Shown here: piece by piece, positions 1 through 53,729 of the stretch
Position numbering within the stretch: the stretch's first letter is position 1
Layout of the letters: the number at the start of each line of letters is the position of its first letter
Source: Elusimicrobiota bacterium
GTDB taxonomy: Bacteria; Elusimicrobiota; Elusimicrobia; UBA1565
Length of the DNA stretch: 53,729 bases
NCBI GenBank assembly: GCA_016218495.1
Contig: JACRDU010000051.1
Coordinates: 1-53,729 of the forward strand
Direction: 5' to 3'
The notes under the pieces: generated by a model
Database searches by the model: none
Seen by the model: the letters and a program-made list of their open reading frames with translations, nothing else
What the model was told of the DNA's origin: nothing
Program-made: the position numbers and the translations under genes

Positions 1-48
1 AGCGCAAGCAGCACGCCGCAGGCGCCCGATCATTGACCGGCAGCCGTC

Positions 49-89
49 GGCCTTCGGCCGCCGGTTGCGCGCGAGCTTCGCTCGCGCGC
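49..89. terminator. Two GC-rich hairpins after the catabolic operon
   Basis: Positions 49-61 form a 5-bp stem (CGGCC/GGCCG) and 67-89 a perfect 10-bp stem (GCGCGCGAGC/GCTCGCGCGC) with a TTC loop. They lie 47-87 bases downstream of the last minus-strand gene. No T-run follows on either strand, so factor-independent termination is uncertain. Nothing else is visible in positions 1-135. Confidence 0.3.
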
Positions 90-135
90 TCCTTACGACC
101 CACTCAGGCCGGAAGGGCTTTACTCGGACGGGCTC

Positions 136-1038
136 CTAGCGCGCATAGATGCCCGGCCGCTCGTCGCGCTTCAGGTCCCAGCCCGAGGGGTCGGGCCGGC
201 GCAGGGCGTCGAGGTCCAGGTCGCTGACCACGATGTTGGGGTGCTGGGAGAGGTTGGGCAGGCGCTCGCCGTCCGGCCCGGCGAAGAAGGAGGAGCCGAA
301 GTACTCCTGGTTGAAGGGCTTCTCCGTGCCCAGGCGGTTCGAGCCGCCGATGAACACGCGGTGGCGGGCGGCGTCCACTCGGAACTCCAGGCCCCACATG
401 CGCTGGGACTTCTCCCCGAAGGTCACCGCGGGGGAGAATACCACCTCGGCGCCGGCGCGCGACAGGCTGCGGACCACGCCTTCGAAGTGGCGGTCGTAGC
501 AGATGTTCACCCCGATCCGGCCCGCCGAGGTGGCGAAGACGGGGTAGGAGGGCTCCCCTTCGGGCGGGTCGCCGGGGCCGTAGTAGAAGGTCTCGGTGAA
601 CTTGCCCTTCTCGTTGGCGCCGCAGGGGATATGGGTCTTGCGGTAGCGGCCCAGCACCACGCCGCGCTCGTCGACCACGACGGCCGTGTTGTAGCGCTTG
701 CCCGTCGCGGCGTCGAGCTCGTAGAGGGGGGCGACCACCACCATCCCGTTCTCGTAGGCCGCCTTGCAGACTTCCTTGATGGTGGGGCCCTTGAGGGCGT
801 CCTCGGCCAGGGCCAGCCACATCGGGTGTTCCTGCAGGGCGAAGTAGGGCGCGGGGAACAGCTCGCCCAGGCAGACCGCGCGCGCGCCCATGCCCTTGGC
901 CTCCCCGATGAGGGACACGTTGTGCGCCACGTTCGCCCGGCGCACGTCCTCCAGCTTCGGGGCCAGGGAGGGCAGGTCCTCGAGCTTGGCTGGCATCGCC
1001 TGGTAGGCGTTGACGGTCTGGGTCAGGGCGAAGCGCAC
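136..1038 (-). CDS. Nitrilase-superfamily amidohydrolase, beta-ureidopropionase-like
   Basis: 300 aa carbon-nitrogen hydrolase. The Glu-Lys-Cys triad is visible at Glu59 (CLGELF), Lys134 (YRKTHIP) and Cys180 (NICYDRHF); the CYDRHF context is typical of beta-ureidopropionase (N-carbamoyl-beta-alanine to beta-alanine, CO2 and ammonia), though N-carbamoylputrescine-type specificity is possible. The start is a GTG sharing one base with the TAG stop of the preceding amidohydrolase (TAGTG), so the two are translationally coupled; a longer reading frame upstream is shadow sequence inside that gene. As the last visible gene of the purine-type operon it would plausibly hydrolyse a carbamoyl or ureido intermediate. 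It is probably cytoplasmic, with no signal peptide. Family confidence is high, exact substrate uncertain. Confidence 0.85.
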   Translation of the reverse strand: MRFALTQTVNAYQAMPAKLEDLPSLAPKLEDVRRANVAHNVSLIGEAKGMGARAVCLGELFPAPYFALQEHPMWLALAEDALKGPTIKEVCKAAYENGMVVVAPLYELDAATGKRYNTAVVVDERGVVLGRYRKTHIPCGANEKGKFTETFYYGPGDPPEGEPSYPVFATSAGRIGVNICYDRHFEGVVRSLSRAGAEVVFSPAVTFGEKSQRMWGLEFRVDAARHRVFIGGSNRLGTEKPFNQEYFGSSFFAGPDGERLPNLSQHPNIVVSDLDLDALRRPDPSGWDLKRDERPGIYAR

Positions 1039-2321
1039 TAGTCCTCCGTCAGGGTCAGGGCGGCGCCGAGCAGGACGTTCACGCCGTCGGCGCACTGCTT
1101 CAGGGTCGAGAACTCGCGCGGGTTGTGGCTGATGCCGTCGTACTCGCCCGGCACGAACACCATCGCCGTCTTGCAGGCCCGGCTCCACTCCTGCGCGTCG
1201 TGCCCGGCGCCGGAGAGGATGGGGGTGTTGGAGAGGCCCAGCTCGTTGGCCGCGCCCTCGACGACGGACTGGACCTCGTCGGAGAAAGGGGCCATGGCGG
1301 TCCTGGCCGTCTGGCGCCAGGAGATGGACACGCCCTCGTCCTTCTCCACCTGCTTGTAGAAGGCGACGAGCTCGCGCTCGACCTCCTCCATGAAGCCGTC
1401 CTCGGGATGGCGCAGGTCCACCGTGCAGACCACCCGGCCGGGGACGACGTTGACCATTCCGGGATGGGGGCGGTTGACGCCCATCGTGGCGCGCATCCCC
1501 TTGCCGAACATCCCCGAGGCGATCATCTCGCGCAGCTTCAGGTTGATGCGCGCCGCGGCCACGCCGGCGTCCTTGCGGAACTCCATCGGGGTGGTGCCGG
1601 CGTGGGCGGACTTGCCGACGATGGTCAGCTCTTGCCAGCTGATGGCCTGCACGCCGGTCACCACGCCGATTTCAAAGCCGTCATGGCGCAGCGAAGGGCC
1701 TTGTTCGATGTGGCACTCGAGGTAGGCGTGGGGCTTGCGGCGGCCGACGGCCTCCGGGCCCAGGAAGCCGGTCTTCTCGAGCTCGCCCTTGACCGTCAGG
1801 CCCTGGGCGTCCTTGAGGGCGTAGGCCGCCTCCAGCGGGATGCGGCCGGTGGCGACGGCGGAGCCCAGCATGTCGGTGCCGAAGCGGCAGCCCTCCTCTT
1901 CGGTAAAGAAGGCGGCCACCAGGGGGCGCTTCGTGGTGAGGCCGCTTTCGGAGAGGGTGCGCATCACCTCGAGCGCGCCCAGCACGCCCAGGCAGCCGTC
2001 GAAGCGTCCGGCGGTGGGCACCGAGTCGATGTGGGAGCCCATCATCACGGGGGGGAGGTCGGTCTCTCCCCTGCGCTCGGCGTAGACGTTGCCGATCTGG
2101 TCCACCGATACGCTCAGGCCCAGCTCCTTCATCCAGGAGACGACCTTGCGCCGCCCCGCGCCGTCCGCCTCGCTCAGGGCCAGGCGGTTCACTCCGACGA
2201 TGCCTGTGGACTCGTCCTTGTAGGCGCCGACCTCGCCGAGGTCGTGCAACGCCTTGTAGAGGCGCTCGCCGTCGACGCGCAGCTCCTTCTTGGGGTTATT
2301 CTTCTTCAGAGCCTTCGCCAT
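1038..2321 (-). CDS. M20-family N-carbamoyl-L-amino-acid / ureido amidohydrolase
   Basis: 427 aa Zn-dependent amidohydrolase of the AmaB/HyuC/allantoate amidohydrolase subgroup of family M20. Metal-ligand motifs are visible: GSHIDS (His97, Asp99), RFDG (Asp108), FFTEEEG (Glu141-142) and HIEQGP (His202), followed by the lid domain with SAHAGTTPM. These enzymes cleave N-carbamoyl or ureido groups after ring opening of hydantoins, pyrimidines or purines. The ATG at 2321 follows GGTGAGG and lies inside the end of ssnA (16-base overlap), so it is coupled upstream and downstream. It is not the YgeY-type M20 peptidase found in E. coli purine clusters but could occupy the same functional slot. Confidence 0.85.
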   Translation of the reverse strand: MAKALKKNNPKKELRVDGERLYKALHDLGEVGAYKDESTGIVGVNRLALSEADGAGRRKVVSWMKELGLSVSVDQIGNVYAERRGETDLPPVMMGSHIDSVPTAGRFDGCLGVLGALEVMRTLSESGLTTKRPLVAAFFTEEEGCRFGTDMLGSAVATGRIPLEAAYALKDAQGLTVKGELEKTGFLGPEAVGRRKPHAYLECHIEQGPSLRHDGFEIGVVTGVQAISWQELTIVGKSAHAGTTPMEFRKDAGVAAARINLKLREMIASGMFGKGMRATMGVNRPHPGMVNVVPGRVVCTVDLRHPEDGFMEEVERELVAFYKQVEKDEGVSISWRQTARTAMAPFSDEVQSVVEGAANELGLSNTPILSGAGHDAQEWSRACKTAMVFVPGEYDGISHNPREFSTLKQCADGVNVLLGAALTLTED

Positions 2322-3553
2322 AGCCTCACCGCCTGCCGGCGCGCGAATTCCATCACTCGTCCCTCGTCGAGGGTGAGCACGCGCCGGTCTTTGACGACCA
2401 AACGGCCTTGGGAGACGACATGGCGGACGTCGGCCTTCGTCACCCCGAACACCATGTGCGCCGGCCAGTTGCCCGGAGTCACCGGGGTGGGGGGCGCGTA
2501 GTCGAGCACGACCAGGTTGTCTTCCGCGTCGCCCGAAAAGCCGTTGGTCCCAAGATAGGCATGGACCGCCCGGAGCCGGCCGTAGGCCGCGGCGGGGCTC
2601 AGGCCTTCGGCGCCCTGGGAGGCGAAATAGCAGGCCTTGAGGCTGGCGGGCATGTCGGCGTGCAGGCCGTCGGTGCCGAGCATGACGCGCGAGCCCAGCC
2701 CCCGCCCGTCGAGGATGCCAACGGCGTTGTTGAGGTTGCTCTCCGGGTTCTGGACCAGCCAGGCCTGAGAGCGGGTGAAGAGGGCGCGCTCGGCCGCGCA
2801 CAGATGCACGCCGTGGGCGAGGATGGCGCGCGGCGAATCGAGCAGCCCCGCCTTGGCGAAGCGTTCCAGGACGCTGGTCCCGTGCCCGGCCCGGCAGGAC
2901 TCCTCGTCCGAGGCCGCCTCCGCGACGTGGACGTGCACGCCGGTCTTGTGCCGCCGGGCCAGCAGGGCGGCCCGCTCCAGCAGCTCGTCGCCGACGGTGA
3001 AGGAGGCGTGGAGCCCGACGAGGCCCTGGCGCTTTGAGAGGTAGGCCTCCTGCTCGGCGAAGCCGGCCTGGCGGGGGCCTGGGCCGTCGCGGTCGGAGAG
3101 CTCGTAGCAGAGCAGGTGGCCCAGGCCTGCCCGGTCGAAGGCCTCGGCGATGATGTGCAGCGAGCCGGCCACGGCCTTCGGGGAGGCATGGTGGTCGATG
3201 ACGAAGGTGACGCCGGACTTGAGCGCCTCGACCGCCGCGGCCAGGGCGCAGGCCCCCACCATGGCCCGGTCGAGCTTCTTGTCCAGGTTCCACCAGACGA
3301 GCTTGAGCATGTCGGCGAAGTCCCGGGGGGCGCGGGCCGGCGCGGGCATGCCGCGGGCCAGGGCCGAGTAGACATGGTGGTGTCCGACGGCGAAGGAGCG
3401 GGTGGCGAGGCGGCCGTCGCAGTCGAGCGCGGGAGCGCCCCGGGGCACGGAGCGGACGGCCTCGGGGGCGTGCCCGGGCCGGAGCAGCCAGTGGGCGCGC
3501 TTGAGCGCGAGGGTGCGCCAATGCACGAGGACGGCGTCCTTCAGGTAGAGCAC
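2306..3553 (-). CDS. ssnA: SsnA-type aminohydrolase (amidohydrolase superfamily)
   Basis: 415 aa metallo-dependent amidohydrolase resembling SsnA of selenium-dependent molybdenum hydroxylase clusters. The metal-binding triplet is at residues 58-60 (VGHHHVYSALARGM), a second His motif is HVHVAE near residue 210, and the metal-ligand Asp is in LGTDGLHADM near residue 300. SsnA is one of the proteins required for anaerobic purine/urate breakdown in gut bacteria and is presumed to deaminate or open a purine-derived ring; its chemistry is not settled. The start is GTG, four bases after the xdhD stop; the 3' end overlaps the M20 gene. It is slightly shorter than E. coli SsnA (about 440 aa). Confidence 0.8.
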   Translation of the reverse strand: MLYLKDAVLVHWRTLALKRAHWLLRPGHAPEAVRSVPRGAPALDCDGRLATRSFAVGHHHVYSALARGMPAPARAPRDFADMLKLVWWNLDKKLDRAMVGACALAAAVEALKSGVTFVIDHHASPKAVAGSLHIIAEAFDRAGLGHLLCYELSDRDGPGPRQAGFAEQEAYLSKRQGLVGLHASFTVGDELLERAALLARRHKTGVHVHVAEAASDEESCRAGHGTSVLERFAKAGLLDSPRAILAHGVHLCAAERALFTRSQAWLVQNPESNLNNAVGILDGRGLGSRVMLGTDGLHADMPASLKACYFASQGAEGLSPAAAYGRLRAVHAYLGTNGFSGDAEDNLVVLDYAPPTPVTPGNWPAHMVFGVTKADVRHVVSQGRLVVKDRRVLTLDEGRVMEFARRQAVRLWRRL

Positions 3554-3557
3554 GGCC

Positions 3558-6124
<2,567 letters not shown>

Positions 6125-6128
<4 letters not shown>

Positions 6129-7261
6129 CGGGATTCCCCGAGGACCCTCTGGTAGGAGCCCGGGTCGGTGTCCCCTTCCGTGTTGATGACGAGGACGGTG
6201 GCCGATTCGTCCAGGCCCAGGTCCTCGCGGTCCTCCTCCAGCTCCGGCTTGCGGCACAGGGCGAAGAGGCCGGCCAGGCCGGCGGCCCCGGACTCCCCGG
6301 CCTTGATGGACGGGTCGCCGGACTCCGGGGCGGCCAGCGCGCGCATCGCCTCCTCGGCGAAGATGTCGTCGATGGAGAGGAAGTACTCGCAGTGCGCCTT
6401 GATGTGCTCCCAGGCCTCCAGCGACGGCGTCCCGCAGTTGAGGCCCGCCATGATGGAGTCCTGGGGGCCGTGGTCCGTCACGGGGGCGCCGTCCTCGGAT
6501 GCGGCCGAGGCGAGCAGGCAGTCGGCCGCCACGGGCTCGACGACCGCCAGCGCCGGGCGGTGCTTGCGGCCCGCGGCGCGGTAATGCATCACGGCGGCGT
6601 AGGCCAGGGCCCCGACCCCGGACTGCAGGAAGACGATGTCGGGCTGCGCCAGCTTCTGTTCCTTGACCTGGGCGTCGACCTCGGCGAAGAGCGTGGTATA
6701 TCCGGCCGCGATCCAGGCCGGAATCTCCGTGTAGCCGGGGTAGGAGGTGTCAGAGACGACCTGCCAGCGGTTCTTCACGGCCTCGCCCGCGGCGCGTCGG
6801 ACGGCGTCGTCGTAGCGGCCCTGGACGGGCTCGACGCGCGCCCCTTCCTCGCGGATGGCCGCGATGCGGGCCTCGGTCGTGCCCCGGGGCACGAAGACGA
6901 CGGCCTTCTGGCCCAGCGCCCGCGCCGTCCAGGCCACGGCGCGCCCGTGATTGCCGTCGGTGGCCGTGCAGAAGGTGACGCCGCTGGGGTTGCCGTAGGT
7001 CTTCATCCAACGGTGCAGGGCGTAGGAGGCGCCCAGCGCCTTGAAGGCCTTGAGCCCGAAGCGATTGGACTCGTCCTTGAGCAGGATGTCTCCCAGGCCG
7101 AACTCCTCGGCCAGGCCCGGCAGCGAGTAGAGCGGGGTCGGCTTGTAGCCGGGAAGGCCCTTATGGAACGGGACAGCGTCCCCCGGCACGGGGGGGACGA
7201 CCGCGTCATTATTAAGGAAGCGGTTGAATTCCGAACGGACCTTCGGTGCTGTTCTGGGCAT
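6125..7261 (-). CDS. dpaL: Diaminopropionate ammonia-lyase
   Basis: 378 aa fold-type II PLP enzyme of the YgeX/DpaL family, splitting 2,3-diaminopropionate into pyruvate and two ammonia. The PLP lysine is in GLKAFKALG (Lys74), the catalytic Asp in ATDGNHG (Asp102), and the phosphate-binding loop in QSGVGALA. It is the promoter-proximal gene; the ATG lies 8 nt after a TATAAT at 7270-7275 and no Shine-Dalgarno is seen, so the message is probably leaderless. In the known anaerobic urate pathway this enzyme performs a terminal step feeding carbon to pyruvate, which ties the whole operon to nitrogen and carbon salvage from purines. Confidence 0.9.
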
Positions 7262-7269
7262 ACGCCCGT

Positions 7270-7275
7270 ATTATA
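7270..7275 (-). promoter_or_regulatory. -10 hexamer of the dpaL-xdhD-ssnA operon
   Basis: Perfect TATAAT (minus strand), 8 nt before the dpaL ATG. No convincing -35 at standard spacing. Confidence 0.5.
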
Positions 7276-7350
7276 CATCCGTCGTCCTGAACGCGGCGTG
7301 AAGTCGGGCGGCCTCCCGGGATTAATCGCTTCGGGGGCATGCACTTCCCG

Positions 7351-7397
7351 GCTTCAGCGCGATTTCATTGGCCTCGGCCCCGGTCCGGGCGTATCAT
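7351..7397 (+). promoter_or_regulatory. Bipartite promoter motif, copy a
   Basis: CTTCAG-CGCG-ATTTCATT, then exactly 22 nt, then TATCAT (7392-7397), 23 nt before the ATG of the Cys-repeat protein. One of five copies with identical spacing in this window. Confidence 0.65.
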
Positions 7398-7420
7398 GTC
7401 TTTGCCGGTCGGAGGAAAGC

Positions 7421-8077
7421 ATGCTGAGCCGCGTCGGCCTAGCCGTCCTGTTGTTCGCCGCATCCGTCCCCATCGCCGTGCGTGCCGAGGTCACGTTGGT
7501 CGATTGGAATTCGGACCCCTTGTCCGGGCTTAGGGAGACCCTTTTCGGCCAGAGGCGGAAGGCCGTGCCTTCCGTGGCCCGCCGCAGCTACACGCCCTAC
7601 GCCTACACCCCCTACAACCCCGAACCCGCGCCGGAGCGGTTCCAGGAATACCGGAGCTACCGAGACGGCGACCAGCGCAGCCGGTGCGAACGCTACCCGG
7701 AGGCCCCGGACTGCGCGGGGACCCAGGCGGCCTGCGAACACGCCCCGTGGGAGTCGGCCTGCCTGGGTACCGAGGCGGCCTGCGCCTACGATCCCGGGTC
7801 TTGTTCGGGCTACTGCCGTGACAATCCGACGTACGCCGTCTGCGCCGGGACCCAGGGCCGCTGCACGCAGTATCCTACCGCGGACGATTGCGCGGGGACG
7901 TCGGCCCGCTGCAGGGACTATCCCGGCGCTTCGGACTGCGCCGGGACGCAGGAGCGCTGCACGGAATATCCCACCGCCGGCGATTGCGCCGGGACGCAGG
8001 TCTTCTGCGAGCAATACCCGACCGGGACCGGCTGCCTGGGCACGCCCGCCTACTGCAGGGATTATCGCTGCGACTAG
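7421..8077 (+). CDS. Secreted protein with 16-residue Cys-rich tandem repeats
   Basis: 218 aa. A signal peptide (residues 1-22, ending AVRA) is followed by a Tyr/Pro linker and then residues 89-218 built of repeats: two 16-residue units, one short 11-residue unit, five more 16-residue units and a partial cap. The consensus is C-x2-(Y)-P-x4-C-x-G-T-x3, e.g. CTQYPTADDCAGTSAR. Each unit carries two cysteines, suggesting a rod or solenoid of stacked disulfides outside the cytoplasm. The start is fixed by GGAGG six bases upstream. I do not recognise the family. It is transcribed from bipartite promoter copy a, divergent from dpaL. The function is unknown; a structural or adhesive surface role is only a guess. 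Confidence 0.8.
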   Translation: MLSRVGLAVLLFAASVPIAVRAEVTLVDWNSDPLSGLRETLFGQRRKAVPSVARRSYTPYAYTPYNPEPAPERFQEYRSYRDGDQRSRCERYPEAPDCAGTQAACEHAPWESACLGTEAACAYDPGSCSGYCRDNPTYAVCAGTQGRCTQYPTADDCAGTSARCRDYPGASDCAGTQERCTEYPTAGDCAGTQVFCEQYPTGTGCLGTPAYCRDYRCD

Positions 8078-8085
8078 CGCGTCCG

Positions 8086-8604
8086 TTATGGCCTGTGCAG
8101 GCAGGCCGCCCCGTGCTCGAAGGTCTTGCGGCTGACGCCCCATTCGCCGGAGGTGATGTCGATGTAGGCCGCGGACCAGCCCGGATGCGGATACGAGTAT
8201 TCCTCGGTGCTCCAGGCGTCCCAGCGGTAGCCTCCGGGCCCCGGCTGCGGGACGAGACCGGCGACCCGCAGGGCCCTCAGGACCTCCAAGCCGGGGAGCT
8301 CCCCGCCGCGCGCGTCGCAGAAGAAGCCGGCGGAACGCCAATCCATGCGGTTCGACGAGAAGCTCCAGGCCAGGCCGGTCGTAGTGTCGCGGTACACGGC
8401 GAAGCCGGCCTGTTCGGCCTCCGCCCCTAGGCGCGGGGCCGCGCCGAGGCGGCTCTCTTTGAGCAGCCCGAGGATGCCGTTGCCCTCGGAGGGTCCGTCG
8501 AACCGGACTCCGGTCGCGGCGGCCCTACCCGAGCCCGCCGCGCAAGAGATGAGGACCGCCGCCAGCAGGGCGCTCCGCGCCGCACGATATCCCTGTCCTT
8601 TCAT
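8086..8604 (-). CDS. Secreted DUF1566/Lcl-like protein, paralogue of 14164-14694
   Basis: 172 aa with a hydrophobic N-terminal signal (AALLAAVLISCAAG; the Cys might be a lipobox). The C-terminal domain shows a TTGLAWSF...W..A..FC.ARG...LP pattern typical of DUF1566/Lcl C-terminal domains and ends with GAACLH. It aligns well with the protein at 14164-14694 (TTG-x-WSF, FC-x-ARG, LR...L.P.P.GG, ACLH). GGAGGGG spaces better to the ATG at 8604 than to the alternative ATG at 8610. It lies 16 bases downstream of the duplicated-module gene and probably forms an operon with it under bipartite promoter copy b. Function unknown. Confidence 0.7.
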   Translation of the reverse strand: MKGQGYRAARSALLAAVLISCAAGSGRAAATGVRFDGPSEGNGILGLLKESRLGAAPRLGAEAEQAGFAVYRDTTTGLAWSFSSNRMDWRSAGFFCDARGGELPGLEVLRALRVAGLVPQPGPGGYRWDAWSTEEYSYPHPGWSAAYIDITSGEWGVSRKTFEHGAACLHRP

Positions 8605-8620
8605 GGTCATCCCCTCCGGT

Positions 8621-9349
8621 TCAATCGCAGTAGCTGACGTCGACGGCATAGACCTCGCGGCCGTCCCCCGTGAAAGCCACGCATTGCCCCTGGTGCCAGC
8701 GATGGACATAACCCCCGCAGTAGCTGACGTCGACCGCGTAGACCTCGCGTCCGTCCCCGGTGAAGGCCATACACTTCCCCTGAGACCAGCGGTGGGAGTA
8801 ATCGGCCTTCTCGGCGGAGGCGCCTTCCGCGGTCCGCGCCAGGCAGCTCAGCGCGCTGTCGGCGACGACGGCCACGGCCTCGGCCGTGCCGAACGCGAAG
8901 ACCACCCCCGACTGGTTCCCGCCGGGATAATGCGCGACCTTGGTGTACTCCTTGCCCGCGAACCTGAAATCCGTGATGTAGAGGTCCTCTCCTTCGCTGC
9001 TCTTCTTTAAGAAGCGCACGGCCGCGGCGACCGAGCCGAAGGCGCGCGGCCCGTCTATGCGGGCGGCCACCATCCGGGCCGTGCGCAGCACCTGCTCCCC
9101 GTTGAGGGCCGCCAGGCCGCGGGCGGACTCCACCCAGAGCGGCTCGCCGACCACGACCATCGCCGGATCGCCTGAGTACCGGGGCAGGCCGCAGGGCCCG
9201 AGCTTGGCGGGGGCGGCGTATCCGGGAGAACGCGGGGGTTGGGCATCGAGCGCCGCGAAGGCTTGGCTCCCTTCGAGGCGGAGGGCTTCCGGGCCTTGCC
9301 CCAGCGCCGGGGATGAGAAGAGCACGACGAGCAGCAGGGTGGTTTTCAT
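8621..9349 (-). CDS. Secreted protein with tandemly duplicated C-terminal module
   Basis: 242 aa with a signal peptide (residues 1-17, ending SPALG). The middle region is of unknown fold. The C-terminus consists of two near-identical copies, period 30 residues, of HRW-x-QG-x-C-x-AFTGDGREVYAVDVSYC. The duplication is also evident in DNA (8627-8706 and 8717-8796, about 85 % identical), so it is recent. Each copy holds two Cys. The gene is read from bipartite promoter copy b with only 6 nt between its -10 and the ATG. No recognised family. Confidence 0.75.
   Translation of the reverse strand: MKTTLLLVVLFSSPALGQGPEALRLEGSQAFAALDAQPPRSPGYAAPAKLGPCGLPRYSGDPAMVVVGEPLWVESARGLAALNGEQVLRTARMVAARIDGPRAFGSVAAAVRFLKKSSEGEDLYITDFRFAGKEYTKVAHYPGGNQSGVVFAFGTAEAVAVVADSALSCLARTAEGASAEKADYSHRWSQGKCMAFTGDGREVYAVDVSYCGGYVHRWHQGQCVAFTGDGREVYAVDVSYCD
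8627..8796. repeat. 90-bp-period tandem duplication inside a gene
   Basis: Units 8627-8706 and 8717-8796 both begin GCAGTAGCTGACGTCGAC; the second unit encodes the first module copy of the minus-strand protein. They differ mainly at wobble-type positions. Confidence 0.85.
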
Positions 9350-9355
9350 TCGAGC

Positions 9356-9404
9356 ATGGTATCAACGGCCGCCCGAAGGCCGAAATAAAATCCCGCTGAA
9401 GCGG
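9356..9404 (-). promoter_or_regulatory. Bipartite promoter motif, copy b
   Basis: On the minus strand CTTCAG-CGGG-ATTTTATT, 22 nt, then TACCAT (9356-9361), 6 nt before the ATG at 9349, so this transcript would be leaderless. Confidence 0.65.
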
Positions 9405-9462
9405 AATTCTTCAACGGAAGACGGCATTATCCGGCCGCGGGGCGGCCGGTTTAATCTCCCAC

Positions 9463-9500
9463 GCAGAACCGGGGGTCAGGCCGGCGCGGCGTTCAGGGCG
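9463..9500. repeat. Direct repeat copy, relic of a kinase 3' end
   Basis: 38 bp matching 11344-11380 (33 identities, one gap). On the minus strand it reads as the last codons and TGA stop of the kinase gene, but here it lies at and beyond the stop of the HEAT-repeat gene. Confidence 0.7.
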
Positions 9501-11340
9501 CCATCGCGGCCAAAGCCTTCCTGGCCAGCATGCGCTGATACTCCGTAGGCCCCTTCTCCGCTATATCTCGGACGAGGGGCTCCGTCGGACGGGCCAGAGG
9601 GCCGAGGGCGGCCAGGTTCTCCAATGCGTCGCAGACGACAGGGTGGAGGTCGGAGCGCAGATAGTGCGTCAGGACCTCGAGTGATTTCGCCGGATCCGCT
9701 CCGAGGACGCCCAGCGCCGCCGCGGCCGCCATGCGCGCATCGGAATCCGTTTCCTCTAGGAGGCCTTGGAGTACGGCCAGCACCTCGGGGCTCGAAACCC
9801 CGATTCCCCTCAGGGCATGGGCCAGGCCGGACTTTTCGTAGGACTGGAACCGGCTCCTTCTGGCTCGCGACACGGCCAGGATTTCCCCGAGGGCGCTCCG
9901 TGCGCGCGGTCCGAGTGTCCCCAGGATTGAAATAGCCGTGGAAGCGGTTTCGAGGTCCTTGCCGAGGAATCGCAGGGGCAGGTCAAGAGGGATGTCTCCC
10001 GGACGCTCCCGAGCCCATTCGTAGAGCACGAAGGCCATGCGGCGGCCGTCCGCCCCTCGGGCCAGGAGGCGGCGCAGGGCGCCTAGGGCGGCGGGCGTGG
10101 AAGAACCGGTTCTGTAGAGGCCGCTCGCCGCGGCCAGAACCACCTCGGTGTCGGCGTCGTCGAGGGCCTTGAGCTGGGATGCGCGGCACGCGGCTGTGGC
10201 GCAGACGGCCAGGGCGGAGGCCGCCGCCTGTCGGATGCCGGCCTCTTTGCCCCCGCACTGTCCGAGCAGGGCCGCTTCCGCCGGCGCGGACCTGCCCGCC
10301 AGGGTCCCCAGTCCGCGGACGGCCTCGGAGCGCAGCTCCAGCGCAGGGTCCTTGAGGGCCTTGAGCAGGTGAGGCAGGAGATGGTCTCCCTTCTCCGCCT
10401 CCGCGGTATGGTCGATGAGGATGCCCAGCGCCGCCGCCTTCACCGCGGCGGTGGGCAAGGGCAGGTCAAAGGCCTCCGGAGCGGCGGGCCTCCATGGGTC
10501 TGCGAGCGTCCCGGCCAGCGCCGACCTCATCGGGGCCGTCAGCCCTCCCGGCCCCGAGTTCTTGAGGCGCTCGGAAAGGACGTCTATGGCCCCGGCGCGG
10601 ACATGGTCTTTGTGCCCCGCCTCCATCGCTTCAAGGAGGAGGGGGATCACGGCGCTGGAGGCGTGGACGAGGTAAGGATATGGTCCCGACCAGAAATCGT
10701 CGTGGACGCCCATCATCTCGATGAGGACCTGGTAGGCCGGCGTGAACCCCGGCTTCAGGTGCCACAGAGAGACCGCCGCCTCGCGCCGGGTGAGGTACTC
10801 CTTGCTCTCCAGGGCCCGTTCCAGCAGGGGCAGGGCGGCGGGATTCTTCGCGCCCAGGCGGGCGGCCGCCTGGACCGCCATCTGATGCAGCCCATCGGCG
10901 GAAGGGACGCCGAGAGGGAGGCCGTCCTTCCCGTCATCCCCATAGAAGGTGTGCGGGCGGATGTCCCCTTCGAAGCTGTCCGTCCACGGCAGTTGGGGAA
11001 CGGCGCACTGGTGGTCCTCGTTCCCAAGGACCCATGCCAAGAAGTCGACCTCCTCTTGCGACCCTCGTGAGACCTTGTCCAGGGCTTCGATGGAGAGGCA
11101 GGCCAACAAGGGCTCCTTGCGCGCTGCGGCTATCGCGGCCTTCGCGGCAAGGGCGGAAGGCTGCCGGAGCCCGCCTAAAGCCCGGACGGCGACGGTCCTC
11201 TGCCACAGGGGGCCATGGAGCGCGGTGACCGCGTCGGGCAGGACCTCCAGGGCATGCGTGCGCCAGAGCAGGGCATAGGTCAGCCCGACGAGTGCGAGGC
11301 CCACCGAGGCCAGGAGCGCAGAACGTCGGATGGCGTTCAT
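9493..11340 (-). CDS. HEAT-repeat protein with N-terminal membrane anchor
   Basis: 615 aa. Residues about 7-26 are a hydrophobic anchor or signal; the rest is a run of about 30-residue helical repeats of PBS-lyase HEAT type (e.g. LRSEAVRGLGTLAGR, ARMAAAAALGVLG). HEAT solenoids bind protein partners; no catalytic motif is seen. It starts 15 bases after the stop of the upstream TPR kinase, so it is co-transcribed and may be a partner or substrate scaffold of the kinase. Its last codons and the following 15 bases are homologous to the kinase gene's 3' end, suggesting the locus arose by duplication and replacement. Confidence 0.75.
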   Translation of the reverse strand: MNAIRRSALLASVGLALVGLTYALLWRTHALEVLPDAVTALHGPLWQRTVAVRALGGLRQPSALAAKAAIAAARKEPLLACLSIEALDKVSRGSQEEVDFLAWVLGNEDHQCAVPQLPWTDSFEGDIRPHTFYGDDGKDGLPLGVPSADGLHQMAVQAAARLGAKNPAALPLLERALESKEYLTRREAAVSLWHLKPGFTPAYQVLIEMMGVHDDFWSGPYPYLVHASSAVIPLLLEAMEAGHKDHVRAGAIDVLSERLKNSGPGGLTAPMRSALAGTLADPWRPAAPEAFDLPLPTAAVKAAALGILIDHTAEAEKGDHLLPHLLKALKDPALELRSEAVRGLGTLAGRSAPAEAALLGQCGGKEAGIRQAAASALAVCATAACRASQLKALDDADTEVVLAAASGLYRTGSSTPAALGALRRLLARGADGRRMAFVLYEWARERPGDIPLDLPLRFLGKDLETASTAISILGTLGPRARSALGEILAVSRARRSRFQSYEKSGLAHALRGIGVSSPEVLAVLQGLLEETDSDARMAAAAALGVLGADPAKSLEVLTHYLRSDLHPVVCDALENLAALGPLARPTEPLVRDIAEKGPTEYQRMLARKALAAMAP

Positions 11341-11343
11341 GGT

Positions 11344-11380
11344 GCAGAACCGGGTTCAGGCGGGCACGGCGTTCAGGGCG
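11344..11380. repeat. Direct repeat copy, true kinase 3' end
   Basis: 37 bp matching 9463-9500. It contains the kinase stop (11356-11358) and the bases leading into the HEAT gene start. Confidence 0.7.
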
Positions 11381-13581
11381 GCGGCGAGGTCCTTCGGGGA
11401 CGCGTAGCGCTGCGCGGGGTCGGGGTGCAGGGCCTTGGCCAGGACGGCGTCTGCCTCGGGATGGCCGGGGAGCTGGAGCGGGGGGAACTTCCCCGCGCGC
11501 TTGGCCTGATAGAGCGCGATGCCCGAGCCGGCGAACGGCGTCCGTCCGGTGAGCATCTCGTAGAAGCAGACGCCCAGGGCGTAGACATCGGAGGCGGGGG
11601 AGGAGCGGCCTTCCTCCTGCTCGGGCGCCATGTAGCCCGGCGTCCCGGCGATGGTCCCCTGCGCGGTCAGGCGGGTCAGCGCGTCCTTGGCGGCGCGGGC
11701 GATGCCGAAGTCCATGACCCGCACCCGTCCCGTGAGGTCCTGCATGATGTTCGAGGGCTTGAGGTCCCGGTGGACCACATGCTTGCTGTGGGCGTAGGCG
11801 ACGGCCTCGCAGGCCTGGGCGAGGATGCCTCGCGCCTCGGCGAAGGGCAGGACGCCGCGCTCGCCCAGGATTTCGGAGAGGGTCCTCCCGTCGACGAGCT
11901 CGAAGACGAGGAAGGTGCCCTCGCCGCCTTCGTAGACCGAGAAGATGCGGACTATGCCCGGATGGTCCAGTTTCGAGACGGTGCGGGCCTCCTGCAGGAA
12001 GCGTTCGCGCTCGCGCGGGTCCTCGGCGATCTCGTCGCGCATGCGCTTGAGCGCCAGGGTCCGCTCCAGCGCCGGGTCCTCGGCCTTGTAGACCACCCCC
12101 ATCCCGCCGGCGCCCAGCGTGCCGAGGATGCGGTAGGGCCCGATGCTCTCTTCGGCGGGGGCCGCCGCGGGGCGGGGAGTCCAGGAGGCGGCGCCGTCGC
12201 GGTCGCGCCCGGCCAGCAGGATGACGCCGCCGGCGATGAGGCCGGCCAGCAGGGAGGCCCCGACGACCAGCAAGAGCTTGGGCAGGCCGCGCTTGGGCGC
12301 GGGAGCTGCGGCGAGAGGGGCGGCCGCCTCTCCGAAGAGCACGGCGTCGGAGAACAGGACGGTGGCGTCGGCCTCCGGGGGGAGGGTGAGGGCGCGCGAC
12401 AGGGCCTGCGCGGCGGCCGGGTCGGCCGGGTCGGCCTTGCGCAGGGTGGCCAGCATGCCCTCGCGGTCGCGGTCCGCCGCCTGGGCGAAGGCCAGCAGGC
12501 GCAGCGCCGCCGGATTGCGCGCGTCCTTGCGCAGGACTTCGAGGGCGCTCTGCTTGGCCTCGGCGGGCTTCCCCGTGCGCGCGGCGGCGATGGAGCGGGT
12601 CAGCAGGAGGGGGATGTAGCCGGCCGCCAGGTCCAGCCCGCGCTCCGCGTCGGCCTTGGCTTCGGAGTAGCGGCCCATACGCGCGAAGGCGGCGGCCCGC
12701 AGGTTCAGGGCGCGGGCGTCGTCGGGGTCCTGCTCCAATGCCTTGGTCGCCCGCTCGACGGCCCGGGCGTTGTCGCCCACCTTCACGGCGGCGCGGGCCT
12801 CGGCGGCGTAGCGGTTCGCCAGCTCCAGGGCCGAGGGGTCGACGGCGGCCCCGCTCTTCGGGCGGGGCGGGTCGGGGGTCGAGGCCGGGTCAGGAAAAGC
12901 GGCCGGCTTCCCCCCGGCCTCGGCCGTCATAGCCTCTCCCGGGGTCTGCTCTTTGCCCGGTTTCGCGTCGGAGAGGCGGTTGAGGGCCATCTTCTCGATG
13001 GCGCCGGCCTGGCCGGAGAGAGGGCCCTTGGGGTCCAGCATCCGGGCCCGGTGCGCCCATTCGGAGGCCTGCGCCATGTCGCCGGTGTTGTATGCGGAGA
13101 GGGCGGCCCAGGTCAGGATGCGGGGCTCCTCCCGGCCGTTCTCGATGGCCGCCCTGAAATACGGCAGGGCGTCTTCGTGCTCGCCCTCGGCGGCGCGGCT
13201 GATTGCGGCGGCCTGGTTCTCCCAGCCGCCCGTGGGATTCTCCCGCACCGCCTCGTCGACGAGCGTGCGGGGACTCCTCCCTTCCGGAGGCGGGGGTCCT
13301 CCGGAATCCCCGGCGGATGTGGTCTGATTTTGGACAAGGGGCCGCTGGGCATTCTGTGCGGTGAAATTGACCACGTCCCTCGATCGCGTTGGGATTGCGG
13401 GCTCGGGGGCGACTCCGTCCGGAGAGGTGGAACCCAGCGGGACCGTCACCTGCTCCATTTGACCGCCGACAGTGCTCGCTCCCTGTTCGATCGAGCTGTT
13501 TGGATTGCCGGGCTGGGCAACGACGCAGGCCGGGCTCAGGAGCGCGGCCAGGAGCGCGGCGTGGAAGGCGGCCCTCTTCAT
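11356..13581 (-). CDS. TPR-TM-serine/threonine protein kinase
   Basis: 741 aa. The order is signal peptide (1-22, ending VVAQ), Ser/Pro-rich linker, TPR-like repeats (about 90-400), one membrane segment (about 430-455) and a Hanks-type kinase domain (about 478-741). Kinase motifs are complete: GAGGMG glycine loop, ALKRM lysine, HRDLKPSN near 601, DFG and APE (MAPEQ). If the signal peptide is cleaved, the TPRs face the periplasm and the kinase the cytoplasm, the reverse order of PknB-type kinases. The start is MKRAAF; no clear Shine-Dalgarno is seen. It lies between a small membrane protein and the HEAT protein in one operon. It probably senses an envelope ligand through the TPRs; targets are unknown. 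Confidence 0.85.
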   Translation of the reverse strand: MKRAAFHAALLAALLSPACVVAQPGNPNSSIEQGASTVGGQMEQVTVPLGSTSPDGVAPEPAIPTRSRDVVNFTAQNAQRPLVQNQTTSAGDSGGPPPPEGRSPRTLVDEAVRENPTGGWENQAAAISRAAEGEHEDALPYFRAAIENGREEPRILTWAALSAYNTGDMAQASEWAHRARMLDPKGPLSGQAGAIEKMALNRLSDAKPGKEQTPGEAMTAEAGGKPAAFPDPASTPDPPRPKSGAAVDPSALELANRYAAEARAAVKVGDNARAVERATKALEQDPDDARALNLRAAAFARMGRYSEAKADAERGLDLAAGYIPLLLTRSIAAARTGKPAEAKQSALEVLRKDARNPAALRLLAFAQAADRDREGMLATLRKADPADPAAAQALSRALTLPPEADATVLFSDAVLFGEAAAPLAAAPAPKRGLPKLLLVVGASLLAGLIAGGVILLAGRDRDGAASWTPRPAAAPAEESIGPYRILGTLGAGGMGVVYKAEDPALERTLALKRMRDEIAEDPRERERFLQEARTVSKLDHPGIVRIFSVYEGGEGTFLVFELVDGRTLSEILGERGVLPFAEARGILAQACEAVAYAHSKHVVHRDLKPSNIMQDLTGRVRVMDFGIARAAKDALTRLTAQGTIAGTPGYMAPEQEEGRSSPASDVYALGVCFYEMLTGRTPFAGSGIALYQAKRAGKFPPLQLPGHPEADAVLAKALHPDPAQRYASPKDLAAALNAVPA

Positions 13582-13623
13582 CGCCACAATGATATCCCCG
13601 CGGACGCTTCCGCGCCAGGGCAA

Positions 13624-14019
13624 TCAGGTCGGCGAAGGCAGCTCGAGCATGCCGCGGCGATAGCGCACCGACGGCTTCATCGCGCCGGACTCCCAGCGCC
13701 ATTGCGTCTCCAGCATCCGCCCGTCCTCGGCCAGGTAATAGGGAGCGTAGCGGTCCTTGATGTCCAGCGGCACGGCCCGGATGAGGCGGCCCTGCACCGT
13801 GAGGGTCGTGGGCTCTCCGGCCGGGGGGACGGGGCTGGGCAGGACGCGGCCGTCGATGACGGCACGGAAGGCGCCCTGCAGGGGGACCGGAGCCAAGGCG
13901 GGTTTGAGCTGCGTCGCCGCCGGCTTCGGCGCGGGGGCCGGCTTGCGCGCCAGGTGGGCCGCGCGCCCCCACAGCGACAGCCCCAGCATGCAGATCATCA
14001 GGCTCTTGGCGATTTCCAT
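13624..14019 (-). CDS. Small single-pass membrane protein, unknown function
   Basis: 131 aa. An N-terminal hydrophobic segment (SLMICMLGLSLWG) is followed by a Pro/Ala linker and a compact C-terminal domain of about 70 residues rich in Arg, Trp and Tyr. The ATG at 14019 is preceded by AGGGAGGGG; a longer upstream frame lacks support. First gene of the kinase/HEAT operon, 42 bases before the kinase, so possibly an accessory to it. No family recognised. Its promoter must lie in 14020-14163, where a GATTAT is the only candidate -10. Confidence 0.6.
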   Translation of the reverse strand: MEIAKSLMICMLGLSLWGRAAHLARKPAPAPKPAATQLKPALAPVPLQGAFRAVIDGRVLPSPVPPAGEPTTLTVQGRLIRAVPLDIKDRYAPYYLAEDGRMLETQWRWESGAMKPSVRYRRGMLELPSPT

Positions 14020-14163
14020 CCTACCCCTCCCTGCGTCTTGGGATAGGATGAGAGATTTCCGGCAGGCCTCCCACTCAGAGAGTTCTGAAGAAAAAAACAC
14101 CGTATTTAGCGTCATAATCCTCGGTTCCTCGCCTTCCTTCATCGGCGCTAAAGCTCCCTAGCG

Positions 14164-14694
14164 TCATTGCTCCGCTGGATGGAGACAAGCGACCCCGCCG
14201 CGCAGCAGCTTGCCCGCCGTATCCGCCCAACCGGTAGCAATGTAGACCGCCATCGCATCACGCGACGGCGCGTCGACGCTCTCGTCACGGCTCCAGTGCC
14301 AAATGAGGGTCCCTCCTCTCGGGCGAGGATTGAGGTTATACGACCGCAGCGTCCCCAACTCGCCCAACGAAGGCGCTGTCGCGCCGCGGGCCCGGCAGAA
14401 CGCCAAGGCGGACTCCCAGATCATGGAGTCGACGGCAAAACTCCAACGCATGCCGGTCGTCGCGTCTACCGATATTTCGAAGACCGGAGGCCTTACCGCG
14501 GCGCCAGGTCCCACGCCGGGACCGTCGGCGCGGCGCAGGTCCGCGAGGATGGCCGACACCGCCCCCGCGCGCGTGAACCCGGAGAAGGCCGCCTCGGGGC
14601 TCTGGGCGCAGGCGCCCGAAGCCGCCCAGAGGACCAATGCGGCTCCGAGCGAACCTCCCGACCATCGACGACACGTGTTTCTGAATCCGCTCAT
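14164..14694 (-). CDS. Secreted DUF1566/Lcl-like protein, paralogue of 8086-8604
   Basis: 176 aa with a signal peptide (hydrophobic ALVLWAASGACA, cleavage after ACA). The C-terminal half carries the TTGMRWSF...FCRARG...P-x-L-x-EL-x-TLR pattern and ends ACLHPAEQ, matching the protein at 8086-8604. GCAGGAG spaces best to the ATG at 14694, although an ATG at 14700 overlaps the upstream stop (ATGA). It is the third gene of the operon with the toroid protein and FAD oxidoreductase. Function unknown; DUF1566-like domains are common in secreted or lipoproteins of environmental bacteria. Confidence 0.7.
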   Translation of the reverse strand: MSGFRNTCRRWSGGSLGAALVLWAASGACAQSPEAAFSGFTRAGAVSAILADLRRADGPGVGPGAAVRPPVFEISVDATTGMRWSFAVDSMIWESALAFCRARGATAPSLGELGTLRSYNLNPRPRGGTLIWHWSRDESVDAPSRDAMAVYIATGWADTAGKLLRGGVACLHPAEQ

Positions 14695-14696
14695 GT

Positions 14697-16262
14697 TCAT
14701 CTCCTGCACAGCGGCGCCAGGGCGCCGCGCATCTGGCGCATGGCGATGATGGCCGTAGCCGTCCCGTAGTTCGGCCCGGAGGCCTCCGGGCTGTCCACCC
14801 AGGAGCCGTCGCGGGCCTGCATCTCGATGAGGGACCAGCCCAGGTGCATGAGGTCCCGGTTGGCCGTGGCCGAGCGGCTGCGCGTCAGCGCGTCCACCGT
14901 GGCCTGCATCCCGGGCAGGTAATAGTAGCGCGCCCAGGTGTGGCGTCCGTAGTCGTGGGTCCGTGCGTTCGAGGTGCGCACGAACTCGTCCATCTCGCCT
15001 TGGTGACGCATGAAGAGCGCTATGGCCGAGTCCATGTTCGCCGCGCTGCTCTGGCCCGCCCGGTTGAGGACGGACTCCGACATGATGGTGCGCACCACGG
15101 CCCCCACCTGGCCGCCGGGGTTGCTGTTCGACGCGCCTACCATGTAGCCGAAGGAGCCGTCGGCGGTCCGACCCGAGTTGAGGAGGTTCAGGACGAGGTC
15201 GAGCATGTCGCGCGGGGCCGGCGCGGGCGGCCGGGCCGCCGCCCCGGCCGTCCCCGTGGACTGCCGTATTCCCCCGGGGTTGTTCGGCGCCGTCGAGCGC
15301 TGGACGGCGGCCATGCTGCCGAGCATCCCAAAGGGATTCCCGGCGGCGCCCTGGAAGCCGGCCAGGACGTTCTGGGCGGCGTTCGTCGCCGGGCGGTTGC
15401 GTTCGATGGCCTGGTCCTCCGGCTCGCGGTCATAGACCGCCGCCGGCGGGACGGGCGGCATGGCGAAGCCCAGCTGCCGGGCCCTGAGCATCGGCTGGGC
15501 CAGCAGGGCGAGCTGGAAGGTGGCCTGGCCGCGGCCGTCGACCACATAGCGCAGGGAGCCGGTGCCGATGTTCTGGAGCAAAGTCCGGACATCGCGTCCG
15601 AGCGCCTGCCGCTCTTCTCCGCGGGCGCCCTCATAGAGGTTGAGGAGCAACGACAGGCTCATCGCCTGGGCGTAGGGCGTGTCGTTGTTGCCGGGCAGGT
15701 CCTCGCCGTGGGTCAGGTCGGCCCGCGAGCGCAGCATGTTGCGGCGGATGAAGTGCATGGCGTCGGTCCGGGCCCTCCCGGGGACCTCGGCCCCGGCGGC
15801 GTCGAGGGCCATCAGCACCTGGCCCGTGATGGGCACGCGCATGTGGGTCTCGTTCCAGCCCGGGGAGACCTCCTGGCGCACGCCCCAGGAGCCGTCGGAC
15901 TGCTGATGCCCCAGGAGGAAGCGCGTCCCGCCGCGCACGGCGTCGTCTATCTTGCGGATGAGGAGGCAGGGGTCCTGGCGCAGGGCGGCCCCGGGATGGA
16001 GCGGCCCGGTGTCGCCGAGGGGAGCGGCTTCGGGCAGCCCGCCCTGGTTCGCCCAATGTTCCAGCCAGGCCAGGCCGGGGACGCCGGAGGAGCCCGCCGG
16101 GCGCGCCCGCCCGGAGGGGGCGGGGAGCGGCCTGGCGTCGACGGAAGGAGCCGAGTCCCCCAGGCCCATGCCTTCCAGCCTCTCCCGGATGCCCAGGCCG
16201 CCGGCGGCGGCCGTGACGGGAAGCAGGCCCGCCAGCGTCAGCGCGATGATGTTCGGCTTCAT
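14697..16262 (-). CDS. Secreted alpha/alpha-toroid (terpenoid cyclase-like) protein
   Basis: 521 aa with signal peptide (1-20, ending TAAAG). Two QW-like motifs typical of prenyltransferase/squalene-cyclase toroids are visible: FLLGHQQSDGSWG near residue 120 and MQARDGSWVDSP near 490, with a YGTATAIIAM helix after the second. A Pro/Ala-rich insertion divides the protein. No DxDD cyclase acid motif is seen, so it is probably not an active squalene-hopene cyclase; secreted toroid proteins often act in binding. GAGGAGG precedes the ATG. It sits 12 bases after the FAD oxidoreductase in an operon driven by bipartite promoter copy c. Confidence 0.65.
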   Translation of the reverse strand: MKPNIIALTLAGLLPVTAAAGGLGIRERLEGMGLGDSAPSVDARPLPAPSGRARPAGSSGVPGLAWLEHWANQGGLPEAAPLGDTGPLHPGAALRQDPCLLIRKIDDAVRGGTRFLLGHQQSDGSWGVRQEVSPGWNETHMRVPITGQVLMALDAAGAEVPGRARTDAMHFIRRNMLRSRADLTHGEDLPGNNDTPYAQAMSLSLLLNLYEGARGEERQALGRDVRTLLQNIGTGSLRYVVDGRGQATFQLALLAQPMLRARQLGFAMPPVPPAAVYDREPEDQAIERNRPATNAAQNVLAGFQGAAGNPFGMLGSMAAVQRSTAPNNPGGIRQSTGTAGAAARPPAPAPRDMLDLVLNLLNSGRTADGSFGYMVGASNSNPGGQVGAVVRTIMSESVLNRAGQSSAANMDSAIALFMRHQGEMDEFVRTSNARTHDYGRHTWARYYYLPGMQATVDALTRSRSATANRDLMHLGWSLIEMQARDGSWVDSPEASGPNYGTATAIIAMRQMRGALAPLCRR

Positions 16263-16274
16263 GGCATTCCTCCT

Positions 16275-17876
16275 CTAGCTCTTGCGTCCCAGGATGACGC
16301 GCGCGGCGTTGAGCCCCGGCGCTCCCATGACGCCGCCGCCGGGATGCGTCCCGCTGCCGCACATGTACAAGCCCTTCACCGGAGTCCGGTAGTCGGCGTA
16401 GCCGGGCACGGGGCGCATGTTGAACATTTGGTCGAGGCTCATGCGCCCGTGGAACAAGGAGCCGCCGGTCAGGCCGTACTCGCGTTCCATATCGAGCGGC
16501 GTGATGACCTGCCGGTGCAGGACGGCGCCCGGGAGGTTCGGGGCGTATTCGCCCAGGATTTCGATGCAGCGGTCGCCGAAGGCCTCGCGCTCGGTGTCCC
16601 AGGTCTTGCCCCCGGCCAGCTTGTAGGGCCCGTATTGGACGAAGATGTTCATCAGGTGGCGTCCCTCCGGCGCCACCGTCGGGTCCACCACGCTGGGGAT
16701 GGTGCACTCCAGGATGGCGTCCTTGCTCCAGCGCCCCGCCACCGAGTCGGAATAGGCGTCTTCCAGGTAGCGCATGCTGGGGGCGATATGTATGGTGCCG
16801 CGGTGCTGCGGGCCCGCCGTCCTGCCGGGGCAGGCCTTGAAGTCCGGCAGCTCGGCCAGGGCCAGGTTTATCTTCACCGAGGCGCTGTCGTAGTTGATGC
16901 GGCGCACCTCCTTGAGGAACTCGGGGGGGAGGTCGTCGCCCGACATCAGCGTGTTGAAGGTGATGTTCGGGTCGGCGTTCGAGACGACGATGGGCGCCCT
17001 GTGCTCGCTGCCGTCCTGGAGGACGACCCCCAGCGCCCTGCCCTTCTCGGCCAGGATGCGCGCGACAGGAGTGGAGGTGAAGATGTCCACGCCCAGGGCG
17101 CGGCAGGCCCCGGCCAGGCTCTGGGTCAGGCCGCCCATGCCGCCCCGCATGTAGCCCCATACGCCGCGCACGCCGTTGCACTCGCCCATCACATGGTGGA
17201 ACAGGACATAGGCCGTCCCGGGCATCGAGGGGCTGGCGTTGGCGCCGATGACGGCGTCGGTGGCCAAAGTGGCCTTGAGCTCGTCGGACTCGAACCAGCC
17301 GTCGAGGAGGTCGACGGCGCTACCGGCCAGGAAGCGGACGATCTCCGACCAGCGCTTCTTGAGGAGGCTCCGCCGCCCCAGCAGGAAGCCGCCGTAGTCC
17401 ATCACCTGGGAGAGCCCGAACCCGGCCGGGTCGAGCGGGGTCTTGGTCATGAGCGGCTCGAGGACGGAGGCGATCTCCTCGAGGTGGGCCTCGTAGCGGG
17501 GGTAGGCCTCGGCGTCGCGGCGCGAGAACTTGGCGATCTCGCGCAGGCAGAGGGCCTTGTCGGGCCCGAGGACGAGGTGCCGGCCGTCGGGGAAGGGGGT
17601 GAAGCTCGACGGGGAGCGCGGGAGCATCTCGAAGCCGTGCTTGGCCAGCTCCAGCTCGCGCACGATTTCGGGGCGGAAGAGGCTGTTCACATAGGAGAGG
17701 CTGGAGACCTTGTAGCCGGGCCACTTCTCTTCGGTTACGGCGGCGCCGCCCACGAGGCCGCGGCGCTCGAACACGGCGACCTTCTTGCCGGCCTTGGCCA
17801 GGTAGGCCGCCGTCACCAGGCCGTTGTGCCCGCCCCCGATCACGATTGCGTCGAAGCGTCCCGCTGCGTTTGCCAT
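16275..17876 (-). CDS. FAD-dependent oxidoreductase, phytoene desaturase/PYROXD2-like
   Basis: 533 aa. An N-terminal Rossmann FAD motif (IVIGGGHNGLVTAAYLAKAG) precedes a CrtI-like body and a C-terminal FAD signature (GLYMCGSGTHPGGGVMGAPG). The family includes carotenoid desaturases, isomerases and the PYROXD2 group with poorly known substrates. No phytoene synthase or other carotenoid gene is nearby, so carotenoid chemistry is not supported by context. The start ATG at 17876 follows GGAGGGAGA. First gene of the operon with the toroid protein and DUF1566-like protein; transcribed from bipartite promoter copy c. Confidence 0.8.
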   Translation of the reverse strand: MANAAGRFDAIVIGGGHNGLVTAAYLAKAGKKVAVFERRGLVGGAAVTEEKWPGYKVSSLSYVNSLFRPEIVRELELAKHGFEMLPRSPSSFTPFPDGRHLVLGPDKALCLREIAKFSRRDAEAYPRYEAHLEEIASVLEPLMTKTPLDPAGFGLSQVMDYGGFLLGRRSLLKKRWSEIVRFLAGSAVDLLDGWFESDELKATLATDAVIGANASPSMPGTAYVLFHHVMGECNGVRGVWGYMRGGMGGLTQSLAGACRALGVDIFTSTPVARILAEKGRALGVVLQDGSEHRAPIVVSNADPNITFNTLMSGDDLPPEFLKEVRRINYDSASVKINLALAELPDFKACPGRTAGPQHRGTIHIAPSMRYLEDAYSDSVAGRWSKDAILECTIPSVVDPTVAPEGRHLMNIFVQYGPYKLAGGKTWDTEREAFGDRCIEILGEYAPNLPGAVLHRQVITPLDMEREYGLTGGSLFHGRMSLDQMFNMRPVPGYADYRTPVKGLYMCGSGTHPGGGVMGAPGLNAARVILGRKS

Positions 17877-17897
17877 TCTCCCTCCAGTCATGGGGTG

Positions 17898-17946
17898 ATG
17901 ATAAACGCTCGGCTCCCGGGGTCCCAATAAAATACTCCTGAAGCGG
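17898..17946 (-). promoter_or_regulatory. Bipartite promoter motif, copy c
   Basis: On the minus strand CTTCAG-GAGT-ATTTTATT, exactly 22 nt, then TATCAT (17898-17903), 21 nt before the ATG of the FAD oxidoreductase. Confidence 0.65.
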
Positions 17947-18026
17947 AAAGTCGTCGTGCAAGACAGGAGAATCCGTCGTTTCACCCCGAGGGCTTAACGG
18001 TCCCTTCAGAGGCGTGAAAATGGCGC

Positions 18027-18056
18027 TTGACGGCGCTTGGAATGCCCGGCTACACT
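18027..18056 (+). promoter_or_regulatory. Sigma-70-type leaderless promoter for the second kinase
   Basis: TTGACG (18027-18032), 18-bp spacer, TACACT (18051-18056), 6 nt before the ATG at 18063. Confidence 0.6.
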
Positions 18057-18062
18057 GGCTCC

Positions 18063-20425
<2,363 letters not shown>

Positions 20426-20429
<4 letters not shown>

Positions 20430-21100
20430 ACGGGCGCGTGCTGGTAGCGGCCGACAGCCCGGAGAAGCTCAGGGCCCTGCTCGCCGCCCTCGGGGCCGCG
20501 GCGGAGGGCGCCTCGTCCGCAGCGGGTTTGGACGAGGCGTGGCGGATATTCAAGGAGGACCCTCCGTCCGTGGTCATCCTGGACTGGGACCTGGCCGACA
20601 AGCGGGCGGGCGCCTTCTGCACGAAGCTGCGCGGCCATCCGACCGGGCGGGGCACCGCCCTGCTGGTCTTCGTGGAGGCCGGGGACCCGGCCCAGACCGA
20701 GAAGGGCTTCGCGGCCAAGGCCGACGCCTGCCTGCCCCGGCCGCTCGAGCCCCGGCGGCTCAAGCTCTGGGTGGATGCCGTCTCGCGCCGCGCTCGGCGC
20801 GGCGAGGAGGCCGGCGGCGTGCTGCGGGCGGAAGGCCTGGTCATCGATCCGCGCCGGCGCACCGTGGCCTGCGGGGACTTCCTCGCCGGCGACCTGACCA
20901 AGAAGGAGTTCGACCTGCTCTGCGCGCTCGTGCGCCGCCGGCCGGGAGTGCTCTCCAAGGAGTTCATCATGGGCACGGTCTGGCGCACCGTGATGCGCGA
21001 CAACACGGTGGAGGTGCACGTGAAGAACCTGCGCGCGAAGCTGGGCCCGGCGGCGGGACGCATCGTCACCGTGCCGAAGGCCGGCTATAGGTTCGAATAG
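20426..21100 (+). CDS. OmpR-family response regulator with degenerate receiver
   Basis: 224 aa: receiver-like domain (1-120) plus winged-helix DNA-binding domain (about 130-224, FLAGDLTKKEFDLLCAL...TVEVHVKNLRAKLG). Of the phosphorylation site, Asp53 (VILDWDL) remains, but the acidic pair is reduced to Asp10, the conserved Thr is lost and the switch Lys is Arg105 (LPRPLE). It may be phosphorylation-independent or controlled by the upstream kinase. ATGA overlap with the kinase. No histidine kinase gene is nearby. Confidence 0.8.
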
Positions 21101-21101
21101 C

Positions 21102-21779
21102 ATGCTGCGCGGACGCATCCTCATCGCCGAAGACGACCCCGCGGTCAGCGCCGTCGTCTCGGAGCTCTTGACCGAGAAGGGCTACGAGGCCGTCGCCACC
21201 GAGACGGTGGCCGAGGCCAAGCGCCTGCTCGACGCGCACCACTTCGACCTGGCCGTCGTCGACCTGGGGCTCAAGGACGGCTCCGGGCACGAGGTGACGC
21301 GCCACATCCGGGCCTCCGCGGGCTCGGCGGCGATGCCCGTCATCATGCTGACCGGCGCCAAGGCCGTCGAGGACATGGAGCGCAGCCTGGAGGCGGGCGT
21401 CGATTACTTCCTCTCCAAGCCGATGGCGGCCGCCGAGCTGATGCTCTGGGTGCGCTCGCTCCTGCGCCGGGTGCACGACGATTGGGACCGCGGCACCACC
21501 ATCGGCGTCCCCGGCCTGCGGCTCAACCCGGACATCCGCACCGTCTGGGTGGACCGCAAGGTGGTGCGCGGCCTGACCGCCAAGGAGTTCGACGTCCTCC
21601 TCGAGCTGGCGCGGGCCCATCCCAAGGGGCTCTCCCAGCGCCAGCTCTACCAGCGCGTCTGGGGGCGGGCCGAGGAGAGCAACACCCTCGTCGTCCATGT
21701 GCAGAGCCTGCGCCGCAAGCTGGGCCTCAAGGGCGGCGCCCACATCGTCACCAGCGACGACGGCTACCGGCTGGAGTAG
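21102..21779 (+). CDS. OmpR-family response regulator
   Basis: 225 aa with a complete receiver: Glu10-Asp11-Asp12, Asp54 phosphoacceptor, Thr84, Lys106 (FLSKPM), then a winged-helix domain (LTAKEFDVLLELARAHPKG...LVVHVQSLRRKLG) that would bind promoter DNA. It starts one base after the stop of the degenerate regulator and is its paralogue. Its cognate histidine kinase is not encoded here; the operon instead contains a Ser/Thr kinase. Confidence 0.85.
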   Translation: MLRGRILIAEDDPAVSAVVSELLTEKGYEAVATETVAEAKRLLDAHHFDLAVVDLGLKDGSGHEVTRHIRASAGSAAMPVIMLTGAKAVEDMERSLEAGVDYFLSKPMAAAELMLWVRSLLRRVHDDWDRGTTIGVPGLRLNPDIRTVWVDRKVVRGLTAKEFDVLLELARAHPKGLSQRQLYQRVWGRAEESNTLVVHVQSLRRKLGLKGGAHIVTSDDGYRLE

Positions 21780-21857
21780 CCCGGCCGCCGGGCCTGAACC
21801 CGCCATGAAGCCGGGCCGGCGCCTAGGGACAAAGTCTCAGAAATCCCTCCATTTTTA

Positions 21858-21904
21858 GCTTCAGCGCCATTTTATTCGCGCCTTTCCCGCCTTGCGCGCA
21901 TCAT
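21858..21904 (+). promoter_or_regulatory. Bipartite promoter motif, copy d
   Basis: CTTCAG-CGCC-ATTTTATT, exactly 22 nt, then CATCAT (21899-21904), 23 nt before the ATG at 21928. The rest of 21780-21927 shows nothing else. Confidence 0.65.
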
Positions 21905-21927
21905 GACCATGACGGAGGGAGGATGCG

Positions 21928-22653
21928 ATGAAAAAATTCTTGATGCTGGCCTTCGTGATGGCCGCCGGGGCGGCCGGGGCGGCCGCGCAGGACGGCGCGA
22001 TGAGCGCGGACCGGCGCACGGCCTGCCAGCGGCTGGCCGGCCATGCCGTCAGCTGCTGCGTGCATGTGACGGGAGACGGCATCGGCTGCCAGCGCTATGG
22101 GCGCAGCGGAGAGGACGCCTCGCGGCGCGCGGTGCAGAGCATCGTGGGAAAGATCGTGGACATGATCGCCGTCGGTGGAACGGCCCTCTCGCGCATGACG
22201 GTCGCCCAGCTCATCCCCCAGCTGGTCACCGACAGGCTGGACCTGACCGGCCAAGACAGGCTGGCTTCGGGGCAGATCGCGCGCTGCATCCAGGGGGAGT
22301 TCGTGCCGGACCGCTGGAGCCGGATGGGGAGCCCTTTTGACAACACCCCGGCGCGGGCGGCGGCCTTCATCCGCAGCGAGCGCGAGGCCTGCCAGAGGGA
22401 AAACGTCGAAGCGGCCATCGCCGAGGTGCGCCGGCCCCGGCCGGCCGGGGAATATTGCGGGCGGGTCGTCACCGAGCAGCCTCCGATGCAGCTGACCGGC
22501 TATCAGCCGCCGGCGATGTCCTATGTCCAGCCCGTCCACCCCTGCTCGAACGGGGCTCCCAACTGCTGCCCCGGCCGCGGGTTCTATTCCGGCAGCGCCT
22601 ACTGCAATGCCGGAACGCCCAGCCCGCTATGCCTGCCGAACCGGGCTCCGTGA
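21928..22653 (+). CDS. Secreted Cys-containing protein, unknown function
   Basis: 241 aa with a clear signal peptide (MKKFLMLAFVMAAGAAGAAA, cleaved before QDG). At least ten Cys occur after cleavage, clustered near the start (ACQRLAGHAVSCCVHV) and in the Pro-rich tail (NCCPGRGF, YCNAG, PLCLP), suggesting extracytoplasmic disulfides. Start fixed by GGAGGGAGG. First of three genes (21928, 22661, 23055) probably co-transcribed from promoter copy d. No family recognised. Confidence 0.7.
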   Translation: MKKFLMLAFVMAAGAAGAAAQDGAMSADRRTACQRLAGHAVSCCVHVTGDGIGCQRYGRSGEDASRRAVQSIVGKIVDMIAVGGTALSRMTVAQLIPQLVTDRLDLTGQDRLASGQIARCIQGEFVPDRWSRMGSPFDNTPARAAAFIRSEREACQRENVEAAIAEVRRPRPAGEYCGRVVTEQPPMQLTGYQPPAMSYVQPVHPCSNGAPNCCPGRGFYSGSAYCNAGTPSPLCLPNRAP

Positions 22654-22660
22654 GGGTGCC

Positions 22661-23026
22661 ATGAGAGCGGCAGCGCTTCTGCTTCTGGCCGGCATCCTGG
22701 CGGGCCCGGCCGTCCCGGGCCGCGCGGCGGCCCTGGAGAGCGCGGCGGTCTGGGACGCGGTGGTCGACCTCTACCGTCCCGGCGGGGCGCTGAACGCCAG
22801 GCTCGACGCGGACATCGACGGCAAGGCCGCGCCGGACTTCCTCGCCAAGCTCCTGAGCGACCCCGACCTGACCCCCATGGGGGCAGAAGCGGGGGCGCGC
22901 TGGTTCCGCGAGCGCCTCAAGGTCGTGCGCGGTCCCAAGCCGGTAAAGCGCGAGGGGCTGGTGGGCTTGGTGGTTGAGAAGAGCGTGGTGCTGGAGTGGA
23001 AGAGCGTCCCGACCGGCGTGCGCTGA
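22661..23026 (+). CDS. Small secreted protein with YRPGG...GARWFR module
   Basis: 121 aa with signal peptide (1-23). The body shares a module with the next protein: (L/M)YRPGG-x-L ... DLD/DID ... (N/T)PMG-x2-AGARWFR-x-RL. The start lies 7 bases after the previous stop. No family recognised; its close relation to the following gene suggests duplication and perhaps assembly into one complex. Confidence 0.65.
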   Translation: MRAAALLLLAGILAGPAVPGRAAALESAAVWDAVVDLYRPGGALNARLDADIDGKAAPDFLAKLLSDPDLTPMGAEAGARWFRERLKVVRGPKPVKREGLVGLVVEKSVVLEWKSVPTGVR

Positions 23027-23054
23027 CCCGGTCGGCGGCGGCAAGGAGGATGCG

Positions 23055-23813
23055 ATGAACGCCATGAAGACGATGGTCCTGGTCGGAACGCTCGGGTTGG
23101 GAGCCGGTCCCGCCCAGGCAAATGACGCCCAGCTCCAGACCGCGCTCGGTCAGGTCCAGGCGGTCCGCGACCCCAGGGACCTGCGCCAGGTCATGGGGCG
23201 CTTCAACGCGCTGGTCTCCCAGGCGACGCAGAGCGAGAGCGAGGCCATGGCGCGCGCGAATTGGGAGTGGCGGTATGCCCGTCCCCGCCTCGGCGACCCG
23301 CGGGAGTCGGCGCGGGCCGCGCTGAGCGACGCCGAGAGGACGGCGCGCTGGCGCCTGAGCTCGGCCATAGGCGACCGCCTGCTCGACATGTACCGGCCGG
23401 GCGGTCCGCTCAGCCATCAGCTCACCGCCGACCTCGATATGATGACGCCCAACGGCGCGGGGAGGGTTTACTGGTACACCGGCCACATCGTCTACCAATA
23501 CCTCAACGACCGCTCGGTCAATCCCATGGGCTTCGACGCCGGCGCGCGCTGGTTCCGAGACCGGCTCACGGAGCTGCGCGCCGCGGCTCCCCGGCAGAGC
23601 CCGAGCATCGGCGCCGCGCCCAGCCAGGCTTCGCCGTCGGGCTTGTTCTGGCTGGGGCCGCCGAACATCAACATGGACAACCCTGACCGGTCCACGGGGG
23701 TGGGCTGGTGGCTCCTCAATAACGTCGGCGGGGCGATGGTGCCGGGGAACATCCAGGCCGGGCCGGTCGGCGGAAACCTCTCGGCCCGGCAGATGCCGTG
23801 GCCGCCGCGCTGA
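23055..23813 (+). CDS. Secreted protein with YRPGG...GARWFR module
   Basis: 252 aa with signal peptide (about 1-22, ending AQA). Charged helical N-terminal half, then the module shared with the preceding gene (MYRPGGPL, NPMGFDAGARWFRDRL) and a Gly-rich tail ending in a GPVGG motif that recurs in the protein at 24005-24709. AAGGAGG lies ahead of the ATG at 23055; an ATG at 23064 is possible. Function unknown. Confidence 0.65.
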   Translation: MNAMKTMVLVGTLGLGAGPAQANDAQLQTALGQVQAVRDPRDLRQVMGRFNALVSQATQSESEAMARANWEWRYARPRLGDPRESARAALSDAERTARWRLSSAIGDRLLDMYRPGGPLSHQLTADLDMMTPNGAGRVYWYTGHIVYQYLNDRSVNPMGFDAGARWFRDRLTELRAAAPRQSPSIGAAPSQASPSGLFWLGPPNINMDNPDRSTGVGWWLLNNVGGAMVPGNIQAGPVGGNLSARQMPWPPR

Positions 23814-23931
23814 GCCATGGAGCCGAGTCCGACGGTGTTTGCCTTTGTTGCGGACACCGAAGTCTGTATTGGCGATGAGGCCGCCGCTGGGCTCCCCGAA
23901 AAGATTAAGGAAACACATGAGTTTTCCTCCA

Positions 23932-23976
23932 TTCAGGAAGATTTTATTCGTCGCGCCTGCGCCTTTGCCGCATCCT
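23932..23976 (+). promoter_or_regulatory. Bipartite promoter motif, copy e
   Basis: ATTCAG-GAAG-ATTTTATT, exactly 22 nt, then CATCCT (23971-23976), 28 nt before the ATG at 24005. The remaining intergenic DNA from 23814 is less GC-rich and shows no other feature. Confidence 0.6.
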
Positions 23977-24004
23977 TGAGGCATGACGCAAGGGGGGGAC
24001 TAAA

Positions 24005-24709
24005 ATGACCAACAAGACTCTGGTGGCGGCGGTGTTCTTCGGCTTCGCGGGAGAAGCGAAGGCCGATTACCAGCACGATGCGGCGGACCGTGAAATCCTG
24101 CAGAACTTCCAGGGGGGGATCCTGGCCACCCCTCGGAGGGACCTCTATAACCAGCTGCCGATGCGTGTAACCATGGCGGCCCAGCATGTCGAGCGCAACG
24201 CCTGCTGGGGGCCGTATAGGGCGATGCAGGGCGCGCAGGAGAACGCCCACGCCCAACGCGACGCCATCGGGGACGGCGCCCAGCGGGCGGCGGTGCGGGC
24301 CCGCGAGGACTACGACGCCTGCATGAACTCCTTCCGGGGCCAGGTGTCGCAGATGGTGGCGGGGGCGATGCTGGCCTCGGTCTCGGCGGGGGCCTATATC
24401 GGACAGATGCCCGGCGGGGCCCAGGCCCGCGAGCGCGTCGACCTGCTCTGCAACAACGCCCAGCTCATCCCCGACTCCGGGGCCTGCCGGCGCTGGTTCC
24501 AGCACCAGTTCGAGCTGCTCGACCGCCAGCAGAACCCCAGCGGCTACATCGGCGCGCCGCGCACCATGCCGATCGGCGTCGCGCTGTTCGGGTCGCAGAA
24601 CGCCGGCAACGGCACCGGCCTGGCTTGGCAGATGCTGGGGGCCTTCAGCAACGGGAACACGGTGTCCGGCCCCGTCGGCGGCGGGCCGGTGGCCACCGGG
24701 AGCCGTTAG
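24005..24709 (+). CDS. Secreted protein related to 23055-23813, unknown function
   Basis: 234 aa with a short signal peptide (cleavage near EAKA). A charged helical region carries Cys pairs (NACWG, DACMN, LLCNN, GACRRWF); ACRRWFQHQFELL resembles the GARWFRDRL helix of the preceding proteins, and the Gly-rich tail contains SGPVGGGPV. Read from its own bipartite promoter (copy e) and followed by a strong hairpin. No family recognised. Confidence 0.65.
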   Translation: MTNKTLVAAVFFGFAGEAKADYQHDAADREILQNFQGGILATPRRDLYNQLPMRVTMAAQHVERNACWGPYRAMQGAQENAHAQRDAIGDGAQRAAVRAREDYDACMNSFRGQVSQMVAGAMLASVSAGAYIGQMPGGAQARERVDLLCNNAQLIPDSGACRRWFQHQFELLDRQQNPSGYIGAPRTMPIGVALFGSQNAGNGTGLAWQMLGAFSNGNTVSGPVGGGPVATGSR

Positions 24710-24728
24710 CCTCGCCGGGACGCAGCGC

Positions 24729-24766
24729 GGCCGGGCCGTCATCGACGACGGCCCGGCCGTCGTTTG
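24729..24766 (+). terminator. Strong hairpin terminator after the secreted-protein block
   Basis: Perfect 12-bp stem (24729-24740 with 24747-24758), 6-nt loop, followed by GTCGTTTG. The weak T-run leaves some doubt. Confidence 0.6.
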
Positions 24767-24785
24767 TCCGGAAGAGAAGCAGGGC

Positions 24786-24814
24786 TTGACATCCGCGCGG
24801 GCTTCTGCTCTAAT
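24786..24814 (+). promoter_or_regulatory. Sigma-70 promoter of the TetR/PHA operon
   Basis: TTGACA (24786-24791), 17-bp spacer, TCTAAT (24809-24814). Confidence 0.7.
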
Positions 24815-24830
24815 ATGAACGGTCGTTCAT
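24815..24830. promoter_or_regulatory. TetR-type operator palindrome
   Basis: ATGAACG-GT-CGTTCAT, a perfect 7-2-7 palindrome directly after the -10 and over the expected transcription start, 18 bases before the TetR gene. Position and form suit autorepression. Confidence 0.7.
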
Positions 24831-24848
24831 TCACAAGGAGACGAAGCG

Positions 24849-25454
24849 ATGCCCGCCCTTACAAAGACCCCCGTCCGCGAGACGAACCGCGACGCCATCC
24901 TCGACGCGGCGAACCGCCTGTTCTGCCAGAAGGGCTTCCACGGCACCTCGACGCGCGAGGTGGCCGAGGCGGCCGGGGTGTCGCTGGGGAACATCTACAA
25001 CCACTTCGACGGCAAGGAAGAGGTCTTCGCGGCGCTCCTGGAGCGCTACGAGGCCGAGTACTTCGCCCCGGGCCAACCGCTGGGGAAGGCCTTCCTCGAG
25101 GCGCCGTTCCCGGCCAACATCGAGGCTATCGGGAAGGCTTCGGGCGAGACCATCGCCAAATTCTCCGACTACATCCTCCTCATATATGTGGACGTGGTGG
25201 AGTTCAAGGGCCGCCACATCGCCCGCCTGTTCCGGGAGATGCGGCAGCGCTACCAGAAGCATGTGGAGAAGGCCGGGCGCGGGAACATCGCCCCCGACGT
25301 CGACCCGGTGGCGGCCATGATGATGGTGACGCTGTCCTTCTTCAACTACTACACCGTCGAAAAGCTCTTCGGCGTCAAGAACCACTTCGGCATGGGCGAC
25401 GCCGAGACGGTGAAGACCTTCGCGCGCATCTTCCGCAAGGGCGTGGAGCGCTGA
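24849..25454 (+). CDS. TetR-family transcriptional repressor
   Basis: 201 aa. The N-terminal helix-turn-helix is TSTREVAEAAGVSLGNIYNHF (about 36-56), followed by an all-helical ligand domain. GGAG seven bases ahead of the ATG. It heads an operon of acyl-CoA and polyester genes and has a palindromic operator over its own start, so it most likely represses the whole operon until an acyl-CoA or related ligand binds. The ligand is inferred only from context. Confidence 0.85.
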   Translation: MPALTKTPVRETNRDAILDAANRLFCQKGFHGTSTREVAEAAGVSLGNIYNHFDGKEEVFAALLERYEAEYFAPGQPLGKAFLEAPFPANIEAIGKASGETIAKFSDYILLIYVDVVEFKGRHIARLFREMRQRYQKHVEKAGRGNIAPDVDPVAAMMMVTLSFFNYYTVEKLFGVKNHFGMGDAETVKTFARIFRKGVER

Positions 25455-26275
25455 TGCCCCTGGCTCGGCTGCCCTTCGGGCACCGCATCGCCTACGACGA
25501 CTGCGGGACGGGCGAGCCCGTGCTCTTCATCGCCGGCCTGGGACGCGACCGCCGCATGTGGGACGCCCAGGCGCCGCTGGCCGAACGCTTCCGGATGATC
25601 AGCTTCGACAATCGCGGCGTGGGCGGCAGCTCCCGGCCGGCCGGCCCCTACTCCGCCGCGCAGCTGGCGGCCGACGCCGCCGGGCTGCTGAGCGAGCTGG
25701 GCATCGCCCGGGCCCATGTGGTCGGGGCGTCGCTCGGCGGCCTCATCGCCCAGGAGCTGGCGCTCTCCGACCCCGCCCGGGTGGCCAGCCTCTCCTTGCT
25801 GTGCACGCATCCCGGCGTCCCGCTGGCCGTGCCGATGAGCCGCGAAGTGCTCGCCGCCATCGTGCCCGACGCGGCCTGCGACCCCTATGAGCGGCTCCTG
25901 GGCGCGATGCGCCTGGCCTTCGGCAGCGCGTATTGGGCCGTCAACGCGGCCGACCTGGCCGGCGCGGCGCGCGCCCGGCTGCCCAGCCTGCCCTCGCCGG
26001 AGGCCTGGTGGGCCCAGGCGGCGGCGGGTGCCTCGTTCTCCTGGGCGGGACGGAGCCTGCGCGTGCCGGCGCTCATCCTGACCGGGGACGAGGACCGCAT
26101 CGTCCCCCCGCTCAACTCGGGGCTGCTGGCGGAGCTCATCGAGGGCTCCGCCGCGCACATCATCCCGGGCGGCGGGCACTATTTCTTCGCGGAGCAGCCG
26201 GAGCTCGTGAACCGGCTGCTGGGCGAGTTCTTGGAATCAGCATCAATAGAGAGGAAGGAGGAAGCATATGCCTAA
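25454..26275 (+). CDS. Alpha/beta hydrolase
   Basis: 273 aa. Nucleophile elbow GASLGG (Ser near residue 92), Asp in TGDEDRIVPP and His in GGGHYFF complete the triad; oxyanion motif near AGLGRDRRMW. TGATG overlap with the TetR stop. Candidate roles are a thioesterase, an oligomer esterase or a lipase in the polyester pathway; the substrate cannot be read from sequence. Confidence 0.8.
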   Translation: MPLARLPFGHRIAYDDCGTGEPVLFIAGLGRDRRMWDAQAPLAERFRMISFDNRGVGGSSRPAGPYSAAQLAADAAGLLSELGIARAHVVGASLGGLIAQELALSDPARVASLSLLCTHPGVPLAVPMSREVLAAIVPDAACDPYERLLGAMRLAFGSAYWAVNAADLAGAARARLPSLPSPEAWWAQAAAGASFSWAGRSLRVPALILTGDEDRIVPPLNSGLLAELIEGSAAHIIPGGGHYFFAEQPELVNRLLGEFLESASIERKEEAYA

Positions 26276-26639
26276 GTCACCCGTGATGGATCCGGAGACC
26301 GCGTTCGAGGCGGCCAAGAAGGCGATGGACATCGCCCTCGAGGCGCAGGAGAAGGCGGAGGAGACGTACAAGCAGGCGATGGAAGACCTCTACGACGCCG
26401 CGCAGAGCACCCTGCGACAGTCCCGTTCGGCCGCCGTGACGATGCAGGGCGCGATGCCCTGGGCCGTCGCCGTCAAGCCGCTGCAGGACCAGATCATGGA
26501 CCTGCAGGAGAAGTCGCTCGAGAACGCCCGCACGGCGACGAAGACCGCCTTCGACAACTACCGCCGCAACGTGGCGGAGCCGATGCGCAAGCTCTCCCGG
26601 GAGTCGGCGTCCAAGCTGTCCCCGAAGGCCCGCGCATGA
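26268..26639 (+). CDS. Phasin-like small helical protein
   Basis: 123 aa, almost entirely amphipathic helix with heptad character and no Cys. The size, Ala/Lys/Glu-rich composition and position ahead of PhaC-like genes fit a phasin that coats polyhydroxyalkanoate granules. GGAGGAAGC precedes the ATG, which overlaps the hydrolase stop by 8 bases. Assignment rests on composition and context. Confidence 0.55.
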   Translation: MPKSPVMDPETAFEAAKKAMDIALEAQEKAEETYKQAMEDLYDAAQSTLRQSRSAAVTMQGAMPWAVAVKPLQDQIMDLQEKSLENARTATKTAFDNYRRNVAEPMRKLSRESASKLSPKARA

Positions 26640-26851
26640 AGGCCGACGCGGCCCAGGTCTGGACGAAGGCCTGGGACGCGTATCTGGAGACCCTCGGCCT
26701 GACGGTCGAGGGCTCGCTGACCAGCCCCGAGTTCCTGCGCCTGCAGAGGCGCACGCTGGACATGCTGTGCGGACACCGGGACCTGTGGCTCAAGGCAATG
26801 ATGGAAACGGCGCCGCAGGGCGGCGGAAGGAAGCGTGCCCGGCGCCGCTGA
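26636..26851 (+). CDS. Small protein of a PHA-type operon
   Basis: 71 aa, helical, with a basic C-terminus (GGGRKRARRR). ATGA overlap with the phasin-like gene, and it runs 17 bases into the downstream synthase gene. It is far too short for PhaE or PhaR but occupies the slot of a synthase partner subunit. The basic tail could contact nucleic acid or phospholipid. Function unknown. Confidence 0.55.
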   Translation: MKADAAQVWTKAWDAYLETLGLTVEGSLTSPEFLRLQRRTLDMLCGHRDLWLKAMMETAPQGGGRKRARRR

Positions 26852-27833
26852 GCAGTTCCGGGTCAGGGTCGGCCGGACCCCGTCGCGCCTGGTGCGGCGC
26901 GACGGGGCCGCGTCCCTGCGCTTCTATCCCGCGCGGGGTCGGACGAGGAAGCCGCCGGTCTTCCTCGTTTACGCGATGGTCAACCGGCCCTTCATCCTGG
27001 ACCTGCTGCCGGGGCTGAGCGTCGTCGAGCGCCTGACGGCGGCGGGACGGCCCGTCTACCTGCTCGACTGGGGAGAACCCCGCGAGGAGGACGCCGGACG
27101 CGGGCTCGACGACTATATCCTGGGGGTCCTCGACCGTTCCATCGAGGCCGCGCGCAGGCGTTCCAAGGTCGGCTCCCTCCATCTGGCCGGCTATTGCGAA
27201 GGAGGGGTCTTCTCCCTCCTTTATACGGCGCTCAGGCCGGAGAAGGTCCGCACTTTGGCCCTGCTGGCCACCCCGGTGGACTACAAGCGCATGGGCACCC
27301 TCTCGGTCTGGGCGCGCCGCGCCAATTTCGACGCCGGGCGCCTGGCCCGCTCCTACGGGAACATCCCCGGCTCCTTCCTGCACGCGGCCTTCGAAGTGCT
27401 CAAGCCCTTCACCAGCCTGCGCGCCGAGGGGGAGTTCCTCTCCAAGATGTTGGACGGCGCTCTGAGCAAGGAGCAGCAGGAACACTTCCTGGCGCTGGAG
27501 CGCTGGAAGAAGGAGCATGTGGCCCACCCGGGCAAGGCGTTCGCCGAAGTCGTGCGGGGCCTGTTCCAGGAGAACCGCCTGCTGAAGAACGCCTTCAAGG
27601 TGGGGGGCAAGGCGGCCGACCTGCGCCGCGTGAAGTGCCCCTTGTTCGTCGCGGTGGGGGAGAAGGACCACCTCGTCCCGCCGGCGGCGGCCCTGCCCGT
27701 GACGCGCCTCGCCGCCAGCCGCGACGCGCGCGTCGAGCGCGTCCCGGTGGGGCATATCGGGCTTTCGGTCAGCGGCCGGGCCCACAAGGAGCTCTGGCCG
27801 CGTTATCTGGACTGGATAGCGGAGCGGGACTGA
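26835..27833 (+). CDS. PhaC-like polyhydroxyalkanoate synthase 1
   Basis: 332 aa PhaC-fold protein of class III-like size. The lipase-like box holds the catalytic Cys (GYCEGG, Cys121); Asp in GEKDHLVPP and His in VGHIGLSV complete the triad. It would polymerise hydroxyacyl-CoA into polyester on granules in the cytoplasm. GTG start after GGAAGGAAGC. A second PhaC-like protein follows three genes later, sharing LVRRDG, LVYA-x-(V/I)NRP, DLLPG and LLDWG-x-P motifs. Whether both are active or work as a heteromer is open. Confidence 0.8.
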   Translation: MPGAAEQFRVRVGRTPSRLVRRDGAASLRFYPARGRTRKPPVFLVYAMVNRPFILDLLPGLSVVERLTAAGRPVYLLDWGEPREEDAGRGLDDYILGVLDRSIEAARRRSKVGSLHLAGYCEGGVFSLLYTALRPEKVRTLALLATPVDYKRMGTLSVWARRANFDAGRLARSYGNIPGSFLHAAFEVLKPFTSLRAEGEFLSKMLDGALSKEQQEHFLALERWKKEHVAHPGKAFAEVVRGLFQENRLLKNAFKVGGKAADLRRVKCPLFVAVGEKDHLVPPAAALPVTRLAASRDARVERVPVGHIGLSVSGRAHKELWPRYLDWIAERD

Positions 27834-27834
27834 C

Positions 27835-29262
27835 ATGGACCCCCTGGAGCTCCAGGCGCTGTCGCGCCCCGACAAGACGGCCCTGACCGAGGACGGCGGG
27901 CCGTCCTATACCTATGCGGAGCTGGCGCGCGAGAGCCGGCGCCTGAGGGTCTTCCTGCAGGACACGGGCCTCAAGCCCGGAGACCGCGTCGCCCTGCTGG
28001 CCCATAACGCCGCCGAGAGCGTGCTGCTCTTCTTCGCTTGCCGCGCCGGCGGGTTCACCTTGGCGCCCCTCAACTGGCGTCTGTCCGAGCCCGAGCTCAA
28101 GGCCATCCTCGAGGACTTCCGCCCCTCCATCCTGGTTCGCGGCCCGGGCTGCGGCGAGGCGGCGCTGCCCGGCCGGTCCATGACGCCGGCGGACCTGGCC
28201 GCGGGGCGCGCGCGGAGCGCCGACCCCGGCCCTTCGCGCGCCGTCCCCGCCGCCGAGTCCGTGCCCCTGGTCCTCTACACCTCGGGGACCACCGGGGTCC
28301 CCAAGGGCGTGATGCTCTCCAACCGGATGATCCATGCCAACGCCGTCAACACCTTGCTCGGCTGGGGGTTGGGCCCGGAGGACTGCACCGTCAGCTGCGC
28401 GCCGCTGTTCCATACCGGCGGCTGGAACGTGATGACCCTTCCCCTGCTCCTGGGCGGCGGCTCGGTGACGCTGAGCGCGAAGTTCGACGCGGCCCGCACG
28501 GCCGAGCTGATGCGCCGGGGACGCGCCACGGCGCTCTTCGGGGTGCCGACCATGCTGCAGAGCCTGATGGAGCAGGACCTGGGAGGACTCGCCCCGAAGT
28601 TCCTCATCTCCGGCGGGGCGCCCTGCCCGGCGCCCCTGCTCGAATCCTTCCTGGGGCGGGGGCTGGTCTTCAAGCAGGGCTTCGGGATGACCGAGGTGGG
28701 GCCGAACTGCTTCCTCTTCCCCGACCGGGACATCCGCCGCAAGCGCGGCTCGGTGGGCCTGCCCATGCCGGGCACCGAGATGCGCCTCACCGGCGAGGAC
28801 GGCCGCGTGGGCGACGCCGGCGAGCTCTGGGTCCGCGGCCCGCACGCCTTCTCGGGCTACCTGGGCCGGCCGGAGGAGACCTCCAAAGCCTTGGTCGACG
28901 GCTGGGTGCGCACGGGCGACCTGGCCCAGCGCGACGCCGAGGGCTACTACTACATCCTCGGCCGCAAGAAGGAGATGTACATCTCGGGCGGGGAGAACGT
29001 CTACCCCGTCGAGGTGGAGGCCGTCCTCCAGGCCCACCCCGGCGTCCTCGAGGCGGCGGTGGTGGGCGTCCCTCACGAGCGCTGGGGCGAGGCGGGCCGG
29101 GCCTTCGTGGTGGCGCGGCCCGGCGTAAGCCTGAGCCCCGAGGCGCTGGCATCCTTCCTCGAAGGGCGCCTGGCCCGATTCAAGCAGCCCAAGGACATCC
29201 GCATCCGGACCTCCCTGCCCAAGAACGCCATGGGCAAGGTCCTCAAAGGAGCCCTGCAATGA
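27835..29262 (+). CDS. Acyl-CoA synthetase (AMP-forming)
   Basis: 475 aa ANL-superfamily ligase. AMP-binding signature YTSGTTGVPKG (about 145-155), FGMTE motif, GWVRTGD, and the C-terminal PKNAMGK catalytic lysine. It activates a carboxylic acid to acyl-CoA, here presumably a fatty or hydroxy acid feeding the polyester synthases. Starts one base after the PhaC-like gene; its stop overlaps the next start (ATGA). Shorter than typical medium-chain ligases (about 520-560 aa), mainly through compact loops. Confidence 0.85.
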   Translation: MDPLELQALSRPDKTALTEDGGPSYTYAELARESRRLRVFLQDTGLKPGDRVALLAHNAAESVLLFFACRAGGFTLAPLNWRLSEPELKAILEDFRPSILVRGPGCGEAALPGRSMTPADLAAGRARSADPGPSRAVPAAESVPLVLYTSGTTGVPKGVMLSNRMIHANAVNTLLGWGLGPEDCTVSCAPLFHTGGWNVMTLPLLLGGGSVTLSAKFDAARTAELMRRGRATALFGVPTMLQSLMEQDLGGLAPKFLISGGAPCPAPLLESFLGRGLVFKQGFGMTEVGPNCFLFPDRDIRRKRGSVGLPMPGTEMRLTGEDGRVGDAGELWVRGPHAFSGYLGRPEETSKALVDGWVRTGDLAQRDAEGYYYILGRKKEMYISGGENVYPVEVEAVLQAHPGVLEAAVVGVPHERWGEAGRAFVVARPGVSLSPEALASFLEGRLARFKQPKDIRIRTSLPKNAMGKVLKGALQ

Positions 29263-29993
29263 GAGAGAAGACCGTGCTGGTGACGGGCGGCGCGCGCGGC
29301 ATCGGCGCGGCGGTCTGCGACGCGTTCCTGGCGCGCGGCGCGCGGACGGCGTTCACGGACATCGACGAAGAGGTGGGCAAGGCCCGCGAGGTGGAGCTCG
29401 GCGGGCGCGAGAAGGCCCTCTTCATCAAGGCCGACGCCTCGGACAAGGGCGACGCCGAGCGGATGGTCGCGGAGGTCGTCTCGGCCTGGGGCCGCCTGGA
29501 CGTCCTGGTCAACAACGCCGGCATCACGCGCGACGCGCTGTGCGCGCGCATGGAGGAGGGGGACTTCGATTCCGTGGTGCGAATCCACCTCAAGGGCGCC
29601 TGGCTGTGCGCGAAGGCGGCCCACAAGCAGATGCGCGCGCAGGGCGGCGGGCGCATCATCAACACCTCCTCGGTCTCCGCGCTGGGCAACGTCGGCCAGG
29701 CCAACTACGCGGCGGCCAAGGCCGGAGTCATCGGCCTGACCAAGACCCTGGCCCTGGAGTGGGCGCGCTACAACATCCTCGTCAACGCCGTGATGCCCGG
29801 CTTCATCGACACGCGCATGACGGTGCCGCTGCCGGAGAAGGTGAAGGCCATGCTCATCGAGAAGATCCCCCTGGGCCGCTTCGGGAAGCCCGAGGAGCTG
29901 GCCCGCCTGCACCTGTTCCTGGCCGGAGAAGGCGGCGACTACATCACGGGGCAGGTGCTCTGCGCCGACGGCGGCCTGACGGCGGGGTTCTGA
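29259..29993 (+). CDS. SDR: acetoacetyl-CoA / 3-oxoacyl reductase (PhaB/FabG-like)
   Basis: 244 aa short-chain dehydrogenase. TGGARGIG cofactor loop, NNAGITRD, catalytic Ser (NTSSVSAL), Tyr-x3-Lys (YAAAK) and a C-terminal DGGLTAGF. The ITRD sequence and operon position favour a PhaB-type role making (R)-3-hydroxyacyl-CoA for PhaC; a general FabG role is possible. ATGA and TGATG overlaps on both sides show tight coupling. Confidence 0.85.
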   Translation: MREKTVLVTGGARGIGAAVCDAFLARGARTAFTDIDEEVGKAREVELGGREKALFIKADASDKGDAERMVAEVVSAWGRLDVLVNNAGITRDALCARMEEGDFDSVVRIHLKGAWLCAKAAHKQMRAQGGGRIINTSSVSALGNVGQANYAAAKAGVIGLTKTLALEWARYNILVNAVMPGFIDTRMTVPLPEKVKAMLIEKIPLGRFGKPEELARLHLFLAGEGGDYITGQVLCADGGLTAGF

Positions 29994-31084
29994 TGCCCCT
30001 CTCGCCCCTGCTCGAGCCGCTGGTGCGCTACTCGAAGGCCGCCGAGGCCCTGGCCGAGGGTCCGAAGACGGTCCGTCTCGGCCGCACGCCGAAGAAGCTC
30101 GTGCGCCGCGACGGGCGCACGTCGCTCTACCGCTACGGCGTCCCCGCGCGCCGGGCGCGCGGCGCCGCTCCCGTGCTGCTCGTCTACGCCCTCATCAACA
30201 GGCCGACCATCATGGACCTGCTGCCGGGGCGCAGCATCGTCGAAGTCCTGCGCGCGGCGGGCCTCGACGTGTGGCTGCTAGATTGGGGCGTCCCCGGCCC
30301 CGAGGCGGCGGGCGAAGGGCTCGACGAGCATGTGATGGGCTACCTGCACCGCGCCGTGGAGGCGGTCCGCAAGGGAGCGAAGGCGCCGAAGGCCTCCCTC
30401 TTCGGCTACTGCATGGGCGGAACCCTGTCCGTGATGTATGCCGCGCTCGAGCCCGCCCGCGTGGCGCGCCTCCTGGCGGCCGTGGCGCCCATCCGGGGAC
30501 GCCAGAGCGAGGGCTTCATCCATTTCGCCTCCGACCCCGCGCTCTTCAACCCCGGGCTGATGACCCTGCAGGGCAATGTGGCGCCCGAGGCGCTCAACGC
30601 CGGGTTCATGATGCTGCGCCCGGTGGAGAACATGCTCGGCAAGTATGTGCGCTACTTCGAGAAGGCGGGCGAGCCAGGCTTCGACGAGCTGTTCTTCGCC
30701 ATGGAGCGCTGGGTCTCGGAGGGGCAGCCCCTGCCGGGCCGGCTCTACCGGGAGTTCGTGCGCGGCGTCTATCAGGAAGACCTGCTCGTCACGACGGGCG
30801 TGCCGGTGGGTGCCCGCAGGGCGCGCGCCGCCGACGTGCGCTGTCCCGTCGCCGTCGTCTCCAGCGCCCAGGACCACCTCGTCCCGCCTTCTTCGACACA
30901 GGCCTTGCTCGACCTGGCGGCCTCGCGCGAGAAGAAGCGCTTCGACTTCCCCGGCGGCCATGTCGGCCTGGCCATCTCCCCGAAGGCGCTGGCCACGGTC
31001 TGGAAGGACGCGGCGGCCTGGCTGGGAGGCTCCGGAAAGCCCAGGTCTAAAGGCCTAAAGCCGAAGATGCGGCGGGGGGTATAA
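29993..31084 (+). CDS. PhaC-like polyhydroxyalkanoate synthase 2
   Basis: 363 aa PhaC-like. Catalytic Cys140 in FGYCMGG, Asp in SAQDHLVPP, His in GGHVGLAI. It retains the N-terminal helical stretch missing from synthase 1 and resembles class III PhaC more closely. TGATG overlap with the reductase gene; its stop (TAA) lies inside the -10 hexamer of the following gene. No beta-ketothiolase (phaA) is in the operon. Confidence 0.8.
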   Translation: MPLSPLLEPLVRYSKAAEALAEGPKTVRLGRTPKKLVRRDGRTSLYRYGVPARRARGAAPVLLVYALINRPTIMDLLPGRSIVEVLRAAGLDVWLLDWGVPGPEAAGEGLDEHVMGYLHRAVEAVRKGAKAPKASLFGYCMGGTLSVMYAALEPARVARLLAAVAPIRGRQSEGFIHFASDPALFNPGLMTLQGNVAPEALNAGFMMLRPVENMLGKYVRYFEKAGEPGFDELFFAMERWVSEGQPLPGRLYREFVRGVYQEDLLVTTGVPVGARRARAADVRCPVAVVSSAQDHLVPPSSTQALLDLAASREKKRFDFPGGHVGLAISPKALATVWKDAAAWLGGSGKPRSKGLKPKMRRGV

Positions 31085-31085
31085 T
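31080..31085 (+). promoter_or_regulatory. -10 hexamer overlapping the end of the PHA operon
   Basis: TATAAT, 7 nt before the ATG at 31093. It overlaps an earlier in-frame ATG at 31084, which therefore cannot be used from this promoter. Confidence 0.55.
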
Positions 31086-31092
31086 GTCCGCG

Positions 31093-32454
31093 ATGCGCCG
31101 AGCCCTGCTGCTGGTGGTCCTGGCCGTCCCCGCTTCGGCCCAGTTCCGGACCGCGCCGGTCCTGCCCGCTTCCGTCGTGAGGACCGCCCCGCTCTTCGCT
31201 CCCACCCTGCCGGCCTCCGGGCTGCCGTCCCTGTCGCCGTCCTTCTCGCCCTTCGCGGCCTCCCTGTCGGGCTATGCGCAGGGCCTGTCCGGAGCCGCGC
31301 TGGCCCCCTCGGTCCAGCCGGCCCGCGCCGGCGCCGCGGCCTTCTTCGACGGGGCCAAGGCGCGCCCGGCGGCCTCCGGCGTCTCGGCCAAGGTCGCCCC
31401 GTCGGGCTCCACCTCGGGCCGCTTCGAATCGCGCGACGGCGCGGCCATCGGCTATTCCCTGCGCCGCCCCGCGCGCGCGCAGGGGCCGGCCCGGGTCTTC
31501 GTCGGCGGGATGACCCTGCCGGAGAGCTTCCTCACCTACCTGGACTCCGCGCGCTCCGAGCGCGCCGACTACACCTTGAACCTGCGCGGCCTGCCCGGCA
31601 CGCGCTGGTCGGCGACGGGGAACCTCTACGACGCCGACGCCTACGACATGGCGCGGATGATCGTCACGGCGGCGCAGTCCTCCGGCGGCCGCGTCGAGCT
31701 GGCCCTGCACTCCTACGGGACCTTGGTCTTCCAGCGCATGCTGCAGCTGCGCGGCGACCCCGAGGTGGCGCGCGCCCTGGCCGCCCTGCGCGGCGGCCGC
31801 GTCACGATGTTCGCTCCGGCGACGCATTACGGCGACTCCGAGACGGTGGCCGGCCCCGAATACGCGGACATGGCGCGCGCCATCCGCACCTTCATGTCCT
31901 GGCTGGACGCGGGCGACGCCTACATCGAGCAGTGGAAGTCGCTGGCCCGGCTCAACCCGCTCATGCTCCCTCAGGCCCTGGCCTACGAGGCCTGGTGGGT
32001 GCCGCAGCGCACGGCCGGCCTGGCGCTGTGGTCCAAGCCCGCCTCCGACCTGCTGCTCCAGCACCTGGGAGAGCCTTGGGCCCCGGAGCTCGAGCCGGCG
32101 CGGCGCGCCCTGCTCGAGGAGTCGCGCGCCTATGCGCGCGACGCCGGCTGGCAGGAGGCCGCCCTGCGCCGCGCCAACGACACCTCGAGGCTGGACTTCA
32201 AGGCGGAGGACGCCGCCGCCCTGCGCGCCGCGGGCATCCGCCTCGACCTGGTCCTCTCGAACCGCGACCAGCTCATCCCCTGGGCCAGCGCGCGCCTGCT
32301 GCCCGCCTTCTTCGGAATCGACCTCCCCGGCTCCGCCCCGTCGGCGGGCTCGGTCTACACCGACGAGACGGGCCTGGTGCGGGTGCTGGTGGCCGACGGC
32401 GACCACTATCTGCCGCTCAAGGACCCCGCCGCGGCCGGGAGCATCCTGCGGTGA
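31093..32454 (+). CDS. Secreted alpha/beta hydrolase-like protein
   Basis: 453 aa. Signal peptide (1-16, ending PASAQ) and about 85 residues of Ala/Pro/Ser-rich linker, then a hydrolase-like domain. The elbow is LHSYG (Ser near 208), an Asp lies in NRDQLIPW and a His in DGDHYLPL. The elbow lacks the first Gly, so activity is uncertain. The start is chosen because the -10 lies over the alternative ATG. The stop overlaps the next gene by GTGA. Substrate unknown; it follows the polyester operon but has its own promoter. Confidence 0.65.
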   Translation: MRRALLLVVLAVPASAQFRTAPVLPASVVRTAPLFAPTLPASGLPSLSPSFSPFAASLSGYAQGLSGAALAPSVQPARAGAAAFFDGAKARPAASGVSAKVAPSGSTSGRFESRDGAAIGYSLRRPARAQGPARVFVGGMTLPESFLTYLDSARSERADYTLNLRGLPGTRWSATGNLYDADAYDMARMIVTAAQSSGGRVELALHSYGTLVFQRMLQLRGDPEVARALAALRGGRVTMFAPATHYGDSETVAGPEYADMARAIRTFMSWLDAGDAYIEQWKSLARLNPLMLPQALAYEAWWVPQRTAGLALWSKPASDLLLQHLGEPWAPELEPARRALLEESRAYARDAGWQEAALRRANDTSRLDFKAEDAAALRAAGIRLDLVLSNRDQLIPWASARLLPAFFGIDLPGSAPSAGSVYTDETGLVRVLVADGDHYLPLKDPAAAGSILR

Positions 32455-33572
32455 GGCAGTTCTCGGCCCTGGGCGTGCGCCTCGACCTCCCGCCGCGGGC
32501 GCCGGAGCTCAACGAGGAGCGCCCGGACCTGTCCACCCTGTCCTCGCGCCCCGCGGCCATCCACCCCGAGGCGCTGGGCATCGCCCCGCCCATGGCCGCA
32601 TGGACGCCCTTGGCCGACGTCGTCCCGGGGCGCTTCCTGGCCGGCGGCCTCCCCGCCGACCCGGGGGCGCGCTGGACGCTGAAGGTCCCCAAGGCCTGGA
32701 ACGGCCGGCTGGTCTGCGCGGCGGCGCCGGGGCTGGCGCCGTGCGAGGCGTACGACCTCTACTGGGGGGACTTCCTCCTGTCGAAGGGCTATGCGTTCGC
32801 CGTGACCGACAAGGCGACCCGGATGCTGCGCGGCACGGATGCGGTCTACATCCCCCTCGATTCCGACGGCCATCCGTCGCGCTGGCTGGGCCGCCTGGAA
32901 TCCCTGGTCCGGCACGCCCGGGGCGAGTTGGTGACGCACGCCGGCCGCGCGCCCGAGAAGACCTATGTGGTCGGCGTCTCCAACGGCGGCTACCTCGCGC
33001 GCCGCTTCCTCGAGGAGCGGCCCGACCTCGTCGACGGGGGAGTCGACGTGTCGGGCCCCTGCTGGCACGCCGACGGCGGAGGCTTCCTGACCCAGCTGCC
33101 CGCCGCCCTGCGCGCCGCCGAGAAGGCCTTCGAGCCGGAGGCGCTCAAGAAGGCCGGCCTGCTCCTGCCCGACGGCTGGGGCGGGCTCGCGGCGTTCTAT
33201 CGCGATTTCCTGTGGGGGCCGACGCTGGCCTATTTCACCGCCCACCTCGACCCCGAGTATAACGGCGACGGGGCCGCCTACGACTACGCGGCCCGTCCCG
33301 CCTCCGTGCACCGCGCGGTCCGCGCTCTGGCCTGCACGGGCAAGCTGGGCAAACCCCTCTACTCCATCGCGGGGGAGGCCGACCTGCTGACGGCCCCGTC
33401 CGTCCATCTGGACCCCTACATCGCCCTCGTGCATGCGGCGGGCCGTTCCGACATCCATCATGTGGTCCGGGTCCCCGCGGGCTCCCACAACGACGCCGAC
33501 CGCCACATCGAGCCGGGCGTCGCCCTCCTGATGCCCTTCGCGCACCGGGCTTTCGTCGCCCTGACCGCCTAG
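32451..33572 (+). CDS. Alpha/beta hydrolase, tannase/3HB-oligomer hydrolase-like
   Basis: 373 aa without an evident signal peptide. GVSNGGYLARR (Ser near 177) resembles the elbow of tannase/feruloyl esterase and 3-hydroxybutyrate oligomer hydrolases; an Asp lies in AGEADLLTAP and a His in PAGSHNDADRH. GTG start inside the preceding stop. A role in cleaving polyester oligomers would fit the neighbouring PHA operon but is speculative. Confidence 0.6.
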   Translation: MRQFSALGVRLDLPPRAPELNEERPDLSTLSSRPAAIHPEALGIAPPMAAWTPLADVVPGRFLAGGLPADPGARWTLKVPKAWNGRLVCAAAPGLAPCEAYDLYWGDFLLSKGYAFAVTDKATRMLRGTDAVYIPLDSDGHPSRWLGRLESLVRHARGELVTHAGRAPEKTYVVGVSNGGYLARRFLEERPDLVDGGVDVSGPCWHADGGGFLTQLPAALRAAEKAFEPEALKKAGLLLPDGWGGLAAFYRDFLWGPTLAYFTAHLDPEYNGDGAAYDYAARPASVHRAVRALACTGKLGKPLYSIAGEADLLTAPSVHLDPYIALVHAAGRSDIHHVVRVPAGSHNDADRHIEPGVALLMPFAHRAFVALTA

Positions 33573-33577
33573 GCCCT

Positions 33578-33606
33578 AAGGCCCAAAACCACATGGGCCT
33601 TGTCTC
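33578..33606 (+). terminator. Possible intrinsic terminator
   Basis: 7-bp stem AAGGCCC/GGGCCTT (33578-33584 with 33595-33601), 10-nt loop, then a pyrimidine-rich stretch. Confidence 0.4.
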
Positions 33607-33608
33607 CC

Positions 33609-33636
33609 TTAACCCTTCTGGGCCCATCGGTATACT
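33609..33636 (+). promoter_or_regulatory. Leaderless promoter of the NlpC/P60 gene
   Basis: TTAACC (33609-33614), 16-bp spacer, TATACT (33631-33636), 6 nt before the ATG. Confidence 0.55.
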
Positions 33637-33642
33637 TTGGGC

Positions 33643-34494
33643 ATGAAACACCTCTTCGCCCTCGCCGCCGTCCTCGCCGCCTCCGCCGCCTCCGCCCAGG
33701 TCGTAAGCGAGCCGGAGAGCCCGCTGGCTAGGGCGCGCAAGACCGAGGTCGTCTCGGTGGGGGCCGCGCAGGCCATGGCCCAGACCCTCTACGCCTCGCG
33801 CACCCCGGCGGCCGTCTTCGTCAACCCTAAGGACGTCGAGGCGATGCCGGACGGCTACAAGCCCGAGGACCTCGAGAACGCCGAGCTCACCTACCGGATG
33901 GAGAACGCCTCGCGCAAGATCACCGTGGTGAAGGGCTCCGAGCTCAACCGCGGCGAAGGCGTGTCCTGGTCGGGCGTGACGACCGAGGACGGCAAGTGGT
34001 ACCAGGTAGAGACCCGCGGCCTGGCCGGCTGGGTGCGCGCCGAGGACCTCTCCGCTCCGGGCTGGACGGGCTGGGCTCCGGAGATCGCCACCGCCTTCGC
34101 GACCAAGCCCGCCCCGGCCGACGGGCGCCGGACCGCCTTCGCCAAGGAGGCGGCCAGCCACCTGGGCGACAACTACGTCTGGGGCGGCCGCGCCCCCGGG
34201 GGCTTCGACTGCTCCGGGCTCGTGCAGTATTCGATGGACGTCATCTGGCCGGGCAACAAGGTCCCGCGCGTCTCGCGCGACCAGCAGGCCGCCGCCAAAT
34301 CCGTCGCCAGCGCGGCCGAACTCAAGACGGGAGACCTGGTCTTCACCGGCGACCCGGTCAAGCACGTGATGATCTTCGTCGAGGACGGCGAGCTCGTCGA
34401 GGCCATGGGGCGCAAGTGGGGCGTGCGCCGCTCGGAGCTCGCCGGCCGCATCGCGGGCAAGCCCTACTCCTTCGGCTCCTACTTCCAGGACTGA
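33643..34494 (+). CDS. Secreted NlpC/P60 peptidoglycan endopeptidase
   Basis: 283 aa. Signal peptide (1-18, ending ASAQ), a middle SH3-like region (GVTTEDGKWYQVETRGLAGWV) and a C-terminal NlpC/P60 domain with catalytic Cys190 (GGFDCSGL) and His241 (KHVMIF). It would hydrolyse cell-wall peptides in the periplasm. The start is fixed by TATACT 6 nt upstream; no Shine-Dalgarno. Single-gene unit. Confidence 0.85.
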   Translation: MKHLFALAAVLAASAASAQVVSEPESPLARARKTEVVSVGAAQAMAQTLYASRTPAAVFVNPKDVEAMPDGYKPEDLENAELTYRMENASRKITVVKGSELNRGEGVSWSGVTTEDGKWYQVETRGLAGWVRAEDLSAPGWTGWAPEIATAFATKPAPADGRRTAFAKEAASHLGDNYVWGGRAPGGFDCSGLVQYSMDVIWPGNKVPRVSRDQQAAAKSVASAAELKTGDLVFTGDPVKHVMIFVEDGELVEAMGRKWGVRRSELAGRIAGKPYSFGSYFQD

Positions 34495-34538
34495 GGCCGC
34501 GCCCTCGGACCCCTATGGCGGATGTCCCGCCTTAGCGT

Positions 34539-34544
34539 TATACT
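34539..34544 (+). promoter_or_regulatory. -10 hexamer of hicBA
   Basis: TATACT exactly 6 nt before the hicB ATG; no clear -35. Confidence 0.5.
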
Positions 34545-34550
34545 GAGGGC

Positions 34551-34754
34551 ATGAGCTGCAGATTCACCCTTGATTATTGGCGGGACGGAGAGTGGTTCGT
34601 TGGTCGTCTCCGCGAGGTCCCTGGCGTATTCAGCCAAGCCGAGTCGCTCTCCGCGCTCGAAGACAACATAAGGGATGCCTACAGGCTCGTAATGGCCGAC
34701 CAAAGGCCGGTGCGCCGATCGTCCAAGTCCAAGAAAGTTCTCTTGACGGCGTGA
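34551..34754 (+). CDS. hicB: HicB-type antitoxin
   Basis: 67 aa with the HicB/UPF0150 partial RNase H-like fold (DGEWFVGRLREVPGVFSQAESLSALEDNIRDA). It lacks a C-terminal DNA-binding domain, so autoregulation would need another factor. The order antitoxin then toxin, the GTGA overlap and the leaderless promoter make a compact module. Lower GC than its neighbours, which suggests transfer. Confidence 0.8.
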   Translation: MSCRFTLDYWRDGEWFVGRLREVPGVFSQAESLSALEDNIRDAYRLVMADQRPVRRSSKSKKVLLTA

Positions 34755-34927
34755 AGAGACGCGACCTCATCCGAGAACTCGTCGCGGCCGGCTGCTACCT
34801 CAAACGGCATGGCAGCCGTCATGACCTCTACGCCAACCCGGGAACCGGCCGCATCGCCCCCGTCCCCCGCCACAACGACATCGCCGAGACCCTAGCCGCC
34901 GTTATCCGAAAACAGCTGGCGGTGTAG
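34751..34927 (+). CDS. hicA: HicA-type mRNA interferase toxin
   Basis: 58 aa dsRBD-fold toxin. The conserved segment KRHGSRHDLYANP carries the catalytic His, and VPRHNDIAETL matches the HicA C-terminus. GTG start overlapping the hicB stop. It would cleave mRNA when HicB is lost. Confidence 0.8.
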   Translation: MKRRDLIRELVAAGCYLKRHGSRHDLYANPGTGRIAPVPRHNDIAETLAAVIRKQLAV

Positions 34928-34941
34928 TCGGCCCCGGCCCC

Positions 34942-34969
34942 TTGAAATCCAGAGGCCCGGGGCTATACT
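34942..34969 (+). promoter_or_regulatory. Sigma-70-type leaderless promoter
   Basis: TTGAAA (34942-34947), 16-bp spacer, TATACT (34964-34969), 6 nt before the ATG at 34976. Confidence 0.65.
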
Positions 34970-34975
34970 GCGGGT

Positions 34976-35539
34976 ATGAGGGCTCTGGCCGCATCTTTGC
35001 TCCTCTTCGCCGCCGCCGAGGCGTCCGCGGCGGGACCCTGCGGCGCGTTGATGACCCCCCAGCGCGCCGCCGCGGCCAAGGCTTCCGAGGACCTGCCGCC
35101 GCTCTCCGAGGTCCGCGACGCCGTCCTGGCCGCCGCGCAGGAGGCGGGCCGAAGCGACGTGAGCTGCGACGAGGTGCAGAACCGCGGCGACCGCGAGGCG
35201 CTGCAGTGCTATAACGGGAACCAGGTGGCTCTGCTCGGGCAGATGCTGCGCATCGTCGACGGCCAGCCCCTGCTGGCCGCCAGCCTGGGAGACAGCAAGC
35301 GCGTCATCACCAAGCAGGGCGTGCTCTTCGACGGGACCCGGATGATGCCGCACATGGGGGGCAGCCCCGGGACCAGCGTCCTCAGGGCCCGCCAGCTCTT
35401 CTGCGAGAGCGTCGTCAGCGGCAAGGCGGGGACCTTGGTCCTGCCCGTCAGCGGCTCCGGCGCGGACAGCCCGAAGGCCGTGCCCGCCATCTACCATCCC
35501 GACCCCGCTGAGTCTGGCCCCCGCGTCTACAAGATCTGA
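34976..35539 (+). CDS. Secreted protein of unknown function
   Basis: 187 aa with signal peptide (1-19, ending ASAAG). Four Cys in the mature part could form disulfides. No recognised domain. Leaderless promoter directly upstream; followed after 3 bases by a small membrane protein gene. Confidence 0.6.
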   Translation: MRALAASLLLFAAAEASAAGPCGALMTPQRAAAAKASEDLPPLSEVRDAVLAAAQEAGRSDVSCDEVQNRGDREALQCYNGNQVALLGQMLRIVDGQPLLAASLGDSKRVITKQGVLFDGTRMMPHMGGSPGTSVLRARQLFCESVVSGKAGTLVLPVSGSGADSPKAVPAIYHPDPAESGPRVYKI

Positions 35540-35542
35540 ACC

Positions 35543-35950
35543 GTGGCCGCCCCCTTGCGAATCGTCCGTGCCGACCTGCGTGAGCTGGCGACGACCTATT
35601 GCTTCACAGCCGCCGCGGCCGGGGCCTACGGCGCCTGCAATTGGGCCGTCGAAGGCTATGTGCTGGCCGTCTGGCTGGCGCTGCCGCGCCTGGTCCTGTC
35701 CGCCCTCCGGGCGGCCGGCCGCATCGCCTACAGCGACGCGGGGGCGGGCGGCGGGGTCCTGAAGATCGAGCGCGTAGCGGCCTCGCTCCGCGACGCCGCG
35801 AGGCCGGCCGAGCCGGCCCCGCAGGAACGGGGCGCCGCGCCGTTCTTCCCGGAATCCGAGGAAGCCTCGGGCCTGTGGGTGCTGCTCTATGCCGCCCTAG
35901 GCCTCGCCGTGGCCGCGGTCTTCTCCCGCTACAGCGGGAAGACGACCTGA
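35543..35950 (+). CDS. Small membrane protein, unknown function
   Basis: 135 aa with a hydrophobic region near 20-60 and a C-terminal membrane helix (GLWVLLYAALGLAVAAVF). GTG start 3 bases after the preceding gene. It overlaps the convergent gene at 35929 by 22 bases. No family recognised. Confidence 0.5.
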   Translation: MAAPLRIVRADLRELATTYCFTAAAAGAYGACNWAVEGYVLAVWLALPRLVLSALRAAGRIAYSDAGAGGGVLKIERVAASLRDAARPAEPAPQERGAAPFFPESEEASGLWVLLYAALGLAVAAVFSRYSGKTT

Positions 35951-36954
35951 GGGCAGGCGATGACGGGCGTGTTGGGGTCCCAGGGGTCGGGCTCGCGCAC
36001 CGGGACGCGGTACTCGCGCCCGTCGCGGCAGGCGTACACGCAGTCGTTCTTCTCGACGCGGCTGATGAAGCAGACGGTCCTGCGGCCGGCCGCGGCGGGC
36101 CCGAGGGCGGCCAGCGTGAAGGCGCCGGTATCCTCGACGAAATAGAGCTCGATGTAGAACTTGTAGTCGCCCTCGTCGATGGGAGTGATCTTTTCGGCGA
36201 GGATGCGCTTGCCGTAGCCCTTGAGCAGCTCCTTGCGGGCCTTGAGCTTCTCCTGCGCGCGCTCCAGCGTCCCGGCTATCATCCCGACATGCCCGGCCTC
36301 GGGGCCGGCATAGACGATCATCCAGGGCTTGGGCTGGGAGATGACGGCCAGCCCGGCTGAGCGGAAGACCTCGGCGTCGAGGTCGTCGCCCGGCTTGAGC
36401 ACGCGCAGCTGCGACTCCCTCTCGGGCTTGGCGTCCGCCTTGGTCAGGTACAGCAGCGAGTAGGTGGGTAGCAGGTACTCGAGGTTCACGACCCGGGCGG
36501 TCAGGGGCGTGAGGCCGGCCGCGGCCATGGCGGCCTGGGTGGCGGCCATGTCGGCGCGCAGCCCCGCCTCGTCTTTGGGGGGGAACTGCATCGGGTCGGC
36601 CAGGAAGCTCCGGATGACGCGGCCATCCGCAGTCTTATAGGGAATGGTATAGAGGCCGCTCTTGTATTCCATCGCGCCGGTCTCGACCCCGGCGGCATTG
36701 AGGACCGAGGCCCAGTAGGCTGCGCCCGCCGCGGCCTGCTCGGGCGTGTCGGCGTAGCCGACCAGGAGCTTGGTCCCGGCCTGCAGCAGCATGTGCCCCT
36801 CGGTGACGACGTCGGCGGGGGCTCCGGCGGGGGCCCGGACGGCGGCTCCCGTCTCGCGCAGGGTCTTGAGGTCGGTATAGTGGAAATCCGGCAGGCCGGC
36901 GGCGCCGGCCAGGGCGGGGGACAGGAAAAGGCTGAGGGCGATCAGGGTCCGCAT
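35929..36954 (-). CDS. Secreted protein of unknown function
   Basis: 341 aa with signal peptide (1-18, ending AGAAG). Mixed alpha/beta composition with a charged helix ([21 protein letters not shown]) and a Cys-containing C-terminal part. GGAGGTGAA precedes the ATG. Monocistronic, divergent from the aldolase gene. No recognised domain. Confidence 0.6.
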
Positions 36955-36993
36955 TTCACCTCCGGGACGACTCGTTGCATTCTAGCTATTTTG

Positions 36994-36999
36994 TATCAT
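36994..36999 (+). promoter_or_regulatory. Candidate -10 hexamer of the aldolase-corA operon
   Basis: TATCAT in an AT-rich stretch, 30 nt before the aldolase ATG. No clear -35 and no bipartite motif upstream. Confidence 0.35.
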
Positions 37000-37029
37000 C
37001 GTTGTCGTCGCTTTTACCCGGAGGAATAC

Positions 37030-38085
37030 ATGACCGTCGACATAGAAGGGCTGCTCGGAGCGGAGGGCAAGAAGCTGCTCGAGCACAAGTGCACCACCAT
37101 CCCCAAGGAGATGCTCCACCTCCCCGGGCCCGATTTCGTGGACCGCATCTACTCCATCTCCGACCGGCCTACCCCCGTCCTGAAGAACCTGCAGGCCCTC
37201 TTCTCCCACGGCCGCCTGGCCGGCACGGGCTACGTCTCCATCCTGCCGGTCGACCAGGGCATCGAGCACTCCGCCGGCGCCTCCTTCGCCCCGAACCCGG
37301 TCTATTTCGACCCCGAGAACATCGTGAAGCTGGCCATCGAGGGCGGCGCCAACGCCGTGGCCTCGACCTTGGGCGTGCTGGGCTCGGTGGCGCGCAAGTA
37401 CGCCCACAAGATCCCGTTCATCCTCAAGTTCAACCACAGCGAACTGCTCTCCTACCCGAACTCCTACGACCAGACGCTCTACGGCAGCATGAAGCAGGCC
37501 TACGACCAGGGCTGCGTGGCCGTCGGGGCGACGGTGTACTTCGGCTCGGCCGAATCGCGCCGGCAGATCTGGGAGGTCAGCCAGGCCTTCGCGCAGGCGC
37601 ATGAGCTGGGCATGGGCACCATCCTCTGGTGCTACGCGCGCAACAACGCGTTCAAGACCAAGGAGAAGGACTACCATGTGTCGGCCGACCTGACCGGCCA
37701 GGCCAACCACCTGGGCGTCACCATCCAGGCCGACATCATCAAGCAGAAGCTGCCGGAGAACAACGGCGGCTACACGGCGCTCAACTTCGGCAAGACCCAC
37801 AAGGCGGTCTACGAGAAGCTGACCACCGACAACCCCATCGACCTCACGCGCTACCAGGTGGCCAACTGCTACATGGGCCGCGCGGGCCTGATCAACTCGG
37901 GCGGAGCCTCCTCGGGCGCGAGCGACATGGCCGAGGCCGTGAAGACCGCCGTCGTCAACAAGCGCGCGGGCGGCACCGGCCTCATCTCCGGGCGCAAGGC
38001 CTTCCAGCGGCCGATGCCCGAGGGCGTCAAGATCCTCAACGCCATCCAGGACGTCTACCTGGACAAGAAGGTCACGGTCGCCTGA
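37030..38085 (+). CDS. fbaB: Class I fructose-bisphosphate aldolase (FbaB/DhnA type)
   Basis: 351 aa, the length of E. coli FbaB. Conserved [30 protein letters not shown] and [10 protein letters not shown] segments of the DhnA-type Schiff-base aldolase family are visible. It interconverts fructose 1,6-bisphosphate with dihydroxyacetone phosphate and glyceraldehyde 3-phosphate in glycolysis/gluconeogenesis. GGAGGA precedes the ATG. Its TGA overlaps the corA ATG. Confidence 0.9.
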
Positions 38086-39269
38086 TGGCGAGCGGGGCCG
38101 AGCCGGGAGCGGGGGGGGCACCCCCCGCTCCGGCCCCCGCTGCGGCCCCGAAGCTGGGCCGGCGCGCGCGCCGGCGGCTGGCGCTCGAGCGCCGCTTCCG
38201 CAAGGAGATCGGCGCCGTCCCGGGCATCACCGTCGAGGAGCTCGCCAAGCTCCCGTCGAGCCCGGAGGGCGTGCGCATCACCTGCATCGACTATTCCGCC
38301 GCGCAGGTGCAGGCGCGGGAGGTCAAGGACCTGCCGGCCTTCCTGGGCGAGCACCGCCCGTCCTGGACCACGGTGCGCTGGATCAACATCGACGGCTTGG
38401 GCGACATGCGCGTCATCGAGGCCCTGGCCAAGAAGTATCAGCTCCATCCGCTGGCCGTCGAGGACCTCATCCACCGGCCCCAGCGCCCCAAGGTGGACGC
38501 CTACGGGGGCGGGGAAGGGGAGCTGCAGGCCCGCCTCTTCGTCATCGCGCGCATGCTGCGCAGCCAGGAGGGCGGGCTCCTCGACGAGCAGGTGTCCATC
38601 TTCCTGGGCCACTCCACCGTCATCACCTTCCAGGAATACGACGACGGCGACGTCTGGGACGCCATCCGCGGCCGCATCAGGACCGCGGGCTCCCGCCTGC
38701 GCCAGAACGAGGCGTCGTTCCTGGTCTATGCGCTGCTCGACGCCATCGTCGACCACTGCTTCCCGGTGCTGGAGGCCTACGGCGACCGGCTCGAGGAACT
38801 CGAGGCCAGCATCCTGGCCTCGCCCGACCCGGAGCAGTTCGCGCAGATCCACCGCCTCAAGCGCGAGATGCTGCTGGTGCGCCGCGCGGTCTGGCCGATG
38901 CGCGAGCTGGTCGGCGCGATGCAGCGCGAGACCCACGAGTGCCTGTCCGACACGACCAAGGTCTACCTGCGCGACGTCTACGACCACTCGGTGCAGATCA
39001 TCGACATCCTGGAGACCTACCGGGAAGTCGCCATCGGGCTCACCGAGACCTACATGACCGTCCTCTCCAACCGCCTCAACGAGGTCATGAAGGTCCTGAC
39101 GATGATCTCGGTCATCTTCATCCCCGTGACCTTCCTCTCCTCCGTCTTCGGGATGAACTTCACGCATTTCGCCTGGGACCTGCCCCACGCCATCGAGTGG
39201 TTCTTCGTCATCTGCCTATGCGTCACAGGCGGCATGCTCTACTGGTTCAAGCGGCGCGGCTGGATCTGA
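38085..39269 (+). CDS. corA: CorA-family magnesium/cobalt transporter
   Basis: 394 aa. Large N-terminal cytoplasmic domain, then two C-terminal membrane helices with the signature VFGMNF before the second helix (IEWFFVICLCVTGGMLYWF). Forms pentameric Mg2+ channels. The first 30 residues are an Ala/Pro/Arg-rich extension not seen in typical CorA. TGATG overlap with the aldolase gene. Confidence 0.9.
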   Translation: MASGAEPGAGGAPPAPAPAAAPKLGRRARRRLALERRFRKEIGAVPGITVEELAKLPSSPEGVRITCIDYSAAQVQAREVKDLPAFLGEHRPSWTTVRWINIDGLGDMRVIEALAKKYQLHPLAVEDLIHRPQRPKVDAYGGGEGELQARLFVIARMLRSQEGGLLDEQVSIFLGHSTVITFQEYDDGDVWDAIRGRIRTAGSRLRQNEASFLVYALLDAIVDHCFPVLEAYGDRLEELEASILASPDPEQFAQIHRLKREMLLVRRAVWPMRELVGAMQRETHECLSDTTKVYLRDVYDHSVQIIDILETYREVAIGLTETYMTVLSNRLNEVMKVLTMISVIFIPVTFLSSVFGMNFTHFAWDLPHAIEWFFVICLCVTGGMLYWFKRRGWI

Positions 39270-39276
39270 CCCCAGA

Positions 39277-39864
39277 GTGAAGCCCCGACCCAAGGCCGTC
39301 ATCCTCGACATGGACGGCGTCATGGTCGACAGCGAAAGGCAATGGCGCGAGACGGAGGGGGAGCACATCCGCAAGCTCGTCTTGGGCTGGAGCGAAGCGG
39401 ATTCCCATGCCGTCGTCGGGCTGGGGGTCGTCGAGCTGCACCAGCGGCTGGTCGAGCGCCACGCCCTGGGCATGTCCCGCGCGGACTTCCTGGCCGAGCT
39501 GCGGGGAAGGAATCTGCCCGTCGGCCTGGCTTCGTCCTCTCCCCGGCGCTGGGTGGATTCCGTGCTCGAACGCTTCGCGCTTCGTCCCGACTTCAAGGCG
39601 CTGGCCACCGGCGACGAGACGCCGGGGCGGACCAAGCCGCATCCGGACCTCTACCTGCTCGCCGCCGCCAGGCTGGGCGTGGAGCCGGCGTCCTGCCTCG
39701 CCGTGGAGGACTCCGCCTACGGCGTCGCCGCGGCGAAGGCCGCGGGGATGGCCTGCGTCGGCTACCGCTCGGGGGACAACGACGCGCAGGACCTGTCCAA
39801 GGCCGACGCCGAGGCGCGGTCCTTCGCCGAGGTGCTTGCCATGTTTGGTAGCCTTTGGGCATGA
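39277..39864 (+). CDS. HAD-superfamily hydrolase with shortened cap
   Basis: 195 aa. Motif I LDMDGVMVDS, motif II ASSSPR, motif III Lys (TKPHPD) and motif IV VEDSAYG are intact, typical of beta-phosphoglucomutase-like phosphatases. Between MSRADF and LPVGLASSS about 25-30 residues usual in the cap/linker are missing, so it may be an internal deletion. GTG start; the stop overlaps the next ATG (ATGA). Confidence 0.75.
   Translation: MKPRPKAVILDMDGVMVDSERQWRETEGEHIRKLVLGWSEADSHAVVGLGVVELHQRLVERHALGMSRADFLAELRGRNLPVGLASSSPRRWVDSVLERFALRPDFKALATGDETPGRTKPHPDLYLLAAARLGVEPASCLAVEDSAYGVAAAKAAGMACVGYRSGDNDAQDLSKADAEARSFAEVLAMFGSLWA
39849..39854 (+). promoter_or_regulatory. -10-like hexamer before the peptidase fusion
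   Basis: TAGCCT exactly 6 nt before the ATG at 39861, inside the HAD gene's end. Confidence 0.35.
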
Positions 39865-41987
39865 CGGCCGAAGCCCTGCTCTCTCTGGCTGTCCTCGTCT
39901 CGGGGACCCGGCCCTGGCTGGCGCCTCGGGCCAATTCCGAGCAGCGCCAGCCGGTCTACCTGGGCCTGACCCCGCTGGAGCTCGCGCTCGGAGCGAAGGG
40001 GCGCGGCGCCGTGCTACCCGCCGCCCTCAAGGAGAGCGGGGCGGCCGCTTTCGCCGCCCAGCGTTCCAGCATGGGCGTCGCCGCCGCCCAGTTCGAGGCC
40101 TGGCCCGTCTACGACGAGCTCGGCCGCGTGGTCTGGGCCGCCGCGCGCTGGCGTCCGGCGGCGGGGGAGCCCTGGCGCTGGCTCTCCGGCGGGCCTGGGA
40201 CGCAGGAGGGGCCTCTGCTCCTGCCCCGTACCCTGCGGCTCGACGACCCCGCCGAACGCGAGACCGTCTTCCTGGCGAGCCCGTCGGCCGCGGGGCTCTA
40301 CGACAAGCCTGTCGCCGGAGACTGCCTGTGGACCGACGCCCAGGAGCGCCTGCTGGGGGGCTGGGGGGACGCGCCCGAGGCGGCGCGGGCCTGCCGCGCC
40401 GTCGCACAACCGGCCTTCGTCGATGGGGAGCCGCGCACCTTCGTCGTGGGGGCCGACGCCTCCGGGGTGCGCTGGCCGGCCGACGCCGTCTTCGCCGACC
40501 CGCCAGCCGTCCCGGCCGTCGACGCCGACCCTCTGCTGGATTGGCCTAAGGGCTTCTCGGCCGCCTTCCTCGAGGACGTGCGCTGGCTGACGGGCTTCGC
40601 GCGCAAGAACAGCGCCCAGCCCGACCATCAGCTCGGCCTCCTGCTCGACCGCCTCGAGGCGCGCTACAAGGCGATGGGCCTGCGCACCTGGCGGGACCGA
40701 TTCGAGTGGCGCGGCATCCCCCAGGAGAACCTGTTCGCCGCCGTGCCGGGCAGCCTGGGGGCCGCCGAGAACCGCCCGGTGGTCCTGGCCGACCACGTCG
40801 ACACGGCCTTCGCGGAGGATGCGTTCAACGCCGGCGCGGGCCGGGTCTCGGTGCCGGGAGCCGACGACAACGCCTCCGCCACCGCCGCCCTGCTGCGCGC
40901 CGCCGACCTCCTGCGCTCGGCCCGCCCCCGCCACGACATCTGGTTCGCCCACTTGACCGGGGAGGAGTTCCCGGCCGACGACCTGGGCGCCCGGCGCCTG
41001 GTCTCCCGCCTGCTCGAGGAGAAGCGGCGGCTGGGGGGCATCCTGCTGCTCGACATGGTGGCCTACCGCGACCCGGGCGACCCGGTGTTCCAGGTGAACG
41101 CGGGCGGCGGGGCCGATTCGCTGCGCCTGGCCGCGGCGGCGGTCGGCTTCGCGCCGCAAACGGCCGCCGGGTTCCGCGCGGAGCTCAGGACCCGCTTCGA
41201 CCCCGACAGCTACCTCTACAACACCGACGGGCTCATCTTCGACCAGGCGGGCATCCCCGTCGTCCTCTTCAACGAGCACCTAAATTACAACCATAATCTC
41301 GAGCGGCGCCACTATCATGAGACCAGCGACAGCGTCGACAAGCTCGACCCGGCGCTGGCCGAGGCGGTGACCCGGACCGCCGCCGAGACGGCGGCCTGGC
41401 TGGCGGGCGTCCCCGGACCCGCGCTGCCCTCGGGAGCCCTCCCGCTCCCCCTGGTCCGGCAGGCCACGCCCTACAGCTGCGGGGCGGCCGCCATGCAGTC
41501 CGTCTTCCTCTACTGGGGGGTCTACGACGGGGGCGAGGCCGGCCTCTACGAGCGTCTCGGGACCAGGGAGAACGACGGAACGGACCCCCGGTCGATGGCC
41601 GCCGCGGCGCGCGCGATGGGGCTGCGGGCCGAGCTCCTCGAAGGGATGTCCGTGGCGGACCTGCGCGCCCGGCTGGCCAAGGGCGAGACCGTCGTGCTGG
41701 ACATCCAGGCCTGGGCCGACGCGGACGCCACCCCCGAGGACTGGTCGGACAACACCGAAGACGGCCACTATGTCGTCCTCGCCGGCCTCGACGACAAGAA
41801 CGCCTATGTGATGGACCCCTCCATGGCGGGCGCCTACGGCTGGTTCCCGCTGGCCGAGCTCGGAACGCGCTGGCACGACTACGAGGACCGCGGCGGCGCG
41901 GTCTGGCGCAACAAGGGCCTGGGCCTCGCCGTCTCGGGGGACTCCCCCGCCCCGTCCTTCCCCGCGCCGCTCAGGCGCGTGCGCTGA
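39861..41987 (+). CDS. M28 metallopeptidase fused to a C39-like peptidase domain
   Basis: 708 aa. N-terminal signal-like segment, a unique region (about 20-220), an M28 aminopeptidase-type domain (about 230-520) with His312-x-Asp (ADHVDTAF), ADDNAS, Glu368-Glu369 (TGEEF) and HYHETSD, then a C39-like cysteine peptidase domain (about 530-690) with Cys540 (TPYSCGAAAM) and His636 (DGHYVVL) followed by an Asp (VMDPS). Both sets of catalytic residues look complete. The pairing of a zinc aminopeptidase with a bacteriocin-processing-type domain is unusual. Probably exported. Confidence 0.75.
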   Translation: MTAEALLSLAVLVSGTRPWLAPRANSEQRQPVYLGLTPLELALGAKGRGAVLPAALKESGAAAFAAQRSSMGVAAAQFEAWPVYDELGRVVWAAARWRPAAGEPWRWLSGGPGTQEGPLLLPRTLRLDDPAERETVFLASPSAAGLYDKPVAGDCLWTDAQERLLGGWGDAPEAARACRAVAQPAFVDGEPRTFVVGADASGVRWPADAVFADPPAVPAVDADPLLDWPKGFSAAFLEDVRWLTGFARKNSAQPDHQLGLLLDRLEARYKAMGLRTWRDRFEWRGIPQENLFAAVPGSLGAAENRPVVLADHVDTAFAEDAFNAGAGRVSVPGADDNASATAALLRAADLLRSARPRHDIWFAHLTGEEFPADDLGARRLVSRLLEEKRRLGGILLLDMVAYRDPGDPVFQVNAGGGADSLRLAAAAVGFAPQTAAGFRAELRTRFDPDSYLYNTDGLIFDQAGIPVVLFNEHLNYNHNLERRHYHETSDSVDKLDPALAEAVTRTAAETAAWLAGVPGPALPSGALPLPLVRQATPYSCGAAAMQSVFLYWGVYDGGEAGLYERLGTRENDGTDPRSMAAAARAMGLRAELLEGMSVADLRARLAKGETVVLDIQAWADADATPEDWSDNTEDGHYVVLAGLDDKNAYVMDPSMAGAYGWFPLAELGTRWHDYEDRGGAVWRNKGLGLAVSGDSPAPSFPAPLRRVR

Positions 41988-41988
41988 G

Positions 41989-42846
41989 ATGGCCCCCGGG
42001 CTGGCCTCGGCGTGGACGGCCATCGCGCTGTGGAGCACGCTGGCGACCTTGACGGTGCGTCTGGCCGGCGTCCCGCCGCTCTTGCTGGCGGGCTGCGCCC
42101 TGACGATAGGCGGGCTGGTCGGCCTGCCCCGGCGCCGGGACTGGCGCGTCGCGCCCCGCGTCCTGGCGCTGGGGGTCTACGGGCTGTTCGCCTACCACTT
42201 CGTCTTCTTCAAGGCGCTGCGCCTGGCCCCGCCCGTCGAGGCGAACCTCGTCAACGACCTCTGGCCGCTGCTCATCGTCCTGCTCTCGCCGCTCTTCGAC
42301 CCCGCGCGCAGGCTCACCGGCAGGCATGCGGCCGCCGGGCTGATGGGTTTCACGGGGGCCGCCCTGCTGGTGGGCGGCGCCCAGGCCTCGTTCGCGCCGG
42401 AGCATGCGGCGGGCTATGCGTTCGCCCTCGCGGCGGCCCTCATCTGGTCGACCTACTCGTTGGCCTCGAGCCGGCTCACGGCCGTGCCCACGGGGGCCGT
42501 GGGCCTCTACAGCCTGGTCTCCGGCCTGCTGGCCCTGCTCTGCCACGCCCTCCTCGAGCCGCGGCATGCCTGGAGCCTGGGCGAGGTCCCCCTCGTGCTG
42601 GCGATGGGCGTCGGCCCGATGGGGTTCGCGTTCTACGCCTGGGACGACGCGATGAAGCGCGGCGACCCGCGCGTCGTCGGCGTGCTGTCCTATTTCATCC
42701 CGCTGGCGTCGACCCTGCTCCTGGCCGCCTTCGCGGGGGGGCGGCTCGGGCCGGGCGTCTGGGGAGCGATGGCGCTGATCGTCGGGGGCGGGCTGCTCGG
42801 GGCCGGCGTTGACTTGTTCCCCCGCTTGAGCGAGAATCGCGCATGA
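41989..42846 (+). CDS. EamA/DMT-family membrane transporter
   Basis: 285 aa with about ten hydrophobic helices in two EamA halves (e.g. VLALGVYGLFAYHFVFF, GVWGAMALIVGGGLLGAG). Family members export metabolites or amino acids. Starts one base after the peptidase fusion; its end overlaps the next gene by 4 bases. Substrate unknown. Confidence 0.8.
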   Translation: MAPGLASAWTAIALWSTLATLTVRLAGVPPLLLAGCALTIGGLVGLPRRRDWRVAPRVLALGVYGLFAYHFVFFKALRLAPPVEANLVNDLWPLLIVLLSPLFDPARRLTGRHAAAGLMGFTGAALLVGGAQASFAPEHAAGYAFALAAALIWSTYSLASSRLTAVPTGAVGLYSLVSGLLALLCHALLEPRHAWSLGEVPLVLAMGVGPMGFAFYAWDDAMKRGDPRVVGVLSYFIPLASTLLLAAFAGGRLGPGVWGAMALIVGGGLLGAGVDLFPRLSENRA

Positions 42847-43481
42847 GCCTGCTCTTCTCCCTGGTCCTCGCCATGCCCGCCTGGGGCGCGGCCAGCTCGG
42901 GCACCGCCCCGGGCGCGAAGTGGAGCATCTCGATGCCGCGCATGGGCCTCGCCGCCGCCGACCGGGCGCTCGAGGCTTGGGCGAAGGCGCAGCGCGACGA
43001 GTTCCTGGCGCTGTCCTCCGAGGCCCCGTCCGAGCGCTTCGTCCCGTACGAGTTCGTCCTGACCGGCTCGTCGCTGCCGGCCTCCGGGCGCCTCGCGTCC
43101 GTCCTCCTCTCCGCTTGGAGCTTCACCGGAGGGGCGCACGGGAACATGCGGGAGGAGGCCTTCCTCTTCGAGACGAAGGGCGGGCGCAGGGTCAAGACGG
43201 CGGACCTCTTCAAGCCCGGGGCTCCGTGGAAGGAGGAACTGTCCCGGCTCTGCGCGGCCGAGCTGCGCAAGTCCCTGGGCGCCGACGGCCGGGGGGTCTG
43301 GGTGGGCGAAGGGACGAAGCCGACCGACGAGAACTTCAGCCTCGTCATGGTATCGGGCCGGGAACTCGTCGTCCGCTTCGGCGCCTACCAGGTCGCGCCG
43401 TACGTGAACGGGCCCCAGACCGTCCGGCTGCCGCTCGACGCCTTGCGGGCCGTCCTGCGCGGCCAGTACTTGCAATTCTGA
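42843..43481 (+). CDS. Secreted DUF3298/RsiV-like protein
   Basis: 212 aa with signal peptide (1-15, ending AWGA). FTGGAHGN and a C-terminal FGAYQVAPYVNGPQTV match the DUF4163/DUF3298 pair found in PdaC and the anti-sigma factor RsiV, which bind peptidoglycan or lysozyme. A possible leaderless promoter (TTGACT, 17 bp, GAGAAT, 5 nt, ATG) lies inside the transporter gene. Confidence 0.75.
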   Translation: MSLLFSLVLAMPAWGAASSGTAPGAKWSISMPRMGLAAADRALEAWAKAQRDEFLALSSEAPSERFVPYEFVLTGSSLPASGRLASVLLSAWSFTGGAHGNMREEAFLFETKGGRRVKTADLFKPGAPWKEELSRLCAAELRKSLGADGRGVWVGEGTKPTDENFSLVMVSGRELVVRFGAYQVAPYVNGPQTVRLPLDALRAVLRGQYLQF

Positions 43482-43504
43482 GCTTTCCCTGTTAAAACAT
43501 CCGT

Positions 43505-43527
43505 GCGGGGCCGTCTGGCCCCGCTTT
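43505..43527 (+). terminator. Hairpin after the DUF3298 gene
   Basis: 8-bp stem GCGGGGCC/GGCCCCGC with GTCT loop followed by TTT. Confidence 0.45.
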
Positions 43528-43548
43528 CCGCGCCGAGATGGAGAGTCC

Positions 43549-44757
43549 GTGCGACTATTGCGTCTGACCTTGGCGTCCTTGCTGCTTCTGCCGTATGCCC
43601 GCCCCGTCCTGGCCCAGGGAGAGGCGCGCTATGACATCTCCTATTACTGGGACGCGGACCCCGCCAAGGTCCGTGCCCACCAGACGGCGGTGGCCGGGGT
43701 CCTCGGCCCGGGCGTCGAAGCCAAGCTCTCCGTCGTCGCGTCCGAGAACGGCTGGGCCCTGGTCTATCGTCGGGGCGGGGACGCGGACGGGGCGCGCTTC
43801 GCCGCCGAGACCCATTCGCGCATCCTGAGGGCGCGCGGGCTCGGGGCGGCCGCCCCGGTCCGCTCCCGCCCGTGGTCCGAGCTCGGCGCCGAAGGGGCCG
43901 AGCCGGCGGACCCCGGCGAAGCCGAGCGGCTCGCCGCCTCGCAGGAGGCCGAGAAGAAGGCCCTCGACGCCGTCCTCGAGAAGAAGGTGAAGGACCTGCG
44001 GCGCACTGGCCGTCTGGCCTCCGACGAGCGCACCGCCTGGACCGTCTACGACTTCACCACCGGCGAGCAGCTGGTCTCCATCAACGAGGACATCAAGCTC
44101 CAGGCGGCCAGCCTGATAAAGCCCTTCGTGGCGCTGGCGCTGCTGCACGAGGTGAAGGCGGGACGCCGCTCCTATGACGCGCTCCAGCTGCGCCGCCTCG
44201 AGAGGATGATCCAGCATTCCGACAACCACGCCACCAACGCCGTTCTCAAGGAGCTGGGCGGCCCGCGCGCCGTCGAGGGACTTCTCAAGAAGGAGTACCC
44301 CGGCGTGGCGCGCGACCTGGACCTGGTCGAGTACATCCCCTCGGGCGGGCGCACCTACAGAAACAAGGCTTCGGCGCGCGACTACTCCCGGTTCCTCTTG
44401 GCGCTCTGGAAGGGCGAGCTCCCCTATTCCGAGGAGATCAAGCGCCTGATGGCCCTGCCCAAGCGCGACCGCCTCCACACCGGCGCCCGCGAGGTCCCCG
44501 CCGACACCGCCGTGTACTCCAAGACCGGCTCGACGCGCCACCTCTGCGGCGACATGGGGGTCCTGCTCGCCAAGAGCGCCGACGGGCGCGAGTTCCCGTA
44601 CGCCGTCGTCGGTCTCATCGAGAAGCGCGCGCCGGCGCGCAACTACATCCGCTGGCTGCGCTCGCGCGGGGACGTCATCCGCGAGATTTCCAGCCTGGTC
44701 TACATGGACCTCGGCGAGCGTCACGGCTTCGCGCGCACCCAGCTCGCCGCGCGCTGA
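43549..44757 (+). CDS. Class A beta-lactamase-fold serine hydrolase, periplasmic
   Basis: 402 aa with signal peptide (1-22, ending LAQ), a SPOR-like N-terminal region (about 25-100) and a beta-lactamase2-type domain. Ser188-x2-Lys191 (ASLIKP), Ser224-Asp225-Asn226 (HSDNHATN) and Lys325-Thr-Gly (SKTGST) are intact. No E-x2-LN omega-loop motif is seen, so a DD-peptidase or esterase activity is likelier than antibiotic hydrolysis. GTG start preceded by GGAGAG. Confidence 0.75.
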   Translation: MRLLRLTLASLLLLPYARPVLAQGEARYDISYYWDADPAKVRAHQTAVAGVLGPGVEAKLSVVASENGWALVYRRGGDADGARFAAETHSRILRARGLGAAAPVRSRPWSELGAEGAEPADPGEAERLAASQEAEKKALDAVLEKKVKDLRRTGRLASDERTAWTVYDFTTGEQLVSINEDIKLQAASLIKPFVALALLHEVKAGRRSYDALQLRRLERMIQHSDNHATNAVLKELGGPRAVEGLLKKEYPGVARDLDLVEYIPSGGRTYRNKASARDYSRFLLALWKGELPYSEEIKRLMALPKRDRLHTGAREVPADTAVYSKTGSTRHLCGDMGVLLAKSADGREFPYAVVGLIEKRAPARNYIRWLRSRGDVIREISSLVYMDLGERHGFARTQLAAR

Positions 44758-44759
44758 GC

Positions 44760-45359
44760 ATGCCGGAGCCGGCGCCCGTCCGCGTCCTCAAGGTCCCCAG
44801 CGCGGTCTACTACCTTTCGCTGGCCCCCTTGGCGTTCTTCGCGATGGGCCTGTTCCTGGCCTTGGCCGTGAAGTTCTTCTACGGCTACGGGTTCGAAGAC
44901 GGGATGGGCAGCGTGCTCCGCGTCATCGCCCCGCCCGCCTTGCCCGGCGGGGCGATGGGTCTCCTGCATCTGCTCGGCCGGCTCGAACCGGTCGACTCCC
45001 TGCCCATGCCGCAGGACCCCGGCCCGCCGGTTCCGGGGCGCCTGGCCTTGCCGGAGGCCGGCTCCGCCCCGGCGCCGATGCGCCCGGAACGGCTCCCGGC
45101 GCGGCCCAAGCGCCTGGCCCTGGACGGGCTGCTCACCTGGGGAGGAGCGGCCACGACGGCGCTTGCTTTCCTGGTCGCCTTCGTGCAGCAGGACAGCTTC
45201 GACGCGGTGCTGGGCGTCAAGCTCGGCGGGGTCTGGTGGCACGGAGCCTACTGGAACCGCTGGTGGTTCGTGTTCTACGGCCTGCTGTTCTCCGGTCTGG
45301 GCCTCATGGCCGCCGGCCTCTTGGGCTTCACGCGCCGCCTCAACAGGAGGGAGGAGTGA
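44760..45359 (+). CDS. Multi-pass membrane protein, unknown function
   Basis: 199 aa with about four membrane segments split by a Pro/Ala-rich cytoplasmic-like loop (residues about 80-120). Starts two bases after the serine hydrolase and overlaps the GHKL-like gene (GTGA), so the three genes form one unit. No family recognised. Confidence 0.6.
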   Translation: MPEPAPVRVLKVPSAVYYLSLAPLAFFAMGLFLALAVKFFYGYGFEDGMGSVLRVIAPPALPGGAMGLLHLLGRLEPVDSLPMPQDPGPPVPGRLALPEAGSAPAPMRPERLPARPKRLALDGLLTWGGAATTALAFLVAFVQQDSFDAVLGVKLGGVWWHGAYWNRWWFVFYGLLFSGLGLMAAGLLGFTRRLNRREE

Positions 45360-46705
45360 GCGACGAGGGCGAGCTCGTCGAATCGGGCTCCTTCCGGGTC
45401 GACCGCGCCAAAGCCCTGGAGAAGCTCGTCGGATTCCGGCGCCGCGACGTGGGCTGCGTGATGCTCTTCGCGCGCTGCGCGGCCGCGGCGGGGGCCAAGA
45501 ACCTGGAGATCGACGAAGGCGCCGATTCCATCACTCTGCGCTTCGACGGCGCCCCCTTCACGCGCCGGGAGCTGGTGGACCCCTACGCCGCGCTGTTCGG
45601 GGAGGAGGGCGGGGAGTCCGAACCCCGCACGCGCTGGCTGGCCCTGGCCTTCGTGCACGCCTGGAGGCCCAGCCTCAAGTCGCTGAGCTTCGCGTCCGGC
45701 TCGGGCGCCGAGCGCGCGCTCCTCGAGGGCTCGGCCTTCGGGGAGGAACGCGTCGGCAAGGACGAGTCCTCCGAGGCCAGGACCGTCGTCCGTCTCCTCT
45801 TGGAGCGCGCCGACGACGCCCACTGGCGCCACCCCGTCCCGGCCGAGATGATAGCCACCCGGCCGCGCAGCCACCTCTGGGGGCGCATGGCCGTGAGCGT
45901 TCTCAAGGGCGGCAAGGCGGTCTCCAGCGTGCGCGCCGCCGAGCCCGGCCCTGGCGAGCTGACCTTCGAGGAGGACGGCGTCTACGGCCACCTGTCCATC
46001 CCGCCCGACGGGTCCGAATTCTCGGTCGTCGACGCCTACATCCAGGGCGTCTACGCCGGCCGAGTCGATTGGCGCGACGCCCGGGCCCCCGTCGTCGGCA
46101 AGGTGGAGGACCCGGCGCTCCAGCTCGACGCCTCGCTGGCCGCCATCGTCCAGAACGAGAGGCGCGAGAGGCTGGAGGCCCTGGTCCGGCGCCGGACCGA
46201 CGGGCTCGTAGCCAAGGTGGCGCGCGAGCTGGGGGACAGGATGCCCGAGACGGCGCGCCTGCTCCGCTCGGACGCGGGCCTGCGCCGGCTCTGGGTCAGC
46301 CGCCTGCGGGGGCCCGAGGCCGAGGCGCGCGCGCAGCAGGGGCTGTTCGCCAGGCTGGCGTCGTTCTTGAGCACCCCGGGGCGCCGCGAGAAGGAGGGGC
46401 GCGTCTTCCAGGACGCCTGCGCCGCCTCCTGGCTGCGGGAGATCGCCGCGGAGTCCTCCGGCCGGCGTCCGTCGCCGGCCGACGGCTCGCTATGGGCGGC
46501 GGTGGACGCCGCCCCGCTGGCCTTCGATGCGGACTGGCGGCCGGTCGGCTACGCCGAGCTGCGCGCCGCCGCGCGCGAGCGGCGGCTGAGCCTGGTCACG
46601 GAGCTGAGCCGGCGCGGGGCGCCGGCCACCCTGGCGGTCTGGAACGACGGGTCGCCCGAGAAGTTCTGGGGCTTCTTCCAAGAGGTGCTGCGCAGGCGGG
46701 ACTAG
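45356..46705 (+). CDS. Possible GHKL/Hsp90-like ATPase-fold protein
   Basis: 449 aa, no signal peptide. The first 150 residues resemble a divergent Hsp90-type ATP-binding fold (FRVDRAKALEKL, an ADSITLRFDGAPF strand-turn, TRWLALAFVHAW helix); a true G1/G2 box is not obvious. The C-terminal two-thirds have no recognised motif. GTG start overlapping the membrane protein stop. Assignment is tentative. Confidence 0.5.
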   Translation: MSDEGELVESGSFRVDRAKALEKLVGFRRRDVGCVMLFARCAAAAGAKNLEIDEGADSITLRFDGAPFTRRELVDPYAALFGEEGGESEPRTRWLALAFVHAWRPSLKSLSFASGSGAERALLEGSAFGEERVGKDESSEARTVVRLLLERADDAHWRHPVPAEMIATRPRSHLWGRMAVSVLKGGKAVSSVRAAEPGPGELTFEEDGVYGHLSIPPDGSEFSVVDAYIQGVYAGRVDWRDARAPVVGKVEDPALQLDASLAAIVQNERRERLEALVRRRTDGLVAKVARELGDRMPETARLLRSDAGLRRLWVSRLRGPEAEARAQQGLFARLASFLSTPGRREKEGRVFQDACAASWLREIAAESSGRRPSPADGSLWAAVDAAPLAFDADWRPVGYAELRAAARERRLSLVTELSRRGAPATLAVWNDGSPEKFWGFFQEVLRRRD

Positions 46706-46706
46706 C

Positions 46707-47324
46707 TCATTGCGCCGGCTCGAGCGCGGCTAGCCGCTCGCCGGCCGTCATCAGGTCGCGCTTCACCCGTTCCGCCTGCATCACGAAGAACCCCGGGTCC
46801 GCACCCGCCTGCGAGCCCGTCTCCTCGGCGAGCCGGGCCGCGCCGAGGGCGCTGCGCCAGGAGCGTCCCATCTCGGCGTCGTCGCCCAGCGCGGGGTTCG
46901 ACTCCTCCGCCTCGAGCAATTGCCGGGCCTGCGCCACCACGGCGCCCCGGCGGTCGGGCGGCAACGCGGCGGCGTCCTTGATGGCGGTCGGGTTGAGTAT
47001 GTCCTGCACGCGCCACAGGGCCGAGCGCAGGCGGGCGCGGGCCAGGGCCCGGGCGGTGTTCCGCTCGGCGGCGGCCTGCTCCTGGGCCGCCTCCAGCAAG
47101 GTCGTCTGGCGTTCCAGGAGGTGCGTCTGGCGCGCCTGCTGGCGGGTGAGCTGGAGGGTGAACAGGGCGACGAGGAGGGCGGCGCCGATGCCCGCCCAGT
47201 CGCGCGGGGGCATCGCCTTCGCATAATCCCGGGCGGCACGCAGATGCGGCTTGAGCTCCTCGGCGCGCTGGCGCAGGCGGGCCGTGCGCTCGGGGCCCAG
47301 CATGGCCTCCAAGGTGCGCATCAT
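46707..47324 (-). CDS. Membrane-anchored coiled-coil protein
   Basis: 205 aa: a charged N-terminal helix, one membrane segment (about 44-58), then a long coiled coil (LTRQQARQTHLLERQTTLLEAA...). The ATG at 47324 lies 6 nt after a CAAACT hexamer, matching the leaderless pattern. It converges with the GHKL-like gene with one base between stops. Function unknown. Confidence 0.55.
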   Translation of the reverse strand: MMRTLEAMLGPERTARLRQRAEELKPHLRAARDYAKAMPPRDWAGIGAALLVALFTLQLTRQQARQTHLLERQTTLLEAAQEQAAAERNTARALARARLRSALWRVQDILNPTAIKDAAALPPDRRGAVVAQARQLLEAEESNPALGDDAEMGRSWRSALGAARLAEETGSQAGADPGFFVMQAERVKRDLMTAGERLAALEPAQ

Positions 47325-47372
47325 GCCCAGAGTTTGCCCCAAACGGCCCGGACGCGCAAGACCCTGGCCGCG

Positions 47373-47984
47373 TCAGAGCGGAGGGATGGTCTTGGCGAGC
47401 TGCTGGGCCAGCTTGTCGGCCAGCGGGATCAGGGCCTGCGTGACGAGCGCGTCCCACTCCGGAATCTGGCCGATCTTCCCGCCGAAGGCGTGCTTCTCCG
47501 CTCCGGAGGCCTCGCCGGAGGCCCGGCCGGCGGCCAGCAGCTCGCCGGTCTTCACGTCGACCAGCCGCACCTCGGCCGCCACGGTGGCCCAGCGCGTGGT
47601 CTTCTCGGCGAATTTGACGCTGCGCCCCTCTTCCCGGGTCGACACCCCGCTGACCGAGCCGATGAGGACGGAATCCGCGCCGAGCTGGCGGCCGACTTCG
47701 ACGGCCTTGGCCACATCCACGGCGCCAGAGCGTTGATACGAGGCCTCGGCCATGACCTTCTCGACTTGGCTGCGCTCGACCATGCGGATGCGCCCGGTCT
47801 GCAGCAGGGAGGCCGTGAACGAATCGGCGAGGCCTTCGACGATGTCGGAGTACTTGCCCTCGGACGCCTGATAGGCGAAGGGCAATACGGCGGCGAGCCG
47901 GCGCTGCGAGCGCTCGAGCGGGCGCGCGGCGGGCCCGCAGGCGGCCGACAGGACTGCAAGGAGGAGGACGGAGAGTCGTTTCAT
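47373..47984 (-). CDS. CsgG/HfaB-like lipoprotein
   Basis: 203 aa. Lipobox AVLSAAC (Cys16) after a short signal, then a CsgG-type body: LAAVLPFAY, ADSFTASLLQTGRIRMVERSQVEKVMAE, GRQLGADSVLIGSVSG, VDVKTGELL. CsgG relatives form outer-membrane secretion pores or envelope-associated lipoproteins. It could export one of the secreted proteins in this window, which is inference only. Confidence 0.75.
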   Translation of the reverse strand: MKRLSVLLLAVLSAACGPAARPLERSQRRLAAVLPFAYQASEGKYSDIVEGLADSFTASLLQTGRIRMVERSQVEKVMAEASYQRSGAVDVAKAVEVGRQLGADSVLIGSVSGVSTREEGRSVKFAEKTTRWATVAAEVRLVDVKTGELLAAGRASGEASGAEKHAFGGKIGQIPEWDALVTQALIPLADKLAQQLAKTIPPL

Positions 47985-48026
47985 GGGAACCTCGTTCCCA
48001 AGATGCCAAGCAACGGAACGGCCGCG

Positions 48027-49649
48027 TCAGCGGAAGAGCAGGCGCAGGAGCGCCTCGGTGATGTCGCCGGCGTCGTAGCTGGGGTGGGGCTGGTAGCCGC
48101 GCCAGCGCCTGAAGGCCCCCGGCTTCTGCAGGACGGTGTTCGAGTGGTCGACGTCCTGAAGGATGATGTCGGCGGCGCCGGGGACGGCGGCGGAGGCCGC
48201 GGGCACGATGCCGTCGGTCTCGCCGGCCCCCAGCGCCTTGAGGACGCCGGCATGGCGCCCGTAGAGGCCGGGGCCCGGCGCCTTGACCGAGCGCAGCACC
48301 CAGACCTTGGCCAGGTCGGTGGCGTCCCAGGGGGGCAAGGAGGCCAAGGCGGCGGCGCGCGCGGCGGGGGTGAGCTCGCGAATGGTCTTGAGGAGGTCCG
48401 CCCAATAGCGCCAGCCCAGCAGGCGGGCGACGAGGCGGCGCCACCACGAGCCCAGGACCCAGTCGGCGAAGCCGGTGCCGGAAATCGGGGACTGGAACAC
48501 TACGACCCGCGCCACCTTGGCCTTGAGCTCGGCGGGGGCGGTCCGGAACCAGTCGTGGACCATGACCCCGCCGCGGCTGTGGCCTACCAGCACGACGGGT
48601 TCCGGGGAAGCCCGCACCGCATCCTCGATGCGGCGCAGGCCCGCCTCGGTCCGTCCTTCTGTGTCGACGCGCAGGACCTCGCCGCGCAGGCCCAGCGCCT
48701 GAAGCCGCCGCAGGTTGCCGCCGTAGAGGTCTCCGACATGGTTGCCGAAGAGGCCGGGCACGACTAGAATGCGCGTCCGGGCCAGGGCGGCGGGCAGCGG
48801 GCCCGCCGTCTTGTTGCGCACCAGGTCGAGCGCGGCCAGGAAGCGCAGGGTCTTGTCGCGCGCGGGGGTGTCCGCGGCGCCATGGGGGAACTTGACGAGC
48901 AGGCGGTGGGACTTCTCCCCGTCGCGCCCGACGCTCGTGCTCTCGTGGCCTATGCTGCCGGCGTAGAGCTTGCGGTAGAGGCTCCGGGAGTCCTCCGTGG
49001 CGTAGATGACGAGTTCCTTGGCCCCGGCGTCCCGGGCCAAGGCGGAGGCGGTGTCCATCAGCAGGCCCGCCAGGCCGCGCCCGCGCCGCTCCGGAGTCAC
49101 CGACAGGCCGAACCAGAGGTGCTCGCGCCAGTGCGAGAGGTCGCCCGCCGCCACGCCGTCGGGCAGGACGGGGGGCTCCTTCGCCCACTCGTCCAGGGGC
49201 CCGTCGAAGACGGCCTGCCGCGCCTCCGCGTGGACGGCGAAGTCGACGTGGGCCACCGTGCCCTTGGCCGGGTCGGCGGCGTCCAGCGCGTCCACCACGA
49301 AGACCTTGCGGCCGTGCGCGTCGGCGCCGCGGCGCATGACCAGCAGGTAGGCGGCGTCGGCGGTCCGGTGGACAGCCCAGCCGCGCTCGGAGAGGACGGC
49401 CGCGTAGGCCTGGCCCGGGGGGATGGCGGCGCCGACGGGCTTGGGCATGTCCTCGGGCCGCGCCGCGTTCAGGGGCCGCGCGGCGGGGGAGAACAGGGAA
49501 GGGGGGGAGGCGGAGAGTGTCGGGGAGGCTCCGGCGGCGCCCGCGGCCGCCAGCCCGCCGACGCCTGCGCGGACCGGCGCCGGGCGCAGCGCCTGCGCGA
49601 ACGCGGGGAGGGGCAGGGCCAGGAGCAAGGCCGCCAGCAGCAGGTTCAC
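48027..49649 (-). CDS. Secreted GNAT-like plus alpha/beta hydrolase fusion
   Basis: 540 aa. Signal peptide (1-18, ending AFAQ), low-complexity linker, GNAT-like N-acetyltransferase domain (about 60-230; LSVTPERRGRGLAGLLM is the acetyl-CoA-binding segment), then a lipase-like hydrolase domain (about 255-540) with VGHSRGG near 350 and late Asp and His candidates. GTG start at 49649, set by TATGAT exactly 6 nt upstream. An exported GNAT is puzzling because acetyl-CoA is cytoplasmic. Confidence 0.65.
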   Translation of the reverse strand: MNLLLAALLLALPLPAFAQALRPAPVRAGVGGLAAAGAAGASPTLSASPPSLFSPAARPLNAARPEDMPKPVGAAIPPGQAYAAVLSERGWAVHRTADAAYLLVMRRGADAHGRKVFVVDALDAADPAKGTVAHVDFAVHAEARQAVFDGPLDEWAKEPPVLPDGVAAGDLSHWREHLWFGLSVTPERRGRGLAGLLMDTASALARDAGAKELVIYATEDSRSLYRKLYAGSIGHESTSVGRDGEKSHRLLVKFPHGAADTPARDKTLRFLAALDLVRNKTAGPLPAALARTRILVVPGLFGNHVGDLYGGNLRRLQALGLRGEVLRVDTEGRTEAGLRRIEDAVRASPEPVVLVGHSRGGVMVHDWFRTAPAELKAKVARVVVFQSPISGTGFADWVLGSWWRRLVARLLGWRYWADLLKTIRELTPAARAAALASLPPWDATDLAKVWVLRSVKAPGPGLYGRHAGVLKALGAGETDGIVPAASAAVPGAADIILQDVDHSNTVLQKPGAFRRWRGYQPHPSYDAGDITEALLRLLFR

Positions 49650-49655
49650 GCCGCA

Positions 49656-49661
49656 ATCATA
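49656..49661 (-). promoter_or_regulatory. -10 hexamer for the GNAT-hydrolase fusion
   Basis: TATGAT on the minus strand, 6 nt before the GTG at 49649. Confidence 0.5.
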
Positions 49662-49776
49662 GCGGAGGCGTGGAGGGCGCATGCGGGCCCAGCGGTCACC
49701 GCCCGGGCGGGCATTGGGCCTATCCTCCCGGGGCCGCTCGGTCCCCGCCCCATGTCCTGGGGGGGTGAATGAGTTA

Positions 49777-49806
49777 TCCCCAACTCGCGGCGCCGCGAGT
49801 TGGGGA
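49777..49806. repeat. Perfect 30-bp palindrome
   Basis: Each half is 15 bases (TCCCCAACTCGCGGC), with no central spacer. It adjoins the structured repeat that starts at 49812. Positions 49650-49776 hold no gene or other recognised feature. Confidence 0.85.
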
Positions 49807-49811
49807 CAACG

Positions 49812-49908
49812 TCACATTCGCCGGCGCATGCTTATGCACTTGATGCCCCCTCCTCGCGCCCGTCCAGACGGAGCGGACTGCCCACGTGGGCAGTAGGGCT
49901 ATCCACGT
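49812..49908 (+). repeat. Structured repeat element 1, short left arm
   Basis: Begins with a terminal inverted repeat (49815-49840, starting CATTCGCCGGCGCATGC) that is perfectly mirrored at 50953-50978. Contains hairpin CTGCCCAC/GTGGGCAG (49879-49894) and ends at TATCCACGT, where the IS1380-type element is inserted. The matching hairpin in the other copy is CTGGCCAC/GTGGCCAG, a compensatory change. Confidence 0.75.
49905..49908. other. 4-bp target-site duplication, left
   Basis: ACGT flanks the IS1380-type element here and at 50754-50757. Removing the insertion restores the palindrome CTATCCACGTGGATAG. Confidence 0.7.
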
Positions 49909-50753
49909 CCCGGATTTTGCATTGGGCGGTCCGAAGTAGCTTAAATCCTCCAGCGGCCGTCGGGACATCTTGACTTCGGCCATGGATGCCCATGAACAAT
50001 AGTTTCCAGTTTTCTCAAGGCCTTCCCTTCCAGTTTACGGACAAGCCAGTCACGCCGTGGGGCGGCCTTCGCCTTGTCCAAGAAATGCTCTTGCGCATGA
50101 ACTTTCGAGCCGCGCTGATGGCGAGCGGCCTGCCGCAACCGGGCTCGAATCGCGGCTACGATCCGGTTGCGATGATGGAGGCGTTCCTGGTTTGCGTGTG
50201 GATCGGCGGCGTACGTTTCTTGCATACCAGCGTCGTTAGGTTCGATACGGCCCTGTGTCAGATTTTTGGTTGGGAGAGTGTGGCTTCCGTTTCGACATTC
50301 ACCCGTTGGTTCAGGCGTCTCAATCGCGAAGAGGTGGACCAAGTCTTCGGCAGCCTCGGCCGCTGGTTCTGGGGTCAGCTCGCGCCACGGACGCTCACGC
50401 TCGACCTGGATTCATCCGTCGTCACCGCTCAAAGCCGATTTTGGTCTCAACGGCTTCTGCCTCGACCCCTTCTACGCCACTGAAGCGGCGTTCCGAAGCG
50501 TGATGATGGCTTACAACCTTATGAGCTTGTTCCGGCAAGCGTTGCTGCAAGCGCCAACCGCAGTCAAATTGTCGACGATGCGGTTCCAATGCTTTGCATT
50601 AGGATCCTGGATCGGACGGGAAGGTCGAAAGAAGGTCCTCCGGATCAGCCTGAACGGCAAACGGAGGGCTTGGTTCGAGGGCCTCTTCGCAAAAATCGAG
50701 ACCTTCAGGTGCCCTTGGCCAGCCCCAGCCTAATCCCCAATGCAAAATCCAGG
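49909..50753 (+). mobile_element. Internally deleted IS1380-family element, 845 bp
   Basis: Terminal inverted repeats CC(C/T)GGATTTTGCATTGGG (17 of 18 match) bound a transposase gene missing its centre. Flanked by ACGT duplications. Lower GC than the host. Full IS1380 elements are about 1.6-1.7 kb, so roughly 0.8 kb is missing; it could be mobilised only in trans. Confidence 0.8.
49992..50733 (+). pseudogene. IS1380-family transposase, deleted and frameshifted
   Basis: The N-terminal part (FTDKPVTPWGGLRLVQEML...GLPQPGSNRGYDPVAMMEAFLVCVW) runs to the first catalytic Asp region (LDLDSSVVT, near 50430). The frame then jumps: 50440-50733 reads in the next frame as the C-terminal part (ADFGLNGFCL...FYATEAAF...NLMSLFRQALL). 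The remaining catalytic core, about 250 residues, is absent, so the protein cannot transpose. Confidence 0.85.
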
Positions 50754-50980
50754 ACGTGGATAGTCGTTCCCGCCGCCGCGGAGCGTTTCGGACAGGCCTC
50801 CGGTCGTCGGGCGCCGTTTGAGGGCGCCCTCGGGGCTCCGCCGGGCTGTATGCCTAGGCCCGGCTGCGCACGCGCCCTGCGTCCCGCCCGAAACGCTCCG
50901 CGGCCGTGCCAATGACTGGCCACGTGGCCAGTCCCCGATTTCGGGGGCCTTGAGTGCATAAGCATGCGCCGGCGAATGCG
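50754..50980 (-). repeat. Structured repeat element 1, long right arm
   Basis: Read on the minus strand it is about 93 % identical to 52743-52970. It ends in the terminal inverted repeat 50953-50978. It contains several hairpins, including a long outer stem (GCGGAGCGTTTCGG pairing with CCGAAACGCTCCGC) enclosing GCCGGGC/GCCCGGC and GGGCGCC/GGCGCCC arms. The rest of 50981-51111 shows nothing recognisable. Confidence 0.8.
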
Positions 50981-51111
50981 AGGGATTGAGCGGCGCCCGG
51001 GCGGGCAATCCGGCACGCCGATGGGGACAGTGTCGTCGAGGAGCAGCGTTCGGTAATGAAACCCCGGGAACTGGGAGCCTCCCCGCCCTTGCGCGCCCCG
51101 CCGCCTCCCCC

Positions 51112-51117
51112 TATACT
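51112..51117 (+). promoter_or_regulatory. -10 hexamer of the zinc-ribbon gene
   Basis: TATACT exactly 6 nt before an ATG at 51124 that opens a 20-codon reading frame. Confidence 0.5.
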
Positions 51118-51123
51118 CAGAAC

Positions 51124-51186
51124 ATGACCGAGCATGGCGCAGGAACTGGTCGACCTCGGAGGGCGTTAGGAGGCGACCATGGCTGA
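51124..51186 (+). CDS. Possible 20-aa leader peptide upstream of the zinc-ribbon gene
   Basis: Short frame of 20 codons starting 6 nt after TATACT, the window's leaderless spacing. Its stop overlaps the next start by 8 bases, so its translation could couple to the zinc-ribbon gene, which also has its own AGGAGG. Too short for codon-bias support. Confidence 0.35.
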   Translation: MTEHGAGTGRPRRALGGDHG

Positions 51187-51514
51187 TTGCCCGAAGTGCC
51201 CTTATGTCGGTCTGGACGAAGTGACGACGGAGCAGGGCGTGCGGGTCGATGAGTGCCCGGAGTGCGGCGGGCGCTGGTTCGACGCCGGCGAGCTGGAGGC
51301 GGCCAGCCCGGACGCGGCCAAGCTGTCGGCCGCCGTCAACGACGAAGCCGATTCCAAGCCCAGCGACCGTCCCTGCGCGCGCTGCGCCGGGACGATGGTC
51401 AACCGGCCCCTGCTCAACCGGTTCCTGCGCGTCGACGCCTGCCCGCGCTGCCGCGGCTTCTGGGTCGACAAGAACGAGCTGCCTCTCATAAACAAGCTGC
51501 TCTCCGGCGGCTAG
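51179..51514 (+). CDS. Zinc-ribbon protein (zf-TFIIB type, two copies)
   Basis: 111 aa with two zinc ribbons: CPKC...CPECGGRWFDAGELE (1-37) and CARC...CPRCRGFWVDKNEL (64-105). The C-x2-C...CPxC-x-G-x-W(F/V)D pattern is that of zf-TFIIB proteins, which are of unknown function in bacteria. AGGAGG precedes the ATG. Confidence 0.8.
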   Translation: MADCPKCPYVGLDEVTTEQGVRVDECPECGGRWFDAGELEAASPDAAKLSAAVNDEADSKPSDRPCARCAGTMVNRPLLNRFLRVDACPRCRGFWVDKNELPLINKLLSGG

Positions 51515-51586
51515 GCCCCCGGGGCCCAGGGGCGCTGGGTCCGACGCCCCTGTCGTCGGGGGCGCGATTCTGGCATCCTAGAGGCG

Positions 51587-52138
51587 ATGACAGCGTTCCT
51601 GGCCCTCCTCGGGCTGCTGGCCGCCTGCGCCCCGGCCCAGACCGTCCGCTCGGTGCCCGCCGTCCCGTTCGTCCCCGCGTACCTGGGGTCGGTGTCGATG
51701 GCCCTGGCGGGGGATTCCTTCTACGGCTCCCGCCTGCTCAACGCCTTCCACGCGGAGCTCTCCGCCGTCGCCGCGTCGCCCACCCCCCGCGAGGCCGCGC
51801 AGGGCTTGGCCGCGCGCATCGCCGGCGCCGAAGGCCTGCCTTTGCCGAAGGTGGCCGAGGGCTTGGGGCGCGCGCCGGTCTCCCCGGAGCGGGCGGCGGC
51901 CATCCTCGCCGCCAACGCCTTGGCCCGGCCCGACCAGTTCAGAGAGGTCGTCTCCGGCCTGGAGACGATGAAGCCCGGCCTCGGGGACCGGGTGGTCGAG
52001 GCCCTGCGCGGGGCGCCTTCGGGCCATCCCGAGCTCTCAGCCCGCCTGCGCGAGCTGGGGCGCCGCGTCGTGCCCCGGGCCGACGGCCTGCTCTACGACT
52101 CCGCCGGCGCGCTGCGCCGGCTCTTCGACGGCCGGTAG
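51587..52138 (+). CDS. Secreted or lipoprotein of unknown function
   Basis: 183 aa with signal sequence; LLAAC could be a lipobox (Cys14). The body is helical and Ala/Arg-rich. No Shine-Dalgarno; CATCCT 7 nt before the ATG is a weak leaderless candidate. Followed after 6 bases by the YaeQ-like gene. Confidence 0.55.
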   Translation: MTAFLALLGLLAACAPAQTVRSVPAVPFVPAYLGSVSMALAGDSFYGSRLLNAFHAELSAVAASPTPREAAQGLAARIAGAEGLPLPKVAEGLGRAPVSPERAAAILAANALARPDQFREVVSGLETMKPGLGDRVVEALRGAPSGHPELSARLRELGRRVVPRADGLLYDSAGALRRLFDGR

Positions 52139-52144
52139 CCCGCG

Positions 52145-52678
52145 GTGCCTCCCCACAGGATCCGAGCGGAGATGGCCGTCAACGGCGGCTCGCGCGTGCT
52201 GGTCCTGACCTGCATCGAGAACGAGACCCCCGAGCACCTGGCGCTGAAGCTGGGCGCGTACCTGTCGCTGTGGGACGCCGAGCTGGTGCTGGAGGCCAGC
52301 GGGAAACATCCGGCCCTGGCCGGACAGGAGTTCCGCCCCGACCTGCTGGGCCTCGACGCCGCGGGGGAGGTGGCCGTCTGGGTCGAGTGCGGGAACACCG
52401 CCCTGCACAAGCTCGGCAAGGTCGTGCGCAAGTGGCCCCGGGCGCGCGTCGTCCTCTTCAAGGAGAACGAGGCCAAGGCCAAGCACCTGCGCGCGGACCT
52501 GGCGCGCGAGGGGGTCGACGCCGAACGGGTCGAGGTGTATTGCTGGCCCGGCACGGCCTTCCGCGACTGGTCGGGCCTGCTCTCCGACAAGGTCGCGGTC
52601 TTCGGCGAGGCCCACGGCGTGGGCTTCAACCTCGTCGTCAACGACCAGGTCTACGCCACCGACCTGATCAAGTGTTGA
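52145..52678 (+). CDS. YaeQ-like protein (PD-(D/E)XK nuclease fold)
   Basis: 177 aa. HLALKLGAYLSLW, the RPDLLGLD strand with Asp, the VAVWVECGN strand with Glu, and the following Lys-rich helix resemble YaeQ, which has a restriction-nuclease-like core. YaeQ's role is unknown. A GTG start is used to include the first strand; an ATG at 52172 is an alternative. Confidence 0.65.
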   Translation: MPPHRIRAEMAVNGGSRVLVLTCIENETPEHLALKLGAYLSLWDAELVLEASGKHPALAGQEFRPDLLGLDAAGEVAVWVECGNTALHKLGKVVRKWPRARVVLFKENEAKAKHLRADLAREGVDAERVEVYCWPGTAFRDWSGLLSDKVAVFGEAHGVGFNLVVNDQVYATDLIKC

Positions 52679-52684
52679 CCCATT

Positions 52685-52705
52685 CCCGGTCCCCGGGGTC
52701 TTTTT
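52685..52705 (+). terminator. Intrinsic terminator after the YaeQ-like gene
   Basis: Hairpin CCCGG-TCC-CCGGG followed by GTCTTTTT. Confidence 0.65.
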
Positions 52706-52742
52706 CAGCGGCAGAGCGGTGAAATCCGGTAGGGCCCTGGCC

Positions 52743-52970
52743 TCACATTCGCCGGCGCATGCTTTAGCACTCAAGGCCCCCGGAATCGGGAACTGGCCGC
52801 GTGGCCAGCCATCGGCACGGCCGCGGAGCGTCTCGGTCAGGCCGCAGGGCGCGTGCGCAGCCGGGCCTGGGCATACAGCCCGGCGGAGCCCCGAGGGCGC
52901 CCTCAAACGGCGCCCGGCGACCGGAGGCCTGTCCGAAGCGCTCCGCGGCGGCGGGAACGACTATCCACGT
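52743..52970 (+). repeat. Structured repeat element 2, long arm
   Basis: About 93 % identical to the reverse complement of 50754-50980, with the same hairpin series and the same end CTATCCACGT. The junction to following sequence is at the same base where element 1 was split by the IS1380 element. Nothing else is visible between 52706 and 52742. Confidence 0.8.
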
Positions 52971-53003
52971 GGGTGGCATATGCACTTGAGTACAGCCCCC
53001 TGC

Positions 53004-53009
53004 TATAAT
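53004..53009 (+). promoter_or_regulatory. -10 hexamer of the IS1595-type transposase
   Basis: TATAAT, 8 nt before the GTG at 53018. Confidence 0.45.
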
Positions 53010-53017
53010 GCGCGTCT

Positions 53018-53729
53018 GTGGCCCGACGACTCCCACGCAATCTGCTTGAGTTTGAAAGACGATTCCGGACGGAAGGTGACTGCGTCGAATTTCTGGACCG
53101 GATTCGTTGGCCTCAGGGATTTCGATGCCCTCGATGTGCCGGGGATAGAGCATGGCGCGTAGCCAACGGGGCCCGGCTTTGTTGGAAATGCGGCAGCCGG
53201 ACATCCGTGACTGCCGGGACCATCTTTCATCGGAGCCATCTGCCCCTTCATCTGTGGTTCCGGGCGCTCTGGTGGTTCACGAACCAGAAAACAGGGCTGA
53301 GCGCCCTCAGCCTCCAGCGAGCTCTTGGACTTGGAAGCTATCGGACGGCTTGGCTGTGCCTGCACAAGCTCCGCAGCGCCATGGTGCGGCCCCATCGAGA
53401 ACGGTTGGGAGGTGCCGTCGAGGTCGACGAGACGCTCGTGGGGGGGCGCAAGAAGGGAGGGGCAGGGAGAGCGACGGGCTTCCATGCCCTCGTCGTAATT
53501 GCCGTCGAGATCCGCAAGAAGGGCATGGGACGCATAAGGCTTCAGCGCATCCCCGCCGCCACAACGACCCATCTCGTCGGGTTCATCGAGCGAACGATAG
53601 TCGAAGGCAGCACGGTCGTCACGGACGGCTGGCGACCCTACGAGGCCCTGGGGCCCCAGTACCCGCATAGGCGCCACCCCATAGAGGGGTCGGGGGACAA
53701 GGCTTCGGCGCTGCTGCCCCGGGTCCACA
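53018..53729 (+). CDS. IS1595-family transposase, 3' end beyond the window
   Basis: An open frame without a stop runs from a GTG at 53018 to the window edge (about 237 residues). It has an N-terminal zinc ribbon (CPRC...CWKCG, ISXO2-type), LHLWFRALWWF, then DDE-type motifs EVDETLVGG and VTDGWRPY; the third acidic residue would lie past the edge. Adjacent to repeat element 2, with a possible left inverted repeat from about 52971. GC content is lower than the host genes. Confidence 0.8.
   Translation, partial: MARRLPRNLLEFERRFRTEGDCVEFLDRIRWPQGFRCPRCAGDRAWRVANGARLCWKCGSRTSVTAGTIFHRSHLPLHLWFRALWWFTNQKTGLSALSLQRALGLGSYRTAWLCLHKLRSAMVRPHRERLGGAVEVDETLVGGRKKGGAGRATGFHALVVIAVEIRKKGMGRIRLQRIPAATTTHLVGFIERTIVEGSTVVTDGWRPYEALGPQYPHRRHPIEGSGDKASALLPRVH

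Follow-up and report, generated by a model that had tools for sequence, protein, structure and literature searches.

A predicted PHA synthesis-and-turnover operon with two class III-like synthase paralogs and a minimal PhaE-type subunit in an uncultured Elusimicrobiota bacterium

What would an operon make that carries two PhaC-like synthases and an acyl-CoA ligase, with no thiolase among its genes? Such a gene set lies at 24849–31084 (+) of the window, the whole stretch of 53,729 nucleotides that was analysed; the genomes of the family that were compared are from uncultured organisms. Class III PhaC proteins of Elusimicrobiota have previously been counted only (PMC8312272). Our preferred reading, with a probability of about 0.6, is a self-contained operon for PHA synthesis and turnover, in which PhaC1 and a minimal PhaE-type subunit (mini-PhaE) would form the main synthase, the ligase and a hydrolase would serve recycling, and PhaC2 would provide a second specificity or act as a partner. 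It would give this uncultured phylum a concrete, predicted storage pathway.

Gene content, coupling and conservation

All eight genes of the predicted operon were confirmed (Table 1), and each overlaps its neighbour or abuts it within one base, in agreement with the coupling proposed in the first-pass annotation. The TetR/hydrolase and the reductase/PhaC2 junctions both read TGATG, and ATGA is found at the phasin-like/71-aa and the ligase/reductase junctions. The hydrolase gene overlaps the phasin-like gene by 8 nt, the 71-aa gene overlaps PhaC1 by 17 nt with GTG as the PhaC1 start, and a gap of 1 nt separates PhaC1 from the ligase gene. The operon extends past 31084 with a ninth gene that starts at the PhaC2 stop. 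Its orthologs (57 and 41%) hold the same place behind PhaC2 in two other genomes, and LHSY, D and GDHYLP are conserved across them; a Pfam search of the product returned no family.

Table 1. Genes of the operon, with their positions in the window and the supporting matches.
Feature	Position	Strand	Evidence
TetR-family regulator	24849..25454	+	PF00440 E 2e-18; orthologs 66-67% in G089, G295
alpha/beta hydrolase, serine nucleophile GASLGG	25454..26275	+	Abhydrolase_1 E 9e-28; orthologs 54-60%
Phasin-like helical protein, 123 aa	26268..26639	+	Phasin_2 weak, E 0.03, under cut-off
Putative minimal PhaE/PhaR-type synthase subunit, 71 aa, without LPTR and coiled-coil end	26636..26851	+	bridging HMM
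PhaC1, class III-like PHA synthase, 332 aa	26835..27833	+	C121-D278-H307, lipase box GYCEGG
Acyl-CoA ligase (AMP-binding), 475 aa	27835..29262	+	PF00501 E 6e-75
PhaB/FabG-type SDR reductase, 244 aa	29259..29993	+	FabG E 4e-82, AcAcCoA_reduct E 2e-65, both under cut-off
PhaC2, class III-like PHA synthase paralog, 363 aa	29993..31084	+	C140-D294-H323, lipase box GYCMGG
Ninth gene, apparent signal peptide, alpha/beta-hydrolase-like Ser-Asp-His pattern	31084..32454	+	TAATG junction with PhaC2

The order of the genes is the same in two other genomes of the family, and a third keeps it as far as its contig end, the one deviation being a 71-aa gene shortened to about 45 aa. The position of the phasin-like gene is kept in four genomes, and wherever the family has a PhaC1 or PhaC2 gene, which is in four genomes, the two occur together. 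In a comparison between two species dN/dS was 0.20–0.40 for five operon genes, with an omega of about 0.25 for both synthases, indicating purifying selection. Chance is excluded as the source of the arrangement because the gene order is conserved across genomes and dN/dS lies in this range. Four of the eight family genomes lack the operon, one of them of the same genus and 100% complete, and this weighs against the preferred reading. The GC content is 70.6% in the operon and 70.7% in the window, and thus base composition gives no sign of a recent foreign origin.

The two synthases and the 71-aa subunit

Both PhaC proteins have TIGR01836 as their best family, with 259 bits (E 5.5e-77) for PhaC1 and 264 bits (E 1.5e-78) for PhaC2, scores that are under the curated class III cut-off of 365 bits and weigh against the preferred reading. 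They are not of the class II type of about 60 kDa, with 55 and 31 bits against the TIGR01839 cut-off of 855, and the class I model TIGR01838, with a cut-off of 623, gives them 116 and 95 bits, the N-terminal domain being absent from both. The trees group both with class III-like PhaCs and separate them from the class I rows that served as outgroup. The Cys-Asp-His triads with the GxCxGG box, which had been noted for two distinct proteins from the start, are complete in both and align with those of solved PhaC enzymes. In single-chain structure predictions (pLDDT 94.7 for PhaC1, 93.3 for PhaC2) the first 15 PDB matches are PhaC in 15 of 15 cases for each protein. The phylogeny that had been proposed as a check groups neither protein as a hydrolase, and on family, tree and structural matches we reject a hydrolase identity for either of them. 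Triad, PhaC fold and purifying selection indicate that the two are intact, putative PHA synthases of class III-like type.

The two copies had been described as divergent, and they are indeed distinct, with 39–41% identity, but three trees place them as sisters (97/94, 85/94 and 93/95). A separate origin is rejected because the best trees make them sisters, and by the best tree they appear as sister paralogs from a duplication. An ancestral pairing with copies from Polyangia (PhaC1 with PhaC-b and so on) is less likely by 8–15 log units, though the AU test does not reject it (p 0.16–0.22). PhaC2 has lost nine of 44 near-invariant positions and PhaC1 three. Several of the PhaC2 losses fall, by alignment, in the acyl-pocket region, and they include the PxDF motif, a Trp and an Asn; the PxDF motif aligns with the beta7-CAP loop, which lines the pocket (PMC5509742). 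In both copies the near-invariant Asp of alphaC is replaced by Glu.

The 71-aa protein had been left unnamed; its gene is present as described, and its product can now be placed as a putative minimal PhaE/PhaR-type subunit. Pfam gives no match even at E 10, and NCBIfam gives none either, with no direct match to PhaR. A bridging HMM built from 12 PhaE-like subunits of other lineages, which themselves match PhaE/PhaR (some of them PhaR, TIGR02132), was searched against 7918 ORFs and finds the protein at E 8e-5, the next ORF of the window having E 1.5, and two full-length orthologs at E 1e-6 and 2e-4. Its score is 21.4 bits, whereas 2000 shuffles reached at most 6.7, and the alignment covers the region before LPTR. 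With long PhaE proteins added in a second iteration the match is weaker (E 0.011–0.14), and the link therefore rests on short PhaE-like proteins. Known PhaE subunits have 20–40 kDa and a conserved C-terminal region, a class III criterion outside which this protein falls; its far smaller size, with only about 45 aa in one genome, weighs against the preferred reading. To our knowledge the need of class III and IV synthases for a second subunit is still poorly explained, and a subunit consisting mainly of the helix pair before LPTR, beside paired synthases, is a candidate for the minimal functional core.

Supply and recycling of monomers

As had been pointed out, an acyl-CoA ligase stands where a thiolase might be expected. 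The operon is without a thiolase, as claimed, but the genome has four over the family cut-off, outside the operon, and because of these the reading that the cell has no thiolase route is rejected. The reductase is extra to a separate FabG-like gene, the next SDR of the genome being 42% identical and on another contig. The best NCBIfam model for the hydrolase is PcaD-like (3e-37), followed by PHA_depoly_arom (3e-20), all far under cut-off; it is not identified as PhaZ by PHA_depoly_arom (73 bits versus 251) or i_nPHAscl (50 versus 300), and is a candidate intracellular oligomer hydrolase or thioesterase. Its greater closeness to the PcaD type than to PHA depolymerase models weighs against the preferred reading. 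A class II locus of Burkholderiales likewise combines a ligase with a synthase and a MaoC protein.

By the preferred reading the TetR regulator would control the operon, and PhaC1, the 71-aa PhaE-type subunit and the phasin-like protein would likely make up the main class III-type synthase. The thiolases encoded elsewhere could provide 3-ketoacyl-CoA, which the SDR would reduce to (R)-3-hydroxyacyl-CoA. The serine hydrolase and the ligase would form a recycling arm, the ligase converting hydroxyacids from polymer breakdown or uptake to CoA thioesters. PhaC2, a presumed duplicate of the same synthase with the triad kept and the acyl-pocket region altered, would most likely be an additional synthase that differs in specificity, or a PhaC1 partner.

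Known systems and the role of PhaC2

Class III PhaC–PhaE systems (TIGR01836/TIGR01834, including the haloarchaeal PhaEC) share with the operon PhaC proteins of about 330–365 aa with GxCxGG and the Cys-Asp-His triad, which the operon PhaCs match best, and a PhaE-type gene directly upstream. The operon differs in its two PhaC paralogs, in a subunit of 71 aa instead of 20–40 kDa and without the LPTR/coiled-coil end, and in PhaCs with the alphaC Asp changed to Glu and with scores under the curated cut-off. Class IV PhaC–PhaR of Bacillus also has a small second subunit, and some bridging proteins match PhaR, but PhaR has 22 kDa and the 71-aa subunit no direct match to it. In Pseudomonas two synthases, PhaZ, an acyl-CoA synthetase and PhaD form a PHA cycle (PMC8764540). 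The class II phaC1-Z-C2-D cluster resembles the operon in bringing a pair of synthases together with a hydrolase, a phasin and a TetR-type regulator, and in the ligase function for monomer reactivation, whereas here the synthases are short and class III-like with a PhaE-type subunit, and ligase and reductase lie within the operon; the likeness is convergent and the family a different one.

Four Polyangia (Myxococcota) genomes, G326, G342, G369 and G376, carry paired-PhaC loci with a phasin-like protein, a mini-PhaE, two sister PhaCs, a reductase and a ligase of the same subfamily (44–45%), the best ligase relative in each genome being located there. In set A the mini-PhaE is again without the coiled-coil end and the two PhaCs are again sisters. 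These loci differ from the operon in being divided by an oppositely oriented PHB-type regulator, in PhaCs that the best tree joins as a sister pair of their own, and in that an adjacent TetR was not identified. Searches of open-access literature gave no report in which a ligase accompanies paired class III PhaCs.

The initial designation as a PHA-type operon is upheld by the joint presence of a PhaE-type subunit, a phasin-like protein, a PhaB-type reductase and class III-like synthases. The same set argues against the synthesis of some other acyl compound in which the PhaC-like proteins would act as acyltransferases or thioesterases, a reading that is very improbable even with hydrolase and ligase belonging to broad families. 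For PhaC2, an independent synthase of other substrate range, with the ligase feeding external acids or acids from fatty-acid breakdown, is a tentative possibility, consistent with the altered pocket-lining residues, the intact triad, the low omega and the Burkholderiales arrangement, but the residue losses might also signal lost activity. A PhaC2 that no longer polymerises, whether kept as a remnant of structural or regulatory use or working as a hydrolase or a transferase, would have a parallel in the Haloferax PhaC2 paralog, which makes no PHA with its Cys-Asp-His triad intact (PMC2939530), and would fit the nine lost residues; it is nevertheless unlikely, as triad and lipase box are intact, omega is as low as in PhaC1, all 15 first structural matches are PhaC, and the gene is present in all four operons.

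Somewhat less doubtful, but still improbable, is an obligate heteromer in which two different proteins would form the dimer through the CAP region, with mini-PhaE on one of them. PhaC dimers do form via CAP (PMC5509742), and the constant pairing of the two genes, the asymmetry of their losses and the similar pairing in Polyangia set A point in this direction, but two synthases per cluster are already found in Pseudomonas (PMC8764540), tandem paralogs may just differ in specificity, and an ancestral pair homogenised by gene conversion retains some probability at the AU p given above. It is likewise doubtful that the loci represent a new synthase type, a heteromer in which a minimal PhaE joins two diverged PhaC paralogs supplied by a dedicated ligase, which would have arisen separately in Elusimicrobiota and Myxococcota by PhaC duplication and loss of the PhaE coiled coil. 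If the two PhaCs do cooperate, they would constitute a heteromeric PHA synthase, with a possible use for copolymers.

Organization and conservation of the operon

The operon consists of genes for TetR, an alpha/beta hydrolase, a phasin-like protein, a 71-aa protein, PhaC1, an AMP-binding acyl-CoA ligase, an SDR reductase and PhaC2, in this order, and neighbouring genes overlap by 1 to 17 bases or are spaced by one base. The first-pass annotation as a PHA-type operon is borne out by the presence together of class III-like PhaCs, a phasin-like protein, a PhaE-type subunit and an SDR reductase, and a class III-like assignment, in which PhaC is duplicated and PhaE is minimal, is well supported. 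Two points set the locus apart from a plain class III system: the PhaE feature is not found, and both PhaC scores lie under the model cut-off. A ninth gene is located directly behind PhaC2 also in two other genomes.

Features of the window and of two loci in other genomes
Location	Feature	Remarks
Window 18027-21779	TPR protein with serine/threonine kinase domain	two response-regulator-like ORFs come next, overlapping it or only a short distance away
Window 22523-24709	adjoining ORFs shortly before the operon; products small and apparently secreted	common motif around AGARWFR or CRRWFQ; no Pfam match in those ORFs that were scanned; look like a tandem paralog family
Window 24849-31084 (+)	PHA operon	
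Window 26636-26851	71-aa protein	
Window 26835-27833	PhaC1	
Window 29993-31084	PhaC2	
Window 31084 (start)	ninth gene	starts on PhaC2 stop codon; apparent signal peptide; Ser-Asp-His pattern as in alpha/beta hydrolases
Window 32355-33572	second alpha/beta-hydrolase-type ORF, two genes behind PhaC2	weak similarity to tannase (E 7e-4, under the cut-off)
Window 34551-34927	HicBA-like toxin-antitoxin pair	HicA match E 2e-9, preceded by short UPF0150/HicB-like ORF
L128 3713-4160	operon locus in G295	71-aa counterpart shortened to about 45 aa, LELLCGHRD retained; phasin-like protein with internal deletion; either real change or assembly fault
L028 7566-8975	Pirellulaceae genome, PhaE-like stretch and PhaC in one open frame	possibly a natural fusion

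The gene order is kept in a second species of the same genus, whose contig opens inside the phasin gene, and in a further genus of the family. Another genome of this further genus, G295, has it from TetR as far as the beginning of PhaC2, at which point the contig stops. Both PhaCs are present in four of the eight family genomes and neither in the other four, one of which belongs to the genus of the window and is 100% complete. A survey of 295 genomes of the phylum gave a relative at E 1e-10 in only five; class III PhaC had previously been counted in three Elusimicrobia genomes (PMC8312272). Comparison of the two congeneric species gives amino acid identities of 59% (71-aa protein), 75% (PhaC1), 79% (ligase), 85% (SDR) and 74% (PhaC2); the corresponding dN/dS values are 0.40, 0.26, 0.28, 0.20 and 0.25. 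Purifying selection on PhaC1 and PhaC2 is therefore of similar strength.

The two synthases and the 71-aa protein

The class III PhaC model is the first match for both PhaC1 (E 5.5e-77) and PhaC2 (E 1.5e-78). In a profile of these and related PhaCs aligned to solved PhaC enzymes the Cys, Asp-His and His line up, and structure matches of the AlphaFold models (mean pLDDT 94.7 and 93.3) list PhaC ahead of any other alpha/beta hydrolase. The family PhaC1 and PhaC2 are sister clades in three maximum-likelihood trees (97/94, 85/94, 93/95), so that both should derive from a duplication inside this lineage, and a reading as two unrelated synthases does not hold. The relatives compared were the best 80 from a scan whose patterns favoured a catalytic Cys followed by Met or Glu. 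The near-invariant Asp of helix alphaC, Asp395 in Chromobacterium PhaC where it forms a salt bridge to Lys221 (PMC5509742), is replaced by Glu in both copies (E227, E243), a shared change consistent with common descent.

At 44 positions conserved to at least 90% across 73 other class III-like PhaCs, the PhaC1 orthologs depart at 3 and the PhaC2 orthologs at 9. Among the PhaC2 changes, the window protein has R168 for the Asp of the PxDF motif, A179 for a Trp and D263 for an Asn. In an alignment with the class I structure this motif falls at the loop after beta7, which there lines the pocket (PMC5509742). The triad by itself does not prove activity, since a haloarchaeal PhaC2 fails to make polymer although its triad is intact (PMC2939530). 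A heteromeric PhaC1-PhaC2 synthase, as proposed earlier, is possible.

The 71-aa protein received no name from any family library searched. Short proteins adjoining single PhaC genes in other lineages show weak PhaE or PhaR matches, and an HMM built from 12 of these, with the family itself left out, picked out from 7918 ORFs all three orthologs of full length (E 1e-6, 8e-5 and 2e-4), the next window ORF having E 1.5. The window protein scores 21.4 bits, and the best of 2000 shuffles 6.7. The match spans the two helices ahead of the LPTR motif, and the LPTR and coiled-coil part, the usual C-terminal end of PhaE-type subunits, is missing. From its sequence the protein is read as a putative minimal PhaE-type subunit (mini-PhaE).

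Paired PhaC loci in Myxococcota

Outside the family, a ligase match beside PhaC was found in only six of the scanned loci, all in Myxococcota. Three of these genomes were checked and have two or three PhaCs each, two of them in one region; in the class of one such genome a PhaC match is present in 69 of 144 genomes, many with two on one contig. Four Polyangia genomes (G326, G342, G369, G376) carry tandem PhaCs followed by ligase and reductase, and also have a phasin-like protein and a mini-PhaE; the latter, about 71-108 aa long, likewise lacks the LPTR end. In all four, the best genome-wide relative of the window ligase is the ligase of the paired locus (359-370 bits, runner-up 207-217). The partner set is thus recurrent, in a phylum other than that of the window. 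A second Myxococcota group differs in having a ligase from a different subfamily and a PhaE of the full short type. The Polyangia-type set is rare, with one close relative of the second PhaC in a draw of 377 Myxococcota genomes.

The pairing might predate both lineages, and the AU test does not reject this (p 0.16-0.22). However, the two PhaCs of the Polyangia loci are also sisters to each other (98/96, 98/93), which favours separate duplications over an older pairing. In all four Polyangia loci the residue next to the catalytic Asp of the second PhaC is Tyr rather than His (DYITP in place of DHLVP).

Precursor supply and proposed recycling

The reported absence of a thiolase is correct for the operon but not for the genome, where four thiolases score over cut-off. 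Another FabG-like SDR (42% identity) and MaoC and enoyl-CoA hydratase relatives are also encoded elsewhere, and ketoacyl- and hydroxyacyl-CoA can therefore come from outside the operon. Family matches do not support the name PhaZ for the operon hydrolase. The Pseudomonas PHA cycle links two synthases with a depolymerase, and an acyl-CoA synthetase activates the freed monomers again (PMC8764540). For every one of these steps the window operon offers a candidate, and we infer a recycling role for its hydrolase and ligase.
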